Assembly: GCF_022267555.1 (NCBI RefSeq)
Contig: NZ_CP073586.1
Location: 1,116,001 to 1,180,000 of the forward strand
Reading direction: 5' to 3'
Source of the DNA: Proteiniphilum propionicum
GTDB lineage: Bacteria > Bacteroidota > Bacteroidia > Bacteroidales > Dysgonomonadaceae
Length of the DNA: 64,000 nt
The notes beneath the pieces were generated by a model. It saw nothing but the letters and a program-made list of their open reading frames with translations, was not told the origin of the DNA and did no database searches. Shown here piece after piece: positions 1 to 64,000 of this stretch. A program made the position numbers and the translations under genes. Position 1 is the stretch's first letter; each line of letters begins with the position of its first letter.

Positions 1-2541
1 CCAGGAGTAACATGTAGCGTGCGACTTGTTAAAGGCGTATGAGGCAAACTTCTCCCAGTCGTTCCATATTTTATTAAGGGTTTTTTCGGCATACCCGTTT
101 TTCTTGCCTCCTGCAAGAAACTTCTCCTTCAGTGCTGTCATCTTATCTATAAGCTTCTTGCCCATAGCTTTGCGCAACTCATCAGACTGGCCTCTCGTGA
201 ATCCTGCCAGCAGTCGTGAAAGAAGCATCACCTGCTCCTGGTAGACTGTTATCCCGTAGGTTTCGCTCAGGTATTTCTCCATGATGGGCAGGTCGTAGGT
301 AATCTCCTGCCTGCCTTGCTTCCGTGCGATAAAAGTAGGGATGTAATCCATTGGTCCGGGTCGGTAGAGCGCGTTCATGGCAATGAGGTCTTCAAATTTG
401 CTTGGTTGTAGCTCTTTCAGATACTTTTGCATCCCTGCCGACTCAAACTGAAATGTCCCGGTGGTTTGCCCATTGCAATAAAGTCTGTAAGTTGGGGCAT
501 CGTCCATGTCGATGCTGTTTATATCGACTTTGATACCGCGATTCAGCTCTATGTTGGTAAGTGCATCTTTAATTATAGAGAGGGTCTTCAAACCGAGGAA
601 GTCCATTTTTATCAGCCCTGTCTCCTCAATTACCGACCCTTCGTATTGCGTCACCAGGAGAGTCTCTTTTGTCTCTTTATCTTCGGCAGTACTTATGGGT
701 ACAACATCAGATATGTCTGTTTGACCAATTATTACTCCACAGGCATGAACGCCTGTGTTTCTGACATTGCCCTCAAGCATCTCCGCATACCTGAGAGTAT
801 CTCTCACCAGAGGGTCGCTGCTATTGGCAGCCTCCTTTAGTTCGGGCACATTTTCGATTGCTGTTTTCAGATTGATCTTTTTTACGTTCGGGATCCTGTC
901 CGGCACCAGCTTTGCCAGCCTGTTCGATTCCGAAAGCGGTAGTTTGTGTACCCGCGCCACATCACGTATTGAGGATTTTGTGGCCATTGTCCCATATGTA
1001 ATAATGTGCGCAACCCTCTCATTACCATATTTTTCTGTCACCCAGCGAAGTACTTTCCCCCGACCTTCATCATCAAAATCGATATCTATATCGGGCATTG
1101 AGATACGGTCGGGATTGAGGAAACGTTCGAACAGAAGGTCGTATTTCAGAGGATCGATATCAGTAATCTGCAGGCAGTAGGCTACGGCCGACCCCGCGGC
1201 TGACCCTCGTCCCGGCCCTACGGCTACACCCATCTCCCTGGCAGCATTGATGAAATCCTGAACAATGAGAAAATATCCGGGAAATCCCATATTCTTGATA
1301 GTGTCCAGCTCGAATTTCAATCGTTCCACTATCTCTTCACTGAGATCTTTTCCATATCGCTTCTCTGCCCCCTTTTTTGTCAGGTGTGTCAGATATTCGG
1401 CTTCCAGCTTGATTCGGATTACTTTGTCATAGTCTCCCAATCGGTGGAAGGTCTTTTCTCCAAACTCCTCGATCAAGTCTTTTTCGGAATATTTCTGTTT
1501 GTACAGCTCCTCGGTCCCAAACTGCGGATTAATAGGGTAAAAAGGCATCAGCGGAGGGTGATCAATAGAATAGAACTCAACCTTGTCGGCAATCTCCAGA
1601 GTGTTGGTTAACGCTTCGGGGATATCTGAGAATATGCGGTTCATCTCTTCGGTCGTTTTCAGCCACTCCTGCTTGGTGTACCGCATCCTGTCAGGATCGT
1701 CAAAATCTTTTCCGGTACTCAGGCAAATTAGGCGGTCGTGTGCATCGGCATCCTCTTCGTTCACAAAGTGAACGTCGTTAGTGGCTATCAGCTTCACGTC
1801 ATATTTTCGCGCAATGCGAATCATTTCACTGTTTACCCTTTCCTGTTTTAGATAAGTTGTCCGGTCAGCATCGGGACGGTCTGTTTTGTGGCGTTGCAAC
1901 TCCAGGTAGTAATCGTCTCCAAAAACACTTTTATACCACTTCACCGCTTCTTCAGCTTCATTTATCCGGCCATCGTCAATTTTTCTTGATATCTCACCAC
2001 CAAGACAGGCGGATGAAACAATAAGGCCTTCGTGATATTGTTCAAGCAACTCTTTATCGATGCGCGGACGGTAGTAAAAACCTTCAGTCCAGCTTTTGGA
2101 AACAATCTTTATGAGATTTTTGTAACCCTGCAGATTTTTTGCCAGGACAACCAGATGCCATCCGCTACCGTCAATCTTGTCGGTTTGTAAAAAACGGTTA
2201 CGTCGTGCCAGATAACACTCACATCCGACAATAGGCTTAAATAGTTTTCTCTTTGTTTCAGACAGCTTGTCGTTCAGCTGTTGTCGTTTATCCGGTGCTT
2301 CACCGCTTTTTGCCAGTGCGTCGATCTCTTTTTTCAGCTTTTTGATCTCTGCATTTAATGGAGCATTTTTTCTGGAAGCATAATTAAGGAATTCTTTGAT
2401 TCCGTACATTGCTCCGTGATCGGTAAGCGCAATAGCTTTCATGCCGTCTTCTGCAGCCTTGTCTATAAGGCGCTGAATGCTTGCCTGCCCGTCAAGCAAC
2501 GAATACTGGGAGTGAACGTGTAAATGTACAAAATGGTGCAT
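1..2541 (-). CDS. dnaE: DNA polymerase III alpha subunit (DnaE), C-terminus cut by window edge
   Basis: Replicative DNA polymerase catalytic subunit. Reading the minus strand from the ATG at 2541, the frame stays open for 847 codons to the window edge. It begins MHHFVHLHVHSQYSLLDG, the PHP domain with its metal-binding HxH histidines. The palm carries GPGRGSAAGS and then the catalytic PDIDIDFDDEGRGK, with the PDIDIDF segment at about residues 483-489. DnaE proteins of this phylum are usually around 1,200 residues or more, so the tau/beta-binding C-terminal part lies outside the window. There is no plausible earlier start. The short intergenic space to the transporter terminator carries a -7-like box but nothing else. 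Function is certain from the motifs; only the 3' end is missing. Confidence 0.96.
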   Translation of the reverse strand, partial: MHHFVHLHVHSQYSLLDGQASIQRLIDKAAEDGMKAIALTDHGAMYGIKEFLNYASRKNAPLNAEIKKLKKEIDALAKSGEAPDKRQQLNDKLSETKRKLFKPIVGCECYLARRNRFLQTDKIDGSGWHLVVLAKNLQGYKNLIKIVSKSWTEGFYYRPRIDKELLEQYHEGLIVSSACLGGEISRKIDDGRINEAEEAVKWYKSVFGDDYYLELQRHKTDRPDADRTTYLKQERVNSEMIRIARKYDVKLIATNDVHFVNEEDADAHDRLICLSTGKDFDDPDRMRYTKQEWLKTTEEMNRIFSDIPEALTNTLEIADKVEFYSIDHPPLMPFYPINPQFGTEELYKQKYSEKDLIEEFGEKTFHRLGDYDKVIRIKLEAEYLTHLTKKGAEKRYGKDLSEEIVERLKFELDTIKNMGFPGYFLIVQDFINAAREMGVAVGPGRGSAAGSAVAYCLQITDIDPLKYDLLFERFLNPDRISMPDIDIDFDDEGRGKVLRWVTEKYGNERVAHIITYGTMATKSSIRDVARVHKLPLSESNRLAKLVPDRIPNVKKINLKTAIENVPELKEAANSSDPLVRDTLRYAEMLEGNVRNTGVHACGVIIGQTDISDVVPISTAEDKETKETLLVTQYEGSVIEETGLIKMDFLGLKTLSIIKDALTNIELNRGIKVDINSIDMDDAPTYRLYCNGQTTGTFQFESAGMQKYLKELQPSKFEDLIAMNALYRPGPMDYIPTFIARKQGRQEITYDLPIMEKYLSETYGITVYQEQVMLLSRLLAGFTRGQSDELRKAMGKKLIDKMTALKEKFLAGGKKNGYAEKTLNKIWNDWEKFASYAFNKSHATCYSW

Positions 2542-2574
2542 TTTTTTTATATGATTTCACGTGTGATGTGTACG

Positions 2575-2582
2575 CAAATATA
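2575..2582 (-). promoter_or_regulatory. Possible -7 box of dnaE promoter
   Basis: On the minus strand this reads TATATTTG, matching the Bacteroidota -7 consensus TAnnTTTG, 34 bp upstream of the dnaE ATG. No TTTG is seen at the expected -33 distance, so this is a weak call. Confidence 0.35.
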
Positions 2583-2684
2583 CTTAAATATAGGGCGGTT
2601 TTTCTGAGTTATTGTAAGAAGTTATCAACGGGTGATGTTATCTATCAATGTGTGAGGATTTTTTGGCTTGTTAAAATATTTCAA

Positions 2685-2713
2685 TAAAAAAGCCGGCAGA
2701 ATCATTCTGCCGG
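2685..2713 (-). terminator. Rho-independent terminator after the POT transporter
   Basis: On the minus strand CCGGCAG/CTGCCGG form a 7-bp stem (extendable to 10 bp) followed directly by a run of six T. It lies 24 bp past the stop of the transporter gene and separates it from dnaE. Confidence 0.85.
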
Positions 2714-2736
2714 ACTGTATACTGGTTGTTTGAAAA

Positions 2737-4278
2737 TTATTTTGCAACTCTTTCAAGCCATTTTAGCATGGCGAGCATTGTGAACATTGAGATAATACAA
2801 GCAGTAACAAACAGCATCCATGTAGCAGTCATAGACATACTTGTATAGAAGATGGCCCCGATAAAGAGCAAGCTGTTTCCTGCCGCGGTAGCTCCCAACC
2901 AGGCTCCTTGCATGATACCCTGAAGTTTTGGGGGAGCAACTTTTGATACGAAAGAGATACCGAGAGGGCTTATAAAAAGCTCGGCAACCGTAAGAATAAA
3001 ATATGTACCGATAAGAATCCATGGTGTCACACGTGCAGAATCAGGAAGCCCGCCCATTGCATCTATTTCAGCTTTGTTGGGTAAACCTATGGAACCAAGC
3101 GACATTACAAGATAAGCTAAAGCAGCAATACCCATTCCAATGGCAATTTTCCGCGGTGTGGATGGTTCTTTCCCTTTTGACCTGAGCCATCCGAATAATC
3201 CAACGATAATAGGAGTGAGGAATACCACGAAAAATGGGTTAATTGCCTGGAATATCTCGGCTCCCTGCAAGGTGGCAAATCCAAGATTGACTTTTATCTG
3301 GCTCAGATCGGTATAGTCTTTGGCAAAGTATGTTAGTGTTAGACCGTTCTGATGAAAAGAAAACCAGAAGAAAATTACTACTGCAAAAACGGCGAACAGT
3401 GCGTAAAGACGTTGTTTTACCTCTTTTATATCCATCTCGTCAACGGGTGTGCTACCGTCTGCAGTTGCAGAAGCCTTGGCTACTGCAGGATCGGGGAATT
3501 TGTTTTTGTTGGCAAGGTAAATAGCTAATGAAATGAGCATCGCAAAAATTGCTACCCCAAAGGCATAATGGAATCCCGTGGTGAACACATTAAGGTATTC
3601 TGAACTGAATGCGGATAGATCGGTACCGGCGAATCCAACTTCAGAAGCCAGGTTCTGAAGGCGTGATGTTCCTTCGGGAGTGATTGTATTACCCAGATAC
3701 TGATGCGCAAGCGCAGGAAGATCGGCATTATAGAGAAAGCCATTTTTTTCTACCCACCAGTTTCTTACACCCACAGCGATGAAAGGGGCAAAGATAGCAC
3801 CAATGTTTATGAACATGTAAAACAGCTGGAACCCGGAGTCCCTCATCTTGCTAAATTGAGGGTTATCGTACATTTGGCCAACCAGTGCCTGTAGGTTGCC
3901 TTTGAACAAACCATTACCAAAGGCAATGACCAAAAGCCCTAAGCAGGTAATTCCCAGGAAAAGCATGAATTCATTCGCGGGGACAGGTGTTGGAGAGGGA
4001 ATGGCAATAATTACATACCCAAGTGACATCAGAAGCAATCCTATTAAGATAGTTCCCTTGTAGTTACGGGTTTTGTCTGCAATAAGTCCGCCTACCAGTG
4101 CCAACAGATAAATGGACGCGTAGAAGATTGAATAGATAATTCCGGTGTTGGTTTCGTTAAGTCCGAACTTTGACATTATAAAGAGTGAGAGGATGGCCAT
4201 CATGGTGTAAAAACCAAAGCGCTCACCCATGTTCGCCAGCGAAGCGGCGAATAATCCTTTGGGATGATTTTTGAACAT
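2737..4278 (-). CDS. POT/PTR-family proton-coupled peptide transporter (DtpT-like MFS)
   Basis: 513-residue polytopic membrane protein that should import di- and tripeptides with protons. The N-terminus MFKNHPKGLFAASLANMGERFGFYT is typical of the Bacteroidota branch of the POT family, with the first helix carrying the ER of the ExxER motif. There are about 12-14 hydrophobic segments, and a soluble loop around residues 270-285 (DPAVAKASATADGSTPVDE) separates the two halves. The first acidic residue of the canonical ExxERF motif is Asn here (NMGERF). The gene is monocistronic, with a strong terminator at its 3' end. It diverges from the aromatic amino-acid operon, with about 520 bp between them. 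The family assignment is firm; substrate range is not visible. Confidence 0.9.
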   Translation of the reverse strand: MFKNHPKGLFAASLANMGERFGFYTMMAILSLFIMSKFGLNETNTGIIYSIFYASIYLLALVGGLIADKTRNYKGTILIGLLLMSLGYVIIAIPSPTPVPANEFMLFLGITCLGLLVIAFGNGLFKGNLQALVGQMYDNPQFSKMRDSGFQLFYMFINIGAIFAPFIAVGVRNWWVEKNGFLYNADLPALAHQYLGNTITPEGTSRLQNLASEVGFAGTDLSAFSSEYLNVFTTGFHYAFGVAIFAMLISLAIYLANKNKFPDPAVAKASATADGSTPVDEMDIKEVKQRLYALFAVFAVVIFFWFSFHQNGLTLTYFAKDYTDLSQIKVNLGFATLQGAEIFQAINPFFVVFLTPIIVGLFGWLRSKGKEPSTPRKIAIGMGIAALAYLVMSLGSIGLPNKAEIDAMGGLPDSARVTPWILIGTYFILTVAELFISPLGISFVSKVAPPKLQGIMQGAWLGATAAGNSLLFIGAIFYTSMSMTATWMLFVTACIISMFTMLAMLKWLERVAK

Positions 4279-4569
4279 TATGAATCTGTTATTTAGTTAT
4301 AAAATATTAGTTCACGGTTTTTTTTATAATACTTCAGTAAATTCCAACTTGACACCTGAGTAGTCAAACTATTCAGAACATAATGGTAAAGCTTACTACG
4401 ACTGGCCGTCAGGCGATTACGGCTGGATGCCTGAAAAAAATGTCAAAATTGGTGTTTTTAATATGCAAATATAAAAATATTTTGAAAATAATTGTTGATT
4501 CTTCATTTGAAAATGAGTCTGTTTTTAATTTATTGGCGCTATAAAACCACTTTTTTTTTTACTTTTTTA

Positions 4570-4599
4570 TTTGTATGAATAAAAAAAATCGTACATTTG
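4570..4599 (+). promoter_or_regulatory. Promoter of the pheA operon
   Basis: TTTG at 4570-4573 and TACATTTG at 4592-4599, separated by 18 bp, match the Bacteroidota -33/-7 pattern. Initiation would fall near 4606, just ahead of the leader peptide. The rest of the 4279-4797 intergenic region upstream of this is AT-rich and shows no gene. Confidence 0.7.
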
Positions 4600-4627
4600 C
4601 ATCCGTAATTCACAAAAGTAGATTATA

Positions 4628-4684
4628 GTGAACAGTTCAGTTTTTGCAATATCTTTCTGGTTTTACTTTTACTTTAGCAGGTAA
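4628..4684 (+). CDS. Aromatic-rich leader peptide of the pheA operon
   Basis: An 18-codon ORF starts at GTG and reads (M)NSSVFAISFWFYFYFSR, then TAA. Seven consecutive codons (residues 10-16) are Phe-Trp-Phe-Tyr-Phe-Tyr-Phe, and the peptide holds five Phe, two Tyr and one Trp in total. It lies about 20 nt after the predicted transcription start and ends immediately before an RNA segment able to pair with the terminator arm. This is the classical design of a translation-sensing leader peptide. An in-frame TAG at 4619 means only ATT, ATA or GTG can start it, and GTG is chosen. Expression is inferred, not shown. Confidence 0.75.
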   Translation: MNSSVFAISFWFYFYFSR

Positions 4685-4685
4685 A

Positions 4686-4774
4686 GACAGGATTTTATAT
4701 GCAAAATGAGAAGAAGTTAAATAGTCATATCAGATAAATAAGATCCTGTCGCCAACACGACGGGATTTTTTTTT
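4686..4774 (+). promoter_or_regulatory. Transcription attenuator: antiterminator and terminator arms upstream of pheA
   Basis: Segment 2, GACAGGAT (4686-4693), pairs perfectly with segment 3, ATCCTGTC (4743-4750). Segment 3, extended to ATCCTGTCG (4743-4751), can instead pair with segment 4, CGACGGGAT (4758-4766), across a 6-nt loop. This second pairing is followed by nine T (4766-4774) and makes a good intrinsic terminator. A ribosome finishing the leader peptide (stop at 4682) would cover segment 2 and allow termination. A ribosome stalled at the aromatic codons would leave segment 2 free to form the antiterminator. The mutually exclusive pairings are read directly from the sequence. Confidence 0.8.
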
Positions 4775-4797
4775 GGTTAAAAAATGAGATAAATCGT

Positions 4798-5730
4798 ATG
4801 AAGAGAGTAGCTATTCAGGGAGGTGCAGGTGCATACCACGAGATCGCGGCACGTGAGTATTTTAAGGGTGAAGAGGTGGATATTGTTCCCTGCAGCACTT
4901 TCCGTGATATTTTTATTGAGGCTTCTAAAGATCCCGCGCTGATAGGGGTAATGGCAATTGAAAACACAATAGCGGGAAGTCTTTTGCAGAATCACGATCT
5001 TTTGAAAATTAATGATCTGCAGATTGCAGGTGAGCATAAACTGCGTATTTCACATTCACTGGCGTCACTACCCGGAAGTTCAATATGCGATATTAAAGAG
5101 GTGATGTCGCACCCCATGGCGTTGATGCAATGTGAAGAGTTTCTTGATACACTTCCCGGTGTAAAAATAGTTGAGCACAGTGATACGGCCCTTGCTGCAA
5201 AAGATGTACGAGAAAAAAACATGGTCGGTACAGCTGCCATATGCAGCACCTTTGCAGCAGAAATGTACGGGTTGGAGGTTGTTGCCCGTGGTATTGAGAC
5301 AAATAAAAGGAACTTTACCCGGTTTCTTATTCTTGCACAGGGTGAGATGCTTCGAGAAGTGAAGAAGGATAATCATATCAACAAGTCGTCGATGGTTTTC
5401 ATATTGCCTCACAACGAAGGAAGCCTCTCGAAAGTACTGTCGGTGTTGTCCTTTTATGACATTAACCTAACCCGTATTCAGTCGTTGCCCATTATTGGAA
5501 GAGAGTGGGAGTATCAGTTTTACATCGACCTCACCTTTACCGATTTTTTCCGCTACCGGCAGTCAGTTGATGCTATAATGCCATTGATAAGCGGATTGAA
5601 AATACTGGGTGAGTACAGGGAGGAAAAGCATGGCACTATAGAACAAAGATCGAAGGAGAAAATGAATTATTTCGCGGTTGATTTTAAGAAGCCATTTATT
5701 CGTACAAATGAGAGAGCGAATGAGTTTTAG
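4798..5730 (+). CDS. pheA: Prephenate dehydratase
   Basis: 310 residues, monofunctional (no chorismate mutase domain). Converts prephenate to phenylpyruvate in phenylalanine synthesis. Residues 1 to about 180 form the catalytic PDT domain, starting VAIQGGAGAYHE and ending in the conserved NFTRF (Asn172-Phe176, with the catalytic Thr174). Residues of about 195-280 form an ACT domain that normally binds Phe for feedback inhibition (GSLSKVLSVLSFYDINLTRIQS). The ESRP motif of enterobacterial enzymes reads QSLP here. First gene of the aromatic operon, directly behind the attenuator. The missing mutase is supplied by the fused gene two positions downstream. Confidence 0.95.
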   Translation: MKRVAIQGGAGAYHEIAAREYFKGEEVDIVPCSTFRDIFIEASKDPALIGVMAIENTIAGSLLQNHDLLKINDLQIAGEHKLRISHSLASLPGSSICDIKEVMSHPMALMQCEEFLDTLPGVKIVEHSDTALAAKDVREKNMVGTAAICSTFAAEMYGLEVVARGIETNKRNFTRFLILAQGEMLREVKKDNHINKSSMVFILPHNEGSLSKVLSVLSFYDINLTRIQSLPIIGREWEYQFYIDLTFTDFFRYRQSVDAIMPLISGLKILGEYREEKHGTIEQRSKEKMNYFAVDFKKPFIRTNERANEF

Positions 5731-5880
5731 GCTAGAGAATAGATCTGATAATTAAAAAATTACAAATTTAGCAATTAATGTATCTTGACTTTCTCATCTA
5801 TTTATGCAATTAGTGCGTGGCTGGTATTGAAAGATTCAGCTGTAATCTCAACAGATGCAGAAATTAAATAATTTAAATAA

Positions 5881-7053
5881 ATGAAGACAATTGAACCTGC
5901 TGAACATATAAAAACAATCGCAGAATACTATTTTTCAGTAAAACTTGCAGAGGTCGCCCGTATGAATAGCGAAGGTAAAAATGTAATAAGCCTGGCGGTG
6001 GGTGCTCCCGACAGAATGCCTTCGCAGAAAACAATAAGTAAGCTTTGTGAAGCTGCGTGCCGTCCCGATGTGCATGCTTATCAGCCTTACACGGGAATAC
6101 CCGAACTTCGTAAAGCATATGCCGATTGGTATGGCAGGATATACGGTGTGGAATTGTTTACAGATGAGGTACTCCCGTTGATAGGATCGAAAGAGGGAGT
6201 GTTGCATATTTCAATGACATTTCTTAACTACGGAGATGGGGTTTTAGTACCGAATCCAGGTTATCCTACCTATACCTCTGTGTCTAATTTGCTGAGAGCC
6301 AATGTTATTCAGTATGACCTGATGGAGGACGACAACTGGCAGCCCAATTTTGAAGCGCTGGAAAAGATGGATCTGTCGCAGGTGAAACTGATGTGGGTAA
6401 ACTATCCGAATATGCCTACCGGTGCCAACGCGTCGGCTGGGTTGTTTGAAAAGCTGGTAGCTTTTGGCAAGAGGCACTCAATAATTATTTGTCATGATAA
6501 TCCTTACAGCTTTATCCTGAATGACAAACCAATGAGCATTTTATCGGTACCTGGTGCAAAAGATATTTGCATCGAGCTCAACTCATTAAGCAAGTCGCAC
6601 AATATGTCGGGCTGGCGTATGGGAGTGCTTGCTTCCAATCCCCAATTTGTGAGATGGGTACTAAAGGAGAAAAGCAATATCGACAGCGGGCAGTTTAAGC
6701 CGATGCAACTGGCTGCCGTTGAAGCTTTGTCGAACCCTTTGGAATGGCATGCAGAGATGAATAGTATTTACGCAGGCCGCCGCTTATGGGCCGAAAAGAT
6801 ATTGGATCTGCTGCAATGCACATTCGACAAACGCCAGGTTGGGCTGTTTGTCTGGGGTAAATTGAGCGACAAGGTAGCTGACAGCGAATCCTTTATAGAT
6901 GATATCCTTTATAACGCAAGGGTATTTATCACGCCGGGATCTGTCTTCGGCAGCAACGGAGATAGATTTATACGTATCTCACTTGGTTCTTCTGAGGAGA
7001 AAATTCAGGAAGCTTATCACAGGATTAATGCTTACTTGTCAACATTGCAGTGA
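5881..7053 (+). CDS. PLP-dependent class I/II aminotransferase of the aromatic operon
   Basis: 390-residue fold-type I aminotransferase. The pyridoxal-phosphate lysine is Lys238 in SLSKSHNMSGWRMG, and NYPNMPTGA matches the substrate and cofactor-contacting NYPxNPTG segment, with Met in place of the usual Pro-preceding Asn (NMPTG). Its place between pheA and the DAHP synthase makes transamination of phenylpyruvate, hydroxyphenylpyruvate or prephenate the likely role. Aspartate or LL-diaminopimelate aminotransferase-like activity cannot be excluded from sequence alone. It follows pheA after 150 bp without a visible terminator, so it is probably co-transcribed. Confidence 0.85.
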   Translation: MKTIEPAEHIKTIAEYYFSVKLAEVARMNSEGKNVISLAVGAPDRMPSQKTISKLCEAACRPDVHAYQPYTGIPELRKAYADWYGRIYGVELFTDEVLPLIGSKEGVLHISMTFLNYGDGVLVPNPGYPTYTSVSNLLRANVIQYDLMEDDNWQPNFEALEKMDLSQVKLMWVNYPNMPTGANASAGLFEKLVAFGKRHSIIICHDNPYSFILNDKPMSILSVPGAKDICIELNSLSKSHNMSGWRMGVLASNPQFVRWVLKEKSNIDSGQFKPMQLAAVEALSNPLEWHAEMNSIYAGRRLWAEKILDLLQCTFDKRQVGLFVWGKLSDKVADSESFIDDILYNARVFITPGSVFGSNGDRFIRISLGSSEEKIQEAYHRINAYLSTLQ

Positions 7054-7206
7054 GTGTTTCTTACTTATTAATAGCCAGATATGTCTGAATAAATTTTCGT
7101 TGGGGATAATCAAAAATATTTATTGACAGTCGGCATTTTATATACCACTTTATTCTGTTCGGGACTTTTTTAAAGTGGATTCATCAATTAAAAAAACAAT
7201 AACAAC

Positions 7207-8295
7207 ATGGAGTTCGAATCAATATTATTACCGGGTATAGATGAAAAACGGCCGCTCGTGATTTCAGGACCCTGCAGCGCAGAGACGGAGGAACAGGTGA
7301 TGGTCACTGCCGGGCAACTGGCCTCAATAGGTGTTAAGATTTTCAGGGCGGGTGTTTGGAAGCCGAGGACCAAGCCTGGTGGTTTTGAAGGGGTGGGCAG
7401 CCCTGCCCTCAAATGGCTTCTGAAAGCAAAAAAGGAGACCGGCATGTATGTAGCTACCGAGGTAGCTACAGAAAAACATGTCTATGAGTCACTAAAATAT
7501 GGCGTGGATTTGTTATGGATAGGTGCACGAACCACCGCTAACCCTTTTGCAGTACAGGAGATTGCTGACACACTGCGAGGGGTGGATATACCTGTTCTGA
7601 TAAAGAATCCGGTGAACCCCGACCTGGAGCTGTGGATAGGTGCATTGGAAAGGTTGTACAATGCCGGGATAAAGCGGTTGGGAGTGATTCACAGAGGTTT
7701 CAGCACACCCGATAAAACTGTGTACCGCAATATTCCGCAGTGGCATATCCCTATTGAGTTGAAGCGACGTTATCCCGCACTTCCCATCCTGTGCGACCCG
7801 AGTCATATAGGGGGAGACCGCAACCTTATCTTTAAGCTCAGCCAGCAGGCTATGGACCTGAACTATTCAGGATTGATAATAGAATCTCACTGTTCACCTG
7901 ATGATGCATGGAGCGATAGGGCGCAACAGATAACGCCAGCAGCACTTAAGGAGGTGCTTGACAGCCTGGTCATCCGCAATACCGTGCAGACTACAGAAGA
8001 TCTCTCTGTGTTGCGAAATCAGATAGATGATCTGGACAACGAGCTATTGCAGCTGCTTGCCAAGCGGATGCGTGTATCAAGAGAGATTGGGTACTATAAG
8101 CTGGAGCACGATATGCCTATCCTGCAGACGCAGCGTTATGACCAGATCCTTACAGATCGTGCCTGCCAGGGCGAACGGATGGAGATGTCGGGCGATTTTA
8201 TAAAACAGGTACTGGAGGCTATCCACTCTGAATCGGTACGCCAGCAGATGGTGGTCATGGAAAGAGAAAAAAAGAGAAATAACAAAGTAAAATGA
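7207..8295 (+). CDS. Bifunctional DAHP synthase / chorismate mutase
   Basis: 362 residues. Positions of about 1-265 are a DAHP synthase of the KDO8P-synthase-like type (ISGPCSAETEEQ, KPRTKPGGFEG, CDPSHIGGDR), catalysing the entry step of the shikimate pathway. Positions of about 275-355 are an AroQ-type chorismate mutase (LRNQIDDLDNELLQLLAKRM). One protein thus supplies both the first and the branch-point reaction, complementing the monofunctional PheA and TyrA beside it. The last four bases overlap the tyrA start (ATGA), which indicates translational coupling. An 8-bp inverted repeat (7145-7152/7171-7178) precedes the gene; its meaning is unclear. Confidence 0.93.
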   Translation: MEFESILLPGIDEKRPLVISGPCSAETEEQVMVTAGQLASIGVKIFRAGVWKPRTKPGGFEGVGSPALKWLLKAKKETGMYVATEVATEKHVYESLKYGVDLLWIGARTTANPFAVQEIADTLRGVDIPVLIKNPVNPDLELWIGALERLYNAGIKRLGVIHRGFSTPDKTVYRNIPQWHIPIELKRRYPALPILCDPSHIGGDRNLIFKLSQQAMDLNYSGLIIESHCSPDDAWSDRAQQITPAALKEVLDSLVIRNTVQTTEDLSVLRNQIDDLDNELLQLLAKRMRVSREIGYYKLEHDMPILQTQRYDQILTDRACQGERMEMSGDFIKQVLEAIHSESVRQQMVVMEREKKRNNKVK

Positions 8296-9065
8296 AAATA
8301 TTAATTCTTGGAGCCGGCAAGATGGGGTCGTTCTTTGCCGATGTGCTCAGTTTTGAACACGAAGTGGCTGTTTTGGATACAGACCCGAAAAAACTACGGT
8401 TCATCTACAACACGCTTCGAATGACAAATCCTGAAGAAGTGCAGGAATTTGCACCCGAACTGGTTATTAATGCAGCTACGCTGAAATACACCATCGAAGC
8501 GTTTAACAACGTGTTGCCCTATTTGCCGCAAACGTGTATTTTGAGCGATATTGCATCGGTGAAAACCGGCTTGGAGGAATTTTACCTCGAACGTACCCGC
8601 CCTTATGTCTCCACTCACCCGATGTTCGGGCCTACGTTTGCCAGCCTGAGCGACCTTAGCACGCAAAGTGCCATTATTATTTCCGAATCGTCACATCTGG
8701 GGAAGGTGTTTTTCCGGGATCTGTACCGCCGGCTAAAACTGAATGTTTTTGAATATTCGTTCAGGGAGCACGATGAAACCATCGCTTACTCGCTTTCCAT
8801 CCCGTTTGCATCCACATTGGTGTTTGCATCGGTAATGAAGCATCAGGATGCGCCGGGAACCACGTTCAAAAAGCATATGAACATTGCACAGGGATTACTT
8901 TCGGAAGATGATTTTCTCTTAACGGAGATTTTGTTTAATCCATATACTCCCGATCAATTGGTAAAAATCAGGGAGAAACTGAAAGAATTACTTGCCATCA
9001 TCGTAGATAAAGACAGCGAAAAGATGAAACTGTTTTTGACCGGGGTGAGAAAGAATATTGAATAA
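8292..9065 (+). CDS. tyrA: Prephenate dehydrogenase
   Basis: 257 residues. NAD(P)-dependent oxidative decarboxylation of prephenate to 4-hydroxyphenylpyruvate in tyrosine synthesis. The N-terminus has the Rossmann glycine motif (LGAGKMGSFF) and an acidic residue at the end of strand 2 (VLDTD), favouring NAD. The substrate-site segment STHPMFGP carries the conserved His. The C-terminal half is the helical dimerisation domain. There is no ACT domain, so feedback control by Tyr is not obvious. Last gene of the operon; overlaps the preceding stop by 4 bp. Confidence 0.92.
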   Translation: MKILILGAGKMGSFFADVLSFEHEVAVLDTDPKKLRFIYNTLRMTNPEEVQEFAPELVINAATLKYTIEAFNNVLPYLPQTCILSDIASVKTGLEEFYLERTRPYVSTHPMFGPTFASLSDLSTQSAIIISESSHLGKVFFRDLYRRLKLNVFEYSFREHDETIAYSLSIPFASTLVFASVMKHQDAPGTTFKKHMNIAQGLLSEDDFLLTEILFNPYTPDQLVKIREKLKELLAIIVDKDSEKMKLFLTGVRKNIE

Positions 9066-9089
9066 ACCGGGATTGGCCGGTATGGCCGT

Positions 9090-9899
9090 TTACTCCTCCG
9101 CGTAAACCCTCACAATCTTTGCATCGTCAGTGGGCCGGCTGTTGCTGTCGACTGGCAGGGCGGCAATCTTGTCAATCACCTCCAATCCCTCTGTTATCTC
9201 CCCGAAAACGGTATACTCTCCATCTAGGTGATGTGCGCCGCCAATAGTACTATATGCATCTTTCAGCCCTTCCGGAAAGAAGAATTTTCCCGGAGCCGCT
9301 TCGTAGAGTGAGTCAACCACTGAAAGAACCGAGTCGAGAAGAGCGTTAAACCCTCTTGGGTCACTCTCCTTCAGATTGGCTAACTTCTCTTTGTGCGGTG
9401 AGTAATGGCTGCGGATGAGCTTGTTCTTTATAGGGACATTCACAGCCATCTCCATAGTATCCAACCGGCCTTCGGTATAAACTTTTCCGTGAACGATATA
9501 AAACTGTGAAGCATCCGATTTTTTTTGCGGGTTTACGTTATCTCCCCTTCTCGGAGCAGCCAGAGCTCCTTTTTTATGAAAATGATTGTCCCTGAACTCG
9601 GGCATAATATCCATATCGGTACGTCCGCCGCCGATTTGTGCTCCGGCAGGAGCATTCTTCGAATCCTGTGCCCCTCCCTGGATCATGAAATCTTTTATGA
9701 CTCTGTGAAACAGTGTCCCGTTAAAATAACCCTGTCTGATTAGTTTCAGGTAGTGTTCACTATGCCTTGGTGTATCGTCATACAGTATCGCTTTCATTCT
9801 GCCGTAATTGGTCTCGATTACAATTGGCGGGTATTTGGCTTGTGCATATATACAGTTTGATGCAGCCATCAACAGAAAGATTAGTACATATTTATTCAT
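9090..9899 (-). CDS. Exported cyclophilin-type peptidyl-prolyl isomerase
   Basis: 269 residues from the ATG at 9899. This start is chosen because it opens a clean signal peptide (MNKYVLIFLLMAASNCIYAQ); the frame is open further upstream but would bury it. The cyclophilin core shows FHRVIKDFMIQGG, FYIVHG and the late FGEITEGLEVIDKI. An insertion of roughly 70 residues between the FYIVHG and FGEI segments is common in Bacteroidota members. It should assist folding of envelope proteins. Converges with tyrA. Confidence 0.9.
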   Translation of the reverse strand: MNKYVLIFLLMAASNCIYAQAKYPPIVIETNYGRMKAILYDDTPRHSEHYLKLIRQGYFNGTLFHRVIKDFMIQGGAQDSKNAPAGAQIGGGRTDMDIMPEFRDNHFHKKGALAAPRRGDNVNPQKKSDASQFYIVHGKVYTEGRLDTMEMAVNVPIKNKLIRSHYSPHKEKLANLKESDPRGFNALLDSVLSVVDSLYEAAPGKFFFPEGLKDAYSTIGGAHHLDGEYTVFGEITEGLEVIDKIAALPVDSNSRPTDDAKIVRVYAEE

Positions 9900-10058
9900 A
9901 TCTGTATAATTTGATTGATTTTCCATGTTGCACCCTCTGAAAGATCTATTTATTAATTCAAAGATTATCGATTTGAGCATGCTTCGGTCAATAAATTTCT
10001 AAGCCTAAGTCTGTTCCTGTGGAATGTTACCCCGGGCCAATCAGGCTTCTTTTTTTTG

Positions 10059-10146
10059 CTTTTTGAAATTTAGTTAGGCACGCCAAAGAGCCATTTCTTA
10101 ACAGTAACCATGCATCGGTTTCTAACTTTTTGAAATTTAGTTAGGC
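10059..10146. repeat. Pair of 21-bp direct repeats at the 3' end of the LptF/G-like gene
   Basis: The same 21 bases (core TTTTTGAAATTTAGTTAGG) occur at 10059-10079 and 10126-10146, with starts 67 bp apart. The second copy contains the stop codon region of the permease gene. Between them the sequence is unremarkable. It could be the trace of a tandem duplication of the gene end or a small excision scar. Confidence 0.8.
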
Positions 10147-11243
10147 GACCGTTTATAGAGATAGAGGGCTATACCGGTGAAAATAACGTTGGGTATCCAT
10201 GTTGCGATGAAAGGGCTCATCCCCCCCTTTACCGCAAAAGTGGAACTTACAGTCATGAAAAGGATATACGCCATACTCAGTACCAGCCCGATCCCAATAT
10301 TAAGCCCCATGCCCCCTTTTACTTTCCTCGCCGACAGGGATACCCCGATAATTGTAAGAATAAAGGCAGAAAAGACTGAAGCTATGCGTGAGTGATATTC
10401 TATCTGGAATGACTGTATATTGCCCATCCCCCGTTCTTTCTGGCTATGTATATACCTGCGGAGCTGGGGTGATGACATCATCTGATGATCGGTTTTTGCT
10501 ATAATGAAATCGTTGGGTACAATCTGCAGAGTAGTGTCAATAGATGAACCGTGCGTAATTGTCTCTTTCAACCCGTTGAAACTCCTTATCTGATAATCGC
10601 TTATGGTCCAGTGATAGGCAGAGTCGTAACGTATTGATTGTGCAGTTAGCCGCGATGACAGGTGCAGGTTATCGAAATGATCAATGGAAAAACTGTACCC
10701 TGTTTTACTGCCCAGATCGAAGTTCCCGAAATAAACAATGGTCCCTTCTCCCACTTTAAACTGAATATCCCGGTCTCCTACTTTCTTTTTCCGAGGATCA
10801 ATATATGTATTCTCAAACTCAATACGGGTAGCATTGGCCGGAGGGATCAGGTAGCTTCCGAAGATAAAGGCGAATACTGCAATCACGAATGCCGAAATCA
10901 TATATGGTTTCATTAGCCGTTTAAAGCTGATTCCGTTGGATAGAATGGCGATGATCTCGGAGTTATTGGCCATTTTGGAGGTGAAAAAAATTACTGCCAG
11001 GAAAACGAAAAGGGGGCTGAAAAGGTTGGTGTAGTAAGGAATGAAGTTGAGGTAATAATCAAAGATTATGCTATGCAGCGAAGCATTGTTAGTCATGAAT
11101 TTGTCTATCTTCTCATTGATGTCGAAAACCACAGCTATGGATATTATCAGCGCGATCATGAAAATATAGGTGCCCAGGAACTTTTTAATGATGTACCTGT
11201 CCAGGCGCTTCAACTTTATATGGTTAAAACTATTAAGTCTCAT
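10137..11243 (-). CDS. LptF/LptG-family permease (lipopolysaccharide export)
   Basis: 368 residues: three N-terminal hydrophobic segments (about 20-45, 60-90 and 105-130), a central periplasmic beta-jellyroll-like region (about 140-275) and three C-terminal segments. This is the YjgP/YjgQ architecture of the inner-membrane half of the Lpt LPS exporter. The start LDRYIIKKFLGTYIFM is characteristic. Whether it corresponds to LptF or LptG cannot be settled here. It follows tgt by 61 bp on the same strand and is probably co-transcribed with it, an arrangement frequent in Bacteroidota. Confidence 0.88.
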   Translation of the reverse strand: MRLNSFNHIKLKRLDRYIIKKFLGTYIFMIALIISIAVVFDINEKIDKFMTNNASLHSIIFDYYLNFIPYYTNLFSPLFVFLAVIFFTSKMANNSEIIAILSNGISFKRLMKPYMISAFVIAVFAFIFGSYLIPPANATRIEFENTYIDPRKKKVGDRDIQFKVGEGTIVYFGNFDLGSKTGYSFSIDHFDNLHLSSRLTAQSIRYDSAYHWTISDYQIRSFNGLKETITHGSSIDTTLQIVPNDFIIAKTDHQMMSSPQLRRYIHSQKERGMGNIQSFQIEYHSRIASVFSAFILTIIGVSLSARKVKGGMGLNIGIGLVLSMAYILFMTVSSTFAVKGGMSPFIATWIPNVIFTGIALYLYKRSPN

Positions 11244-11304
11244 TAAGTTGGATAATTTTCAGTCTTAATCAAGTTATTTTGAAGTAATGATATTTTACCT
11301 CTTT

Positions 11305-12435
11305 TCATAGGCGTCTTGTAACATTTTCTATTATCGTTCGTTTCCATTCAGTAAAATTGCCTTCGATGATATGCTTTCTGGCTTCCTTTACCAGCCAGAC
11401 GTAGAACGCCAGGTTGTGGACAGAAGCTATCTGCAATCCGAGTATTTCGTTTACGTTTATAAGATGTCTAAGATAAGCTTTGCTGTATAATCTGTCAACG
11501 AACGATGCCCCATCCTCTTCAATAGGGGAGAAATCATTTTTCCATTTTTCATTGCGCATGTTCATTACTCCCTGTTTTGTGAAGATCTGCCCGTTGCGGC
11601 CGTTACGGGTGGGCATAATACAATCGAACATATCAACACCCCTTTCAATGGCTTCGAGTATGTTTTCAGGTTTACCTACTCCCATCAGGTAACGTGGTTT
11701 GTCTTTTGGCAGAATCTCGTTTACCAGCTCCACCATCTCATACATTTTTTCAGTTGGTTCGCCCACGGCCAAGCCGCCGATAGCGTTACCATCCGCACCT
11801 TTGGCTGCCACATTCTCTGCTGCACGGCGGCGAAGATCGGGATATACACATCCCTGCACGATGGGGAAAAGAGCCTGGCTGTGCCCGTACGGACATTCGG
11901 TCTCATGGAAACGTTCAATACAGCGGTCGAGCCACCGTTCTGTAAGGTCAAGTGACTTTTTCGCGTAGCCATAATCGGCATCACCAGGTGTACACTCATC
12001 GAAAGCCATCATGATATCAGCACCTATGATACGCTGGATATCAACTGCCTTTTCGGGCGTAAAAAAGTGCCTTGAGCCATCGATGTGGGACTGAAAAGCG
12101 GCTCCTTCCTCCATAAGTTTCCGGTTTTCTGCCAGTGAAAATACCTGAAACCCGCCACTGTCTGTAAGCATTGGTTTGTTCCAGCTGATGAATCTGTGCA
12201 GTCCGCCGGCTTGTTTGAGAATGTTAAGGCCCGGGCGGAGGTATAGATGATATGTATTGCCAAGGATAATCTGAGCGCCTATATCATTTTCCAGTTCGCT
12301 TATATGAACTGCTTTCACGCTGCCTGCAGTTCCCACAGGCATAAATACGGGTGTCTCAATTACTCCGTGCGATGTGGTTATTAATCCCGCTCTGGCGCAT
12401 GATTTCGGGTCGGTATGTAATAGCTGGAAATCCAA
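11305..12435 (-). CDS. tgt: tRNA-guanine transglycosylase
   Basis: 376 residues. Exchanges guanine-34 of His/Asn/Asp/Tyr tRNAs for a queuine precursor. The TIM-barrel motifs are present: the catalytic Asp in TDSGGFQVFSL, the nucleophile region FDCIMPTRNGRNG, and AIGGLAVGEP. Oddity: the C-terminal zinc site of characterised TGTs (CxCxxC plus His) lacks all three cysteines. The corresponding stretch reads GASFVDRLYSKAYLRHL, while the distal His is kept in ASVHNLAFY. Transcribed ahead of the permease gene. Confidence 0.94.
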   Translation of the reverse strand: MDFQLLHTDPKSCARAGLITTSHGVIETPVFMPVGTAGSVKAVHISELENDIGAQIILGNTYHLYLRPGLNILKQAGGLHRFISWNKPMLTDSGGFQVFSLAENRKLMEEGAAFQSHIDGSRHFFTPEKAVDIQRIIGADIMMAFDECTPGDADYGYAKKSLDLTERWLDRCIERFHETECPYGHSQALFPIVQGCVYPDLRRRAAENVAAKGADGNAIGGLAVGEPTEKMYEMVELVNEILPKDKPRYLMGVGKPENILEAIERGVDMFDCIMPTRNGRNGQIFTKQGVMNMRNEKWKNDFSPIEEDGASFVDRLYSKAYLRHLINVNEILGLQIASVHNLAFYVWLVKEARKHIIEGNFTEWKRTIIENVTRRL

Positions 12436-12464
12436 TTTGTTTCGCTCTCGTTGCGTTTTGGTGA

Positions 12465-12472
12465 CAAAGATA
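12465..12472 (-). promoter_or_regulatory. Possible -7 box of the tgt promoter
   Basis: The minus strand reads TATCTTTG, a match to TAnnTTTG, 30 bp upstream of the tgt start. A TTTG lies only 15 bp further upstream, shorter than the usual spacing. Confidence 0.4.
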
Positions 12473-12572
12473 AAGTTTTTGCGGTTACAAACGGTATGGT
12501 AGCCTTTTAAAAATAGTTAGGAATAAAAAGAAATGATAAAGCGATTATTTAGTAAATACCCGAATAAAATAG

Positions 12573-12580
12573 TATTTTTG
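12573..12580 (+). promoter_or_regulatory. Likely -7 box of the lipA promoter
   Basis: TATTTTTG matches the Bacteroidota -7 consensus. A TTTAG sequence sits near the -33 position (about 12548-12552). The leader to lipA would be about 95 nt. Confidence 0.5.
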
Positions 12581-12680
12581 CACTGTTTGACATTCATAAA
12601 ATCACTTTTCGTTATGCTCCGGTAGGTAATATATTTTTTATCCGCTGCTGTTGCAAACGTTTAATTTGTAAAAAATTATT

Positions 12681-13541
12681 ATGGAAAATAAACCTGAATT
12701 GATTGAAAGGAAGCCCGAATGGCTTAAAATATCGCTCCCGCAGGGCAAACAATATCTTGATGTAAAAGAGATTATCGCAAGGAAAAGACTCAACACCATA
12801 TGTGTTAGCGGTAAATGTCCCAATCTGTCTGAGTGTTGGGGTAGAGGAACTGCCACATTTATGATTCTGGGTGATATATGTACACGATCGTGCAAGTTTT
12901 GTGCAACAAAAACAGGTACACCGCTCGGGGTGGACTGGGATGAGCCCGACCGGCTTGCAGATACCATTGAGAAGATGAAACTTAGGCATTGTGTTATCAC
13001 CAGTGTGGACAGGGATGATCTGGATGATGGTGGTGCCGAACTGTGGGCTGCCACCGTGAAGCGTGTAAAAGAGAGAAACCCCCATATTACAATAGAGACG
13101 CTGATTCCCGATTTCAATGGGAACAGGGAGCTTATAGACAGAGTGATTGCTTCTGGCCCCAACATTGTGTCACACAATATGGAGACCGTGAGGCGCCTGA
13201 CACCCAAAATACGCAGTAGTGCCAAATACGATATCAGCCTAAAGACAATAGAGATCATTGCCAACAACGGTAAGGTGAAAGCCAAGTCGGGTATAATGGT
13301 GGGGCTGGGAGAATCAGAGGAGGAAGTTATTGAAACTATGGACGACCTGATTAATGTGGGATGTAGGGTGTTTACCATCGGGCAGTATCTGCAGCCCACT
13401 CGAAAACATCTGGCAGTGAAGGAGTACGTGTCGTTAGAACAGTTTCAAAGATACAAGGCTATCGGATTGGAGAAAGGGTTTCAATTCGTGGAAAGCGGCC
13501 CGCTGGTACGTTCATCTTATCGCGCTGAAAGGCATATATAA
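12681..13541 (+). CDS. lipA: Lipoyl synthase
   Basis: 286-residue radical-SAM enzyme that inserts two sulfurs into octanoyl groups on lipoyl domains. It has the auxiliary-cluster cysteines in CVSGKCPNLSEC (CX4CX5C), the radical-SAM CX3CX2C motif CTRSCKFC, and the C-terminal RSSY serine motif (VRSSYRAE). Length and layout are full. lipB follows after 73 bp, giving the complete two-step lipoate synthesis pathway. Confidence 0.96.
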   Translation: MENKPELIERKPEWLKISLPQGKQYLDVKEIIARKRLNTICVSGKCPNLSECWGRGTATFMILGDICTRSCKFCATKTGTPLGVDWDEPDRLADTIEKMKLRHCVITSVDRDDLDDGGAELWAATVKRVKERNPHITIETLIPDFNGNRELIDRVIASGPNIVSHNMETVRRLTPKIRSSAKYDISLKTIEIIANNGKVKAKSGIMVGLGESEEEVIETMDDLINVGCRVFTIGQYLQPTRKHLAVKEYVSLEQFQRYKAIGLEKGFQFVESGPLVRSSYRAERHI

Positions 13542-13614
13542 TTTTAGGCAGTCAAATAAATCGTAGTGAAATAATGGACAGTTTTGCAACTGAAAGCTAT
13601 GAATAAAAATAGAG

Positions 13615-14301
13615 ATGAAAAAGAAAGTTATTTTTGAAGATCTCGGCCGCATCCGTTACAAGAGTGCGTGGGATTATCAGGAAAAGCTGTTCGAACAGGT
13701 CATTAGTGAGAAGCTTAACAAGAATGAGAAGAAGGATCAGTACCTTCTTTTTTGTGAACATGAGCATGTCTATACACTTGGAAAAAGAGGTGATAAACAT
13801 AATCTACTTATAACTAGGCATCTGTGTGAAAGTAAAAATATAGATCTGCACGCTATCGACCGGGGAGGTGATATCACTTATCACGGCCCCGGTCAACTGG
13901 TAGCCTATCCTATTATCGACCTTGAGGCGTTTGGCACAGGAGTGAAGAGCTATATCTCCATGCTTGAGGATGTGGTGATTGAAGTGCTTAAAACCTACGG
14001 TATAGAGGGCGAGAAAGATAATAAGGCAATGGGTGTGTGGATTGATGCTGGCATACCGGAAAAGGCACGCAAGATCTGCGCTATTGGAGTACGCGCAAGC
14101 AGATATGTGACAATGCACGGCCTGGCACTTAATATCAATACAGACCTCACCTATTTCAGTTATATCAACCCATGCGGTTTTACCGACAGGGGCGTAACAT
14201 CCATGCAAAAGGAGATTGGCAAAGAGGTTGATTTCGGGGAGGCTTCTGGTAGGATGAAAATTGCATTTTCTGATGTTTTTGGTATGGAATTTACAAGTTA
14301 A
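13615..14301 (+). CDS. lipB: Octanoyl-[ACP]:protein N-octanoyltransferase
   Basis: 228 residues. Transfers octanoate from ACP to lipoyl-dependent enzymes and hands over to LipA. Conserved RGGDITYHGPGQLVAYP, the lysine segment KICAIGVR, THG-like MHGLALN, and the acyl-thioester cysteine in INPCGFTDRGVTS are all present. An N-terminal extension of some 40 residues before the core strand is modest. Probably co-transcribed with lipA. Confidence 0.95.
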   Translation: MKKKVIFEDLGRIRYKSAWDYQEKLFEQVISEKLNKNEKKDQYLLFCEHEHVYTLGKRGDKHNLLITRHLCESKNIDLHAIDRGGDITYHGPGQLVAYPIIDLEAFGTGVKSYISMLEDVVIEVLKTYGIEGEKDNKAMGVWIDAGIPEKARKICAIGVRASRYVTMHGLALNINTDLTYFSYINPCGFTDRGVTSMQKEIGKEVDFGEASGRMKIAFSDVFGMEFTS

Positions 14302-14383
14302 ACCTTGTGAAGTACAAACAAATTGCGGATCAGTGCTTAAACATTTTTAACGGCGTTTCCTCTGAAAACCGATTTAACATTTC

Positions 14384-14391
14384 TATTTTTG
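14384..14391 (+). promoter_or_regulatory. Possible -7 box for the moxR-bat operon
   Basis: TATTTTTG fits TAnnTTTG, 40 bp ahead of moxR. No TTTG at the usual -33 spacing was found. Confidence 0.4.
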
Positions 14392-14431
14392 TATCTCATA
14401 TACAGAACTATATTTTTAACAATCAGATAAT

Positions 14432-15427
14432 ATGAGCCAAGTTGTTGATATTAAAGAATTAAACGAAAAAATCGAGCAAAAAAGTGCTTTCGTTCAGACA
14501 CTTGTTGCCGGAATGAACAAAGTGATAGTTGGGCAGAAACACCTCGTGGAATCCCTGCTTATCGGGCTGTTGTCCGATGGGCATATCCTGTTGGAAGGGG
14601 TGCCCGGACTGGCGAAAACGCTGGCTATCAAAACACTTGCTCAGCTGATTGATGCTGACTACAGCCGTATTCAGTTCACCCCCGACCTTTTGCCTGCCGA
14701 TGTTATTGGAACAATGGTTTACAGCCAACGTAACGAGGAGTTTCTGGTTAAACATGGACCTGTTTTTGCCAATTTTGTACTTGCAGACGAAATCAACCGA
14801 GCACCTGCAAAGGTGCAGAGCGCTCTGCTGGAGGCGATGCAGGAACGCCAAGTAACAATAGGTGAGAAGACCTATAGCTTACCTAGCCCCTTCCTCGTGA
14901 TGGCAACCCAAAACCCTATCGAACAGGAGGGTACCTACCCGCTTCCGGAAGCGCAGGTGGACCGTTTTATGCTGAAGGTTGTAATATCATATCCGTCAAA
15001 AGAGGAAGAGAAGCAGATAATTCAACAAAATATTTTTGAACCGGTTGTTGGTGACAAGGGTGTTATATCTACCGAAGCAATCCTGGAAGCCCGCAAAGTG
15101 GTGCGTGATGTATATATTGATGAGAAGATAGGTAAATACATTGTTGATATTGTGTTTGCAACCCGTTTCCCCGATCAGTTCGGAATGACCGGACTGAAGG
15201 AGATGATAGGTTTTGGGGCATCGCCGCGCGCATCAATCAACCTGGCTCTTGCATCTCGTGCCTTTGCGTTTATCAAGAGGCGCGGCTACGTTATACCCGA
15301 AGATATACGTGCAGTGTGTCACGATGTGCTTCGCCATCGTATAGGCCTCACCTACGAAGCGGAGGCCAACAACCTGACTTCTGAAGAGATCATTAGCGAA
15401 ATCCTGAATAAGGTTGAGGTACCTTAA
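14432..15427 (+). CDS. MoxR-family AAA+ ATPase
   Basis: 331 residues. Walker A is GVPGLAKT and Walker B region is LADEINRAP, with sensor motif ATQNPIEQEGTYPLPEAQ: the MoxR signature. MoxR proteins act as chaperone-like ATPases with VWA-domain partners. Here the partners are encoded directly downstream (DUF58 protein, BatA, BatB). First gene of the Bat operon. Confidence 0.93.
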   Translation: MSQVVDIKELNEKIEQKSAFVQTLVAGMNKVIVGQKHLVESLLIGLLSDGHILLEGVPGLAKTLAIKTLAQLIDADYSRIQFTPDLLPADVIGTMVYSQRNEEFLVKHGPVFANFVLADEINRAPAKVQSALLEAMQERQVTIGEKTYSLPSPFLVMATQNPIEQEGTYPLPEAQVDRFMLKVVISYPSKEEEKQIIQQNIFEPVVGDKGVISTEAILEARKVVRDVYIDEKIGKYIVDIVFATRFPDQFGMTGLKEMIGFGASPRASINLALASRAFAFIKRRGYVIPEDIRAVCHDVLRHRIGLTYEAEANNLTSEEIISEILNKVEVP

Positions 15428-15495
15428 ACGGCACTGTTGGTTAAATGCATCTCTTAATTAATACAATTCCTTCTTTAGAAAGGGCCTGGCTGTAA

Positions 15496-16365
15496 ATGGA
15501 AACTACTGAACTATTAAAGAAAGTACGACAAATTGAGATAAAGGCACGTGGGCTCTCGCGGAATATTTTCGCCGGTGAGTATCATTCTGCTTTCAAGGGA
15601 CGGGGTATGGCTTTCTCAGAGGTAAGAGAGTATCAGTACGGCGACGACCTTCGCGATATAGACTGGAACGTTACGGCACGTTATAACCGTCCTTTCGTTA
15701 AAATATTCGAAGAGGAACGTGAGCTCACCGTGATGCTTATGATAGATGTGTCAGATAGTTTGGGCTTTGGTTCGCAATCGGTGCTGAAACGTGATATGGT
15801 GGCTGAGATAGCGGCAACGCTTGCTTTTTCAGCTATTCAGAATAATGACAAGATAGGGGTTGTTTTTTTTACCGACAAAGTGGAGAAGTTTATCCCACCT
15901 AAAAAGGGAAGAAAGCATATCCTGTTCATTATTCGTGAAATTCTGGGATTTAACCCTGAAAACAGCGGTACAGACCTGAACATGGCAATTCAGTATATGA
16001 CAAACGCTATAAAGAAGCGTTGTACCGCTTTTCTGATATCAGACTTTATCGATTCTAACGGTTACAGTAAAGCGATGCAAATAGCCAACCGTAAGCACGA
16101 TATGGTGGCTATCCAGGTATACGACAAGTTAAGCACCGGGCTCTATCCCATTGGCCTGATGAAAGTGAGAGATGCGGAAACGGGAGAAGAGCTGTGGATT
16201 AACACATCTTCCAAAAAAGTACGGAATGAATACAGTAACTGGTGGAACAGGATGCAGGCCGAAATGAATAATGCTTTCCGCCAAAGCGGTATTGACAGTG
16301 TCTCTATTTCAACCGGATGCGATTATGTGAAATTGCTCCTGCAACTATTCCAGCAAAGAAAATGA
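15496..16365 (+). CDS. DUF58-domain (VWA-like) protein
   Basis: 289 residues with the DUF58 signature GMAFSEVREYQYGDDLRDIDWN and a VWA-like fold whose metal-site motif reads MIDVSDSL (DxSxS). No signal peptide or membrane segment is evident, so it is probably cytoplasmic and a client or adaptor of MoxR. Its stop overlaps the next start by 4 bp (ATGA). Confidence 0.9.
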   Translation: METTELLKKVRQIEIKARGLSRNIFAGEYHSAFKGRGMAFSEVREYQYGDDLRDIDWNVTARYNRPFVKIFEEERELTVMLMIDVSDSLGFGSQSVLKRDMVAEIAATLAFSAIQNNDKIGVVFFTDKVEKFIPPKKGRKHILFIIREILGFNPENSGTDLNMAIQYMTNAIKKRCTAFLISDFIDSNGYSKAMQIANRKHDMVAIQVYDKLSTGLYPIGLMKVRDAETGEELWINTSSKKVRNEYSNWWNRMQAEMNNAFRQSGIDSVSISTGCDYVKLLLQLFQQRK

Positions 16366-17438
16366 AATTGAAAAAGTTTAGGTCAAATATTGTCTTGTTG
16401 TACATGTCTTCCATGGCGGCTTTTATGTTGTTGACAGTTTTTCCGGCAAATGCACAGAGGACATCGGTGCAGGCGACTGTTCAGCCTACCGAGATTATTA
16501 TTGGCGAACAGGCATTGATCAACCTTAAGGTTATGACTCCGAAAGATAGGACAATACATTTTCCTGTGTACGAAAAGGAGATTATACCCGGTATCGAGGT
16601 TATCGCCATGCTCCCTCCGGATACCACCATAGAGAATAATGTGATGACTCTCAATTTTAAATATGTTGTTACGTCGTTCGACTCCACACTGTACCACGTT
16701 CCAAGCATGCCTGTTTACGATGGCACTGACACCATCTTCTCCAATTCATTCGGGCTGAAGGTGGATTCTCCAGTGTTGTCTGATTCCACATTGGCTTATC
16801 TGGAATTGATCAACAAGGGTGAAACAGACTCTATCGACTTTGAACAACTTCAGCTGAGAGATATAAAACCGGTTCGAAAAGCTCCATTCGTGTTGACAGA
16901 CTATCTGTGGCTGCTGTGGATTGTGCTGGGTATAATGCTGATCATTGCATTGATAGGTGTTATTATCTATCTCGTTTTCAAGAAAAAGGAAAAAGGATAT
17001 TTCTTTAATCCCCCTGAAGTGTTACCTGCGCATATACGTGCACTTAAAGAGCTGGACAGGCTTAAGGCCGAGAAGATATGGCAGCAGGGGCGTGAGAAGG
17101 AGTTTTACAGTAAGTTGACTGATATTCTTCGCTCCTATATACATGAACGGGACGATATTAATGCCATGGAGATGACATCGGGGGAGATTTTGAACGAAGT
17201 AAGGAAAATTTGGGATGTCGATTCAGTTTATGAGAACCTGAAGCAGATTCTTTCAACGGCCGATCTTGTGAAATTTGCCAAGTATATTCCCTATCCCGAT
17301 GAGAATAGCCTGAGCCTTGTGAATGCATACTTCTATGTGAATCAGACAAGAGAGCCTGATAAAGCTGTCAAAAAAGAGGATATGGAAGAGTCAGAGAAAA
17401 ATGAGTTACCCGAAGTTGATATAGAAAAGAGTGTTTAA
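16362..17438 (+). CDS. Bat-operon membrane protein with periplasmic domain
   Basis: 358 residues from the ATG at 16362. This start is preferred to an upstream in-frame one because it overlaps the preceding stop and opens a signal peptide (FMLLTVFPANAQ). A periplasmic beta-rich domain (about 30-190) is followed by one transmembrane segment (about 200-222, LWIVLGIMLIIALIGVIIYLVF) and a cytoplasmic helical region (about 230-340). The arrangement resembles the BatD-like/DUF4381-like proteins found between DUF58 and BatA genes. The exact role is unknown. Confidence 0.75.
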   Translation: MKLKKFRSNIVLLYMSSMAAFMLLTVFPANAQRTSVQATVQPTEIIIGEQALINLKVMTPKDRTIHFPVYEKEIIPGIEVIAMLPPDTTIENNVMTLNFKYVVTSFDSTLYHVPSMPVYDGTDTIFSNSFGLKVDSPVLSDSTLAYLELINKGETDSIDFEQLQLRDIKPVRKAPFVLTDYLWLLWIVLGIMLIIALIGVIIYLVFKKKEKGYFFNPPEVLPAHIRALKELDRLKAEKIWQQGREKEFYSKLTDILRSYIHERDDINAMEMTSGEILNEVRKIWDVDSVYENLKQILSTADLVKFAKYIPYPDENSLSLVNAYFYVNQTREPDKAVKKEDMEESEKNELPEVDIEKSV

Positions 17439-17440
17439 AA

Positions 17441-18424
17441 ATGGAATTTCTGCATCCTGAATATCTCTATTTATTACTGTTGCTTATACCGTTAACAGCA
17501 TGGTATGTGATCCGTTTATCGAAGGCACAGGCTTCGTTCAAGCTGGCATCACTAAACGCATTTAAAGGGTTTAAGCCCGATTTAAGGGTTTATATGCGGC
17601 ATCTTCCTTTTGTATTGAGGCTTATTTCCTTAGCGCTGATTATTATTGTAATTGCAAGGCCTCAATCGGTAAACAGCTGGGAGGAGACTGAGACTCAGGG
17701 AATTGATATTGTGATGGCGCTAGATGTATCTGGTTCCATGCTTGCTCAGGATCTCCTGCCCGACAGGCTTCAGGCAGCCAAAAAGGTAGCATCGGAATTT
17801 ATTACTGACCGTAAAAATGACAATATCGGGTTGGTTATTTTTGCAGGGGAGAGCTTTACGCAATGTCCGCTCACAACCGATCATAAGGTTTTACTTAACC
17901 TGCTGAACGAAATTGAGTTCGGGCTGATAGAAGACGGAACTGCTATAGGCCTCGGACTTGCTACATCAGTGAACAGATTGAAAAACAGTGAATCGCGCTC
18001 GAAGGTGGTTATCCTTCTTACTGACGGAACAAACAACAGAGGCCAGATTGCTCCTCTCACAGCTGCTGATATGGCTCGTTCATACGGAATTAGGGTCTAT
18101 ACTGTGGGCGTGGGGACCAAAGGAATGGCGCCAACGCCGGTGAATACTCCATACGGAATAAGGATGCAAAACATGCCGGTAGACATCGACGAAAAAACAC
18201 TCACCGAAATTGCGGCAATGACAGGAGGGCAATACTTCCGGGCACAGGATACCGAAGGCCTCCGCCAGGTGTATGACGAGATAGATGAAATGGAAAAATA
18301 CCTTATCAGCGTGCAGAATGTAACACGCCGGCAGGAACTGTTTTTACCCTTTGCGCTGGTAGCAATGGGACTTATTTTACTTGAGCTGTTGCTTCGCAGA
18401 ACATTGTTGAGAAGTGTGCCCTGA
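17441..18424 (+). CDS. batA: BatA, VWA-domain membrane protein
   Basis: 327 residues. Two N-terminal membrane segments (about 7-22 and 55-75), a VWA domain with MIDAS motif ALDVSGSML and the later LLTDGTNNRG, and a C-terminal membrane segment (about 300-320). Bat (Bacteroides aerotolerance) proteins contribute to oxidative-stress tolerance in Bacteroides fragilis; the mechanism is not settled. Starts 3 bp after the preceding gene. Confidence 0.92.
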   Translation: MEFLHPEYLYLLLLLIPLTAWYVIRLSKAQASFKLASLNAFKGFKPDLRVYMRHLPFVLRLISLALIIIVIARPQSVNSWEETETQGIDIVMALDVSGSMLAQDLLPDRLQAAKKVASEFITDRKNDNIGLVIFAGESFTQCPLTTDHKVLLNLLNEIEFGLIEDGTAIGLGLATSVNRLKNSESRSKVVILLTDGTNNRGQIAPLTAADMARSYGIRVYTVGVGTKGMAPTPVNTPYGIRMQNMPVDIDEKTLTEIAAMTGGQYFRAQDTEGLRQVYDEIDEMEKYLISVQNVTRRQELFLPFALVAMGLILLELLLRRTLLRSVP

Positions 18425-18458
18425 ATAGATTGAAGTTATAAAGTGAAATGCAATAGAA

Positions 18459-19484
18459 ATGTTTAGATTCGCAAATCCGGAATATTTATGGTTGTTTCTC
18501 GCCATACCCCTGTTGTTGGCGGTATACGTTTACCTGAACATCAGAAAACGAAAGGATGTACAGAAAATGGGGACACTCTCAACACTTAAGAAGATGATGC
18601 CGGAAATGTCGTTGAAACGTTCCTATCTGAAGTTCTGGCTTATTTTTACGGCGCTTTGCACCGGTGTATTCATGATTGCACGTCCGCAATTCGGGACAAA
18701 AGTTGAAACGGTAGAGAAGGAAGGGATTGAGCTGGTAATAGCGATAGATGTGTCAAACTCCATGCTAGCTGAAGATGTCTCACCCAACAGGCTGGCGAGG
18801 GCTAAGCAGATATTGTCGAGGTTGATTGATGTGCGCAGGAACGATAGGGTATCATTGATAGTATTTGCAGGTGAAGCTTATGTGCAGATGCCACTGACAT
18901 CTGATACGCAATCTGCAAAAATTTTTCTCAACACTATCGACCCAAGTCTTGTACCCATTCAAGGTACAGCAATTGGGCAGGCAATAAGCCTGGGAATGAG
19001 TTCTTTTTCAAGCGATAAGGAGATGAGCAAAGCTATGATTATAATTACCGATGGTGAAGACCACGAAGGTAATGCTACTGAGATTGCAGCCGAAGCGGCA
19101 AAGAGCGGGATGATGATCAATGTAGTGGGAATTGGTTCTCCTGAAGGCTCTCCGGTACCATCGGGCGAGTATGGCAGTAATTATATGGCCGATTCCGAAG
19201 GTAACGTGGTTGTTTCCAGGCTTAACGAACAGATGTGCATGGAGATAGCAAAAAGCGGTAAGGGATTGTATGTGAGAGCCGATAATTCAAATACAGCTAT
19301 CCGTGCGCTTGAAGCTCAGCTTAATGAACTGAAAACGGGGAAAGCGTCAAGTCTTACATACTCTGAATATGATGAAAAATTCACTTTTTTAGCATGGTTT
19401 TTGCTGCTGATTCTTTTTGCTGAGATTCTTGTTTATGATAAGAAAAACAGGTTGTTCAGAAAGGTCAAGCTGTTTAAAGAGTAA
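18459..19484 (+). CDS. batB: BatB, VWA-domain membrane protein
   Basis: 341 residues, paralogous to BatA with the same layout: N-terminal membrane pair, VWA domain with AIDVSNSMLAED and IITDGEDHEG, and a C-terminal membrane segment near 310-328 (FLAWFLLLILFAEILVY). Probably assembles with BatA under MoxR control. Confidence 0.92.
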   Translation: MFRFANPEYLWLFLAIPLLLAVYVYLNIRKRKDVQKMGTLSTLKKMMPEMSLKRSYLKFWLIFTALCTGVFMIARPQFGTKVETVEKEGIELVIAIDVSNSMLAEDVSPNRLARAKQILSRLIDVRRNDRVSLIVFAGEAYVQMPLTSDTQSAKIFLNTIDPSLVPIQGTAIGQAISLGMSSFSSDKEMSKAMIIITDGEDHEGNATEIAAEAAKSGMMINVVGIGSPEGSPVPSGEYGSNYMADSEGNVVVSRLNEQMCMEIAKSGKGLYVRADNSNTAIRALEAQLNELKTGKASSLTYSEYDEKFTFLAWFLLLILFAEILVYDKKNRLFRKVKLFKE

Positions 19485-19555
19485 AACACAAAACTGCAGC
19501 CGATAGAATATTGCACTTTCTGAAACAGATTAGGGAAAACTGAAAAATTAATCGG

Positions 19556-20296
19556 ATGAACAGATTCGTTTATAAATATTTGATACTAATTATTATGGCC
19601 GTTACGGTTCCTGTAACCGTATCGGCACAAAAGGAGGTACGGAAAAATATACGTAAAGGGAATAAGGAGTATAATCAACAAAAATTTTCTGCTGCATCAG
19701 ACTTTTATGAAAAGGCAGTAGAGGAAAACCCATCTTCCGGGGAGGCAAACTTTAACCTTGGGAATACGTTATATAAACAAAAAGAGTGGGAAAGATCTAT
19801 CGAGCAATATAACCGCTTTATCTCTCTGCAACAGGAGAATCCAATGGAAGCATCTGCAGCATGGCACAATATAGGAAATGCAATGTTGCAGAAGAAAGAG
19901 TTGCAAAAATCGATGGAAGCCTATAAGATGGCATTGCGGCTTAATCCGCTGGACGGGGGAGCACGATATAATCTTGCAGTTGTTCAGAAGATGATTCAGG
20001 ATGAACAAGAGAATAAACAGCCTGACAAGGGTGAGGGTGAACAGGAACAGCAGCAGGAACAGCAGCAGGAACAACAGCAGGAACAACAGGATCAGCCCCG
20101 ACAGAACCAGCAGGATAAGGAGCAACGTGCCGAGCAGCCGGATGAACCTGAGCAGATGTCGCGCGACAATGCCCGTCAACTTCTACAGGCAATCGAGCAG
20201 GATGAGCAGCAGACACAGGAGAAAGTACAACAGATAAAAGCCCGGCAAAAAGAGGAAAAGGCAGAAAGTAACAGGAGGCGCAATAAAAATTGGTAA
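19556..20296 (+). CDS. batC: BatC, exported TPR protein with Gln-rich tail
   Basis: 246 residues. Signal peptide (about 1-24, ending VSAQ), tetratricopeptide repeats at about 30-145 (YNQQKFSAASDFYEKAVEENP and YKMALRLNPLDGGARYNLAVV), and then a highly charged Glu/Gln tail (about 155-245) likely to be a flexible coiled coil. Part of the tail is encoded by a 12-bp tandem repeat. Presumed periplasmic scaffold of the Bat complex. Confidence 0.85.
   Translation: MNRFVYKYLILIIMAVTVPVTVSAQKEVRKNIRKGNKEYNQQKFSAASDFYEKAVEENPSSGEANFNLGNTLYKQKEWERSIEQYNRFISLQQENPMEASAAWHNIGNAMLQKKELQKSMEAYKMALRLNPLDGGARYNLAVVQKMIQDEQENKQPDKGEGEQEQQQEQQQEQQQEQQDQPRQNQQDKEQRAEQPDEPEQMSRDNARQLLQAIEQDEQQTQEKVQQIKARQKEEKAESNRRRNKNW
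20045..20089 (+). repeat. 12-bp tandem repeat inside batC
   Basis: Three full units and one partial unit of GAACARCAGCAG encode EQQQ repeats. The first two units are identical and the third differs at one position. In-frame copy-number change would lengthen or shorten the linker without breaking the gene. Confidence 0.85.
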
Positions 20297-20310
20297 GGAC
20301 GGAAAAGACA

Positions 20311-22170
20311 ATGAAATATATGCATAGCATACGCACTTTTATTATTCTACTGGTTGTATTATTTGTAAATAGCGCAACACAGCTCTTTGCACAGGTTACT
20401 TTTAAAGCTTCAGCACCGGCAACGGTTGTTGAAGGCGAGCAATTCAGGCTGAGCTATGTAATGAATAAAGAGGGGCGCAATCTGAGGCTGCCTGATCTGT
20501 CCGATTTCGACCTTCTTTTCGGCCCGAGCACATCTACCAGCTATAGCCAGCGGACAGTCAACGGTAAAACAACCTCAGAAAGTTCCGTTACATATACTTA
20601 TATCCTCATGGCCAAGAAAGCGGGAACATTCAACATACCGCCTGCTTCAATAACTATTGATGGAAGTAATTACCAATCAAATTCTCTTCAAATAAAAGTT
20701 CTCCCTCCCGATGAAGCTTCAGCCCGGAGCCAAGAACCCGGCGGAGGGCAGAGAGGGGAGAGCCCTTCAGCCGGTTCAGGTCAAGTGGCTGTTTCAGCCA
20801 CTGACGCATTCATAAGAGCTATTGTTTCCAAAAACAGTCTGTATGAACAGGAGGGGTTTACAGTGACATTCAGGTTATATACAACACTTAATATTGTAAA
20901 TATAGGAAAGATTCAGTTTCCTGAGTTTGAGGGGTTCATGGTTGAGGATATAGCACTTCCCGTGAATCAACAATTGCAGATGGAGCGCTATAACGGAAGG
21001 AATTACTATACAGCTGATTTGCGCAAGACATTGCTTTTTCCACAGAGATCGGGACAGATAACCATACCGAGAGGCAACCTTGAGATGGTTTTTTCCGTTC
21101 CGTCTGGCAGGAGAGTCTCCACCTTTTTCGGTTCTCAGGAGGTGATGGTAGATGTAAAGAAGAATTTGGAGACCAATCCTTTGGTAATAAATGTGAAGCC
21201 TCTTCCTGGCAATAAGCCGGAAAGCTATTCAAACGCCGTGGGTACATTTACGCTAAAGCCATCTATAAGCACTTCCGAAACAAAGGCAAACGAAGCAATC
21301 ACTTTGAGGCTTGAAATTTCGGGAACCGGGAACCTTAAGCTGATACGAAATCCTGAAGTTGTGTTTCCCGGTAACTTTGAGCTGTATGACCCGGTTGTTG
21401 ACAACTCTTTCAACGTCACTACAAACGGATTGACCGGTATAAGAAAAATTGAGTATATGGCCATTCCGCGCTACGAGGGTACTTATGCAATTCCATCTGT
21501 GGAATTTACCTATTTCGACCTGAATAGTAATTCTTATAAGACACTGACTAGCCCCGAATATAAACTGATTGTAGGAAAAGGAGATCCGAGCAGTGTCACC
21601 GCCGGCAGTTTTGTTAACCGGCAGGATGTGATAGCAGAACAGGATATCCGTTTTCTGAAAACTGGAGAACCTTCATTCAAATCAAGAAGCAACTTTTTTG
21701 CGGGGTCACTCATTTACTGGCTATGGTATGTGGTTCCAATGCTGTTGCTAATTCTCTATTACTTAATTAACAGAAAAAAGGCTCGTGAAAACGCGAATGT
21801 TGCATTGATGCGAACCAAAAAGGCTAATAAGGTAGCTGTAAAGAGGCTAAATGCTGCTGGAAAATATCTAAAGGCAAATGACAAGGAGAGTTTCTACGAC
21901 GAAGTACTCCGCGCCCTATGGGGATATTTCAGCGATAAGCTATCAATTCCATTAGCAAGGCTCACTAAAAATAATATTGAGGATGAGCTGTCGAAGTATG
22001 GAATCAGTGATATACTTGTAGGTAAGTTTATGCATATTCTCGACACCTGTGAATTTGCGCGTTATGCCCCTGCAGAAAGTAACGCTGAGATGGGGCAGCT
22101 CTACAACGATACATTGGCAGCTATCGGAGAAATGGAAAACAGGCTTAAGAAAAACAAACAGGACAAGTAG
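20311..22170 (+). CDS. batD: BatD, large oxygen-tolerance membrane protein
   Basis: 619 residues from the ATG at 20311. A TTG start seven codons upstream, overlapping the batC stop, is possible but less likely. Signal peptide ending SATQLFAQ, three or more beta-sandwich repeats in the periplasm (about 28-470), a transmembrane segment near 485-505 (LIYWLWYVVPMLLLILYYLI) and a cytoplasmic helical tail. Matches the BatD family in order and position. Confidence 0.9.
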   Translation: MKYMHSIRTFIILLVVLFVNSATQLFAQVTFKASAPATVVEGEQFRLSYVMNKEGRNLRLPDLSDFDLLFGPSTSTSYSQRTVNGKTTSESSVTYTYILMAKKAGTFNIPPASITIDGSNYQSNSLQIKVLPPDEASARSQEPGGGQRGESPSAGSGQVAVSATDAFIRAIVSKNSLYEQEGFTVTFRLYTTLNIVNIGKIQFPEFEGFMVEDIALPVNQQLQMERYNGRNYYTADLRKTLLFPQRSGQITIPRGNLEMVFSVPSGRRVSTFFGSQEVMVDVKKNLETNPLVINVKPLPGNKPESYSNAVGTFTLKPSISTSETKANEAITLRLEISGTGNLKLIRNPEVVFPGNFELYDPVVDNSFNVTTNGLTGIRKIEYMAIPRYEGTYAIPSVEFTYFDLNSNSYKTLTSPEYKLIVGKGDPSSVTAGSFVNRQDVIAEQDIRFLKTGEPSFKSRSNFFAGSLIYWLWYVVPMLLLILYYLINRKKARENANVALMRTKKANKVAVKRLNAAGKYLKANDKESFYDEVLRALWGYFSDKLSIPLARLTKNNIEDELSKYGISDILVGKFMHILDTCEFARYAPAESNAEMGQLYNDTLAAIGEMENRLKKNKQDK

Positions 22171-22309
22171 CGGGGATTAAGAGTGATACTTTTTAAGTGT
22201 GGCGAATTGTAACATATTATTATAATGGGTTTACCTATCCCGGATCTTTGATAGTTGATAATATTTACACGTTTTTTATTCCGGATAGTTGATATATATA
22301 TATATTTTA

Positions 22310-22317
22310 TACTTTTG
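22310..22317 (+). promoter_or_regulatory. Possible -7 box ahead of batE
   Basis: TACTTTTG fits TAnnTTTG, with GTTG 18 bp upstream. It lies in the 279-bp gap between batD and batE, which otherwise holds a loose repeat of GGATAGTTGATA-like sequence (around 22232-22295) and no ORF. It suggests batE may also be transcribed on its own. Confidence 0.4.
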
Positions 22318-22449
22318 AACATTCAACTTATGTGTCTGCGACGAAAATTCTGGTTATAGAAAAATATAATTATTAATGCATCGAACATTAATATCTATTT
22401 TGGAACGCATGCAATGAAAAGGCTTTTCGGAGGTGATTAACTTATTAAT

Positions 22450-23298
22450 ATGGAAATGAAATCAATATTATATACATTTGTTTTTCTGTTGTTTGACATC
22501 TGCAGTATCACAGTTTTGGGTGCGCAAGATACTTCAGATACAATTCTAAAAGCTACTCCTCAGGCTGATACACCTGTGTTTCACGAAAATACTTTGGAAA
22601 ATTCTCTCGATTCTGCTTCTCAGGCATACAGGAACAACGATTTTAAAAAAAGCATAGAGATTTATGAAGGGATTGTGGCAGAAGGAATAGCAGAGGACAG
22701 GGAGTCTGCCCAGATATACTATAACCTGGGCAACGCCTATTTCAGGGACAACAGGCTTGGAAAAGCTATTTTGAATTATGAGAGAGCGCTAATGCTTGAT
22801 CCCGGTGACAGTGATATAAGGCATAATCTGCGTTTTGCCGGTAGTCGCACCGAAGACCGTATTGAAGAGGTTGGCAGCCTGTTTCTTACCAACTGGATTA
22901 ATGGCATCCGCAATATGTTAAGCTCCGATATTTGGGGTACTGCAGGTATTGTGTTTTTTCTCCTATTTCTGGTATGTTTAACACTTTTTCTGTTTGTTCG
23001 CTTATTGTGGATAAGAAAAACTGCTTTTTACAGCGGAATAGTGTTTTTTGTATTTATGATTATTGCAAATATATTCGCATTTAACCAGAAAAGAGAGCAA
23101 ATTCAAAGGAATTATGCTATCGTGACAGTTGGTGCTGCCAGTGTTAACGCTTCTCCTGATGAGAACAGCAATGTGCTTTTTGAGCTGCATGAAGGTACAA
23201 AGGTAAAGATAAGGAACAGCGATGGAAACTGGTATGAGATAGAGATAGCGAACGGAAGTGTGGGCTGGACTCCGAAGCAGAAAGTTGAAATTATCTGA
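22450..23298 (+). CDS. batE: BatE, TPR and SH3-domain membrane protein
   Basis: 282 residues. Signal peptide (about 1-25), TPR region (about 55-130, NDFKKSIEIYEGIV and NLGNAYFRDNRLGKAILNYERAL), two membrane segments (about 158-182 and 190-212), and a C-terminal bacterial SH3 domain (about 218-282, VNASPDENSNVLFELHEG). This is the normal BatE build and closes the Bat gene series. Confidence 0.87.
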   Translation: MEMKSILYTFVFLLFDICSITVLGAQDTSDTILKATPQADTPVFHENTLENSLDSASQAYRNNDFKKSIEIYEGIVAEGIAEDRESAQIYYNLGNAYFRDNRLGKAILNYERALMLDPGDSDIRHNLRFAGSRTEDRIEEVGSLFLTNWINGIRNMLSSDIWGTAGIVFFLLFLVCLTLFLFVRLLWIRKTAFYSGIVFFVFMIIANIFAFNQKREQIQRNYAIVTVGAASVNASPDENSNVLFELHEGTKVKIRNSDGNWYEIEIANGSVGWTPKQKVEII

Positions 23299-23374
23299 GA
23301 AAATATTTTGAATCTTAGTGCATGCATTTAGGATTCTTGAAGGTTTTTACTCCTAATTAAATCATGTTTATTGT

Positions 23375-24073
23375 ATGAGAAGAATTGTTGAAAGTATGCT
23401 GCCGATAGAACGAGAGCTGTTTTTTGCCTTAAATGGCAGTGATTCGGTTTTTCTCGACAATGTGATGTGGACAATAAGTGGAAGGTTTGTATGGATACCA
23501 CTTTTTTTGTTTATATTCCTGCTCTTTTTCTATAAAACAAAATGGAATAATGCACTGCTGGTATCAATTTTCTTTATCATTGTTCTAGTCCTTTGCGATC
23601 AGATATCTTCATCGTTGTTCAAACCTCTGTTTGAGCGTCGCAGGCCGACTCATCACATCGATTTCAGAAATTTGGTCGATATTGTTAACAATTACAGAGG
23701 TGGTATGTACGGTTTTATTTCAGGGCATGCTACAACAAGTTCAGGCTTAGCCGTTTTTATCTCACTTGTTTTAAAATATCGTGGTGTTTCCATTGCTACG
23801 GTTGCATGGGCTGTGTTATACAGCTATACCCGTATTTACCTTGGTGTACATTTTATTACAGACATTCTGGCCGGTATGATTGTGGGTGTTATTATAGCAA
23901 TTCTTTTATATAAATTATTTAACTGGTCACGAAATAAATTTATTTTTTCCCCAATATTTGAGCGAACTGTCGTCTTTAGTAGGAAACATGGTATTATACT
24001 GTCACTATTTATTACTATCTATATTATTCTCTTGATTATTTTTAGTCCTTTTTTGTCAACTTTACCTCATTGA
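23375..24073 (+). CDS. PAP2-family membrane phosphatase
   Basis: 232 residues, five or six membrane segments. The three-part phosphatase signature is present: KPLFERRRPTH, SGHATTS and YTRIYLGVHFITD. Such enzymes dephosphorylate undecaprenyl pyrophosphate, phosphatidylglycerol phosphate or lipid A; the substrate cannot be chosen from sequence. Stands alone, 76 bp behind batE. Confidence 0.88.
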   Translation: MRRIVESMLPIERELFFALNGSDSVFLDNVMWTISGRFVWIPLFLFIFLLFFYKTKWNNALLVSIFFIIVLVLCDQISSSLFKPLFERRRPTHHIDFRNLVDIVNNYRGGMYGFISGHATTSSGLAVFISLVLKYRGVSIATVAWAVLYSYTRIYLGVHFITDILAGMIVGVIIAILLYKLFNWSRNKFIFSPIFERTVVFSRKHGIILSLFITIYIILLIIFSPFLSTLPH

Positions 24074-24204
24074 GCTGTGTTATAAAAAAAGGAGTATTAT
24101 TTCGCAAATATTTTATTGAAATAGTTTGGAATATCTGTTTTTTTAAGTAAGTTTAGGGCACGAAATAGATCCTGAGTGTATTATCAAAATAAAAATAAAA
24201 AGCC

Positions 24205-24495
24205 ATGGCAAGAACAATCACTTTTAATGAGTTAAGAGAATTGAAAGACAAGCTCCCCGATGGTAGTATCCACCAGATAGCATCGGAATTGGACATGAAA
24301 CCCGAAACCGTAAGGAACTATTTTGGTGGATACAATTACAAGGAAGGCAATAGTGTAGGAATACACATTGAACCCGGTCCGAATGGTGGTATTGTTGTTC
24401 TCGACGATACCACTATTTTTGACAAAGCATTGAAAATATTAGGGCTTAAGGATTACCCGGAACCGAGTCCGGTAAATATTGAAGAGACAGAGTGA
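24205..24495 (+). CDS. Small conserved DNA-binding-like protein
   Basis: 96 residues. The first half looks like a helix-turn-helix (IHQIASELDMKPETVRNYFGGYNY), and the second half is an acidic hydrophobic tail with an IHIEPGPNGGIVVLDD strand pair. Conserved, mostly uncharacterised proteins of this kind are widespread in Bacteroidota. A terminator follows at once, so it is a single-gene unit. DNA binding is inferred from the helix pattern only. Confidence 0.7.
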   Translation: MARTITFNELRELKDKLPDGSIHQIASELDMKPETVRNYFGGYNYKEGNSVGIHIEPGPNGGIVVLDDTTIFDKALKILGLKDYPEPSPVNIEETE

Positions 24496-24504
24496 ATTAA
24501 TTAT

Positions 24505-24551
24505 AAGCCCAATATATGTAATCCGGAGGGGTAGGGTAATTGGGCTTTTCT
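24505..24551 (+). terminator. Terminator after the small DNA-binding protein gene
   Basis: AAGCCCAAT (24505-24513) pairs with ATTGGGCTT (24539-24547) over a 25-nt loop and is followed by a T-rich run (TTTTCTCTTT). Confidence 0.65.
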
Positions 24552-24611
24552 CTTTAAAACAAACCAAGCGTCCGTTGTCTATATTCAATGGATGCCATAT
24601 AATGTAATAGT

Positions 24612-25757
24612 ATGGCAAAAGAGAGTAAAAAAAGCAACACACATGATGAAAAACTGGTAACGGTAGCCATTCATACTTACGAGAAAGCTTGTATATTAAA
24701 ATCAATTTTAGAGTCTGAAGGTATTCCGACAGTTATTCATGGCATTAAGATGATAGAACCGGTAATTCCGGGAAATGTGCGTGTAAGAATTAATGAAAGC
24801 GATCTTCCCAGGGCACTCCGTATTATTGAAGATGTGGACTTTGTTTCACACGAAGTTGCTGAGGAACTAGAAGAAACTAACCGCGAGATACTTATTCCCG
24901 TCGACTTTTCCGATTATTCCCTTAGCGCCTGTGAATTTGGTTTCCGTCTGGCAAGCGATATGGATTGCACTGTAAAGCTGCTGCATGCTTTTTTTACACC
25001 CTTCTACCCGGCATCTGTCCCCTTTGGAGACTCTTTCACACTGCAGGCAACCGACAAAGATCTTTATCACGATGTGAAAAACAAAACAGAAGAGGAGATG
25101 AAGATCTTGGTAAAAAAGATAGCCGATGAAGTAGCTTCCGGTAAATTACCCGACGTACCTTATAAAACGATGTTGATTGAGGGGCTTCCGGAAGAGGAGA
25201 TAATATCATATTCAAAAAAGATGCGTCCTGCGGCCATTGTAATGGGCACGAGAGGAAAGAATGCCAAGGAGCTGGATCTTATAGGGAGTGTTACTGCTGA
25301 AGTTATGGATGGTTGCACAACACCCATTTTCGCTGTTCCTGATGGGGCAAAGGCAAGAGCTCTCACAGAAATGAAGACTATAGTTTTTCTAACTAATTTC
25401 CGTGAACGCGAATTCAAGGCGTTCGATATAATGATGAAGTTTCTTAAACTTTATCCTGTGAAGGTTTATCTTGCACATATTGCCAAAAAGGAGGATATAT
25501 GGAATGAGATAAAACTTTCGGGTATTCAGAAACGTTTTTCGGAAATCTATCCGCAACTGCAGACAGAGTATAAACTGATAGACCAGAGCGAGGGGTTGGA
25601 AGTTACTCTCGATAAGTTTGTGGAGGATAACAAAATAGATATGATCTCCCTGTCGAGCTCACGCAGGAATATTTTCGCCAGGATGTTTAACCCGGGTATC
25701 GCCAGAAGGATGTTGTTTCATTCAGATACACCGCTGCTGGTTATAAAGGGGATGTAA
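24612..25757 (+). CDS. DUF2007 domain fused to a double universal stress protein
   Basis: 381 residues. Residues of about 12-80 resemble the DUF2007 putative signal-transducing domain (ACILKSILESEGIPTVIHG, RVRINESDLPRALRIIED). Residues of about 93-240 form a complete UspA domain (ILIPVDFSDYSLSACEFG, ending in the nucleotide-binding GTRGKNAKELDLIGSVT). Residues of about 250-381 form a second Usp-like domain with a degenerate loop (SLSSSRRNIFARMFNPG). No membrane segment. Likely a cytoplasmic stress or nucleotide sensor; the fusion order is the unusual point. Monocistronic between two terminators. Confidence 0.82.
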   Translation: MAKESKKSNTHDEKLVTVAIHTYEKACILKSILESEGIPTVIHGIKMIEPVIPGNVRVRINESDLPRALRIIEDVDFVSHEVAEELEETNREILIPVDFSDYSLSACEFGFRLASDMDCTVKLLHAFFTPFYPASVPFGDSFTLQATDKDLYHDVKNKTEEEMKILVKKIADEVASGKLPDVPYKTMLIEGLPEEEIISYSKKMRPAAIVMGTRGKNAKELDLIGSVTAEVMDGCTTPIFAVPDGAKARALTEMKTIVFLTNFREREFKAFDIMMKFLKLYPVKVYLAHIAKKEDIWNEIKLSGIQKRFSEIYPQLQTEYKLIDQSEGLEVTLDKFVEDNKIDMISLSSSRRNIFARMFNPGIARRMLFHSDTPLLVIKGM

Positions 25758-25794
25758 GCCGTGTAACTTGAACATAGTGACGTGAACTTATACT

Positions 25795-25837
25795 AAAACG
25801 GGGGTGGAATCAGTTTGTGGATTCACCCCCGTTTTAA
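25795..25837. terminator. Strong bidirectional terminator between Usp gene and ompH
   Basis: AAAACGGGGGTG...AATC pairs with GATTCACCCCCGTTTT, a 16-bp stem with a single bulge. T-rich ends on both strands let it serve the plus-strand Usp gene and the minus-strand ompH-bamA cluster that converge here. Confidence 0.85.
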
Positions 25838-25927
25838 TATTAATCTATTGGGAAACTGGTTGGAATATATAACCTCTCAAAATAATTGTTTCAGGTTTTA
25901 TGTATCCTTTAATTCAGAGCTGATGAA

Positions 25928-26440
25928 TTATTTGAGACCCAATTTTGTTTTCACTTGCTGTGTGATGTTTACAGCTGTTGTAGAGTTCACATACACAATA
26001 GGTGATTGCATGGTAGATATGTCAAAGATATAAGTGTAATTGTTTTCGTCACCTACTGACTTGATGGCATCTGCAATCTTTTTGTTCACAGGCTCGAGTA
26101 GCTGCTGCTGTAATTGACCCATCTCCTGTTGGCTGTTTTGAAGATATACCTGGTATCTTTCCTGAATCTGGGTAAGCTGTTTTTGCCTGTCTTGCTGTAT
26201 GGCTTCTGAACCAGCAGGGGTCTTATCAAATTCCTCTGCTTTTTTATTGAATTCATCCACTAATGCCTGTCCGTTTTTATTGATTTCTTCCTGTTTGGTG
26301 GTCAGTTTGGTTTCTATTCCAGGTAGTTCGGGCATAGCAGAGAAAATCTCCTGTGCATTGAGATATGCGATTTTAACATCTTGTGCAACAGCAGCTAAAG
26401 GAGCCAGTGCAATAATAATAATCAATAATTTTTTAAACAT
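25928..26440 (-). CDS. OmpH/Skp-family periplasmic chaperone (second copy)
   Basis: 170 residues. Signal peptide (about 1-19, APLAAVAQ), then a short beta strand (VKIAYLNAQEIFSAMPE) and long charged helices rich in Gln/Lys, the tentacle arms of Skp. It should hold unfolded outer-membrane proteins on the way to BamA, encoded upstream in the same cluster. Paralogue of the gene just before it. Confidence 0.88.
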   Translation of the reverse strand: MFKKLLIIIIALAPLAAVAQDVKIAYLNAQEIFSAMPELPGIETKLTTKQEEINKNGQALVDEFNKKAEEFDKTPAGSEAIQQDRQKQLTQIQERYQVYLQNSQQEMGQLQQQLLEPVNKKIADAIKSVGDENNYTYIFDISTMQSPIVYVNSTTAVNITQQVKTKLGLK

Positions 26441-26508
26441 GATTTCTATATCTATTTTATAAATTTAAAACTCTGTGGAAAACCGGGTACAAAGATAAGA
26501 TATTTTTT

Positions 26509-27021
26509 TCAATAGCCTAATTTAGAGAGCACTTGATCACTAATATCTATACTGGGTGATGCAAAAATAATTGATGAGGCAGATGCCCTGTCTACAACAA
26601 TGGAGTAGCCTGATTCTAATGAAATATCTTTAACCGCTTCATATATACTATCCTGTATAGGCTTAATAAGTTCTTCCCTCTGTTTATACAGTTCTCCCTG
26701 AGGGCCAAAGTATTGGTTACGCAGCTCCTGAATAGCATTTTCTTTGGCCACAATTTCATTTTCGCGTTTTGTCTTTTCATTCCCGGCAAGAAACACCAGG
26801 TCGGCCTGATATTTTTTATACATGGCATTAACGCTTTCAACTTCTGTATCAACTTCTTTCTGCCACTCTTGTGATAAAGCTTCAAGCTGTTTGTTAGCGT
26901 TTTCATATGAAGGAATTTTTTTCAGGATATATTCCATATCAATAAGTGCATATTTCTGGGCATAGCTGTTCCCTAGAGAAAGCGCCATAAATAAACAGGC
27001 AAAAAATAGCATTTTTTTCAT
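26509..27021 (-). CDS. OmpH/Skp-family periplasmic chaperone (first copy)
   Basis: 170 residues with signal peptide (ending LGNSYAQ), the strand YALIDMEYILKKIPSY and the long coiled-coil region (about 40-120). Same length as its neighbour but clearly diverged in sequence. Gene order bamA-ompH-ompH is conserved in Bacteroidales. Confidence 0.88.
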   Translation of the reverse strand: MKKMLFFACLFMALSLGNSYAQKYALIDMEYILKKIPSYENANKQLEALSQEWQKEVDTEVESVNAMYKKYQADLVFLAGNEKTKRENEIVAKENAIQELRNQYFGPQGELYKQREELIKPIQDSIYEAVKDISLESGYSIVVDRASASSIIFASPSIDISDQVLSKLGY

Positions 27022-27201
27022 ACGATTCCTTTATTTTTCAATATGTTATTGTATTCTGATAATAAAGACGGTTTATAAAGAGAAACGTTTACAGATGTAT
27101 AAGTAAATTATGTTAATAACGGCTGAAAACTATTAGATAACAATAATTTGTAAATGACATGTATTCCAAATTGTCGTTTAAAACTATTTTCTGTAACTTA
27201 A

Positions 27202-29889
27202 TCAGAATTCTTGTCCGATAATGAAGTGGAACTGGCTTCCGCCTTTCTCTCTGTTCCCACGTCCGTAAACAGTGTCAAATCCGTATGCCCAGTCTATCCC
27301 CATTAAACCGATCATTGGGAGGAATATACGTACTCCTGCTCCAGCAGATCGTTTCAGATCGAACGGGTTAAGATCTTTTGCATTCCACCATGCATTCCCC
27401 GCTTCTATGAATGTAACTCCATAAATAGTTGAGTTAGGTTCAAGGATAAACGGATAACGCAATTCCACACCCAGGCGTGTATAAGCCCTTGCTTGTGTAG
27501 CGATTGAGTTGTTCTCATATCCCCTCAAAGCCACATTTTCAGTAGCGAAAGAACTTGTGTAGCCGCTCATCCCGTCACCACCCACATCGAATGTTTCAAA
27601 AGGAGTCTGTTTGTGTTTATTATAGTGTCCCAATATGCCGAATTCAACTCTTGTTGCTATCACAGGAGTCCTTGTAACCGTTAACGGGGTAAGGGGTGTG
27701 AAAGTGCGTATTTTTAACTTCCACTTGTGATATTCGTTCCATTTATATTTTTCAGGGTTGTTATATGCCATTTTGGCATAGTCGTTTCCGTCCCATAAAG
27801 AGAAAGGAGGTGTGGCGTTGACGCTGAGTGTAAACTGTGATCCCGTTCTCGTATAGATGGGGTTATCCGTTGATATGCGAGATAAAGTAAGACCAAGAGT
27901 GATACTGTTGCTCGCTCCTGTCTGGAAAGGAAACTGGTTATATGACCAGTTTTTAAGATCATACCGTTGGTATCCCAGTTCAGCCATAATCTGGAAATAA
28001 TCGTCCGGCCATTCAAGTCGTTTCCCGTACCCTACTGATAATCCGAACATATTAAATATCTGGTTGGGGTCGTATGCATACTCCATCATATCCTGGTAAC
28101 CATAGCCTCCATAGCCTCCATAGCCTCCACCATAACCTCCGTACCCCCCCCCGTAATATGGATAACCTCCGTATCCGTACATGTATGGGTTATAATAGGT
28201 GTTTTGGCTGTAATAACTTTCGTTTAGCCCTGTATATCTTGAAAAGTAGGCGTTTATTGAAAAATGATTCGGCCTTTTCCCTCCAAACCAGGGTTCCACG
28301 AATTGAAATTGATAGGATTGATAATAGCGGCCATTTGTCTGTGCGCTTAATACCAGCGTTTGCCCTTCTCCCTGGGGGATGATACCCCTGCGCATCGACG
28401 GGTTCAGCAGGTTTTGCAAAGAAAAGTTGTTAAGACGCAAACTAAGTTTACCTACCAGTCCGGTAACACCCCATCCGGCAGAGAATTCAATCTGGTCGTT
28501 TCCTTTCGATGTCAGCGGATAGGTAATATCCACGGTCCCATCATCCGGATTGGGGTTTATTCCTCCTGAAATGTCGGCAGAAAGAGCTTCAGGATCGAAG
28601 TGGCCGGTTTGGGCTATCTCACGTACTGAACGTAAAAGGTCCTCTTTGCTGAATACGGCACCCGGTTTTGTCCTCAATTCGCGGCGGATCACATCTTCGT
28701 ACAAGCGATCGTTTCCCTGGATAATAACTCTCTTTATAGTCGCTTTTGGCCCTTCAACAACACGAAGTTCCAGATCAACAGAATCATTTTCGATATTAAT
28801 CTCAACAGGGTCAATATTCGAGAAAAGGTAACCGTTGTTCTGGTAAAGATTCACTGCTGCATCTTCGTCGCTTATAAGCCTTTCCTGCAGTTTTTTCTGA
28901 TTATAAACGTCGCCGGAAGACATATTCAATAATTGAGTCAGTTGTGAAGATGGATATTGAGTATTACCTACCCAGTTGATTGAACGTATATGGTAAAGTG
29001 GCCCTTCTTCTACCAGAATATCTATGTTGACCGTTTTTTCGTTATGTTTATATACTGTATCGCGAATAATTTCAGCGTCCCGATATCCCTTCTCATGATA
29101 CTTATTAAGAAGGTTTTTCTTATCCTCTGCATAGAGATCTTCCACAAATTTCTTTGCGCGGAAAATATTTCTGATTTTTCCTTTCTCATTGGTTTTTTTC
29201 ATCGCGCGTTTCAACTGATTATCAGAAAGGGCTTTATTACCTTCTATGCGGATACTGTTGACCTTGATTTTTTCCTTTTTATCCACTGCAATTTCAAGTA
29301 TCACCTGGTTTTTTTGAGTGGCATCGGGGCGCTGCATTACCCTTACTTCAGCATCGCCGAATCCTTTTTCAGAAAAGAAACTTTTAATTATTGTCTCGGC
29401 TCTGGCTATCTGGGGTGGGGTTATCTGATTACCTTTAACAAAACCTACTTTTTTTTCAATTTCCTCCTGTTCACTTTTCTTCATTCCTGAGTAATGGATG
29501 TCGGTTACCCTCGGACGGTCCGTAAGGCGGATCTCCAACCAGACGCTGTCTCCCTCAATTTTTGTCTGCAAGATCTTTACATCGGAGAAAAGGCCCTGCT
29601 TCCAGAATCTTTTTAGGGCATTTGTGATATCTTCTCCGGGGATCTGTATCTTTTGACCTCTTGATAGCCCCGAAAAACCAACGAGGACGAATTTCTGATC
29701 TTCATACATTGTTCCCTCAACACCCGTTACGTTAATATCGGCAATATAATATTTCTTGGGTGGCGCGGTGTAGTTCACAGTGAGTTCACGTGGTACGGAA
29801 GAGCGTACAGTATCAATGGCCTGCGCAAGCGACGCCGACTGTGACAATATTATAAATAACAGAAGTAAATTGAATATTTTCTTCGACAT
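27202..29889 (-). CDS. bamA: BamA/Omp85 outer-membrane protein assembly factor
   Basis: 895 residues. Signal peptide (ending SASLAQA), about five POTRA domains between residues 45 and 450 (for example YIADINVTGVEGTMYEDQKF and IKVNSIRIEGNKALSDNQL), then a 16-strand barrel with the late VRIFLPMIGLMGIDWAYGFD and a C-terminal aromatic (IGQEF). A low-complexity Gly/Tyr stretch at about residues 563-605 interrupts the barrel and probably forms a surface loop. It catalyses insertion of outer-membrane proteins, including the SusC-type receptors and PorG encoded in this window. Lies between uppS and two ompH genes. Confidence 0.95.
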   Translation of the reverse strand: MSKKIFNLLLLFIILSQSASLAQAIDTVRSSVPRELTVNYTAPPKKYYIADINVTGVEGTMYEDQKFVLVGFSGLSRGQKIQIPGEDITNALKRFWKQGLFSDVKILQTKIEGDSVWLEIRLTDRPRVTDIHYSGMKKSEQEEIEKKVGFVKGNQITPPQIARAETIIKSFFSEKGFGDAEVRVMQRPDATQKNQVILEIAVDKKEKIKVNSIRIEGNKALSDNQLKRAMKKTNEKGKIRNIFRAKKFVEDLYAEDKKNLLNKYHEKGYRDAEIIRDTVYKHNEKTVNIDILVEEGPLYHIRSINWVGNTQYPSSQLTQLLNMSSGDVYNQKKLQERLISDEDAAVNLYQNNGYLFSNIDPVEINIENDSVDLELRVVEGPKATIKRVIIQGNDRLYEDVIRRELRTKPGAVFSKEDLLRSVREIAQTGHFDPEALSADISGGINPNPDDGTVDITYPLTSKGNDQIEFSAGWGVTGLVGKLSLRLNNFSLQNLLNPSMRRGIIPQGEGQTLVLSAQTNGRYYQSYQFQFVEPWFGGKRPNHFSINAYFSRYTGLNESYYSQNTYYNPYMYGYGGYPYYGGGYGGYGGGYGGYGGYGYQDMMEYAYDPNQIFNMFGLSVGYGKRLEWPDDYFQIMAELGYQRYDLKNWSYNQFPFQTGASNSITLGLTLSRISTDNPIYTRTGSQFTLSVNATPPFSLWDGNDYAKMAYNNPEKYKWNEYHKWKLKIRTFTPLTPLTVTRTPVIATRVEFGILGHYNKHKQTPFETFDVGGDGMSGYTSSFATENVALRGYENNSIATQARAYTRLGVELRYPFILEPNSTIYGVTFIEAGNAWWNAKDLNPFDLKRSAGAGVRIFLPMIGLMGIDWAYGFDTVYGRGNREKGGSQFHFIIGQEF

Positions 29890-29943
29890 TGTGATAAATT
29901 TCTTTGCAACGACTCTCTTTTGTTCTGTATGGAACTATTATTG

Positions 29944-30687
29944 TTAGATCTCAATCTGTTCACTGATTTTACCGTATCTTCTTTCTCGCCCCTGATAATC
30001 AAGGATAGCTTCGTACAATTCTTCTTCTCCGAAATCGGGCCAGAACGTTTCCGTAAAATAAAATTCCGCATAAGCACATTGCCAAAGAAGAAAATTACTT
30101 ATTCGTTGTTCTCCGCCTGTTCGTACCAGTAGGTCGGGATCAGGGAAATCGCGTGTGGATAGATAACTGCCAATGGTTTCTTCATCAATATCTTTTTCCT
30201 GTAAGACACCTTTGGCAACGTCGCCGGCGATTTTTCTGGCGGCATTTGTCAGCTCCCATTTCGATGAATAACTTAATGCAATCACCATGGTAATACGTGT
30301 GCCACCCTCCGTATCGCGGATACATCCTTCTAAAGCTGTCCTGGCGTACTCAGGCAATCTATTCATGTCGCCTATACACAGAATCTTGACTCCATTCTTT
30401 TTTAACTCGTCAGTTTCCCTGGAGATGGCATATACCATTAAATCCATCAGCCCACTAACCTCTTCACTGGGACGATTCCAGTTCTCAGTAGAAAAAGCAT
30501 AAAGTGTAAGATATTGAACAGATGCTTTGGCTGAGGCTTCAACTATTTTTTTTATAGCTTTTACACCTTCTTTATGCCCTTCGCCTCTATCAAGGCCTCT
30601 GGCTTTTGCCCATCGTCCGTTACCGTCCATAATAATAGCTATGTGGACGGGAATGCGGTTTTTATCTAGTTTGTCAAATAACGACAT
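29944..30687 (-). CDS. uppS: Isoprenyl (undecaprenyl) diphosphate synthase
   Basis: 247 residues, cis-prenyltransferase making the lipid carrier for peptidoglycan and surface glycans. It has the catalytic Asp in [25 protein letters not shown], and the distal [22 protein letters not shown] signature. Start follows the porG-like gene by 20 bp, indicating one transcript. Confidence 0.95.
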   Translation of the reverse strand: [247 protein letters not shown]

Positions 30688-30707
30688 CTCTATTAACGGC
30701 TATATAG

Positions 30708-31418
30708 TTAATTACCATGACACGGATCATTGCGCATTCCGAATTCCCATGTCAGGTAAATCATAGTTAATGAATACCAATCCCGGTTTTTTAGGATACT
30801 GCTTTCAATTCCGTATGGATTCTTTAAGCTCCATTCCTCATCTGTTCCGGTAACATCGAAATCGTCGCCAAACAGTTTACGAAAAGAAAACTCAAAACCG
30901 ATATGCAGTCTGTTTTTTAATTTACATTTAAAACCTGCCCCAAAAGGCAAGTTCGCATTCAGGAACTCACTTTTACCCGTGGCATACGTCACTCCGGTGC
31001 CGGCAAACAGATAGGGGGTATATCGTTTAGTGCCTCTGTAAGCAAACTTATCACTGTAGGGGAAGAAATTGAACTCCACCTGAGCCCCTATCTCCGCGAA
31101 TGTACGGTGAAAAGATGCCTTTTGGTCAAAAGGAAACCTGTTTCCCGAGTCTTCGCTGTTGCCTGAAACTGTTCCTGCAATAAGGTTCGCCTTTATTGCC
31201 CAATAAAAGTTGATGTTATATCTGAACAGGATACCGCTTGCTATGCCCGGGTTGAGATAAAGTTTTGATCTATTGGCATCACCCATATAAAACGATGTCC
31301 CCGCTGCTCCGCCAATCTCATATTTATAATCCTGGGGAAACATGTATGCAGAGAATGTGATAAATAGAAGGGTGAACACCCAAAAAGGGATAAAATTTGA
31401 TTTTTCTTGAATTTTCAT
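30708..31418 (-). CDS. porG: PorG-like outer-membrane beta-barrel protein (DUF6089 family)
   Basis: 236 residues. Signal peptide (about 1-28) and an eight-strand-like barrel pattern of alternating residues (YEIGGAAGTSFYMGDANRS, YTPYLFAGTGVTY, LPFGAGFKCKLKNRLHIGFEFSFRKLF). The gene order porG-uppS-bamA-ompH-ompH is the one seen in Porphyromonas gingivalis, where PorG is part of the type IX secretion system. Homologues also occur in species without a working T9SS, and no T9SS cargo tail was seen in this window. The secretion role is therefore open. Confidence 0.75.
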   Translation of the reverse strand: MKIQEKSNFIPFWVFTLLFITFSAYMFPQDYKYEIGGAAGTSFYMGDANRSKLYLNPGIASGILFRYNINFYWAIKANLIAGTVSGNSEDSGNRFPFDQKASFHRTFAEIGAQVEFNFFPYSDKFAYRGTKRYTPYLFAGTGVTYATGKSEFLNANLPFGAGFKCKLKNRLHIGFEFSFRKLFGDDFDVTGTDEEWSLKNPYGIESSILKNRDWYSLTMIYLTWEFGMRNDPCHGN

Positions 31419-31498
31419 TCTTTCGTTACTGATTGGGTTACTCTACCCTTATTAACGAAGAACAGGTTCATAAATTATCCTCTTACAACAAATGTTTA

Positions 31499-32854
31499 TC
31501 AATTCAGTGCAAATTTATTAAGCCTTCCTCTCCACACATCAACAATTTGATCCTGGGTTGAAGATATTCCGCCGAATATCCATATATAGTTATTTGCATC
31601 TACAATAACGGATGCATTAGTTCTGTAGCTGAATTCTGCAGGAAAAGCCTGATTATCCGCCGATTTTTTCCAGTCGAGGCCAAAATTGTCCGAATAGATA
31701 AGCATGTTTTTTTCTGACGATGCTGTAATCATATAGGGTTTATTGTCATAGAAAAACAACCTGCTGCCTTTCAGTGATACAGATGCAGGTTTTCTTGCAG
31801 TGATATGAGTGATGATACCATCTTTTTCCTGAAGTATAAAGATGTCGTTGTTGCTGTTGTTGTCCGCACTGTATCCTCCTGACAGAATGATGTATTTTAC
31901 CCCGAAAGAGAGGTCATTTTTCACTTTCGCGGCTGAATAGTCCTTAATGGGAATATTACCCGGAACGCTGTTCAGAAGTTTGATTTCAGAGAAATCTTTC
32001 GATTTGGCAAACATCAGAGAACCGTTATTGTTTACCGTAATCAAGATATCTCCACCTGATGCAGATGGGAGTACTTCGTAAATAGCCTCCACGTCGTAAT
32101 TTGTGGCAATCTGACTCCAGATGATCCCATCGGTAGATTTATAGACTTTTTTTGTTGCCTCATCTAGCACGAAGGCAAGGTCCCCTGATACCACAAGAGA
32201 TGAAAACCTTACGCTATTGGGTAATCCTGTCAGGTTAGCCTTGCTCCAGTTAACTCCATCGGCCACAACTGACGTCATAGCGTCTATTTCCGTTCCCGAT
32301 TTGTAATAGGTGATGAACCGGTTGTTGAAAACAACAGTTTTTTGCTCATCTGCCTGCGATGGTATATAATTATCCGTTTTGTTTTCCCATGTGATCAAAT
32401 ATGGATCCTGTTGATAAACATTTAGTCGGAAGTGGTATATTTTTGAGTTGATCCCATCTGGTGCCGTTGTGGTTATCTTGAGTAACCGTGATAGAGCAAC
32501 CGAGTCGGACTGTACCCAAGCGTATGAAGAGTCTGGCACAAGAAGCAACATAACGAGGCTGAAAGGGCTATAGCCATTTGCTCCCGTAATATTCATGACC
32601 ACGCTGTCCACATTAAATTGAAATGGTAAAGGCTCCTTGTTGAAGATCATCCCGTTAACCTGGTCAATAGTGAATGCAGTTGCTGGTAACAACCTGGAAG
32701 TGTCTGCCTTGGACGACAGAGAGAAAGCATAAATCTGTGCATCAGGCGAATATTCCACATTGTTGTCGGATGAATTAAGGCAAGAGGATAGAAACAAAAG
32801 GTTCATGACAATCACCGATGCCCAAAGGAAATATTTAGATATCATTAGTTTCAA
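31499..32854 (-). CDS. DUF6242-like lipoprotein with kelch/propeller-type C-terminus
   Basis: 451 residues. Lipoprotein signal with lipobox LSSC (Cys at about 25). An Ig-like N-terminal domain (about 40-150) resembles the DUF6242 type. A beta-propeller-like part follows, with repeated phrases such as SFSTDGIIWSQ-type and YSDNFGLDWKK blades (about 160-451). Likely surface or periplasmic. Sits between ribD and the porG-bamA series; the link to either is not evident. Function unknown. Confidence 0.65.
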   Translation of the reverse strand: MKLMISKYFLWASVIVMNLLFLSSCLNSSDNNVEYSPDAQIYAFSLSSKADTSRLLPATAFTIDQVNGMIFNKEPLPFQFNVDSVVMNITGANGYSPFSLVMLLLVPDSSYAWVQSDSVALSRLLKITTTAPDGINSKIYHFRLNVYQQDPYLITWENKTDNYIPSQADEQKTVVFNNRFITYYKSGTEIDAMTSVVADGVNWSKANLTGLPNSVRFSSLVVSGDLAFVLDEATKKVYKSTDGIIWSQIATNYDVEAIYEVLPSASGGDILITVNNNGSLMFAKSKDFSEIKLLNSVPGNIPIKDYSAAKVKNDLSFGVKYIILSGGYSADNNSNNDIFILQEKDGIITHITARKPASVSLKGSRLFFYDNKPYMITASSEKNMLIYSDNFGLDWKKSADNQAFPAEFSYRTNASVIVDANNYIWIFGGISSTQDQIVDVWRGRLNKFALN

Positions 32855-32927
32855 ATATATTGTATACCACGTTTATGATATGCAAAAGTAGGAAGATTTT
32901 TCGCTTAAACCATACCAAAATGAATAT

Positions 32928-33998
32928 TTAAAGAAAATTTCGAGTTATTTCACTCTTTAAATGGAATTGCAACGAATTTAGATACTTTTCAACACTGATT
33001 GTTTTACCCTTTATTTCCGGTGCTTTTACACCCGAAAAAAGCTTTTTGTCAGAAATCTCTACATAAGCTTCATCCCATAGGCTTTTCTCTATGAATGAGT
33101 TTAGCAGGCTTGTGCCGCCTTCAACGAGCAATGAGTATATCTTTTCATTGTACAGGCTACTTAAAATTTGCCTGTTGGTATCTTTGGTAAAATCAATTTC
33201 AATATATTTCACCTGCTTGTTATCTTTATCAATAGCTGGCGCCGATGCGGTAAAAACAATAGCAGGAGCTGAACCGTCGAAGAGGGCCGAGTTCGCTGGT
33301 ATCTTGTTCTCCCTGTCAATAACGATTCTGGAGGGGTGGGGGCCAAACCACTTTCTGGCAGTCAGTTGAGGGTTATCCAAGAGAGCCGTTTTGGTGCCAA
33401 CAATAATTCCCTGTGCATGAGTTCGAAATTTATGAACAACTGTGTTTGTAAAGCTATTTGATATTTTCGCAGGTGCCATGTCATCTATTGAGTCCCGTAT
33501 AACATCAATGAAACCGTCTTTGCTTTGTGCCCATTTCAGCATCACAAACGGCCTTTTGAAGAGTTGGTTCACGAAGAACATTTTATTCAACTCGCATGCT
33601 TCCTCACCCATTATTCCCACTGTTACATCAATGCCGTTATTGCTCATTATTTCAATTCCCTTGCCAGACACCGCCGGATTAGGATCTTTAATGGCCAGCA
33701 CCACTCTTGGTATCTTATTAGAGACTATCATTTGTGCGCATGGAGGTGTTTTGCCGTGGTGTGAGCATGGTTCCAAAGATACATAAAGGGTTGAATCCCG
33801 CAGGAGTGAAACATCTTTCACTGAGGCAATGGCGTTTACTTCGGCGTGAGGGCCCCCATATTGCCGGTGATATCCTTCCCCAATTATTTTGTTGCAATGT
33901 ACAATAACGGCTCCTACCAGCGGATTCGGCTTTGTAAAGCCTTCTCCTTTTAGGGCAAGTTGCAGGCACCGGTCCATAAATATAGGATTTATCTCCAT
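32928..33998 (-). CDS. ribD: Bifunctional riboflavin deaminase/reductase
   Basis: 356 residues from the ATG at 33998. A TTG nine codons upstream is in frame but unlikely. The N-terminal deaminase domain (about 1-145) has the zinc motifs HAEVNAI and PCSHHGKTPPC. The C-terminal reductase domain (about 150-355) shows FVMLKWAQSKDGF and LLVEGGTSLLNSFI. It performs steps two and three of riboflavin synthesis. Divergent from prmC. Confidence 0.94.
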   Translation of the reverse strand: MEINPIFMDRCLQLALKGEGFTKPNPLVGAVIVHCNKIIGEGYHRQYGGPHAEVNAIASVKDVSLLRDSTLYVSLEPCSHHGKTPPCAQMIVSNKIPRVVLAIKDPNPAVSGKGIEIMSNNGIDVTVGIMGEEACELNKMFFVNQLFKRPFVMLKWAQSKDGFIDVIRDSIDDMAPAKISNSFTNTVVHKFRTHAQGIIVGTKTALLDNPQLTARKWFGPHPSRIVIDRENKIPANSALFDGSAPAIVFTASAPAIDKDNKQVKYIEIDFTKDTNRQILSSLYNEKIYSLLVEGGTSLLNSFIEKSLWDEAYVEISDKKLFSGVKAPEIKGKTISVEKYLNSLQFHLKSEITRNFL

Positions 33999-34004
33999 TT
34001 TAGC

Positions 34005-34012
34005 TATCTTTG
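34005..34012 (+). promoter_or_regulatory. Possible -7 box for prmC
   Basis: TATCTTTG matches TAnnTTTG in the ribD-prmC divergent gap. No -33 TTTG is seen upstream, so the call is weak. Confidence 0.35.
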
Positions 34013-34090
34013 TTGAATCAGACAACGGCCGTTTTACAACGACTCTGATTTAATTATTTGGGCATATTTGTTATACAGATTATTCAAAAA

Positions 34091-34927
34091 ATGAGGCATT
34101 TCGTTGACCATCTACGGCGTGAATTGAATGGATTGTATTCCAATCAGGAAATTATTGCGCTTGCCCGCCTTCTTATAGAAGAGATATATAATATCCCTTT
34201 TGGTTCTGTAAGTGACAAAATTAATAATTTATCCTTTTCCCGAACAAGAAAAGTCAATGATATTATATCCAGGCTTAAAAACGGAGAGCCTGTGCAGTAT
34301 ATATTGGGGAGGACTGAGTTTTACGGATTGTCGTTCATCGTGACTCCCGACGTGCTTATTCCCCGTCCCGAGACTGAAGAGCTTGTGGAGTGGGTATTGT
34401 ATGAAAATAAATATGAGACAGGTAAGGTTTTGGATATAGGAACGGGCAGTGGATGCATTGCAGTTGCCCTGGCAAAAAAAATGGCTCCGGCTGAAGTATA
34501 TGCCTGGGATATATCTGACAATGCGCTTTTAGTTGCTGTTGAAAACGCCCGGATTAATGATGCAGTTGTACATTTTGCCCACAGGGACATATTTCAGCCA
34601 TTCAATACAGATATTTTTTACAATGTGATCGTGAGTAATCCGCCTTATGTGATGGAGTCTGAAAAAGAGGAGATGGAAAGGAGTGTGCTTAGCTTTGAAC
34701 CCCATAAAGCGCTGTTTGTTCCTGATAATAAACCGCTGTTGTTCTATGAACGGATTGCTGATATAGCGTTTGAGGCGTTAAGCAATAGGGGTAAACTCTA
34801 TTTTGAAATAAACAGGGATAAAGGTGCAGAGATACAAAGTATGCTCCTTGACAGGGGATTTGTTTCTGTGGAGTTACGAAAAGATATTTCCGGCAATTGG
34901 CGAATGATTCGTGCTGAGAAGCCATGA
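34091..34927 (+). CDS. prmC: Peptide-chain release factor glutamine methyltransferase
   Basis: 278 residues from the ATG at 34091, preferred to an upstream TTG. Methylates the GGQ glutamine of release factors RF1/RF2. The SAM motif VLDIGTGSGCIAVALAKK and the substrate-binding NPPY (VSNPPYVMESE) are clear, and the N-terminal helical domain contains VQYILGRTEFYGL. recX follows within 5 bp. Confidence 0.94.
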   Translation: MRHFVDHLRRELNGLYSNQEIIALARLLIEEIYNIPFGSVSDKINNLSFSRTRKVNDIISRLKNGEPVQYILGRTEFYGLSFIVTPDVLIPRPETEELVEWVLYENKYETGKVLDIGTGSGCIAVALAKKMAPAEVYAWDISDNALLVAVENARINDAVVHFAHRDIFQPFNTDIFYNVIVSNPPYVMESEKEEMERSVLSFEPHKALFVPDNKPLLFYERIADIAFEALSNRGKLYFEINRDKGAEIQSMLLDRGFVSVELRKDISGNWRMIRAEKP

Positions 34928-34931
34928 CAAA

Positions 34932-35423
34932 ATGAATGAAGACAGAAAAATAATTACAGAGGAGCAGGCATTTGCACGAATGGCACGTACCTGTTCACAA
35001 AAAGAGTGCTGTAGGTTCGATGTACGAAAGAAACTTTCGGGAATGAACTTATCTGAACAGGCTGTGGAAAAAATCATAGAAATGCTGATAGCCGGGAAAT
35101 TTATTGATGATAAAAGGTTTATCCGGAGCTTTATAAATGATAAGCTTCATTTTAATAAATGGGGAAGAATAAAAATTGAAGCCTCGCTGCGACAAAAGCA
35201 TGTTCCTAAAGAGCTGATTGATGAGGTGTTTTCGGAATTTTCCTCCAGCGATTTGAACGAGCCGTTGCAGCCGTTGCTTGAAAAAAAGATAAAAACAATA
35301 ACTGCTGGTTCTGAATACGAGAGAAATGGTAAGCTTATTCGTTATGCACTTGGAAGGGGCTTTCCAATAAGTGAGATTTTGCGATGTATGAAAAGAATGA
35401 ACCTCGATAATATTCCCGATTAA
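34932..35423 (+). CDS. recX: RecX-family regulatory protein
   Basis: 163 residues from the ATG at 34932, which lies just after the prmC stop; an upstream GTG overlapping prmC is possible. Three-helix repeats typical of RecX are visible: CSQKECCRFDVRKKLSGMNLS, AGKFIDDKRFIRSFINDKLHFNKWG and the C-terminal LIRYALGRGFPISEIL. RecX usually restrains RecA filaments. Confidence 0.86.
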   Translation: MNEDRKIITEEQAFARMARTCSQKECCRFDVRKKLSGMNLSEQAVEKIIEMLIAGKFIDDKRFIRSFINDKLHFNKWGRIKIEASLRQKHVPKELIDEVFSEFSSSDLNEPLQPLLEKKIKTITAGSEYERNGKLIRYALGRGFPISEILRCMKRMNLDNIPD

Positions 35424-35506
35424 ACAGGCGTCTGACTCCGTGACAATTAGCCGGACAATCGGGATTGGCGATCCGATAAATATTTGTTATAGATAATCAG
35501 GTGGAT

Positions 35507-36217
35507 ATGAGAAGTCTAAGAGGAAAATTCCGGTTGATAGTAAAAGAATTCTCAAACCTTTTTTTTCCGAATGTGTGTGTAATCTGTGGCGAGGAGTTAC
35601 TAAGCTCTGAGGTGGGTGCATGCCTGAAATGTTTGTATAGGCTTCCCAAAACAAATAATTTCAGACATTCTGGCAATGCTGCAGAAAAGCTTATGGCGGG
35701 CAGGATTCCTTTTGAGCGGATTGCTTCCTATTGTGTTTATGCAAAAGGGGGTATGCTTGCCCCCCTGATATATCATCTTAAATATTATCACGGTAAAGAG
35801 ATCGGCCTCCTGCTTGGCAGAATGTTCGGTAAAGATCTTGTGGAAAGTGATTTTCTTAAACCTGTGGATATGATAGTACCTGTTCCGCTGCATCCTAAGA
35901 AAGAGAAAAAACGTGGCTACAACCAGGCTTATCTCATTTCGAAAGGATTATCGGAAGCAACTTCTCTTCCTGTATCGTCTGGGAACCTGGTCAGGATAAT
36001 ATATAACCCCACGCAGACCAAACGCACCAAGACGCAACGCTGGGAGAATGTCAGGGATATTTTCAGTGTTAACGATCCCGCGGAATTTGAACAAAAACAC
36101 CTCCTTCTGGTTGACGACGTGATTACTACCGGTTCAACTTTGGAAGCTTGCGGAGTGGCATTACATCAATGCAAAAATCTGAAAATTAGTATAGCTACAC
36201 TGGGAGAGGTTTTTTAA
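35507..36217 (+). CDS. comF: ComF-family phosphoribosyltransferase-like protein
   Basis: 236 residues from the ATG at 35507 (a GTG two codons upstream is an alternative). An N-terminal zinc-finger CVICGEELLSSEVGACLKC is followed by a type I PRTase domain with the PRPP loop LLVDDVITTGSTL and the conserved RGYNQAYLISKGL. ComF proteins are linked to DNA uptake in naturally competent bacteria; here no other competence genes are near. Confidence 0.87.
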   Translation: MRSLRGKFRLIVKEFSNLFFPNVCVICGEELLSSEVGACLKCLYRLPKTNNFRHSGNAAEKLMAGRIPFERIASYCVYAKGGMLAPLIYHLKYYHGKEIGLLLGRMFGKDLVESDFLKPVDMIVPVPLHPKKEKKRGYNQAYLISKGLSEATSLPVSSGNLVRIIYNPTQTKRTKTQRWENVRDIFSVNDPAEFEQKHLLLVDDVITTGSTLEACGVALHQCKNLKISIATLGEVF

Positions 36218-36262
36218 TTGTATTTTTATTTAAAATAACATTCAAATCATCTTTAAAAAGCT

Positions 36263-36270
36263 TACTTTTG
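36263..36270 (+). promoter_or_regulatory. Possible -7 box for pyrE, with long leader
   Basis: TACTTTTG fits TAnnTTTG. The leader to pyrE would be about 200 nt and contains a 26-codon ORF (36286-36363). No clear terminator hairpin was found in the leader. Confidence 0.4.
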
Positions 36271-36478
36271 TAGTTAGTCTGCATAATGGTCATCAAGAAA
36301 TATGAAGCTGGCATGATTAAAACAATAATTAAATGCGTGAAGGGAGTGGTTATTTCCATTTAGCTAAATGATCAGAGGCCAAACTTGTTTAGACTAGGTT
36401 ATTGCGGATAAATACCCAATTCCGGTGGTATATTAATTATCAAGGGCCAGATACAACTAAAAGAATAAAATTAATTGT

Positions 36479-37132
36479 ATGAACACAGTACAGAAACTTA
36501 CAGCCGAAAAACTTCTCAAGGTAAAAGCTATTAAGCTGCAGCCATCCAATCCGTTCACATGGGCTTCGGGCTGGAAATCTCCCATATATTGCGATAATCG
36601 CAAATTGATGTCGTATCCATCCATACGCAATTTTATAAAAATTGAGTTCGCGCGAATTATCATGGAAAAATATCCGCAAGCGGATGCTATTGCAGGTGTA
36701 GCTACAGGTGCTATCGCTCCGGGTGTGCTGGTCGCCGACCTGCTTGATTTGCCCTTTGTGTATATTCGTTCAACACCTAAGGATCACGGCCTGGAAAATT
36801 TGATAGAAGGTGATCTAAAACCGAAGCAGAAGGTTATAGTTATTGAGGATCTGGTCTCTACCGGAGGGAGCAGCCTTAAGGCAGTGGAGGCAATACGTCG
36901 CGATGGTTCCGATGTACTTGGCATGCTGGCAGTGTTTACCTACGGCTTCCCCCAGGCAATGCAAAGTATGCACGAAGCACGGGTAGAGCTTACCACACTT
37001 TCAAATTACGAAGCAATACTTGATGAGGCTATGGCAACCGACTACATTGATGAATCGGAGTTGAACACTTTGCAGGACTGGCGTAGAGATCCTGAAAACT
37101 GGGGACAATCCTTTAAAAAATCAAAGAGATGA
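36479..37132 (+). CDS. pyrE: Orotate phosphoribosyltransferase
   Basis: 217 residues. Joins orotate to PRPP in pyrimidine synthesis. The PRPP-binding motif VIVIEDLVSTGGSSLKAV and the N-terminal PFTWASGWKSPIYCDNR substrate segment are diagnostic. Its stop overlaps the next gene's start (ATGA), so both are translated from one message. Confidence 0.95.
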   Translation: MNTVQKLTAEKLLKVKAIKLQPSNPFTWASGWKSPIYCDNRKLMSYPSIRNFIKIEFARIIMEKYPQADAIAGVATGAIAPGVLVADLLDLPFVYIRSTPKDHGLENLIEGDLKPKQKVIVIEDLVSTGGSSLKAVEAIRRDGSDVLGMLAVFTYGFPQAMQSMHEARVELTTLSNYEAILDEAMATDYIDESELNTLQDWRRDPENWGQSFKKSKR

Positions 37133-37548
37133 CCGAATTTGTCAGTGATATAAAAATCATACCCTACAGTGATGAGGAAGTTTTCAGGGTTCTCTCAGAT
37201 CTTCGCAAGCTGGAGCTGGTGAAAGAACGGATACCTGAAAATAAAATCAGCGATTTCACCTTCGATCAAGACAGCGTTTCCTTTCGTGTTGATCCTATTG
37301 GAAAGGTAACCTTCATTGTAGTGGAACGGGAGGCTAACAAGCTGGTGAAGTTCAAATCAGAGAAACTGCCATTCGATATATTTTTATGGATACAACTGGC
37401 AGCAAAAGCTGAGAAGGATACCAGGCTTCGGATAACTGTAAAGGCCGAACTTAATCCTTTTATGAAGGGGATGGTAGAGAAACCAATCAGGGAGGTAGTT
37501 GATAAAATATCGGATGCTTTGGCCCTGCTTCCTTATGGCCAGTTGTGA
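37129..37548 (+). CDS. SRPBCC-fold protein
   Basis: 139 residues. A START/Bet v 1-like pattern: short strand and helix at the N-terminus (FVSDIKIIPYSDEEVFRVLSDLRKLELV), a run of strands, and a long C-terminal helix (EKPIREVVDKISDALALLP). Such proteins bind lipids or other hydrophobic ligands. Function unknown; coupled to pyrE by a 4-bp overlap. Confidence 0.78.
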   Translation: MTEFVSDIKIIPYSDEEVFRVLSDLRKLELVKERIPENKISDFTFDQDSVSFRVDPIGKVTFIVVEREANKLVKFKSEKLPFDIFLWIQLAAKAEKDTRLRITVKAELNPFMKGMVEKPIREVVDKISDALALLPYGQL

Positions 37549-37677
37549 CTCTATTCCTGCTGCCGGGTGTAAACAGCAGTTATTTGACTGATTGTTTACG
37601 ATTTGACCGAACAGTAAGGGCAAGCGGTTCGGAGCTAACAGCGGAGCCTTTCCTGGCTCTATTCACTTGAATGGGGC

Positions 37678-40092
37678 CTATTCATTCGCCAATTCCAAAT
37701 TAATTCTTTCTCCTTTCTCCATTTTTATCGAGACAAATCCGTCTTCGGTATTTATCTTTTTTCCGTTTTGTTTTACTGTTGAGGCATATTCGGGTATTTT
37801 TAACCTGATGATGCCGGCTGTTTTGGCTGTCAGGGTTAGAGAGGAGACTTTATTACCTTTCCACTCTGCGCTTACTTCAGCGCCGCCGCGTACACGGAGC
37901 CCCTTAAAACTGCCCGAAGCCCAGTTGCATGGCAGAGCCGGCAGTAGGTGGATGTAACCATTCTGACTCTGGATAAGCATCTCTGCTATGCCAGATGTGC
38001 CACCAAAGTTGCCGTCTATCTGAAATGGTGGATGTGCACATAAGAGGTTGGGATAGGTCCCTCCGCCACTGCTCATTCTTACTTCATTTCCGCATGCCGG
38101 TTCTAGCAAGCTTTTTAGAAGTTTATAAGCCCTGTTGCCATCATTCAGGCGTGCCCAGAAGTTTACTTTCCATGCCCGTGACCATCCGGTTCCGCCGTCA
38201 CCGCGCCGGTTGAGTGACTTGCGTGCAGCTTCGGCCAGCTCAGGTGTGGTGATGGGTGAAATCTGGTTAGAAGGATGAAGTCCGTAAAGGTGAGATACAT
38301 GCCGGTGCTGCGGATCTTGTTCCTCGTAATCTTCAAGCCACTCCTGCAGATAACCTTCCCCGCTTATCTGTAAAGGAGGCAGTTGAGTCATTGCTTTACA
38401 TATCCTTTTTGTGATATTATCTTCAATGCCAAGTATATCTGCTGCAGAGAGTGTGTTGGTAAACAATTCCTTCACAAGCTGAACATCCATCGTAGGTCCC
38501 ATGCAAACAAATAGAGCATCCCTGTTCCCGGGTAGATAAAATGCATTTTCAGGTGAAGAGGAAGGGGCTGTTACCAACCAGCTGTTTTTAGGCTCTTTGA
38601 TCATACTGTTCAGGAAAAACTCTGCTGCACCAGACAGTACCGGATAGATAGAATGCAGATACTCTTTATCCATTGAAAATGCATAATGCTCCCAGAGGTG
38701 GGCACACAGCCATGCACCACCGGTGTTGGTTGCTCCCCACGAAGCATGTTCGCCCGGCGCTGTAAAATTCCACGGATTGCTCATCATATGTGATACCCAT
38801 CCGTCCGAACCGTAAAATGTAGCAGCAGTTTTCTTTCCCGACGGGACAAGCGATCTTGTGAAGTTGATCAGCGGCTTGTGCAGTTCCGGCAAGTTACATA
38901 CCTCTGCCGGCCAGTAGTTCATCTGTACATTGATATTTAGGTGGTAGTCGCCGTTCCAGGGAGTCTGCAGCTGGTTGGTCCATAACCCCTGCAGGTTGAG
39001 CGGCAAACTTTTTTCATTGGTTCCGCTAATCATCAGATAGCGTCCGTATTGAAAATAGAGTGCAGCAAATGCCGGGTCATCGTTCAATTGAAAAGAAACA
39101 AGCCTTTCGTTGGTGGGAGTTGTGTTGTCCTGGTCACCCAGGTTTAACTCCACCCGGTTGAATTTATCTCTGTATGCAGCAATGTGATCCTGCTTAAGTT
39201 TCTTAAAAGAACTTTTTTTTGCTTCTGCAAGCAGGTTGTCAACCGTTGTGAGGAAATTCTTATCCAGCATATTGGTCGAGGTTGATACAAGTATCACCGC
39301 TTCATCGGCATTTGTTAGAGAAAGCAAACTGTCATTTGATGTCAGTTCACCCCCCTTGTTCACTATTTCCAGCCGGGTATGATACCGTACGCCTTTATTA
39401 CCGTTATGTCCATCGTTTAGCTGTCCTTCCATGAAAAGCGTATTCTCTTTTGTGTGTACCTTAGCCCGTTCGGGGCGGCTCAAAGCAGCTTTGAAAGAAA
39501 TTGAATTCTTTTTATCTGCCGATAACCTTATTACAAGTACATCGTGAGCGTGCGATGCAAAATATTCGCGTTTAAATGTCGTGCTGCCCATGATGAACTT
39601 TGTGGAAATAACCGCATTGTTCAATGATAGTTTGTGCTCATAGTCGATTACACTATCTTTTTGTGGATATAAATAGTTGATATACAGATTCCCTAACATT
39701 TGGAAACATCCGTAGGGCGCATCTTTTCCGTTTCCGTAGGCAGAACCTTTTCCACCACAACGGAACTCTTTATACATAAGGTCCTGAGCCTCCCTGTTTT
39801 TGCCTTCGAGCAACAGGGCCCTTATTTCTGGCAAATAGTTTATGGCGTTTGTATTGAAAGCTTCAGGGTCTTCGCTACCCGACCACATAGTGATATCGTT
39901 CAATACAATGTGCTCATTATAAATATCTCCATCCGGCATCATTCCGATGCGCCCGTTGCCCAGTGGAAGAGTTCTCTCCCAGCTTTCAGCAGGGGAATTG
40001 TAACGCAAAGCCAGCTCACCGGTATTTTGTGTTTTGTTGCAGGAAAACAGCTGAACTGACGCGAGCGCAAGCGCTAAAAAACTATATTTCAT
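37678..40092 (-). CDS. GH95 alpha-L-fucosidase, lipoprotein
   Basis: 804 residues. Lipoprotein signal (LFSC, Cys at about 18), so probably anchored in the outer envelope. N-terminal GH95 start LRYNSPAESWERTLPLGNGRIGMM, an (alpha/alpha)6 catalytic domain in the middle, and a C-terminal beta domain. The two Asn of the unusual catalytic base pair are at 386 and 388 (HLNINVQMNYWP), and their partner Asp is at 693 (IDGNFGG). This spacing agrees with the characterised Bifidobacterium enzyme AfcA as known from the literature. Expected activity is release of alpha-1,2-linked fucose. Last gene of the fuc operon, 11 bp after the GH110 gene. Confidence 0.92.
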   Translation of the reverse strand: MKYSFLALALASVQLFSCNKTQNTGELALRYNSPAESWERTLPLGNGRIGMMPDGDIYNEHIVLNDITMWSGSEDPEAFNTNAINYLPEIRALLLEGKNREAQDLMYKEFRCGGKGSAYGNGKDAPYGCFQMLGNLYINYLYPQKDSVIDYEHKLSLNNAVISTKFIMGSTTFKREYFASHAHDVLVIRLSADKKNSISFKAALSRPERAKVHTKENTLFMEGQLNDGHNGNKGVRYHTRLEIVNKGGELTSNDSLLSLTNADEAVILVSTSTNMLDKNFLTTVDNLLAEAKKSSFKKLKQDHIAAYRDKFNRVELNLGDQDNTTPTNERLVSFQLNDDPAFAALYFQYGRYLMISGTNEKSLPLNLQGLWTNQLQTPWNGDYHLNINVQMNYWPAEVCNLPELHKPLINFTRSLVPSGKKTAATFYGSDGWVSHMMSNPWNFTAPGEHASWGATNTGGAWLCAHLWEHYAFSMDKEYLHSIYPVLSGAAEFFLNSMIKEPKNSWLVTAPSSSPENAFYLPGNRDALFVCMGPTMDVQLVKELFTNTLSAADILGIEDNITKRICKAMTQLPPLQISGEGYLQEWLEDYEEQDPQHRHVSHLYGLHPSNQISPITTPELAEAARKSLNRRGDGGTGWSRAWKVNFWARLNDGNRAYKLLKSLLEPACGNEVRMSSGGGTYPNLLCAHPPFQIDGNFGGTSGIAEMLIQSQNGYIHLLPALPCNWASGSFKGLRVRGGAEVSAEWKGNKVSSLTLTAKTAGIIRLKIPEYASTVKQNGKKINTEDGFVSIKMEKGERINLELANE

Positions 40093-40103
40093 CTACCTGG
40101 CGA

Positions 40104-41957
40104 TTAGTTGTTGTTGATTAATAACACTGCATCAGGTGAAGATAATTCGGTTCTGATATCTTTTACAAGATCTGTTCCATCTTCAAACTGGTTATTTTTA
40201 ATCACAACATTGTTAACCCGCTCAAAGAAAAATGGATATTCGTTCCAGTGAAACGGCTCAAAATCTGAGTTTTTTCGTATGGTGTTATTCCGGAAGGCAA
40301 GCCCGTCGGTTGATTTAGCGTAGACAATGGGACGATCGAAAGTTTCAAAAATATTGTTTTCTATTACAATTCCTGAATGGAAAAACTTTTGCTGTTCTTT
40401 CAGGTTGGGAATTTCGGGGTAAATTGAGATAACGGCGTTAGTGAACTGGTAATAGGCTGTAAGAGCATTAACAAAGCGGTTATTCCTTATGATCACCTCC
40501 CTGCATGCACCTGTTTCAAACCATCCGTTGCAATCTCCACAAAGCAGGATTGCTGTGCCGTGTGTATGGTCGAACAGATTATTTTCACATACCACCCTTT
40601 TGGGTGTGCTGAATAGTGCACCTCGTGCCCGATTGTTTCTGATGGTATTGTTTGAAAAGATTACTTCAGGTGTCCAGGACAGGTTTTCTACACCGTAACT
40701 GCCCTCTCCCGAGATTTCAAGTGGCAGATTGCCAGTGAAAATAATTTCAAATTCTTTAGCACCAAATTCGGTCGGTTTGTCAATCGCTCTTATCAATTTG
40801 ATTGAGTTACGATGTTCTCCTGCAAGCTCCATTTTATTCGATTCCACAAATTGTACCGAATCGCCTGGTTCTCCCCATTTGAAACCCCAGGCCTGCGGAT
40901 GCATATAACATGCTTGTAGGGTACTGTCGTTTATTCGTTTGGTTATTTGCAGATAGGTCCCGTGAACATTGATTGCATCATCTGCCATCCCTTCATACAG
41001 GCCGTTTTTGGAAATGATCACCCCTTTGCAGGCAGAAAAGTGAGTTGCATCGGCCTGTGTGGTGAAATATCTCGGGTCATTATCTCCTCTGAGGCAAACT
41101 GAGAAACCATCCAGCGTAATGTTTTCACTCATTTGAGCAAGCAGTCCCATTCCTTCGGAATAGTGTACTGTTATATTCTTCAAAGTGGTATTAGTGCATT
41201 CACTGACAAAAATACCTGGTGTAGGGCGATGGTATGAACGTAATGCAAAGCGTTCTCCGGGTGATGTTAATGATGTTTGTCCCCATCCTGAAATTATAAG
41301 TGTGTCCGGAGTTTTCTCAATGATGGCTGCAGGATTGAAGCTCACATCCTGACGTCTGTATGCAAGCCGTCTGTCGGCCCGGAACGGCATTGCAGTGTAA
41401 AGAGGATTTTCGTATCCTTCACCGCATGCAAACAGCTTGTTACCTTGAATACGATGATTCCCGCCTGGATAAATTTCAGCAATCACAATATCGGAATCTC
41501 TGTTTACTTTCAAAATATTAAGTTGGCGAAGAGCCGGTATTTCAAAATCTACAGAAAAGTTTTTTAAAGTTATGTTTTCACTTTTCACCAAAGCAAAAGG
41601 GATCATCCTTCCATGAAAAATGAGTTCTGAACCCTGTCCGTCAATGGTTATATTTTTCAATCCTTCCAGCACGATGCCTGCTTTTTTAGGGTTGTCCTGG
41701 TCGTGATTGGAAATGTAGTATTCTCGAGTGAAAGCGCTGTCAGGAAAAAAATCGTAGCGCCCTTTAGGAAATGTAACCAAAATATGCCCGGTATCCTGTC
41801 GCACCTTCAGATGTTCGATCATCTTTTTCGCAGCTATTGACGCATTCTCTTTGGTTTCAGGCTCGATGCCAAATGAGCTGAAAGAGATAGATGAAGGTGA
41901 TTTATTGCAACCCAACATCAAAAATAAAATGAGAGAAAGGAGGTAAAAAAGTTTCAT
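40104..41957 (-). CDS. GH110-like alpha-1,3-galactosidase, lipoprotein
   Basis: 617 residues. Lipoprotein signal (LMLGC). Right-handed parallel beta-helix pattern with repeated NNxI/FxxN turns through the C-terminal half (VIFSNNTIRNN, VIIRNNRFVN, IVIENNIFE). The segments QADATHFSACKG (Asp303) and GMADDAINVHGTYL (Asp326, Asp327) match the active-site aspartates of GH110, including their 23-24 residue spacing. GH110 enzymes remove the alpha-1,3-galactose of blood group B or linear Gal-alpha-1,3-Gal structures. Placement next to a GH95 fucosidase fits a fucosylated B-type substrate. Another beta-helix hydrolase is the alternative, less likely. Confidence 0.82.
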   Translation of the reverse strand: MKLFYLLSLILFLMLGCNKSPSSISFSSFGIEPETKENASIAAKKMIEHLKVRQDTGHILVTFPKGRYDFFPDSAFTREYYISNHDQDNPKKAGIVLEGLKNITIDGQGSELIFHGRMIPFALVKSENITLKNFSVDFEIPALRQLNILKVNRDSDIVIAEIYPGGNHRIQGNKLFACGEGYENPLYTAMPFRADRRLAYRRQDVSFNPAAIIEKTPDTLIISGWGQTSLTSPGERFALRSYHRPTPGIFVSECTNTTLKNITVHYSEGMGLLAQMSENITLDGFSVCLRGDNDPRYFTTQADATHFSACKGVIISKNGLYEGMADDAINVHGTYLQITKRINDSTLQACYMHPQAWGFKWGEPGDSVQFVESNKMELAGEHRNSIKLIRAIDKPTEFGAKEFEIIFTGNLPLEISGEGSYGVENLSWTPEVIFSNNTIRNNRARGALFSTPKRVVCENNLFDHTHGTAILLCGDCNGWFETGACREVIIRNNRFVNALTAYYQFTNAVISIYPEIPNLKEQQKFFHSGIVIENNIFETFDRPIVYAKSTDGLAFRNNTIRKNSDFEPFHWNEYPFFFERVNNVVIKNNQFEDGTDLVKDIRTELSSPDAVLLINNN

Positions 41958-42085
41958 GTGTTTATTTTTATTTTAATGTTCAAGATAAACGTTATCTAGT
42001 TATTATCAATCATTGAATTAGCATCCATCTGCAAATAAAACAATTTTTGCCTTACAGGTAGTAAAGGATCCCTTTAAGAGAGCTA

Positions 42086-43378
42086 TCAATAAAAATACCT
42101 GCGCCTATTTGTCCTCAATCCGTACACCAGAATCATAAAAAAGCACACTAATGGAAGTGTAAACGAAATATTAACTGCCGGTAGCCCTGCTACACTCCCC
42201 AAATCTATTATAGCTCCCTGCAAGGGAGGCATTAATGCTCCGCCAACAATGGCCATTACCAGCCCTGCTGCACCCAGTGTGGAGTCATCGCCCAATCCTT
42301 TCAGTGCTATACCGTATATAGTGGGGAACATGAGTGACATAAAAGCGGAGGTTGCCACCAGGCAGTACAAACCGGTTGTACCCCCTACAAAAATAACACC
42401 CAGTGTTGTTGCGATAGCCCCGGTAGCAAATAGTGTAAGCATGCGCGATGGCTTCAGGTATTTCATCAGGTATGTACTGATAAAACGGCTCAACAGAAAC
42501 AGGATCATCGCCAAAATATTGTAGCGTTGTCCCACTGCTTTTGGAATGCCAATATTCTCTGCATACTGTATAATAAATGTCCAGCACATTATTTGGGCAG
42601 CCACATAGAAGAACTGAGCAATTACTCCTTCACGGTAGTTCCGGTTTTTAAAGAGCCTTTTTGCGGAGTCAGACGATCGGATGTTTGTCCGTTCTGCCGT
42701 CTGTGTTATCGGCATCCTCGCCATTGCAATTATAACAAACATGATCAGCACAACACCTCCTATTATGACATAAGGGTTACGTATGATGGCCAGGTCATGT
42801 GTTCGTATGGCGGCTTTCTCTGCTTCGCTTAAAGTGGAGAACAACAGGTTGCCTGCAGCATCTCTCCTTTCGGAGTAAAGAGAGGTGAGCACGTAGTTAG
42901 ATGCCACAAACATACCAAGTAGCGAGCCCATAGGATTGAAAGACTGAGCTAAGTTCAATCTCCGGGTCGATGTCGCTTCGTCACCCATAGAAATAATATA
43001 TGGATTAGCGGTCGTTTCCAGGAAAGCCAGGCCGAATGTCAGGATATATAGTGAAATTAGAAAGAATGAGAATGCCTCGAACCGTGCGGCCGGGATAAAC
43101 AGGAACGCACCGGTGGCGTAGAGTGCCAGCCCCAGCAAAATACCTTTTTTGTAGCTGTACTTCCTGACAAAAAGCGCTGCTGGGATAGCCATGGTTCCAT
43201 ATCCGCCATAGAAGGCCAACTGTATCAGCGCAGCTTCAGAATTAGGAATCTCCATGATAGTCCGGAACGCGGCTACCATTGGATTGGTGATGTCGTTTGC
43301 AAAACCCCACAAAGCAAAAAGGCTGGTGATGAGGATAAACGGAATCAGATTTTTTTTATCTACTACCTTTGCATTCAT
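42086..43378 (-). CDS. fucP: L-fucose:proton symporter
   Basis: 430 residues, 12 membrane segments, MFS sugar-porter of the FucP family. Conserved acidic residues sit in LFALWGFANDITNP (first helix) and FGLAFLETTANPY (fourth helix), matching the substrate and proton residues of E. coli FucP. Related sugars (galactose, glucose) are handled by close relatives, but the adjacent fucI makes fucose the natural substrate. 17 bp after fucI. Confidence 0.9.
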   Translation of the reverse strand: MNAKVVDKKNLIPFILITSLFALWGFANDITNPMVAAFRTIMEIPNSEAALIQLAFYGGYGTMAIPAALFVRKYSYKKGILLGLALYATGAFLFIPAARFEAFSFFLISLYILTFGLAFLETTANPYIISMGDEATSTRRLNLAQSFNPMGSLLGMFVASNYVLTSLYSERRDAAGNLLFSTLSEAEKAAIRTHDLAIIRNPYVIIGGVVLIMFVIIAMARMPITQTAERTNIRSSDSAKRLFKNRNYREGVIAQFFYVAAQIMCWTFIIQYAENIGIPKAVGQRYNILAMILFLLSRFISTYLMKYLKPSRMLTLFATGAIATTLGVIFVGGTTGLYCLVATSAFMSLMFPTIYGIALKGLGDDSTLGAAGLVMAIVGGALMPPLQGAIIDLGSVAGLPAVNISFTLPLVCFFMILVYGLRTNRRRYFY

Positions 43379-43395
43379 ATGTTTGCCTTACCTGA

Positions 43396-45165
43396 TTATT
43401 TGTAAATCGGACCGAAGTTCGCACAGGCGCGGTAGTCGGCACCCTCCTTGTCCATTCCGAAAGCATTCCATGCTGCCGGGCGGAAGATATCGCTATCATC
43501 TACGTTGTGCAGACTGACCGGGATGCGGAGCATTGATGCGAGCGTGATCAAATCCTTACCGATATGCCCGTAGCTGATTGCACCGTGGTTGGCACCCCAG
43601 TTGTTCATCACCGAATAAACATCCCTGAATGCCGGTTTGTCTGTTAATCGGGGTACGAACCATGTGGTTGGCCATGTTTTGTCGGTGCGTTCGTTTAGTA
43701 TCTTGTGCATTTCGGCTTCCAGTTCAACCGTCCATCCTTCAGCAATCTGCAACACAGGACCCAGCCCTTTTACCAGGTTTAGCCGGCTCATCGTGACTGG
43801 CATGCCGCCTTCCGATAGAAAATTTGAGGAGTACCCTCCTCCCCGGAAATAGTCGAGGTTAGCCGGATACCAAGTGGTTGCAGCAAGGCATTCTTCCATC
43901 TCCTGTTCCGATATTTCCCAGAAAGGCTTCATGGCAGGGGCTCCGTTTTTCCGCTGTTTGCCGGTACCATCGAGAGTGGTTGATCCAGAGTTTATAAGAT
44001 GGATGATTCCGTTCGAAGCCTTTCCGGATAGAGTCTTCCCGGTGACTCGTTCCACGGACTCAGGGCTCCAGTATGTCCGCACATCTGAAAAGATCTGTGC
44101 AGTGTTGGTGAGCAGATGTCCAAAAAGCATTGCCACACCATTAAGAGCATCGTTTTCGGTTGCTACCACAAAGGCTTCTCGCATCCCGTTCCAGTCGAAA
44201 GAGCTGTTCAGCACAGCCTCCGAAAAATCGCCGTTCGGAAGGAAGTCTGTCCATTGTCGTTGTCCCTGAAATCCGGCTGCGATAGCATTATGCCCAATCG
44301 CCTCTTCTTTGAAGCCCATTGCTTCAAGTTTTTTATTTCCGGTCATCAGGTCACGTATGATAAGAGTCATTTTCACCACGAACTCCCAATCCTCGTCCAT
44401 CGCGGTCCGTGATTTACGTTTAACCTCAGAATTGAAATCGTCAGCCTCATTAGGTTTGCAGTATTTTTCCGTCCAGTCCATTGCAATTGCAAACTCTTCA
44501 CGGTCGTATATACCCTCTTTGATGCGCCGCAATATTTCTGTAGAATCAACAGATTCGCAGCGCATACCAAGATAATTCTGGAAGAAATCTGGATTAACGA
44601 TGGAGCCTGCTATACCCATTGAGACACTTCCTATAGAAAGATAAGAACGTCCGCGTATTGTAGCAGCCGCTTGTGCGGCCCGGGCAAAGCGAAGAATTTT
44701 TCCGGCCACGTCTTCAGGTATAGAATTGTCGGATGCATCCTGTACGTTTCGCCCATATATGCCATAAGCCGGTAACCCTTTTTGAGCGTGAGCTGCCAGT
44801 ACGGCTGCCAGATAAACAGCTCCAGGGCGTTCCGTACCGTTAAATCCCCAGACTGCTTTGGGATAGTAGGGGTTCATATCCATGGTTTCGGAGCCGTAGC
44901 ACCAACATGAGGTTACAGTAATAGTGGAGCCTACACCTTCGCGTTCAAATTTTGCAGCGCATGCAGCGCTTTCGCCCACACGTCCGATGGTAGTATCTGC
45001 AATAACACATTCGACGGGGCTTCCGTCTCCGTTTTTCAGGTTGTCACCTATCAGTATCGCAACCGCTTTGGCAAGATTCATTGTCTTTTCCTCGAGACTT
45101 TCCCTTACACCTCCCTGTCGTCCGTCAATTACGGGACGTATACCAATTTTCGGGTAATTTTTCAT
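43396..45165 (-). CDS. fucI: L-fucose isomerase
   Basis: 589 residues, full length. Converts L-fucose to L-fuculose. Active-site segments [18 protein letters not shown] and DVRTYWSPE carry the metal-binding Glu and Asp, and [19 protein letters not shown] is the classical N-terminus. First gene of the operon fucI-fucP-GH110-GH95. No fuculose kinase or aldolase gene is present in this window, so they must be elsewhere. Confidence 0.95.
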
Positions 45166-45191
45166 ACTATTTAAACTATTTTTTTCACAAA

Positions 45192-45268
45192 GTTAGACTT
45201 TTTCTAACTCTGTTCCACTTTTTGAGCTCTGTTCCAACTTTTAAACTTCGTTCCACTTTTTCTCATGA
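45192..45268 (-). repeat. 19-bp tandem repeat array in the fucI 5' region
   Basis: GTTCCA occurs at 45212, 45231 and 45250, exactly 19 bp apart, within units of the form GTTCCACTTTTTnnnnnCT (minus strand AAAAAGTGGAAC). A fourth, degenerate unit (GTTAGACTTTTT) starts at 45192. The array ends 27 bp before the fucI start. It may be a set of regulator sites or lie in the transcribed leader if the promoter near 45500 is used. A TAACTTTG on the minus strand (45188-45195) adjoins it. Confidence 0.75.
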
Positions 45269-45476
45269 CAACATAATCGAAATAAATTCGCCTTCTGCTC
45301 ATCCAGCATAACGAAAAAGTTAAAAGTGCAGAAGACGGTTTTTGATTTAATAATTCTATTGCCTTCCCCAAACATCCTTTAGATTGCTGTTAAACAGTTT
45401 GATATGGGAAAAATGCCGAAGATTGCCTTTAAAGTTATAAGTGAAATTTCAGCGCTGCACTGGCAGCTATGCTGCT

Positions 45477-45526
45477 CTGTGCTGTTGCATGCTGACAAAA
45501 TTATTGTATTAAATTAAAATAAAAAA
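45477..45526 (-). promoter_or_regulatory. Putative fucI promoter with downstream operator-like element
   Basis: Minus strand -7 box TAATTTTG (45496-45503) with a TTTT-containing -33 region about 19 bp further up. It is followed by GTCAGCATGC and AACAGCACAG (45477-45486). The same GTCA-CAT and AACAGCACAG elements follow the first susC promoter. The 5' leader would be about 320 nt. The remaining part of the 45166-45570 gap shows no ORF. Confidence 0.5.
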
Positions 45527-45570
45527 TTTTTCTCTTATGTTAGATAACATGTTTCAAGGAGTTAAATACA

Positions 45571-46260
45571 CTATTTATTCACTTCTAATGCTTCTTTTTT
45601 TGATATACTGTCGAGTTCGGAGATTAAATCGTTGAAAGAGTTTTCTTCTATCTGTTGTATCTGTATTATCAAAGCGTGTGGCTTAACCCGTCTTGTCATT
45701 TCAATTTCCATCAGTCTCTCGGGGAAACGTTTTCTGATACCCGTGACTTCATTCATAAATAAAGAGTCTTCGCCATGGTAAAGTGCATTTGCCGCCTGTT
45801 GTAGTATAAATGCCCCCAGGCTGTCGGGGTAATGTATCAGTATCTGGTTCAAATATTCGTTGCTCCTTCCGAAGCTCTCGTGAGCTTCGTTGGTTAATCC
45901 TTTTGCCGCCTGAAACAGGCCGAGTTGAAATAGGTATTCTCCTGTTATTGCGCCTTTGCTGTCAGCCTTTCTTTGAACAATTAACGCGGAGTCGAGCAAG
46001 CCCAATTCAGACAACAATTTTGCTTTTACTCCGTAATAATCAGGATTCAGGCTATCTATTTCCAGTGCCGAATCCAGCAGATTTATACACTTCCTGGTTG
46101 AATCTTTGTCGTAATAAGACAATAAACCGGTTGCCTCCCTGAAAAAAATATCAGCTTTTTGATTTACTTTGTGTGGTGTAACATCAATTTTGCTGCTGTG
46201 TTTACATCCGGTAAAACAGATAGAGATAAGGGTGCTTATAAAAATTATTTTTCTTGTCAT
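45571..46260 (-). CDS. TPR-type lipoprotein
   Basis: 229 residues from the ATG at 46260 (an ATG four codons upstream is also in frame). Lipobox FTGC near residue 19. Helical repeats resembling tetratricopeptides follow: CINLLDSALEIDSLNPDYYGVKAKLLSE and YLFQLGLFQAAKGLTNEAHESFGRS. Likely envelope-anchored; no partner is obvious. Unknown function. Confidence 0.7.
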   Translation of the reverse strand: MTRKIIFISTLISICFTGCKHSSKIDVTPHKVNQKADIFFREATGLLSYYDKDSTRKCINLLDSALEIDSLNPDYYGVKAKLLSELGLLDSALIVQRKADSKGAITGEYLFQLGLFQAAKGLTNEAHESFGRSNEYLNQILIHYPDSLGAFILQQAANALYHGEDSLFMNEVTGIRKRFPERLMEIEMTRRVKPHALIIQIQQIEENSFNDLISELDSISKKEALEVNK

Positions 46261-46279
46261 GTCGTTTTGCATTTATCTG

Positions 46280-46310
46280 AAAAAGAGGGAGGGGTCTTCC
46301 CCCCCCTCTT
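46280..46310 (-). terminator. Terminator after the 46.4-47.0 kb gene
   Basis: On the minus strand AAGAGGGGGGGG pairs with CCCCTCCCTCTT around a short loop and is followed by TTTTT. It sits 80 bp past the stop of the upstream minus-strand gene. Confidence 0.6.
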
Positions 46311-46389
46311 AAGGAAAATGTTTAATTTTCTACTAAATAGAAGCAGAATATGGTTCTCTTTTTATTTCAGGGGATGCGGCTGAAAAAGC

Positions 46390-47043
46390 TCATTGTTTTA
46401 TAGCGTATTGATAAAGTTGAAACACCTGTTCAACCGAGTCGAAATCTGTTTCGTTTTCTTCAATATAAGATTCGAGATTTGCCTTTTTGTCTTTCGGGAA
46501 AATCTTCAAAAAACTCCTTTTATTATAGAAGTTTCTGTTCCTTTTTCCCAATTGTACTTCGTAGGTTCTGCTGATGTCGGCTACAACCCGATTATTCTCC
46601 CGAACCCCGCTAATGATCCCTTTTCCTGTCAATCCGGTATAGCTGTCCACCGATGCTGTCTCCGTTGTTCCACCATATGTGACTTTGGCGGGCGCTTTTT
46701 TCTTCAGGGGGGTATAAGATACATGAAATTTAGGGTCTGCCTGAATAACTTCGGTTGCTTTGCCCTCTGACATAAGAAATATTCTTTTGCCTACATGCAT
46801 GGCTACAACCATGCTCGGATCGGAAAATTCTTTTTCCCGCTGGTCGGTTTTATCTATAAAAACATATCGGCCGTTTGCCAGATTGAAGTTTAAAGGAACT
46901 GCGAACTGCCTTCCATCTTTATAAAAGATGATAGCATCCTGAAAATCCTCAAATAGATACGAAGAATTGGACTTATCTGTTTGAGCTGTTATATAAGTAG
47001 AAAGACAAAATGCGAAAATAAGAAGGTGTAAAAGAGATTTCAT
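46390..47043 (-). CDS. Unrecognised secreted protein with a decayed paralogue nearby
   Basis: 217 residues from the ATG at 47043 (an ATG three codons upstream is equally in frame). Signal peptide LLHLLIFAFCLSTYITAQ. The first mature part is beta-rich (AIIFYKDGRQFAVPLNFNLANGRYVFID); a middle Gly-rich segment VDSYTGLTGKGIISGVRENNR and the C-terminal DSVEQVFQLYQYAIKQ follow. I do not recognise the family. The last two segments reappear in a degraded copy at 50383-50510 on the same strand. Confidence 0.65.
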   Translation of the reverse strand: MKSLLHLLIFAFCLSTYITAQTDKSNSSYLFEDFQDAIIFYKDGRQFAVPLNFNLANGRYVFIDKTDQREKEFSDPSMVVAMHVGKRIFLMSEGKATEVIQADPKFHVSYTPLKKKAPAKVTYGGTTETASVDSYTGLTGKGIISGVRENNRVVADISRTYEVQLGKRNRNFYNKRSFLKIFPKDKKANLESYIEENETDFDSVEQVFQLYQYAIKQ

Positions 47044-47065
47044 CCTATTCATTATTTAGAAAAGT

Positions 47066-47073
47066 CAAAGTTA
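47066..47073 (-). promoter_or_regulatory. Possible -7 box for the 46.4-47.0 kb gene
   Basis: Minus strand TAACTTTG matches TAnnTTTG, 23 bp upstream of the start. No -33 TTTG found. The rest of the 47053-47418 gap is AT-rich and holds no gene I can support. Confidence 0.4.
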
Positions 47074-47418
47074 CTTCTATTTACCGAAACAGGGAGATTT
47101 GATTGTTATAAATATATTGAACATTTTCTAAAACATTTTCTTACCCGTTGATGTGGATCAACTGAAGCCTTGCTCTGTCACGCCAGCTAATTATTTTATA
47201 TATGATTAATTGTCAGTGAATTGAAAGATCAGAGGATTAGATCGTCAAAGTCAGGAAAAAGTATTCTCGAGATAAAGAAGGTTAAGGCAGTAAATAACAA
47301 TATTTTTCGTTATGTAGTTTTAACTAATATAAGTTGCCGTGTTCTTTGAAATGATTTAATTTTACTGTTAATTAAACTTGCCGTTTGTGTGTATTTTTTA
47401 ACTTTAATTCCGAAAAGG

Positions 47419-47972
47419 ATGAAGACAATTGTTTTAATTTTGGTAGGATCAGCGTTCTGTTTAATCAGTTGTTCTAAGAATGAAGAGTCTGTTTTTTTAC
47501 TCAATCAGGAATCATAGAGGATAACAATCCATTAAAAACCCGACATGCTATCTTTGAGGATTCTGTGGACGTAATTCCATTCTCACAATCTAGTGGAGAA
47601 TCATTTCAGGGAGAATTTTCTTATTATAGTAGGAATTATCTTTTACAATTCGATTATAGGATTGATTCCGGAGGACAGGTAACAGAGGCCTATGCGGGAG
47701 TCTATGGTAAACACTATTCTGATTATAATTCAAAGGTTGCAGAATTATATACTTTGGGAAGTAAACCTCAATTTTATAATTCTTGGATGGAATTGATTCT
47801 CAAATGTAATTATTACGAAGCGACTATAGGAGGTAATGGAACCCTATTTTATTATATTAAAGAACGTTTAACGCTATTAGCTAAATATTATCCAGCTACA
47901 AATGAGTATAGTTGTGTAGTAATGGGCAAAGAGAATGGTTTTTGGGATCCCAGAGAGGAGTTATTTCCATGA
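47419..47972 (+). pseudogene. Small lipoprotein gene split by a -1 frameshift at a T7 run
   Basis: From the ATG at 47419 the frame gives a lipoprotein signal (MKTIVLILVGSAFCLISC, lipobox Cys18) and stops at TAG after 33 codons. The -1 frame is open from 47484 through 47972 and continues SGIIEDNNPLKTRHAIFED into a 135-residue tail (from VDVIPFSQSSGESFQGEF to PREELFP). The two parts join in the run GTTTTTTTAC (47491-47500). Read in the first frame, this contains T TTT TTA, a canonical -1 slippery heptamer. One extra T would give an intact protein of about 184 residues. Options are homopolymer sequencing error, true pseudogene, phase-variable gene, or programmed frameshift. No strong downstream stem was found. 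Family unknown. Confidence 0.75.
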
Positions 47973-48010
47973 TGCTATCTTGTCGCCTTCTTTAAAATGT
48001 CATAAAAACG

Positions 48011-50404
48011 ATGGTTAATAGATTGCTCGTTTATATATGTTGTTTTTTTTTCACTATCCGCATTTCTGCTCAAGAGGCACTTTCTGCAGACACACTGGTG
48101 CATCGCTTGTGGAAACAGACCCAGCTCTACCCGCGGGAAAAGATATACGCCCGCACGGACCGACCGGTTTACGTGGCGGGCGACACCCTGCGTTTTAGCG
48201 TGCAGGTGGTTAACTTTATCTCGCACCGACCCGAGGGAGCGAGCCGTTACGCGTACGCTGAACTGTACAAGGAGGATTCCCTGGTGTGCCGGATCAAGGT
48301 GAGGGGCGACACGCTGGGGGTGATGCCGGGGTACATCCCATTGGACAAGGACCTGTCGCCGGGCATGTATCAGTTGCGGGCGTATACGCGCTACTCGGCC
48401 TTCCAGAAGGAACCGTCCGTCTTTACCCGCCCGCTGCTGGTGTTATCGTACAAATATAGCGGTGTAAACCACGGCAGGCCGGGTTATACCGGGGCGGGGC
48501 ACGGAACCGGGGAGGATAATGCGGGGTACACCGTGAACTTTTATCCCGAGGGGGGGCACGGGGTGGCGGGTGCCCCGTGCCGGTTTGGTTTCGAAGCGGT
48601 GCATAATAACGGCTCGGCCGGGGAAGTGACCGGATACGTTGTGGACAGCCGCAGAGATACCCTGTCGCGGTTTGCCACGATGCACGACGGGATGGGGGAG
48701 TTTTCCTTCACTCCTCGCCCGGGGGAAGCGTACGAGGCCGTTTGTATCAATAATTATGGTTTGGAGAAGGTGTTCACGCTGCCTCCTGCCGTGACGGGTT
48801 CTTTCGCGTTACGCGTGGACGCGGGCGAGGATGCATTCCGGGTTTCCCTGGTACGTGACTCGTTGCCCCCGGATGCCCCGTCGCGTTTTCAACTGCTGGT
48901 ACTCCAGCGTGGCTTTCCCCTCTACGCGGATGCATGGGACGGGGGACCGCGGGTTTTCCCGAAAAGCGCGTTTCGGGAAGGGATGCTGCATTTCCTGTTG
49001 CTTGACAAGGGGCATATCGTGAGCGAGCGGCCGGCGTTCGTGCTCCCGGCTGAAAAGAAAATCGAATGCCTGGTAGCCGGCAAAACCGGTGGCCGCGACA
49101 GTCAAGGCCCCACCCGGATTGAACTGGTATTGCAAGACGAGGACGGGAGGCCGATAAACGGGGTGGCCTCCATTGCCGTTACCCGCGAGGGGGATTTTTT
49201 ACCCGACTCGACCATTACCATTCAAACGGAATTGTTGCTGACTCCCGATTTGCAAGGAGAGGTTCGCGACCCCGGGTGGTATTTCCGGAACGCTGGCGTT
49301 CCCGTGGGAAGGGAAGCGATGGACTTGCTGGTACGGGTGCGAGGGTGGAGGCGTTACGAGATTGAGCCTGCCATGCAAGGTGAATACGATGAACCGGACG
49401 TATTGCCCGAGGTAAGCGCGCGGGTATCCGGGAGAGTGCTGGACCGGAAGGGAGCGGGGGTGCAAAACTGCGTGGTCACGCTGGCCGCCCCCGGGACGGG
49501 TATTCTGGAACAGGCGGTGAGCCGGGAAGACGGTCGTTTTGTCTTTACCGGGTTTGAAATTCCCGAGGGTACCCGCTTCGTGGTTTCGGCGAAGACAGCA
49601 ACGGGAAGAGAGAATGTTTACCTTGTCCTGGATGAAGTCCCGTCCTGGTTTGAAGGCGTGCCGGCCCCGTTGGCGGCTTCAGGGAAACCGCACGGGGATC
49701 ACCTCGAGTCCGGTCAATGGCAAGGCTACCGGAATAGGACGCTGGAGAAGTTGGCGAGGGAAGAAACGATGCGGGATATCTTTTTGGAAGAGGTAGAGGT
49801 ACGTGCCCCCAGGAAAACGTACAATACCGAGTACGAACAACAAGCCGGTACGGTTATTACCGAGGAGCGTATCAAGCAATCGGGATTACCAAACCTTCAA
49901 ATGGTGCTGAGGGCGTTAGTAGGTATTGGCGGATTATGGTCTCCCCTTCTTGTTTTCGATGGGGTTCCTGTCTACGATTCGGGCTCAGCAGACTTTTTTT
50001 TAAATTATCTTCCGGTAGAAGCCATCGGGCAAATAGATATCATAAAAGGACCGCATGCCGTGGGATATTTTAATGGTAAACACAATATGATTGTCGCGGT
50101 CTCCACCAAGAGGGGAGGGAAGGGAGGAGCCTATTACGCGAAGACGAACACCGGCTACATTACCCCGATGGGGTATCAACAGCCGGTGGAAGTGTACGCT
50201 CCCGCTCCCCGGGTAAACAAGGAACCGGACGTGCCCCTGCCCGATCTCCGATCCGTCTTGTACTGGCAACCGCGGCTGCCAGTAAGGGAGGGTAGGGCGT
50301 CGATTGATTTTTACCCGCCTGTAGACGCTCCCGTTTCCGTCGTGATTGAAGGGGTTACACGGGAAGGGGATACCTTTCGGGGTCATTGTTCCTTCGCGTA
50401 TTGA
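48011..50404 (+). CDS. GC-rich MG2-domain / TonB-plug-domain surface protein
   Basis: 797 residues. Signal peptide (ending TIRISAQ). An alpha-2-macroglobulin MG2-like domain at about 40-145 (KIYARTDRPVYVAGDTLRF), further beta-sandwich regions, a carboxypeptidase-regulatory-like domain at about 470-545 (VSGRVLDRKGAGVQNCVVTL), and a TonB-receptor plug-like domain at about 600-715 (EYEQQAGTVITEERIKQSGLPN, LVFDGVPVYDSG, IDIIKGPHAVGYFNG). There is no beta-barrel, so it is not a transporter by itself. Base composition is far more GC-rich than all neighbours, except for the plug region (about 49900-50100), which is closer to the local average. This suggests transfer or a mosaic. The 3' end overlaps a decayed antisense gene. 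It follows the split lipoprotein gene by 38 bp. Function unknown. Confidence 0.8.
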   Translation: MVNRLLVYICCFFFTIRISAQEALSADTLVHRLWKQTQLYPREKIYARTDRPVYVAGDTLRFSVQVVNFISHRPEGASRYAYAELYKEDSLVCRIKVRGDTLGVMPGYIPLDKDLSPGMYQLRAYTRYSAFQKEPSVFTRPLLVLSYKYSGVNHGRPGYTGAGHGTGEDNAGYTVNFYPEGGHGVAGAPCRFGFEAVHNNGSAGEVTGYVVDSRRDTLSRFATMHDGMGEFSFTPRPGEAYEAVCINNYGLEKVFTLPPAVTGSFALRVDAGEDAFRVSLVRDSLPPDAPSRFQLLVLQRGFPLYADAWDGGPRVFPKSAFREGMLHFLLLDKGHIVSERPAFVLPAEKKIECLVAGKTGGRDSQGPTRIELVLQDEDGRPINGVASIAVTREGDFLPDSTITIQTELLLTPDLQGEVRDPGWYFRNAGVPVGREAMDLLVRVRGWRRYEIEPAMQGEYDEPDVLPEVSARVSGRVLDRKGAGVQNCVVTLAAPGTGILEQAVSREDGRFVFTGFEIPEGTRFVVSAKTATGRENVYLVLDEVPSWFEGVPAPLAASGKPHGDHLESGQWQGYRNRTLEKLAREETMRDIFLEEVEVRAPRKTYNTEYEQQAGTVITEERIKQSGLPNLQMVLRALVGIGGLWSPLLVFDGVPVYDSGSADFFLNYLPVEAIGQIDIIKGPHAVGYFNGKHNMIVAVSTKRGGKGGAYYAKTNTGYITPMGYQQPVEVYAPAPRVNKEPDVPLPDLRSVLYWQPRLPVREGRASIDFYPPVDAPVSVVIEGVTREGDTFRGHCSFAY

Positions 50405-50510
50405 TAGGGCTGGACTACCTGTTCAACCGGATCGCGGTCATTTGCCCGAGTGTTGCTCGTGATGCCTTGTCCGGCTACTCCGGAATACCTATCTACTTCG
50501 ACTGCTTTGG
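50383..50510 (-). pseudogene. Decayed paralogue fragment of the 46.4-47.0 kb gene
   Basis: Translating the minus strand gives VEVDRYSGVAGQGITSNTR, then ANDR, then DPVEQVVQPYQYAKEQ and a stop (TGA at 50383-50385). These align with VDSYTGLTGKGIISGVRENNR (11 of 21 identical) and DSVEQVFQLYQYAIKQ (11 of 16 identical) of the intact gene. In the intact gene the two segments are about 55 residues apart, so the fragment carries an internal deletion as well as loss of the 5' part. It overlaps the last 22 bases of the GC-rich gene on the opposite strand. Confidence 0.75.
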
Positions 50511-50519
50511 ACAGAATAC

Positions 50520-50549
50520 AAAAAAGGAGGTGAGTATTAGCCCACCCCC
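50520..50549 (-). terminator. Terminator of the first SusC-SusD operon
   Basis: Minus strand GGGGGTGGG/CTCACCTCC form a 9-bp stem (two G-U pairs in RNA) with loop CTAATA and a following T6. It lies 28 bp past the stop of the lipoprotein gene. Confidence 0.8.
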
Positions 50550-50576
50550 TTGAAATGATGTTGTTTGATCTATTCG

Positions 50577-51299
50577 TTACCCGGGATAGAAAACGATCCT
50601 GACCTCGTATAAGCGGGTATACTGAGGAACACCCGCAGGGCGGTAAGCAATATTTTTCACAAGATAGCGCTGCGGTTGAGAAAAATCGCCCGGTTTGCCA
50701 AGCTCCGCTGCTCCTTTTACAGGTTCCACAATGCAGTCATAGGGGTTCACTAAAACAAGTTCACCTATGATCTCATTCTTCCTTACCGGAAGAGTAACAT
50801 ACTCTGAACGGTTGTTGGTTGGGTTAGCCAATGTAAAGTCTCCCGTAAACTTACTTCCATCGAACAAGTATCCTTTGTTGGCAGTCTTATATTTGGCGTG
50901 ATCATTCACGTAAGCGGTGATCACATAAAGTTTACCGCCTGGAGCCTCAGCATTATTCTCTTCTTTAATAGAGCCACTTACAGTAGCTCCAGGTTGTACT
51001 ACCTCTCCGTTGCTGAGCGTGACTGCTGCCCCGGTCCCATTCTTCCAGCTGCCATTGGAAGCTCCGATTGTTTGAGTGTTAATGTAATTTTCCACCCATT
51101 TGTCCCAATTTACGGCATAAATTTGATTCTCAAATAGTTCTCTGGCTTTCACGTCAAATCTGCTCGCTTCTACTTGCGAATAGGTGGACTCAGGAGCTTC
51201 TTCAAAAGTCAATCCTTTCTCACAGCCTGATAAAAACCAAACTACGCACAACAGGGCTGCCCCGGTATATAAATTTTTAAGTAATTTATTTATCAACAT
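50577..51299 (-). CDS. SusD-associated lipoprotein of unknown family
   Basis: 240 residues. Lipobox FLSGC (Cys at about 26). A beta-rich body with two apparent sandwich regions follows (about 85-165 and 170-240). Third gene of the susC-susD operon and 17 bp behind susD, the position often taken by SusE/F-type surface glycan-binding lipoproteins. I do not recognise a named family; glycan binding is inference from position. Confidence 0.7.
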   Translation of the reverse strand: MLINKLLKNLYTGAALLCVVWFLSGCEKGLTFEEAPESTYSQVEASRFDVKARELFENQIYAVNWDKWVENYINTQTIGASNGSWKNGTGAAVTLSNGEVVQPGATVSGSIKEENNAEAPGGKLYVITAYVNDHAKYKTANKGYLFDGSKFTGDFTLANPTNNRSEYVTLPVRKNEIIGELVLVNPYDCIVEPVKGAAELGKPGDFSQPQRYLVKNIAYRPAGVPQYTRLYEVRIVFYPG

Positions 51300-51315
51300 A
51301 GTTATATTTTTTTAA

Positions 51316-53292
51316 TTAGTTATTATAATTATAGTTCTCCCATCCCGGATTTTGCTGCAATTGCGTGTAATCTTTAAGTATGGTTGCAGAGAAGGGAACA
51401 AAATAAAATCTACTGTTGTCAAACTTTCGTTGGTAGTAGGAATAGGGCATTCTGAAGGTCTGAATCTGAGGTGTGAAATAGCCTTCACCACCAGGTTGTA
51501 CTGGATAGCCGTTTTCTCCTATTTTTTCACTTTCGATGCCTTTGCGGAAGATCCACATTCCTCTGGATGCTTGATTTAGTTCCTCTATAGTAGATTTTCC
51601 TTCGGCTTCACTCCATCGTAAAAGGTCAAAGTAGCGGAATCCCGGTGCTTCAAAAGCAAATTCCAGACGGCGCTGCATTTTCATCTCTTCATACAGGTCG
51701 TTTCCTTCATAGTCCGAAAGACCGGCCCGACGACGAATTTCATTGATATATCCTCTGGCATCCGATTGTCCGAGTTTTATACCTGCTTCAGCACAATTCA
51801 GCAAAACTTCGGCATAGCGGACATTAAAATAACAAGTTTGACGTTGGATACCCCAGTTAAATGTTCCATCGTTATTAAATCTGTCAAAATGTGAATATTT
51901 CCTTGAGTAATATCCTGTGATTGTTTGAGCTGAAGCTCTGTTAATGGGTGCAACCTCCATTCTGTCCACAAACCGATAACCTGAATGCAGAGAACTGTAC
52001 TTTAATGTAACTGCCGGATTGGTATTGTCAATCCATGTCTGTATCATATAGCGCTCCTGTTCCGGGCCCATATAAGCCCCGTCGTAGGTGACTGTGGCAT
52101 AGAATCGTTTGTCGCGGTTCTTGAAGATATCCCGATAATTGGCACTTGAGCCTTCAATCTCACCCTCTTCATTTTTGTGGAACCCCATTGCTTTTGACTG
52201 AGATGTTTCCCACCATTTTTTCCACTGACCGTCTGCATCGTCTTTTTGCAAATAGGCATCTACCAGATCCTGGGTGGGGAACAGACCTGAACGAAATTCC
52301 CATTTGAACGATGCAGCATCTGTTCCGCCGTAATAATAGTGATCGGGACCGTTTTTAGCTGTGGGGTTAAAGCCACTGCGCTGGTTTTCCTTAAACATAA
52401 CCGGCCAAATGGATTCCTTACTCATGTGTGCAGTCGTACTTGTGAACAAATCTTCATAGTTGTTTTCAAGACTATATTTACCAATCAGGCTCTTGGATGC
52501 ATTGTAGGATATTTGATAGTAATGCTGTGCGTCCTTTTCAAATTTGAACAGTCCAGCAGGGTCATCTGTATAAAGATTTTTGGCTGAAGCATCGGCAGCA
52601 TTGGCGGCATACAATGCTACGCGTGAGATATATGCTGTTGCTACATTTCTATTGACCATGCCAACGTCGGGAGTACCTCCGTAAGCATCAAAAAATTTAA
52701 CCGATTCGGTCAAGTCTGAAAGAATGTTGTCGAAAATCTCTTCTCGTTTGTTTTGCGGAAGATAGGTATTGTCGTCGATCGTGAGCGCTTTGCTTACATA
52801 AGGCACTGCACCCCAATACTTAATCATATCAAAATAGACAAAAGCACGGAAGAAATAAGATTCAGCCAGCAGTTGATTTTTTAAATTTTCTGACAAAGCC
52901 GATGACGAGTTGATCTTTTCTATACCCAAATTTACATTATATACTTTTTTGTAGGAATCTGACCAGGGAGCTGAGAATCCGATTATTCCGTTGTTTTCGT
53001 CGTACTGCCGCTTGTTGAATGACTCCTGGCGATACGTATTCCAGTCCTGCTCGGCATTTCCCTGACAGTTATCCGACCATTGCTCCGATTGGAATGTGTC
53101 GCCCGCCCCGGCAGGTGTCCAGAAATAGAAATTATTTACATACGAACGTGCCAACTGAGGATTAAGCCAGAAGCGCCCCTCGTCGACCTGTGTAGTTGGT
53201 TCAATTCCCAGCGGATCGCAGGAAGTGGAGATTCCCATAAATAATAATAAGAAAACCCCGGACATTAAAAATTTATATATATTTCTTTTCAT
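51316..53292 (-). CDS. SusD/RagB-family nutrient-binding lipoprotein (first pair)
   Basis: 658 residues. Lipobox STSC (Cys at about 25). The SusD helical TPR-like N-terminal half includes LLAESYFFRAFVYFDMIKYWG, and the C-terminal signature is ARGYINEIRRRAGL with the late RRLEFAFEAPGFRYFDLLRW. It forms the lid on the adjacent SusC barrel and captures the substrate. Encoded 17 bp behind susC. Confidence 0.93.
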   Translation of the reverse strand: MKRNIYKFLMSGVFLLLFMGISTSCDPLGIEPTTQVDEGRFWLNPQLARSYVNNFYFWTPAGAGDTFQSEQWSDNCQGNAEQDWNTYRQESFNKRQYDENNGIIGFSAPWSDSYKKVYNVNLGIEKINSSSALSENLKNQLLAESYFFRAFVYFDMIKYWGAVPYVSKALTIDDNTYLPQNKREEIFDNILSDLTESVKFFDAYGGTPDVGMVNRNVATAYISRVALYAANAADASAKNLYTDDPAGLFKFEKDAQHYYQISYNASKSLIGKYSLENNYEDLFTSTTAHMSKESIWPVMFKENQRSGFNPTAKNGPDHYYYGGTDAASFKWEFRSGLFPTQDLVDAYLQKDDADGQWKKWWETSQSKAMGFHKNEEGEIEGSSANYRDIFKNRDKRFYATVTYDGAYMGPEQERYMIQTWIDNTNPAVTLKYSSLHSGYRFVDRMEVAPINRASAQTITGYYSRKYSHFDRFNNDGTFNWGIQRQTCYFNVRYAEVLLNCAEAGIKLGQSDARGYINEIRRRAGLSDYEGNDLYEEMKMQRRLEFAFEAPGFRYFDLLRWSEAEGKSTIEELNQASRGMWIFRKGIESEKIGENGYPVQPGGEGYFTPQIQTFRMPYSYYQRKFDNSRFYFVPFSATILKDYTQLQQNPGWENYNYNN

Positions 53293-53308
53293 AATTCACT
53301 AAGATTTA

Positions 53309-56300
53309 TTATAATGTTACTGTTACCCCTAAAGTATATGAACGCTGCGTAGGATAGCTGCCCAACGTCCCGTTATTATTATAGATAGAAGCTCCGGATG
53401 TAATAAATTCGGGATCTTGCAAACCTTTCAACGGGTATGACTTCTTCGTCCACATGAGAGCGTTGGTCACAACAAAACTCAAATCCAGTCCCTGAATATA
53501 AGAAACATTCTTCAAGACGTTTCTTTTCATATCGTAGCGTAGGCTGATGTTTTTCAGCTTCAGGTAAGAAGCGTCGAAAGCCCAGATATCTATATAGCTA
53601 TATCCCCAGCCATTCCCTTCAGGAACCGGGATAGGCAATGCTGCGTTTACATCCGGGTTGCTTGGTGTAAATGCATTCTGGAACGCATACTGTCCGTAGT
53701 TCCACATGTAGCTTTGCTGGCTACGGAGAGGTGAAGGCATTGCACCCGATACATTGGTTGCGCCCTGGAAGAAAATTTCGAAATCAAATCCATTCCAGTT
53801 TGCACCCATTGTTACGCCAAACTGTGTCAGTGGAGTTGTGCCGGGCTTGTTCAGTGTGTAATAGTCATTAACCCGCCCGTCTCCGTTCAGGTCGACAAGC
53901 GCTACGGTTCCTAAAGTCATATTTCGGGAAGCATTGAGCATGGAGTTATACATATCATTCCAGTCTCCGAACTTTCCGTCCGTAGCAAGTCCGAGAGGAT
54001 ATACAGGATGCATCCATCGTTTTCCGATATTATCGAAAGTTGGTGACCACCAGTCGGAACTTTTATCAGTATGGCGGGTTTGGCGTTCATCCCAGTAAGA
54101 ATAGTTTAGCCCAAGGCGATATCCTACTTTCTCAATTTTGTCTTGCCAGTTGACGGAAACTTCGAATCCTCCCTTACGGGAAGTTGCATAAGGTGCATTG
54201 ATCTGAGGAATGTTGGGCATACCCAATATATCAGAACGAATCATGTCATCAGTCATATTCATAACATCGCCCTTATTCATATAAAGGAATGCATCGATGG
54301 CACCTGTAAGCCGGTCTCTAAACAAACCATAATCCAATCCAACTCCATATTGTGTGCTGCTTGACCAGTGCAGGTCGTTGGCGATGGTGTTTACATACCA
54401 TCCTACATTCGGATTCATATTTGCACCAAACAACACACGGTTAGTATTTTGTGTGTATTGTGTAAGGAAAGAGAACGGGCTGCCCACTTCATTGCCCACC
54501 AATCCTAAACCTCCGCGTAACTTAAACGTGTTTACAATATTGGGATTGATCAGGTTTTTAAACCACGATTCTTGGGAAGCAACCCAGCCTAAAGAAAAAG
54601 CCTGAAAGTATCCCCAGCGTTTTTCCGGGCTGTAGCTTAATGAGCCGTTGTAGTTTGCACTGTATTGGAACAGATATTTATTGTCATAATCGTAGGTAAG
54701 GCGTCCTATGTATGATGCCGATCCCCATTCCGTGGCATTTCCTTTATTTTCAACCATTTCAGCTCCTAAATCAATCTGTGGGGCAAGAGTGGTAGGGTAA
54801 CCCCTTTTCTTTGCCGAAGTCCAGTTTTCATGACGTGTCTGACTCTGATAGTTTACCATGGCAGATAAATTATGTTTGCCAAAGGTGCGCGCGTAATCCA
54901 ACTGAAAGATGCCAGTCAGCAATTTGTATCTGTACCAGTATTGATACATGTTTGCATTAATAGGATTATAGCTTGAAAAACTTGTAGCATAGGGATTATC
55001 ATATACATTTTCCTGGTCGTGATTAAACTGCCGGTTTGTATTGTAAGTAGTTGTGAAATTTACGCTAGTCGATGCCGATAATCCCTCTACCCAAGGAATA
55101 AACCATTTCAAGGCACTGTTCATCTGAAAGCGATATGCTTCTGTATCATTGAATCCGGTATTCAGAAGGGCATCCACAGACCATTTTCTGGGAAGGCCGG
55201 TACTCCACACAGGAGGCCTTTTGGGCATCCAGTCGCCATACATTGCATTATTGAAAACACCCTCTCCGCTTGCCGGCTTTTTTTGGTTGCTTGTGTTTCC
55301 GTTAAGGTTGAAAGTGAATTTCAGACTTTTGTCTTTCAAAAGGAAAGCATCTGTATTCAGCACAAAGTTTACTTGATTGTACTTGTAGTTTTTACTGACA
55401 CCTTGTTGATCCATATATCCCAAACTGGAGTAATAGGTTAATCGTTCGCTTCCTCCCCGGAGGCTTACATTGGTCTGGTACATGGGCTGGGTATGGTTGA
55501 ACATATCCCATGGGTCATACGTGGAAAAGTAATCTTGTATATTGCCGCCTTGGGTCTTGTTGGGATCAAACAAATCGTTGATTTCATCCATGGTATAGGT
55601 CATACCGTATTTTTCGTTGACCATACTACGAATATCTTCACGGTTATATCCCTTTTGCCATAAATCGCCCATATAGTACTTTGACAAAGCGGTGTTGTTA
55701 AATGTTGGGTTTTCCTGAAAACTGGCAAATTCCACTTCGTTACGTGCTTGTGCATATTCATAGGCGCTCAACCCTTTGGCACGATAAGAAGGGGTCATTA
55801 TGGAGACTTTTTGATTTGCCGAAATAATAGGAGCACCTTCCTGTCCGCGTTTGGTGGCAATCACCACTACTCCGTTAGCTGCTCTCGGTCCATACACTGC
55901 GGTGGCTGAGGCATCCTTCAATATAGACATCGATGCAATATCGTCAGGGCGTAAGCGGTTAAAAAATGCATTACCCTGAGATGATTCCATCACAACATCG
56001 TCAATCACGTATAGAATTTTTTCGCCTCCACGAATCCAAATCTTAACATTTTCACCGGGAGCTCCGGAACTTTGTTGTGTGATAACGCCAGTAACGCGAC
56101 CGCCCAAACCTTCTGAAATAGAAGTGACAGGCAGTTTGGCTAATTGGCTTACATTCACGCTGGAAGCTGAGGCTGTCATGGTTTTGGCTTTTTGTACACC
56201 TCCATAGCCTGTTACCACAACCTCCTCCAATATTTCGGTATCCGTAACCAATACAACATTAATAGTTGTTCTGCCGTTCACAGGAATAATTTGTGTTTTC

Positions 56301-56551
56301 ATACCTACGTAGCTGAACTGTAACGAAGCATTGGCTGGTACATTGGGTAATGTGTACTTACCGTCGGTATCTGTTACAGTACCATAACTTGCATTGCCCA
56401 CAATTGTAATGGTTGCACCGATAACTTCAAATCCCGTATCATCGGTTACCGTGCCACTGATTGTTACGGTTTGGGCTGAAATAGAAAGAGCCATAAAACT
56501 CAAAAAAAGAATCAATAAGCCCTTAAAACCTGGTTGATTTTTCCTCTTCAT
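53309..56551 (-). CDS. SusC/RagA-family TonB-dependent receptor (first pair)
   Basis: 1,080 residues. Signal peptide (LSISAQ), carboxypeptidase-regulatory-like domain (about 27-110, ISGTVTDDTGFEVIGATITI), TonB-box-like EEVVVTGYGG, plug (about 120-235, with KDASATAVYGPRAANGVVVIATKRG) and a large 22-strand barrel. Imports a glycan or peptide with SusD and TonB energy. Its first 115 residues are very similar to those of the second SusC while the barrels diverge. No degradative enzyme lies in this operon, so the substrate is not evident. Confidence 0.94.
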   Translation of the reverse strand: MKRKNQPGFKGLLILFLSFMALSISAQTVTISGTVTDDTGFEVIGATITIVGNASYGTVTDTDGKYTLPNVPANASLQFSYVGMKTQIIPVNGRTTINVVLVTDTEILEEVVVTGYGGVQKAKTMTASASSVNVSQLAKLPVTSISEGLGGRVTGVITQQSSGAPGENVKIWIRGGEKILYVIDDVVMESSQGNAFFNRLRPDDIASMSILKDASATAVYGPRAANGVVVIATKRGQEGAPIISANQKVSIMTPSYRAKGLSAYEYAQARNEVEFASFQENPTFNNTALSKYYMGDLWQKGYNREDIRSMVNEKYGMTYTMDEINDLFDPNKTQGGNIQDYFSTYDPWDMFNHTQPMYQTNVSLRGGSERLTYYSSLGYMDQQGVSKNYKYNQVNFVLNTDAFLLKDKSLKFTFNLNGNTSNQKKPASGEGVFNNAMYGDWMPKRPPVWSTGLPRKWSVDALLNTGFNDTEAYRFQMNSALKWFIPWVEGLSASTSVNFTTTYNTNRQFNHDQENVYDNPYATSFSSYNPINANMYQYWYRYKLLTGIFQLDYARTFGKHNLSAMVNYQSQTRHENWTSAKKRGYPTTLAPQIDLGAEMVENKGNATEWGSASYIGRLTYDYDNKYLFQYSANYNGSLSYSPEKRWGYFQAFSLGWVASQESWFKNLINPNIVNTFKLRGGLGLVGNEVGSPFSFLTQYTQNTNRVLFGANMNPNVGWYVNTIANDLHWSSSTQYGVGLDYGLFRDRLTGAIDAFLYMNKGDVMNMTDDMIRSDILGMPNIPQINAPYATSRKGGFEVSVNWQDKIEKVGYRLGLNYSYWDERQTRHTDKSSDWWSPTFDNIGKRWMHPVYPLGLATDGKFGDWNDMYNSMLNASRNMTLGTVALVDLNGDGRVNDYYTLNKPGTTPLTQFGVTMGANWNGFDFEIFFQGATNVSGAMPSPLRSQQSYMWNYGQYAFQNAFTPSNPDVNAALPIPVPEGNGWGYSYIDIWAFDASYLKLKNISLRYDMKRNVLKNVSYIQGLDLSFVVTNALMWTKKSYPLKGLQDPEFITSGASIYNNNGTLGSYPTQRSYTLGVTVTL

Positions 56552-56789
56552 TCTTTTGTTAATTTGAAAATTTAATAATTATTTAACAGATAGATTTTTT
56601 TATAATGCAAATATCAAATAGAAGCAAAAATTGGTATTGTTCATAACCTCATTTAGTTAGAAGGATTATATTCAATAGTATGTATATTTTTTTTGGTTTT
56701 AAAGAATCCATTCGATAGAAATTTATGTTTAATTTCTGAACTCTAATTCAATGAGAAAACAGTGATTGGTAAAACAGCATGGTACTAAT

Positions 56790-56869
56790 CTGTGCCGTTA
56801 TGTACTGTCAGTGCTGTGCTGTTTTTTAAGATGATGACAAAAATAGTTGTAAAACAAAAAATATACAAA
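56790..56869 (-). promoter_or_regulatory. Promoter and operator-like cluster for the first susC operon
   Basis: Minus strand TTTG (56866-56869), 20-bp spacer, TATTTTTG (56838-56845): an exact Bacteroidota promoter. Downstream lie GTCATCATC, AACAGCACAG (56814-56823), and 24 bp further the near-copy AACGGCACAG (56790-56799). An inverted relative, AAAACAGCAT on the plus strand, is at 56771-56780. The leader to susC would be about 280 nt. A second weak -7-like GATATTTG lies at 56608-56615. The rest of the 56552-57184 gap shows no ORF. Confidence 0.65.
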
Positions 56870-57184
56870 TTAATTTATGATGTTATACAACATATTTGAA
56901 AAGGTATTTACAAATAGGTTACAACAAGCGAAGATGGTTAAAATCAACAAGATAGCGCGCTTTGGCTGTTCTTGACTGCAAAAATCAAAAACAAATTGTT
57001 TGTTTTACGTGATAGTTTTCATTATAATTAACAAGCTGCTCAAAGCTAAAACAGTTAGGTGGAAAAGTTTTAGAGTACCTTGTAAACAATTGTATAACAG
57101 AGGAATGGACTAATATAAAACCGAGCAGGCCTTTTACTGATTTTTTGGTTATTAAGCAAATATTTACAGTAGATTTATTCTTTA

Positions 57185-58162
57185 TTAAATTGAGTCTTTT
57201 CGATAGACTATTGTTGGCAGATATTGCTTTATTTTTTCTCCATTCAAAACAAAATTTCCCGCCAAATCTCCCAAGAGATTAAAGTCGATACTAATACAAG
57301 GTACACCATTTCCAATAATTTCGTAAAAAGGATTTTCATTATACGCAATCAATCCGAAATCCTTTCCCATTTCCATATTCTTATGTTTGCTCTGTTTGAT
57401 TACATCAACCACATCTGTTTGCTTGATAATAATATAACAGCAACTTTGTTGTAACTCCTTCACTGCATTGTCCCATATTTCGTATTCAAAGCCATAATCT
57501 TTGCAGAATTTGGAAAAGAAAATTTTACTACTTTGAGGGTGCTTATGTTTTTTATTTAAAATATAAACCAGTTTGTTGTACTTTGATAACTCTTTTTTTA
57601 CAGAAGACAAGGCATTGTAAAACTGCTCATCAAAATCCTGACATACATATGAATATCCGTCTTTGTCGAAATTTCCAAAATCGATCAGTAACAGCCGATT
57701 TTTATCTATTTTTTCAAGAGTATTGGAAAATTTTTCATTGTCATAATTCATTACAATGTATTTACTGTATCGGCCATATGATTCATTGATAATGGTATCG
57801 AACAGACTCTTATTATACTGGTGAAACCATAAATCAACTTTATAGGTAAGTGGGAGCTTATTTACAAGACTGTTAAAGAGAGCCTCTTTAAACGGTGTGT
57901 ATTCATCGAGTAACAGGAGAGTATTTGTAGATTGTCTGGAGACGAAATAACTTTTTCCCTGAATGGAATCTATAAGCCCTATCTCCTTGAGTTTTAAAAA
58001 AGCTTTAAAGACAGTATCACGTGAAACGCAATATTTCCTGCTTAAGTAGTTGATTGAAGGTAGCTTATCGCCTACCTGAAGCTCTTTTTCGAAAATAGCA
58101 CCTTGTATATAATCTGTTAGTTGCTGTACTTTCGTTGCTTTATGGTCGAATTTTAGTTCCAT
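57185..58162 (-). CDS. GntR-type regulator with periplasmic-binding-protein-like sensor domain
   Basis: 325 residues. Residues of about 1-75 form a GntR winged helix (QLTDYIQGAIFEKELQVGDKLPS, LSRKYCVSRDTVFKAFLKLKEIGLI). Residues of about 85-325 look like a LacI-type ligand-binding domain (KYIVMNYDNEKFSN, FGLIAYNENPFYEIIGNG). Bacteroidota use this GntR-LacI build for sugar regulators, including arabinose and, as I recall, fucose repressors. It lies between the two SusC-SusD pairs and 12 kb from the fuc operon, so it is a candidate for sensing fucose or a related sugar. The ligand is inference only. Confidence 0.88.
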   Translation of the reverse strand: MELKFDHKATKVQQLTDYIQGAIFEKELQVGDKLPSINYLSRKYCVSRDTVFKAFLKLKEIGLIDSIQGKSYFVSRQSTNTLLLLDEYTPFKEALFNSLVNKLPLTYKVDLWFHQYNKSLFDTIINESYGRYSKYIVMNYDNEKFSNTLEKIDKNRLLLIDFGNFDKDGYSYVCQDFDEQFYNALSSVKKELSKYNKLVYILNKKHKHPQSSKIFFSKFCKDYGFEYEIWDNAVKELQQSCCYIIIKQTDVVDVIKQSKHKNMEMGKDFGLIAYNENPFYEIIGNGVPCISIDFNLLGDLAGNFVLNGEKIKQYLPTIVYRKDSI

Positions 58163-58196
58163 AACTTAGATAGAAGTTTTGTATTAACCTGAGAGA

Positions 58197-58228
58197 CAAA
58201 GGTATATTTATTATTTAAAAGGGACAAA
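58197..58228 (-). promoter_or_regulatory. Promoter of the GntR-type regulator gene
   Basis: Minus strand TTTG (58225-58228), 20-bp spacer, TACCTTTG (58197-58204): exact fit to the Bacteroidota consensus, about 35 bp upstream of the start codon. The remaining gap up to 58578 is AT-rich with no gene seen. Confidence 0.7.
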
Positions 58229-58578
58229 CATTTTCTTATAATTGTGACATATTTATTTAATCCAAAAATGCAATTTCCTTTAAAAAAATCGGGAAACATA
58301 TCAATCAGTACTTTTCAATTAATTTCTTCCTCTACCTTCTGTTTTATCTCATTTTACTGCTTATTGTAAACTTGCTAATTACAAAGATTCTACGTGAATT
58401 TTATTTAAGGGATTTTTAATAACCGTTTTCTGAACTTTAGTTTGTCAACTATTATTTATGGGTGTCTGCTCTAAACAAGTAACATTTTTTCCCTAATTAC
58501 TAAAAACGGACATGGAGAATTTTAAAGTACTACCACATAAATAACACTTAGGGTGGTGTGAGAGTATGGAAAGCAAAA

Positions 58579-58610
58579 GTAGGAAGAAAACAATATTGTT
58601 TTCTTCCTAC
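58579..58610 (-). terminator. Perfect 16-bp palindrome, terminator of the second SusC-SusD operon
   Basis: GTAGGAAGAAAACAAT is followed directly by its exact reverse complement (32 bp in total). On the minus strand TTTTGC follows. It lies 21 bp past the second susD stop. The stem itself includes a T-rich arm. Confidence 0.75.
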
Positions 58611-58631
58611 TCAATTCATATAAAAGTAGTT

Positions 58632-60479
58632 TTAAGGTTTATCCCACCAAATCCTACCTTCAGTCTTATCTACTGCTGTTCCATAGTTGGGATCTTTCTT
58701 TAGTTCATCAACTGCATTATTGAAGTTTTCAATGTTAGCTGTATTTGGTGTTGGAAGAACCCCTCGTCGTGGAATCAACAACGGATCACCTCCTGTCTTA
58801 AGTTCTTCCAAAAATGCGACTCCATTTTCAGGTATGGGTTGAGGTTTGAAAGCCGGTAACCCGGTGCGTTTCCAAGATGCCCATGCTTCTTCTGGGCGCA
58901 TAAAGAGATTTACCCACTGTTGTGAAGCTATCTTCTCCAAAGTAACCGTTTGGAATTCGGTACGTGAGAGGTAGCTTTCAATCTTTTCAACCGTAATGGG
59001 GTTGTAGTTATCACTGTTAGAATTCATAGCAGATGGAACTCCCATTTTTTCAGCCCAAGTCTGATACTGTTCCATTGAAGCGCTAATACCGTTACGGAAC
59101 CAAGTAAGGGCTTCTTTTCCTCCTATTGCCTTACCTGCTTTTAATGAAATTTCAGCCATCATAAAGCATACTTCTGGATATGTAATTAATGGGGTAAAGA
59201 GTGTAATATTATCCTGAGATACATCGTATAAAGCTTGATCTTCTTTTTCACGAACGCCAAGTGTATTGCTGACTTTGCCTCCATTTTTTACATAAAAACG
59301 ACTTTCTATCTGACTGTTATTTCTTACAGTCATGGTTTGATCTACCCCTTTATCATCAACGTATGAGATGGTGAAATAATTGCTGTTTGACCACAAGCTA
59401 TTTGTGCTGTCAGGATTAGCCGCCATTCCTACATATCTATCAGTCCATTGAGAGTATTTAGTTTGGTAGTCGGGATAATATTTTTTTAATAAATCGAAGA
59501 CTTCATCATTCGACGAATTGTTGTTGCCATCGCCAAAACCGTTTCTACGTATCAGAATGGGCAGTCTGGGGTCATCATATTTTTTCAAGAAATTCACAAG
59601 AGCACGAGATGCAACATAGTTTGTTGTCAATGCCTGCATATCGTCTGTATTATTATTGTGCTCGTTAGGATGGTGATAAACTGCTGATTCTTCATTATTT
59701 GAGATGATGCCAGCAGGGTGCGTTATGGCTTCATTGATAACAGATTGATAAAATGTTTGATCTGCTTTTTCGAGACGTTGAGCCATTTTAATCCTCAAGG
59801 TGTTTCCGAATTTAATCCACTTGCTAATATCTCCACCGTAGAAGAAGTCGTTTTTGTCTAAACTGTATTGATTGTCTGTTGAATTTTGCAAAATAGTAAT
59901 ATTTGCCTTGATTTTCTCATCAAATACTTTATATAACTCTTTCCCATTTATATCTTTTTGGTATAAATCGTATCTAGGTGTGGCGATACCATCACTTGCA
60001 AGCTTTAATCCTTCGGTGTACGGTGCTGCCCCATAAACATCAAACATCAACCATGCCTGATATGTTTCCAGAATATTTGCAATAGCTGCTACATTTTGAT
60101 AGCGCTCTTTTTCTGGATTCAATGGAATTACAGTGTTGACCAAATAACGCAGTCGTAATCCAATTTGTCCGAAATAGTCGCTATAATATGGTGTGTATGG
60201 AGATGGACGGGATGTTCCTGTGACGTTTACATAATTCCCTGCTGAAGCACCTCCGCTACTAACAATATATTGCATGATTTGCATTACCCCACTGTACTTT
60301 CCTGTAAGGTGATGCCGTTGCGAATTATTCCAATTTTCTGTAGCTCCAGTAAAAGCATTTTTCGGATCAACTGAGCCTAACAATTCTGGATCTGTGTTCA
60401 GTTCCTTAAAATCCTCTAGGCAGCTTGAAAACAGGAAAAGTGATATTAAACCAATTATAAAATATCTAATCTTGTTCAT
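58632..60479 (-). CDS. SusD-like lipoprotein (second pair)
   Basis: 615 residues. Lipobox LFSSC (Cys at about 20) followed by LEDFKELNTDPELL, typical of the SusD-like_2 branch. YQAWLMFDVYGAAPYTEGL and KWIKFGNTLRIKMAQRLE match conserved SusD-like segments, and TYPEVCFMMAEISLKAG with the late QQWVNLFMRPEEAWASWKRTGLP fits the C-terminal core. Partner of the SusC 12 bp upstream. Members of this branch often bind peptides or glycans other than starch. Confidence 0.92.
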   Translation of the reverse strand: MNKIRYFIIGLISLFLFSSCLEDFKELNTDPELLGSVDPKNAFTGATENWNNSQRHHLTGKYSGVMQIMQYIVSSGGASAGNYVNVTGTSRPSPYTPYYSDYFGQIGLRLRYLVNTVIPLNPEKERYQNVAAIANILETYQAWLMFDVYGAAPYTEGLKLASDGIATPRYDLYQKDINGKELYKVFDEKIKANITILQNSTDNQYSLDKNDFFYGGDISKWIKFGNTLRIKMAQRLEKADQTFYQSVINEAITHPAGIISNNEESAVYHHPNEHNNNTDDMQALTTNYVASRALVNFLKKYDDPRLPILIRRNGFGDGNNNSSNDEVFDLLKKYYPDYQTKYSQWTDRYVGMAANPDSTNSLWSNSNYFTISYVDDKGVDQTMTVRNNSQIESRFYVKNGGKVSNTLGVREKEDQALYDVSQDNITLFTPLITYPEVCFMMAEISLKAGKAIGGKEALTWFRNGISASMEQYQTWAEKMGVPSAMNSNSDNYNPITVEKIESYLSRTEFQTVTLEKIASQQWVNLFMRPEEAWASWKRTGLPAFKPQPIPENGVAFLEELKTGGDPLLIPRRGVLPTPNTANIENFNNAVDELKKDPNYGTAVDKTEGRIWWDKP

Positions 60480-60491
60480 TGTTATATATTT

Positions 60492-63400
60492 TTAGAATCT
60501 TAGTGTAAAGTTAATAGCATATGTCCTTGAAAAAGGAACTGTACCAATATCCATCGGCGTCAATGGATTATTGTTGGAGATAGAAGCCGGATTCAATCCG
60601 TCTGTCAGCTTATTTACAAGATATCCGAGGTTGCGCGCTGTTAAGCCGATTCTAAAATAATTGGCACCAAATTTATTAAGGACATTTTTAGGTAAACGAT
60701 ATCCGATTGTTACTTCGCGTAGTGCGAACCAGGTGTTGTCTTGAATTCCTAATTCAGCGGGCATCCCCCAGCCGTAGTTAAATAGATAGTATGATCCTGC
60801 TGGCATCGGACGGATACCTTTGTCGAGTGCTTCTTTATAAGTCAGTCCGCCTACATCAATTTTTTTATCGGGATCGCTCGCTAATGGTGCAGTCTCTCCT
60901 TCATCAAATACTGCGTCCAAAGGATACACATCATAAACTGTTTCTCCTTTGAAATTAGTCCTCTGCCAGCCACCATGCTCTTTATCTCGCCCATAAAGTG
61001 AAGATTTCAGGGTACCCATGGCGGAGGCGTATTTGTAAGTGTTTGAGAAGAAATTACCACCAACTCGCCCATCAATTAAAGCATAAAAATCAAAGCTTTT
61101 ATATGAAAATGAAGTATTGAAGCTTAATAGGAAGTCAGGTTCTACTTTACCTAATTCTACCCTATCTCGAATATCTTTGTCAATATTGGTTGTATATCCA
61201 TAAACAGGTACATTATTGGGACTCCCTGCTTTTCCCCAGTAAGAGATAACAGGCTTTCCGTTTCTTGGATCATTGGGGTCGTCTTCATTATTAAAGCGAT
61301 AGATTGAAGCACCATAGGGATTGTTATAAGGGGTAGTGATTACTCCAAACTTACCTCCTTCGTAGGCCCATATCTCAGGACCACCGTCATATTGACCCAT
61401 CAGTTTCCACTCTTTCACGTTTTCATGAAGTTTTTTAATTTTTCCCCGGTTCAGAGAGAAATTGCTTCCCACAGTCCAGCGGAAGTCTGCTGTTTTTATA
61501 GGAGTAGTTTCAACCTGCAGCTCAACGCCCTGATTTTGGATGTTTCCAGCATTAATCAATTGATCGCTGGCTCCTGATTCTGTCACAGCTGATACTGTGA
61601 GGATTTGGTTTTTTGTATTGGTTTTGTAATAAGCAAAATCTATATTGAGGCGTTCATCAAAAAATCTAAGATCAGCACCTAACTCAATCGATTGTTGAAT
61701 TTCTGGTTTCAAATCGTTGTTCCAGGCAGTTCCAAGGTTTGGATTTGCGATAAGAACACTCTCTCTGTTGGGATCATACTGAGCGCTTTGGGAGAATACA
61801 CCAAAACCTCTGGTAGTTGAATAGGCAGATGTACCCATACCTACACGCGAAAGGGACGCTCTCAGTTTACCATATGAAAGCCAGTCAGGAATATCAAATG
61901 TGTCAGTAAAAACCCATGAAGCATTAGCTGAAGGATAAAATACAGTATAGTTATTTTTCCCAGTTGTCATATATGATGGGTATGTCAATGTTGATAACCA
62001 GTCGTTGCGTCCTGTTAATTCAAGAAACAACTGGTCTCTCCAAGCAAAATTCAGAATTGCCGACAACCCAAAAGCCTGATTGTTCCTTGGTGTATAATCG
62101 AATTTAGGTGTTATTCTGTTTGTTGAATTGGAAAAAGCAAAAACAGCGGGAGAAACAAGCCCTCCGTTTGTCTCTTTATTCCAGGAGTGTGATTCTGTGT
62201 TCCCATATAACTCAGCAGCCAAGATAGCATCAACAGTAATGGTTTCATCACTCAAATTAAGTTCATTATTCATTGTTTGCAACATTCCAAGAAAGTTGTA
62301 AGAGCCAGAGATATTACCACCTCTACCATAGCCACCGCTACCTGTAGGTCCATAGTTTGCACCTGTTCCATAGGATTTCCACATTGTAGAGATACCGTAG
62401 TAATTGTAGTTTCCCTGAATACTGGCCTGTAGTTTAGGTGCGATTTTTGCTCTTAATGTCAAATTACTCAACAATGAATTTTCAGAGCGCTCATTTAGGT
62501 TCATATCGCGGTTATGCAAATAACCTCTAAGAGTACCCCAAGGGGTTGTGGTTTCAACAGCCTGGTTATCAGGATCTCTATAAAGGCTTTCATAGGCTTT
62601 TATATCCATGTTTCGAGGGGTATGATAAGTACTCATCATACCTAAGTTTCCACCCCAATTCCATCCTCCCTGACTTGCTCCATTCTGGGCTTTAGAGAAT
62701 GAGTAATTCAAGCCTGCTTCTAATGAGAAAACATCATTCAGATCTGTTAAACCTCTAAAAGAAATAGAATGTCTGTTAAAGTTATTTCTTTTGAATACCC
62801 CATTATTATCAGTAAATGAATATGACAAGCGAAAAGAGGATTTTTCACCACCTCCGTTGACAGCAACATTAGTAGTACTGTTAAAACCGGATTTATATAG
62901 GGCTTTCCAGTTATCAGGATGAGCAACAAACGGAGTGGATTGCCCATGAGGTAAGTACTGATTTATCATAGATCCGTCCATTTTTGGTCCGAAACTTATT
63001 GCGGTTTTTTGTAGGGAACCGTCTGCTAGAAATCCACCTTCATATCCATTATGAGGAGAACCTGCTCCATATACGTTTTGCAATTCAATTGGAGATTTGT
63101 AGATGTCCGTTGTTTCAAGAATCTGAGATATCTCAACTCCCAGTCCCTGCTTGCCATATTTCCCTCCTTTTGATTTAATAACAATTGCACCGTTCGCACC
63201 TCGTGACCCATAAAGAGCCGTTGCTGCAGCCCCTTTCAAGACAGTAACACTTTCGTAATCTGCCGGATTTAAGTTCTTTAGCTGAGATCCCCAGTCAGTT
63301 CCATCAAGTGCACCTCGTAAAGGTTCCTGAATAATCATTCCGTCAACAACAAAAATAGGAGAGTTGTTTTTATCTATTGATTTTGCTCCACGAATAGTGA

Positions 63401-63914
63401 TTGAGGAGCTAGAAGTAACGCCAGAGGCGCCCGTCAAGTTAATATCCAAGCCGGCTACTTTTCCTTGCAATGCTGTTATTGGATTAATTGCATTGATACG
63501 CTCAATTTCAGTAGTTGATACACTTGATGTTGCATACCCAACTGAGCGCGCCTGCTTTGTTATACCAAGCGCTGTTACAACAACTTCGCTAAGCAATTCC
63601 GTATCCTCAGTCATTACTACATTGATGCTGGTACGTCCGTTTACTGGGATCATCTCTGTTTTCATGCCAACATAGCTAAATACCAGGCTTGAATTGCCCG
63701 GAACTTTAGTGATCACATACTTTCCATCAATATCAGTCACAGTGCCATGTGTGGCGTCACTTTGAAGAACAATGGTAGCACCAATTATCGGTTCCCCCTT
63801 GTTGTCAGTGACCGTACCACGCACAGTAATCGTCTGCGCTGAAATAGAAATGGCCATAAAACTCAATATAAGAGTTATCATGCCCTTAAAACCTGATTGA
63901 TTTTTTCTTTTCAT
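60492..63914 (-). CDS. SusC/RagA-family TonB-dependent receptor (second pair)
   Basis: 1,140 residues. Signal peptide, regulatory-like domain (VRGTVTDNKGEPIIGATIVL), SEVVVTALG, plug (KGAAATALYGSRGANGAIVIKSKGG) and a 22-strand barrel ending in YAINFTLRF. The N-terminal 115 residues closely match those of the first SusC (for example FSYVGMKTEMIPVNGRTSIN against FSYVGMKTQIIPVNGRTTIN), and so does the 5' untranslated DNA. The barrel is a different type. Substrate unknown. Confidence 0.94.
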   Translation of the reverse strand: MKRKNQSGFKGMITLILSFMAISISAQTITVRGTVTDNKGEPIIGATIVLQSDATHGTVTDIDGKYVITKVPGNSSLVFSYVGMKTEMIPVNGRTSINVVMTEDTELLSEVVVTALGITKQARSVGYATSSVSTTEIERINAINPITALQGKVAGLDINLTGASGVTSSSSITIRGAKSIDKNNSPIFVVDGMIIQEPLRGALDGTDWGSQLKNLNPADYESVTVLKGAAATALYGSRGANGAIVIKSKGGKYGKQGLGVEISQILETTDIYKSPIELQNVYGAGSPHNGYEGGFLADGSLQKTAISFGPKMDGSMINQYLPHGQSTPFVAHPDNWKALYKSGFNSTTNVAVNGGGEKSSFRLSYSFTDNNGVFKRNNFNRHSISFRGLTDLNDVFSLEAGLNYSFSKAQNGASQGGWNWGGNLGMMSTYHTPRNMDIKAYESLYRDPDNQAVETTTPWGTLRGYLHNRDMNLNERSENSLLSNLTLRAKIAPKLQASIQGNYNYYGISTMWKSYGTGANYGPTGSGGYGRGGNISGSYNFLGMLQTMNNELNLSDETITVDAILAAELYGNTESHSWNKETNGGLVSPAVFAFSNSTNRITPKFDYTPRNNQAFGLSAILNFAWRDQLFLELTGRNDWLSTLTYPSYMTTGKNNYTVFYPSANASWVFTDTFDIPDWLSYGKLRASLSRVGMGTSAYSTTRGFGVFSQSAQYDPNRESVLIANPNLGTAWNNDLKPEIQQSIELGADLRFFDERLNIDFAYYKTNTKNQILTVSAVTESGASDQLINAGNIQNQGVELQVETTPIKTADFRWTVGSNFSLNRGKIKKLHENVKEWKLMGQYDGGPEIWAYEGGKFGVITTPYNNPYGASIYRFNNEDDPNDPRNGKPVISYWGKAGSPNNVPVYGYTTNIDKDIRDRVELGKVEPDFLLSFNTSFSYKSFDFYALIDGRVGGNFFSNTYKYASAMGTLKSSLYGRDKEHGGWQRTNFKGETVYDVYPLDAVFDEGETAPLASDPDKKIDVGGLTYKEALDKGIRPMPAGSYYLFNYGWGMPAELGIQDNTWFALREVTIGYRLPKNVLNKFGANYFRIGLTARNLGYLVNKLTDGLNPASISNNNPLTPMDIGTVPFSRTYAINFTLRF

Positions 63915-63971
63915 TCTCTAATTAGTTTGAAAAATTTAATAATTAATTAACAAATTGGCTTTTTCATTATT

Positions 63972-63979
63972 CAAATATA
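63972..63979 (-). promoter_or_regulatory. Possible -7 box of the second susC promoter
   Basis: Minus strand TATATTTG fits TAnnTTTG, 57 bp upstream of the start. The -33 element would fall at or beyond the window edge. A related GATATTTG sits at the same distance from the first susC. Confidence 0.5.
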
Positions 63980-64000
63980 AATGCGTATAGAAATAAAAAA

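Follow-up and report, generated by a model that had tools for sequence, protein, structure and literature searches.

The analysed window of 64,000 nucleotides from the genome of Proteiniphilum propionicum (GCF_022267555.1, contig NZ_CP073586.1, positions 1,116,001 to 1,180,000) carries, upstream of pheA, a leader that very probably acts as a ribosome-mediated transcription attenuator reading the supply of phenylalanine and tyrosine, as judged from comparative sequence analysis. The features observed are an open reading frame (ORF) with a defined reading frame, alternative stems, the joint conservation and placement of these elements, and a match between the leader codons and the gene content of the operon. 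A preliminary description of this DNA had proposed the logic of leader-peptide attenuation, and this proposal is strongly supported by conservation, compensatory changes and placement.

The pheA operon and its leader

All features of the locus are located on the forward strand. The first gene, pheA (4798..5730; ATG at 4798), encodes prephenate dehydratase (PF00800, E 3e-56), in which the Pfam domain search matched no chorismate mutase domain. The downstream genes code for a putative class I/II PLP aminotransferase (5881..7053; PF00155), an AroF–chorismate mutase fusion (7207..8295; PF00793 and PF01817), and a TyrA-like prephenate dehydrogenase (8292..9065; PF02153, E 1.6e-6). The fusion protein is the only DAHP synthase found in the genome. 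The other PF00793 protein is KdsA, and no PF01474 protein was found.

The promoter, the 18-codon ORF, the seven aromatic codons, the mutually exclusive stems and the run of nine T listed in the preliminary description are all present at 4570-4774. The Bacteroidota-type promoter read in the sequence, TTTG-N18-TACATTTG (4570..4599), consists of TTTG at 4570-4573, an 18-nt spacer, and TACATTTG at 4592-4599; we take TAnnTTTG to be the -7 consensus of Bacteroidota. This -7 motif occurs at most 80 nt upstream in 66 of the 67 family leaders versus 10 of 129 control windows, and in 62 of the 67, TTG is additionally found 15-22 nt 5' of such a motif. The ORF for the leader peptide VNSSVFAISFWFYFYFSR (4628..4684) has 18 codons, a GTG start and a stop codon at 4682-4684; an in-frame TAG is located at 4619-4621, 5' of the GTG. 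Its candidate sensor codons 10-16 (4655..4675; TTC TGG TTT TAC TTT TAC TTT) specify Phe-Trp-Phe-Tyr-Phe-Tyr-Phe and also constitute region 1. The ORF is short and conserved, and has a cluster of codons for the operon products.

One base after the leader stop codon begins region 2, GACAGGATTTTATATG (4686..4701), the 5' arm of the antiterminator. It includes GACAGGAT at 4686-4693 and reaches past it, an extension that had gone unmentioned. A spacer of 38 nt leads to region 3, AAGATCCTGTCG (4740..4751; ATCCTGTCG at 4743-4751), which pairs either with region 2, forming the antiterminator, or with region 4, forming the terminator. Region 4, the 3' arm of the terminator, and the U-tract (4758..4774) comprise CGACGGGAT at 4758-4766 and nine T at 4766-4774, so that an intrinsic terminator is present between the leader ORF and the first gene. 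The preliminary description was also silent on a 1:2 protector stem, which the aromatic codons of region 1 may form with AGGTAAA across the stop codon of the leader. The energies predicted for the stems in isolation are: -16.9 kcal/mol (2:3); -15.4 kcal/mol (3:4); and -7.6 kcal/mol (1:2), the last stem being located on near-invariant columns of the alignment. The window sequence folds below its shuffles (z -2.3), 4 of 200 shuffles being as low.

Conservation within the Dysgonomonadaceae

PheA was found in 88 of 101 genomes of the family, and upstream DNA was examined for 70 of these. At 68 of the 70 loci, L044 included, there is a homologous leader whose end is F[YF]FYF or a close variant of it. 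At L036, the contig end cuts the leader region and the terminator is kept, while L049 is the only fully covered family locus without a leader. In the latter genome (G041), the ORF upstream of pheA ends in ...GMNLEWFKKTGLYSLTANYG, which we take to resemble the C-terminus of a group II intron maturase, and a promoter-like TATCTTTG is located close to pheA.

The family alignment comprised 67 sequences, with one duplicate (L066) left out. Standard pairs occupy 98.9% of the cells of the terminator (3:4) and 95.9% of those of the antiterminator (2:3). When the partner was slid by 1-3 columns, these values were at most 58.2% and 57.3%, respectively. Cells changed on both sides number 31 in the terminator, versus 7.7 in shuffles, and 11 in the antiterminator, versus 1.7, with none of 500 shuffles as high in either case; these shuffles take no account of relatedness among the sequences. 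Of five measures of covariation, two gave less. The terminator pairs with a double change (three) and the count of its pair types did not exceed shuffles (210 and 496 of 500 as high), and the same two measures were modest for the antiterminator (28 and 33 of 500 as high). The antiterminator pair of columns 37-114 is broken in 18 of the 67 sequences. Region 3 takes part in both stems, so that any change in it calls for two matching changes. Namely, a C at column 111 of region 3 (six sequences) is accompanied by G in both region 2 and region 4 in 6/6 cases, and a C at column 113 (three sequences) in 3/3 cases. An antiterminator that competes for the 5' arm of the terminator and displays compensatory changes is present in the family, while some distant modules fail in this respect.

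At L043, L060, L065 and L070, and at many loci of the order, the leader ORF enters or crosses region 2 and stops after it. In those run-on leaders, a terminating ribosome would sit on or past region 2, not before it.

Distribution in the order, class and phylum

An order-wide covariance-model search gave matches in at least 34 of 198 genomes. As it scored 18 candidates per genome and underestimates the spread, the loci for counting were gathered by prephenate-dehydratase searches that extended from the order to the class and on to the other classes of the phylum. Matches of the model elsewhere in the window genome (33.6 and 29.5 bits) were discarded as ordinary terminators with no aromatic leader by eye. 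The order sample included 47 of 52 genomes: the genome studied here and G013 were excluded as family members, and also outside the count were G106 (split match, seen as L099), G220 (contig end) and G146 (partial match). The class sample included 22 of 24 genomes, and that of the other classes 15 of 77.

The detector rule required a short ORF with at least six aromatic residues in eight, followed by an intrinsic terminator. The module was detected at 67 of 70 family loci. Outside the family it was detected at 39 of 47 loci from the same order, at 16 of 22 from the class outside that order, and at none of 15 from the remaining classes of the phylum. None of 154 reverse complements and none of 770 dinucleotide shuffles passed the rule, which rules out a chance origin of the module. 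Reading by eye raised the counts to 68/70 (family), 43/47 (order), and 19/22 (class); the additions were L019 in the family, L117, L119, L165 and L179 in the order, and L184, L185 and L193 in the class. Besides L049, no leader was seen at L108, L112, L125 and L174 (order) and at L144, L195 and L199 (class). Among 40 further order loci, 31 had at least one module.

Of at least 574 named contigs with a relative of the window PheA, the best 80 were considered, and an aromatic leader ORF was present at 77 of the 78 loci with enough upstream DNA. This count scored leader ORFs alone, not terminators, and shares many genomes with the main samples. The contig titles include Proteiniphilum, Fermentimonas, Petrimonas, Seramator, Dysgonomonas, and Paludibacter. 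Proteiniphilum acetatigenes DSM 18083 (L219) and Dysgonomonas hofstadii DSM 104969 (L259) each have a leader. The single miss was L226; the variant leader of L019 is invisible to this rule. Three MAGs titled Prevotella (L251, L278, L281) have PheA and leaders of Dysgonomonas type, and their titles may be wrong.

For region 2, the stretch from the last aromatic codon to the terminator was compared with 200 shuffles with regard to its complementarity to the terminator 5' arm. At most two shuffles were as good in 67/67 family, 30/46 order, 13/17 class, and 23/35 later modules; at most ten were as good in 67, 38, 14, and 28 of these modules, respectively. No good region 2 was found in L182, L194, L376, L397, and the second modules of L168 and L399. 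The sequences of regions 2 and 3 diverge (CGAGGCTT/AAGCCTCG, AGCGGGA/TCCCGCT, AAGGTGAGGC/GCCTCACCTT), while their complementarity and place are kept. The distance from the last aromatic codon to the start of the match is 9-22 nt in the family (67/67), 6-33 nt in the order, and 7-15 nt in the class. Region 2 is thus located just 3' of the putative stall codons, where, given the size of the ribosome footprint, a ribosome at the stop codon could cover it.

Amino acids sensed by the leader

The aromatic share of the ten codons ending at the last aromatic one is 76-78% in frame 0, whereas the alternative frames give 22-28%. Modules with both Phe and Tyr number 67/67 in the family, 44/46 in the order, and 17/17 in the class, and this constant pair is most likely what the sensor would read. 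The preliminary description had proposed one leader for all three aromatic amino acids. A Trp codon is indeed present in the run of the window leader, and the single DAHP synthase found, AroF, supplies Trp synthesis as well. However, the codon before FYFYF is Trp in only 21 of the 67 family leaders; within the genus (n = 30) it is Trp in 20, Gly in nine, and Arg in one. Any Trp in the run was found in 9/46 order and 7/17 class modules. The same genome also has a separate WW leader, MTNLLINGYWWRYLLLKMS, followed by a terminator and located before trpB (L213; C1:803606-803736, reverse strand; trpB named from sequence by eye). This leader is a sub-threshold match to Bacteroid-trp (44 bits versus the cut-off of 49). 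Given this inconstancy of Trp and the separate WW leader, a single sensor for Phe, Tyr and Trp is unlikely, and Trp sensing as a general property of these leaders was rejected. In the window species itself, Trp may still have an effect.

Leader codons and gene content of the operon

Together with up to 6 kb of downstream DNA, pheA was searched with the proteins of the window operon at 100 order and class loci, 99 of which make up the gene-content table (L373 was dropped because of a contig end). The second batch of these loci, consisting of further members of the families that showed split operons and one or more genomes of others, was picked before the leaders were read. An aminotransferase gene and/or aroF follows pheA at 87 loci, and all 87 leaders have Tyr in the cluster. 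A solitary pheA was found at 12 loci, as judged on 6 kb except for L370 (3.2 kb), L368 (2.8 kb) and L396 (1.2 kb). Six of these are leaderless, and the other six have a leader without Tyr in the cluster. The association of Tyr with gene content (Fisher p 1.3e-9) counts related loci, the six Tyr-free leaders coming from three families.

The Tyr-free leaders (L104, L165, L181, L367, L369, L370) display a Phe-only aromatic run, as in MTRFFTHFFFFFTQQ, MITINNSFFFFFFRSDPEKGL, and RFFFFFAFFFC. Four of the six passed the terminator rule, which L165 and L367 failed; a hairpin was seen by eye in L165. Region 2 is weakly supported in L181, L369 and L370 (9-11 of 200 shuffles as good). The leaderless loci L108, L112, L174, L144, L195 and L199, as well as L185, are absent from the table, and we therefore do not claim that every joint operon has a leader. 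No match to the aminotransferase, aroF or tyrA was found in the approximately 1.2 kb after pheA of L108 and L112.

In four split genomes (G118, G127, G207, G240), the detached aroF operon has a Phe- and Tyr-containing leader of its own. Three of these operons have the order aminotransferase–aroF–chorismate mutase–tyrA, and that of G118 starts with a tyrA-like ORF, after which comes aroF–chorismate mutase. The share of Tyr in their leaders is 0.56-0.67 versus a median of 0.5 in joint operons, of which 26/87 reach 0.55; the lean towards Tyr is only suggestive. The correspondence between codons and genes indicates that the leader codons evolve with the products of the controlled genes. The loci at which a Phe/Tyr leader precedes an aminotransferase–aroF operon, with pheA elsewhere in the genome, are L087, L091 and L098/L357; at L358 it precedes a tyrA-like–aroF operon, likewise with pheA elsewhere.

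Tandem modules

Some genomes possess two consecutive modules between the promoter and pheA, each composed of an aromatic leader ORF and its own terminator. Such tandems were found by rule at 7/47 order loci, with L132 added by eye, at 1/22 class loci and at 4/40 later loci; two more (L093, L099) were found via the covariance model and read by eye. Eleven families of the order have such tandems, as does one further family of the class. The tandem loci are L078, L079, L081, L082, L093, L097, L099, L102, L106, L118, L123, L126, L131, L132, L168, L177, L188, L276, L286, L387, L388, L398, and L399, a list in which some genomes stand under two identifiers and L276 and L286 were judged on paired leader ORFs alone. 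In one tandem family (f106; L168, L399) a convincing region 2 is absent from the second module. A tree of 43 PheA proteins, 10 of them tandem rows, requires six changes of the tandem state (5-7 in bootstraps), versus a mean of 9.1 for shuffled states, 4 of 500 of which were as low.

Two modules in series would presumably multiply their read-through. Tentatively, and with somewhat less than even confidence, we suggest that the Phe/Tyr branch in most Bacteroidia may be controlled by one ancestral bispecific leader attenuator. Its codons would have been re-tuned when the operon split (Phe only at the lone pheA; Phe and Tyr, leaning towards Tyr, at the detached aroF operon), and it would have been repeatedly doubled into two serial Phe/Tyr attenuators with a steeper or wider-range, AND-like response.

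Proposed mechanism and alternative explanations

In the mechanism that we infer for the window leader, RNA polymerase would start just after 4599 and a ribosome would translate the 18-codon leader. If charged tRNA-Phe or tRNA-Tyr were scarce, the ribosome would stall on codons 10-16 and leave region 2 (4686-4701) free to pair with region 3 before region 4 is made. No terminator would form, and pheA, the aminotransferase gene, aroF–chorismate mutase and tyrA would be transcribed. With a good supply, the ribosome would reach the stop codon at 4682-4684 and cover region 2, the 3:4 stem would form, and transcription would end in the U-tract. Without translation, the 1:2 stem would block region 2 and favour termination. 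Masked folds, with a ribosome on the leader, agree with this model as long as region 4 is absent. When the full leader was folded at equilibrium and codons 12 or 16 were masked by a ribosome, the terminator remained the preferred structure, and the model therefore depends on kinetics during transcription. The 2:3 stem is also favoured in the unmasked leader as long as region 4 has not been synthesised, so that these folds do not assign a decisive role to the 1:2 protector.

The peptide itself might act by nascent-chain arrest, with FYFYF jamming the exit tunnel and sensing a small molecule or the state of translation instead of tRNA charging. The ending FYFYF-x-[RK]-stop hardly varies within the family, and third positions are constrained as well, TTT being used at codons 12, 14, and 16 in 65, 65, and 66 of the 67 leaders; the 1:2 stem may, however, also explain the latter constraint. 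Across the order and class, the order of Phe and Tyr is scrambled (FYYFWFF, FFYFFYF, GYYFYF), yet the aromatic density and the distance to region 2 persist, and the leaders of solitary pheA genes drop Tyr from the run. These observations make arrest by the peptide very improbable.

We consider a function of the terminated leader as a trans-acting small RNA, either in addition to attenuation or in its place, equally improbable. Termination would be expected to release a distinct leader RNA of about 170 nt, parts of region 2 and of the spacer are conserved, and the Trp leader RNA of Sinorhizobium reportedly acts in this way; the conserved parts are, however, already explained by an attenuator.

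Least plausible of all, to the point of being nearly negligible, is that the region is a U-rich unstructured spacer before the terminator, for instance a factor loading site, in which base composition alone gave rise to the aromatic codons. In its favour, TTT and TAY codons are rich in U and A, region 2 is a possible pairing partner of region 1, and Ser codons are not rare in the run (52/670 family residues). Against it, the reading-frame test rejects a base-composition artefact, the equally U-rich codons for Leu and Ile are scarce (Leu is outside the 12 commonest residues in every set), both TTT/TTC and TAT/TAC are used, and the loss of Tyr at solitary pheA is left unexplained.

Comparison with known systems

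None of the families in Rfam 15, T-box and riboswitches included, was matched at the gathering score in the window or in 20 leader-bearing loci, and the identity of the leader with a T-box, a riboswitch or a known Rfam leader was rejected on these grounds. Phe_leader (RF01859) reached 18 bits in the window versus a gathering score of 55, and the 14 matches obtained at 4400-4900 with E of up to 10 did not include Bacteroid-trp (RF01692). Matches to rnk_leader (E 0.019) and Thr_leader (E 0.056) are below gathering and rest mainly on the terminator hairpin.

The pheA and trp leader attenuators of proteobacteria combine a short ORF rich in cognate codons with 1:2, 2:3 and 3:4 stems and a U-tract terminator. 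The window leader is like them in these elements, its 1:2 stem being a prediction, and in its location before biosynthetic genes. In contrast to them, it has mixed Phe and Tyr codons and a Bacteroidota-type promoter, its operon adds aroF and tyrA, and no sequence match connects it with these leaders. The ilvGMEDA and thr leaders of enteric bacteria each read more than one amino acid, matching the operon products; the window leader would share this multiple specificity but concerns other amino acids in another phylum.

The preliminary description knew of no standard annotated family for such a leader in Bacteroidota. This holds for Rfam 15 at the gathering score, but a structured 5' element without an Rfam hit was reported in 2021 upstream of pheA in Flavobacterium psychrophilum, and leader-peptide attenuation was named, in outline, for amino-acid operons of this bacterium (PMC9723704). 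That element precedes the same gene in the same phylum, whereas the accessible part of the account contains no leader peptide sequence, Phe and Tyr specificity, class-wide distribution, solitary-pheA contrast or tandems (PMC9723704). Bacteroid-trp RNA (RF01692), as presented in the available part of its description by Weinberg 2010 (PMC2864571), is from the same phylum; the Bacteroid-trp-like leader found here differs from the window leader in having Trp codons and preceding another operon. Leader-like sORFs in long 5' UTRs of B. thetaiotaomicron are also mentioned in the accessible text of one study (PMC7366714). According to the summary description of the uORFC-13-1 motif, an upstream ORF with one or more Phe codons and a terminator precede aroF of Acholeplasma (PMC8632094). 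By this description the motif resembles the window leader in its upstream ORF and terminator ahead of aroF, but it belongs to another phylum and is described with at least one Phe codon only. The mgtCBR operon of Salmonella has tandem attenuators with two leader ORFs, responding, by the available account, to ATP and proline (PMC3641672). Both this arrangement and the Bacteroidia tandems are serial; the mgtCBR signals differ from each other, whereas both leaders of the Bacteroidia tandems are rich in Phe and Tyr.

A survey from 2010 states in its accessible portion that no leader-peptide system was known outside Proteobacteria and Actinobacteria before its own case from Firmicutes (PMC2965389). 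In the literature searched, consisting of titles and abstract openings and largely outside subscription journals, we found no Phe and Tyr leader, class-wide spread or tandem form of this kind. With our results, leader-peptide attenuation of the classical type extends to the aromatic operon in a large bacterial class, for which only a Trp leader was found in Rfam. Whole and split operons form a natural contrast that points to co-evolution of codons and genes, and the leaders suggest ready-made Phe- and Tyr-responsive switches for Bacteroidia. The proposed mechanism is a textbook one with good support, and two features are unusual: a codon content that follows gene content and the occurrence of serial doubles.
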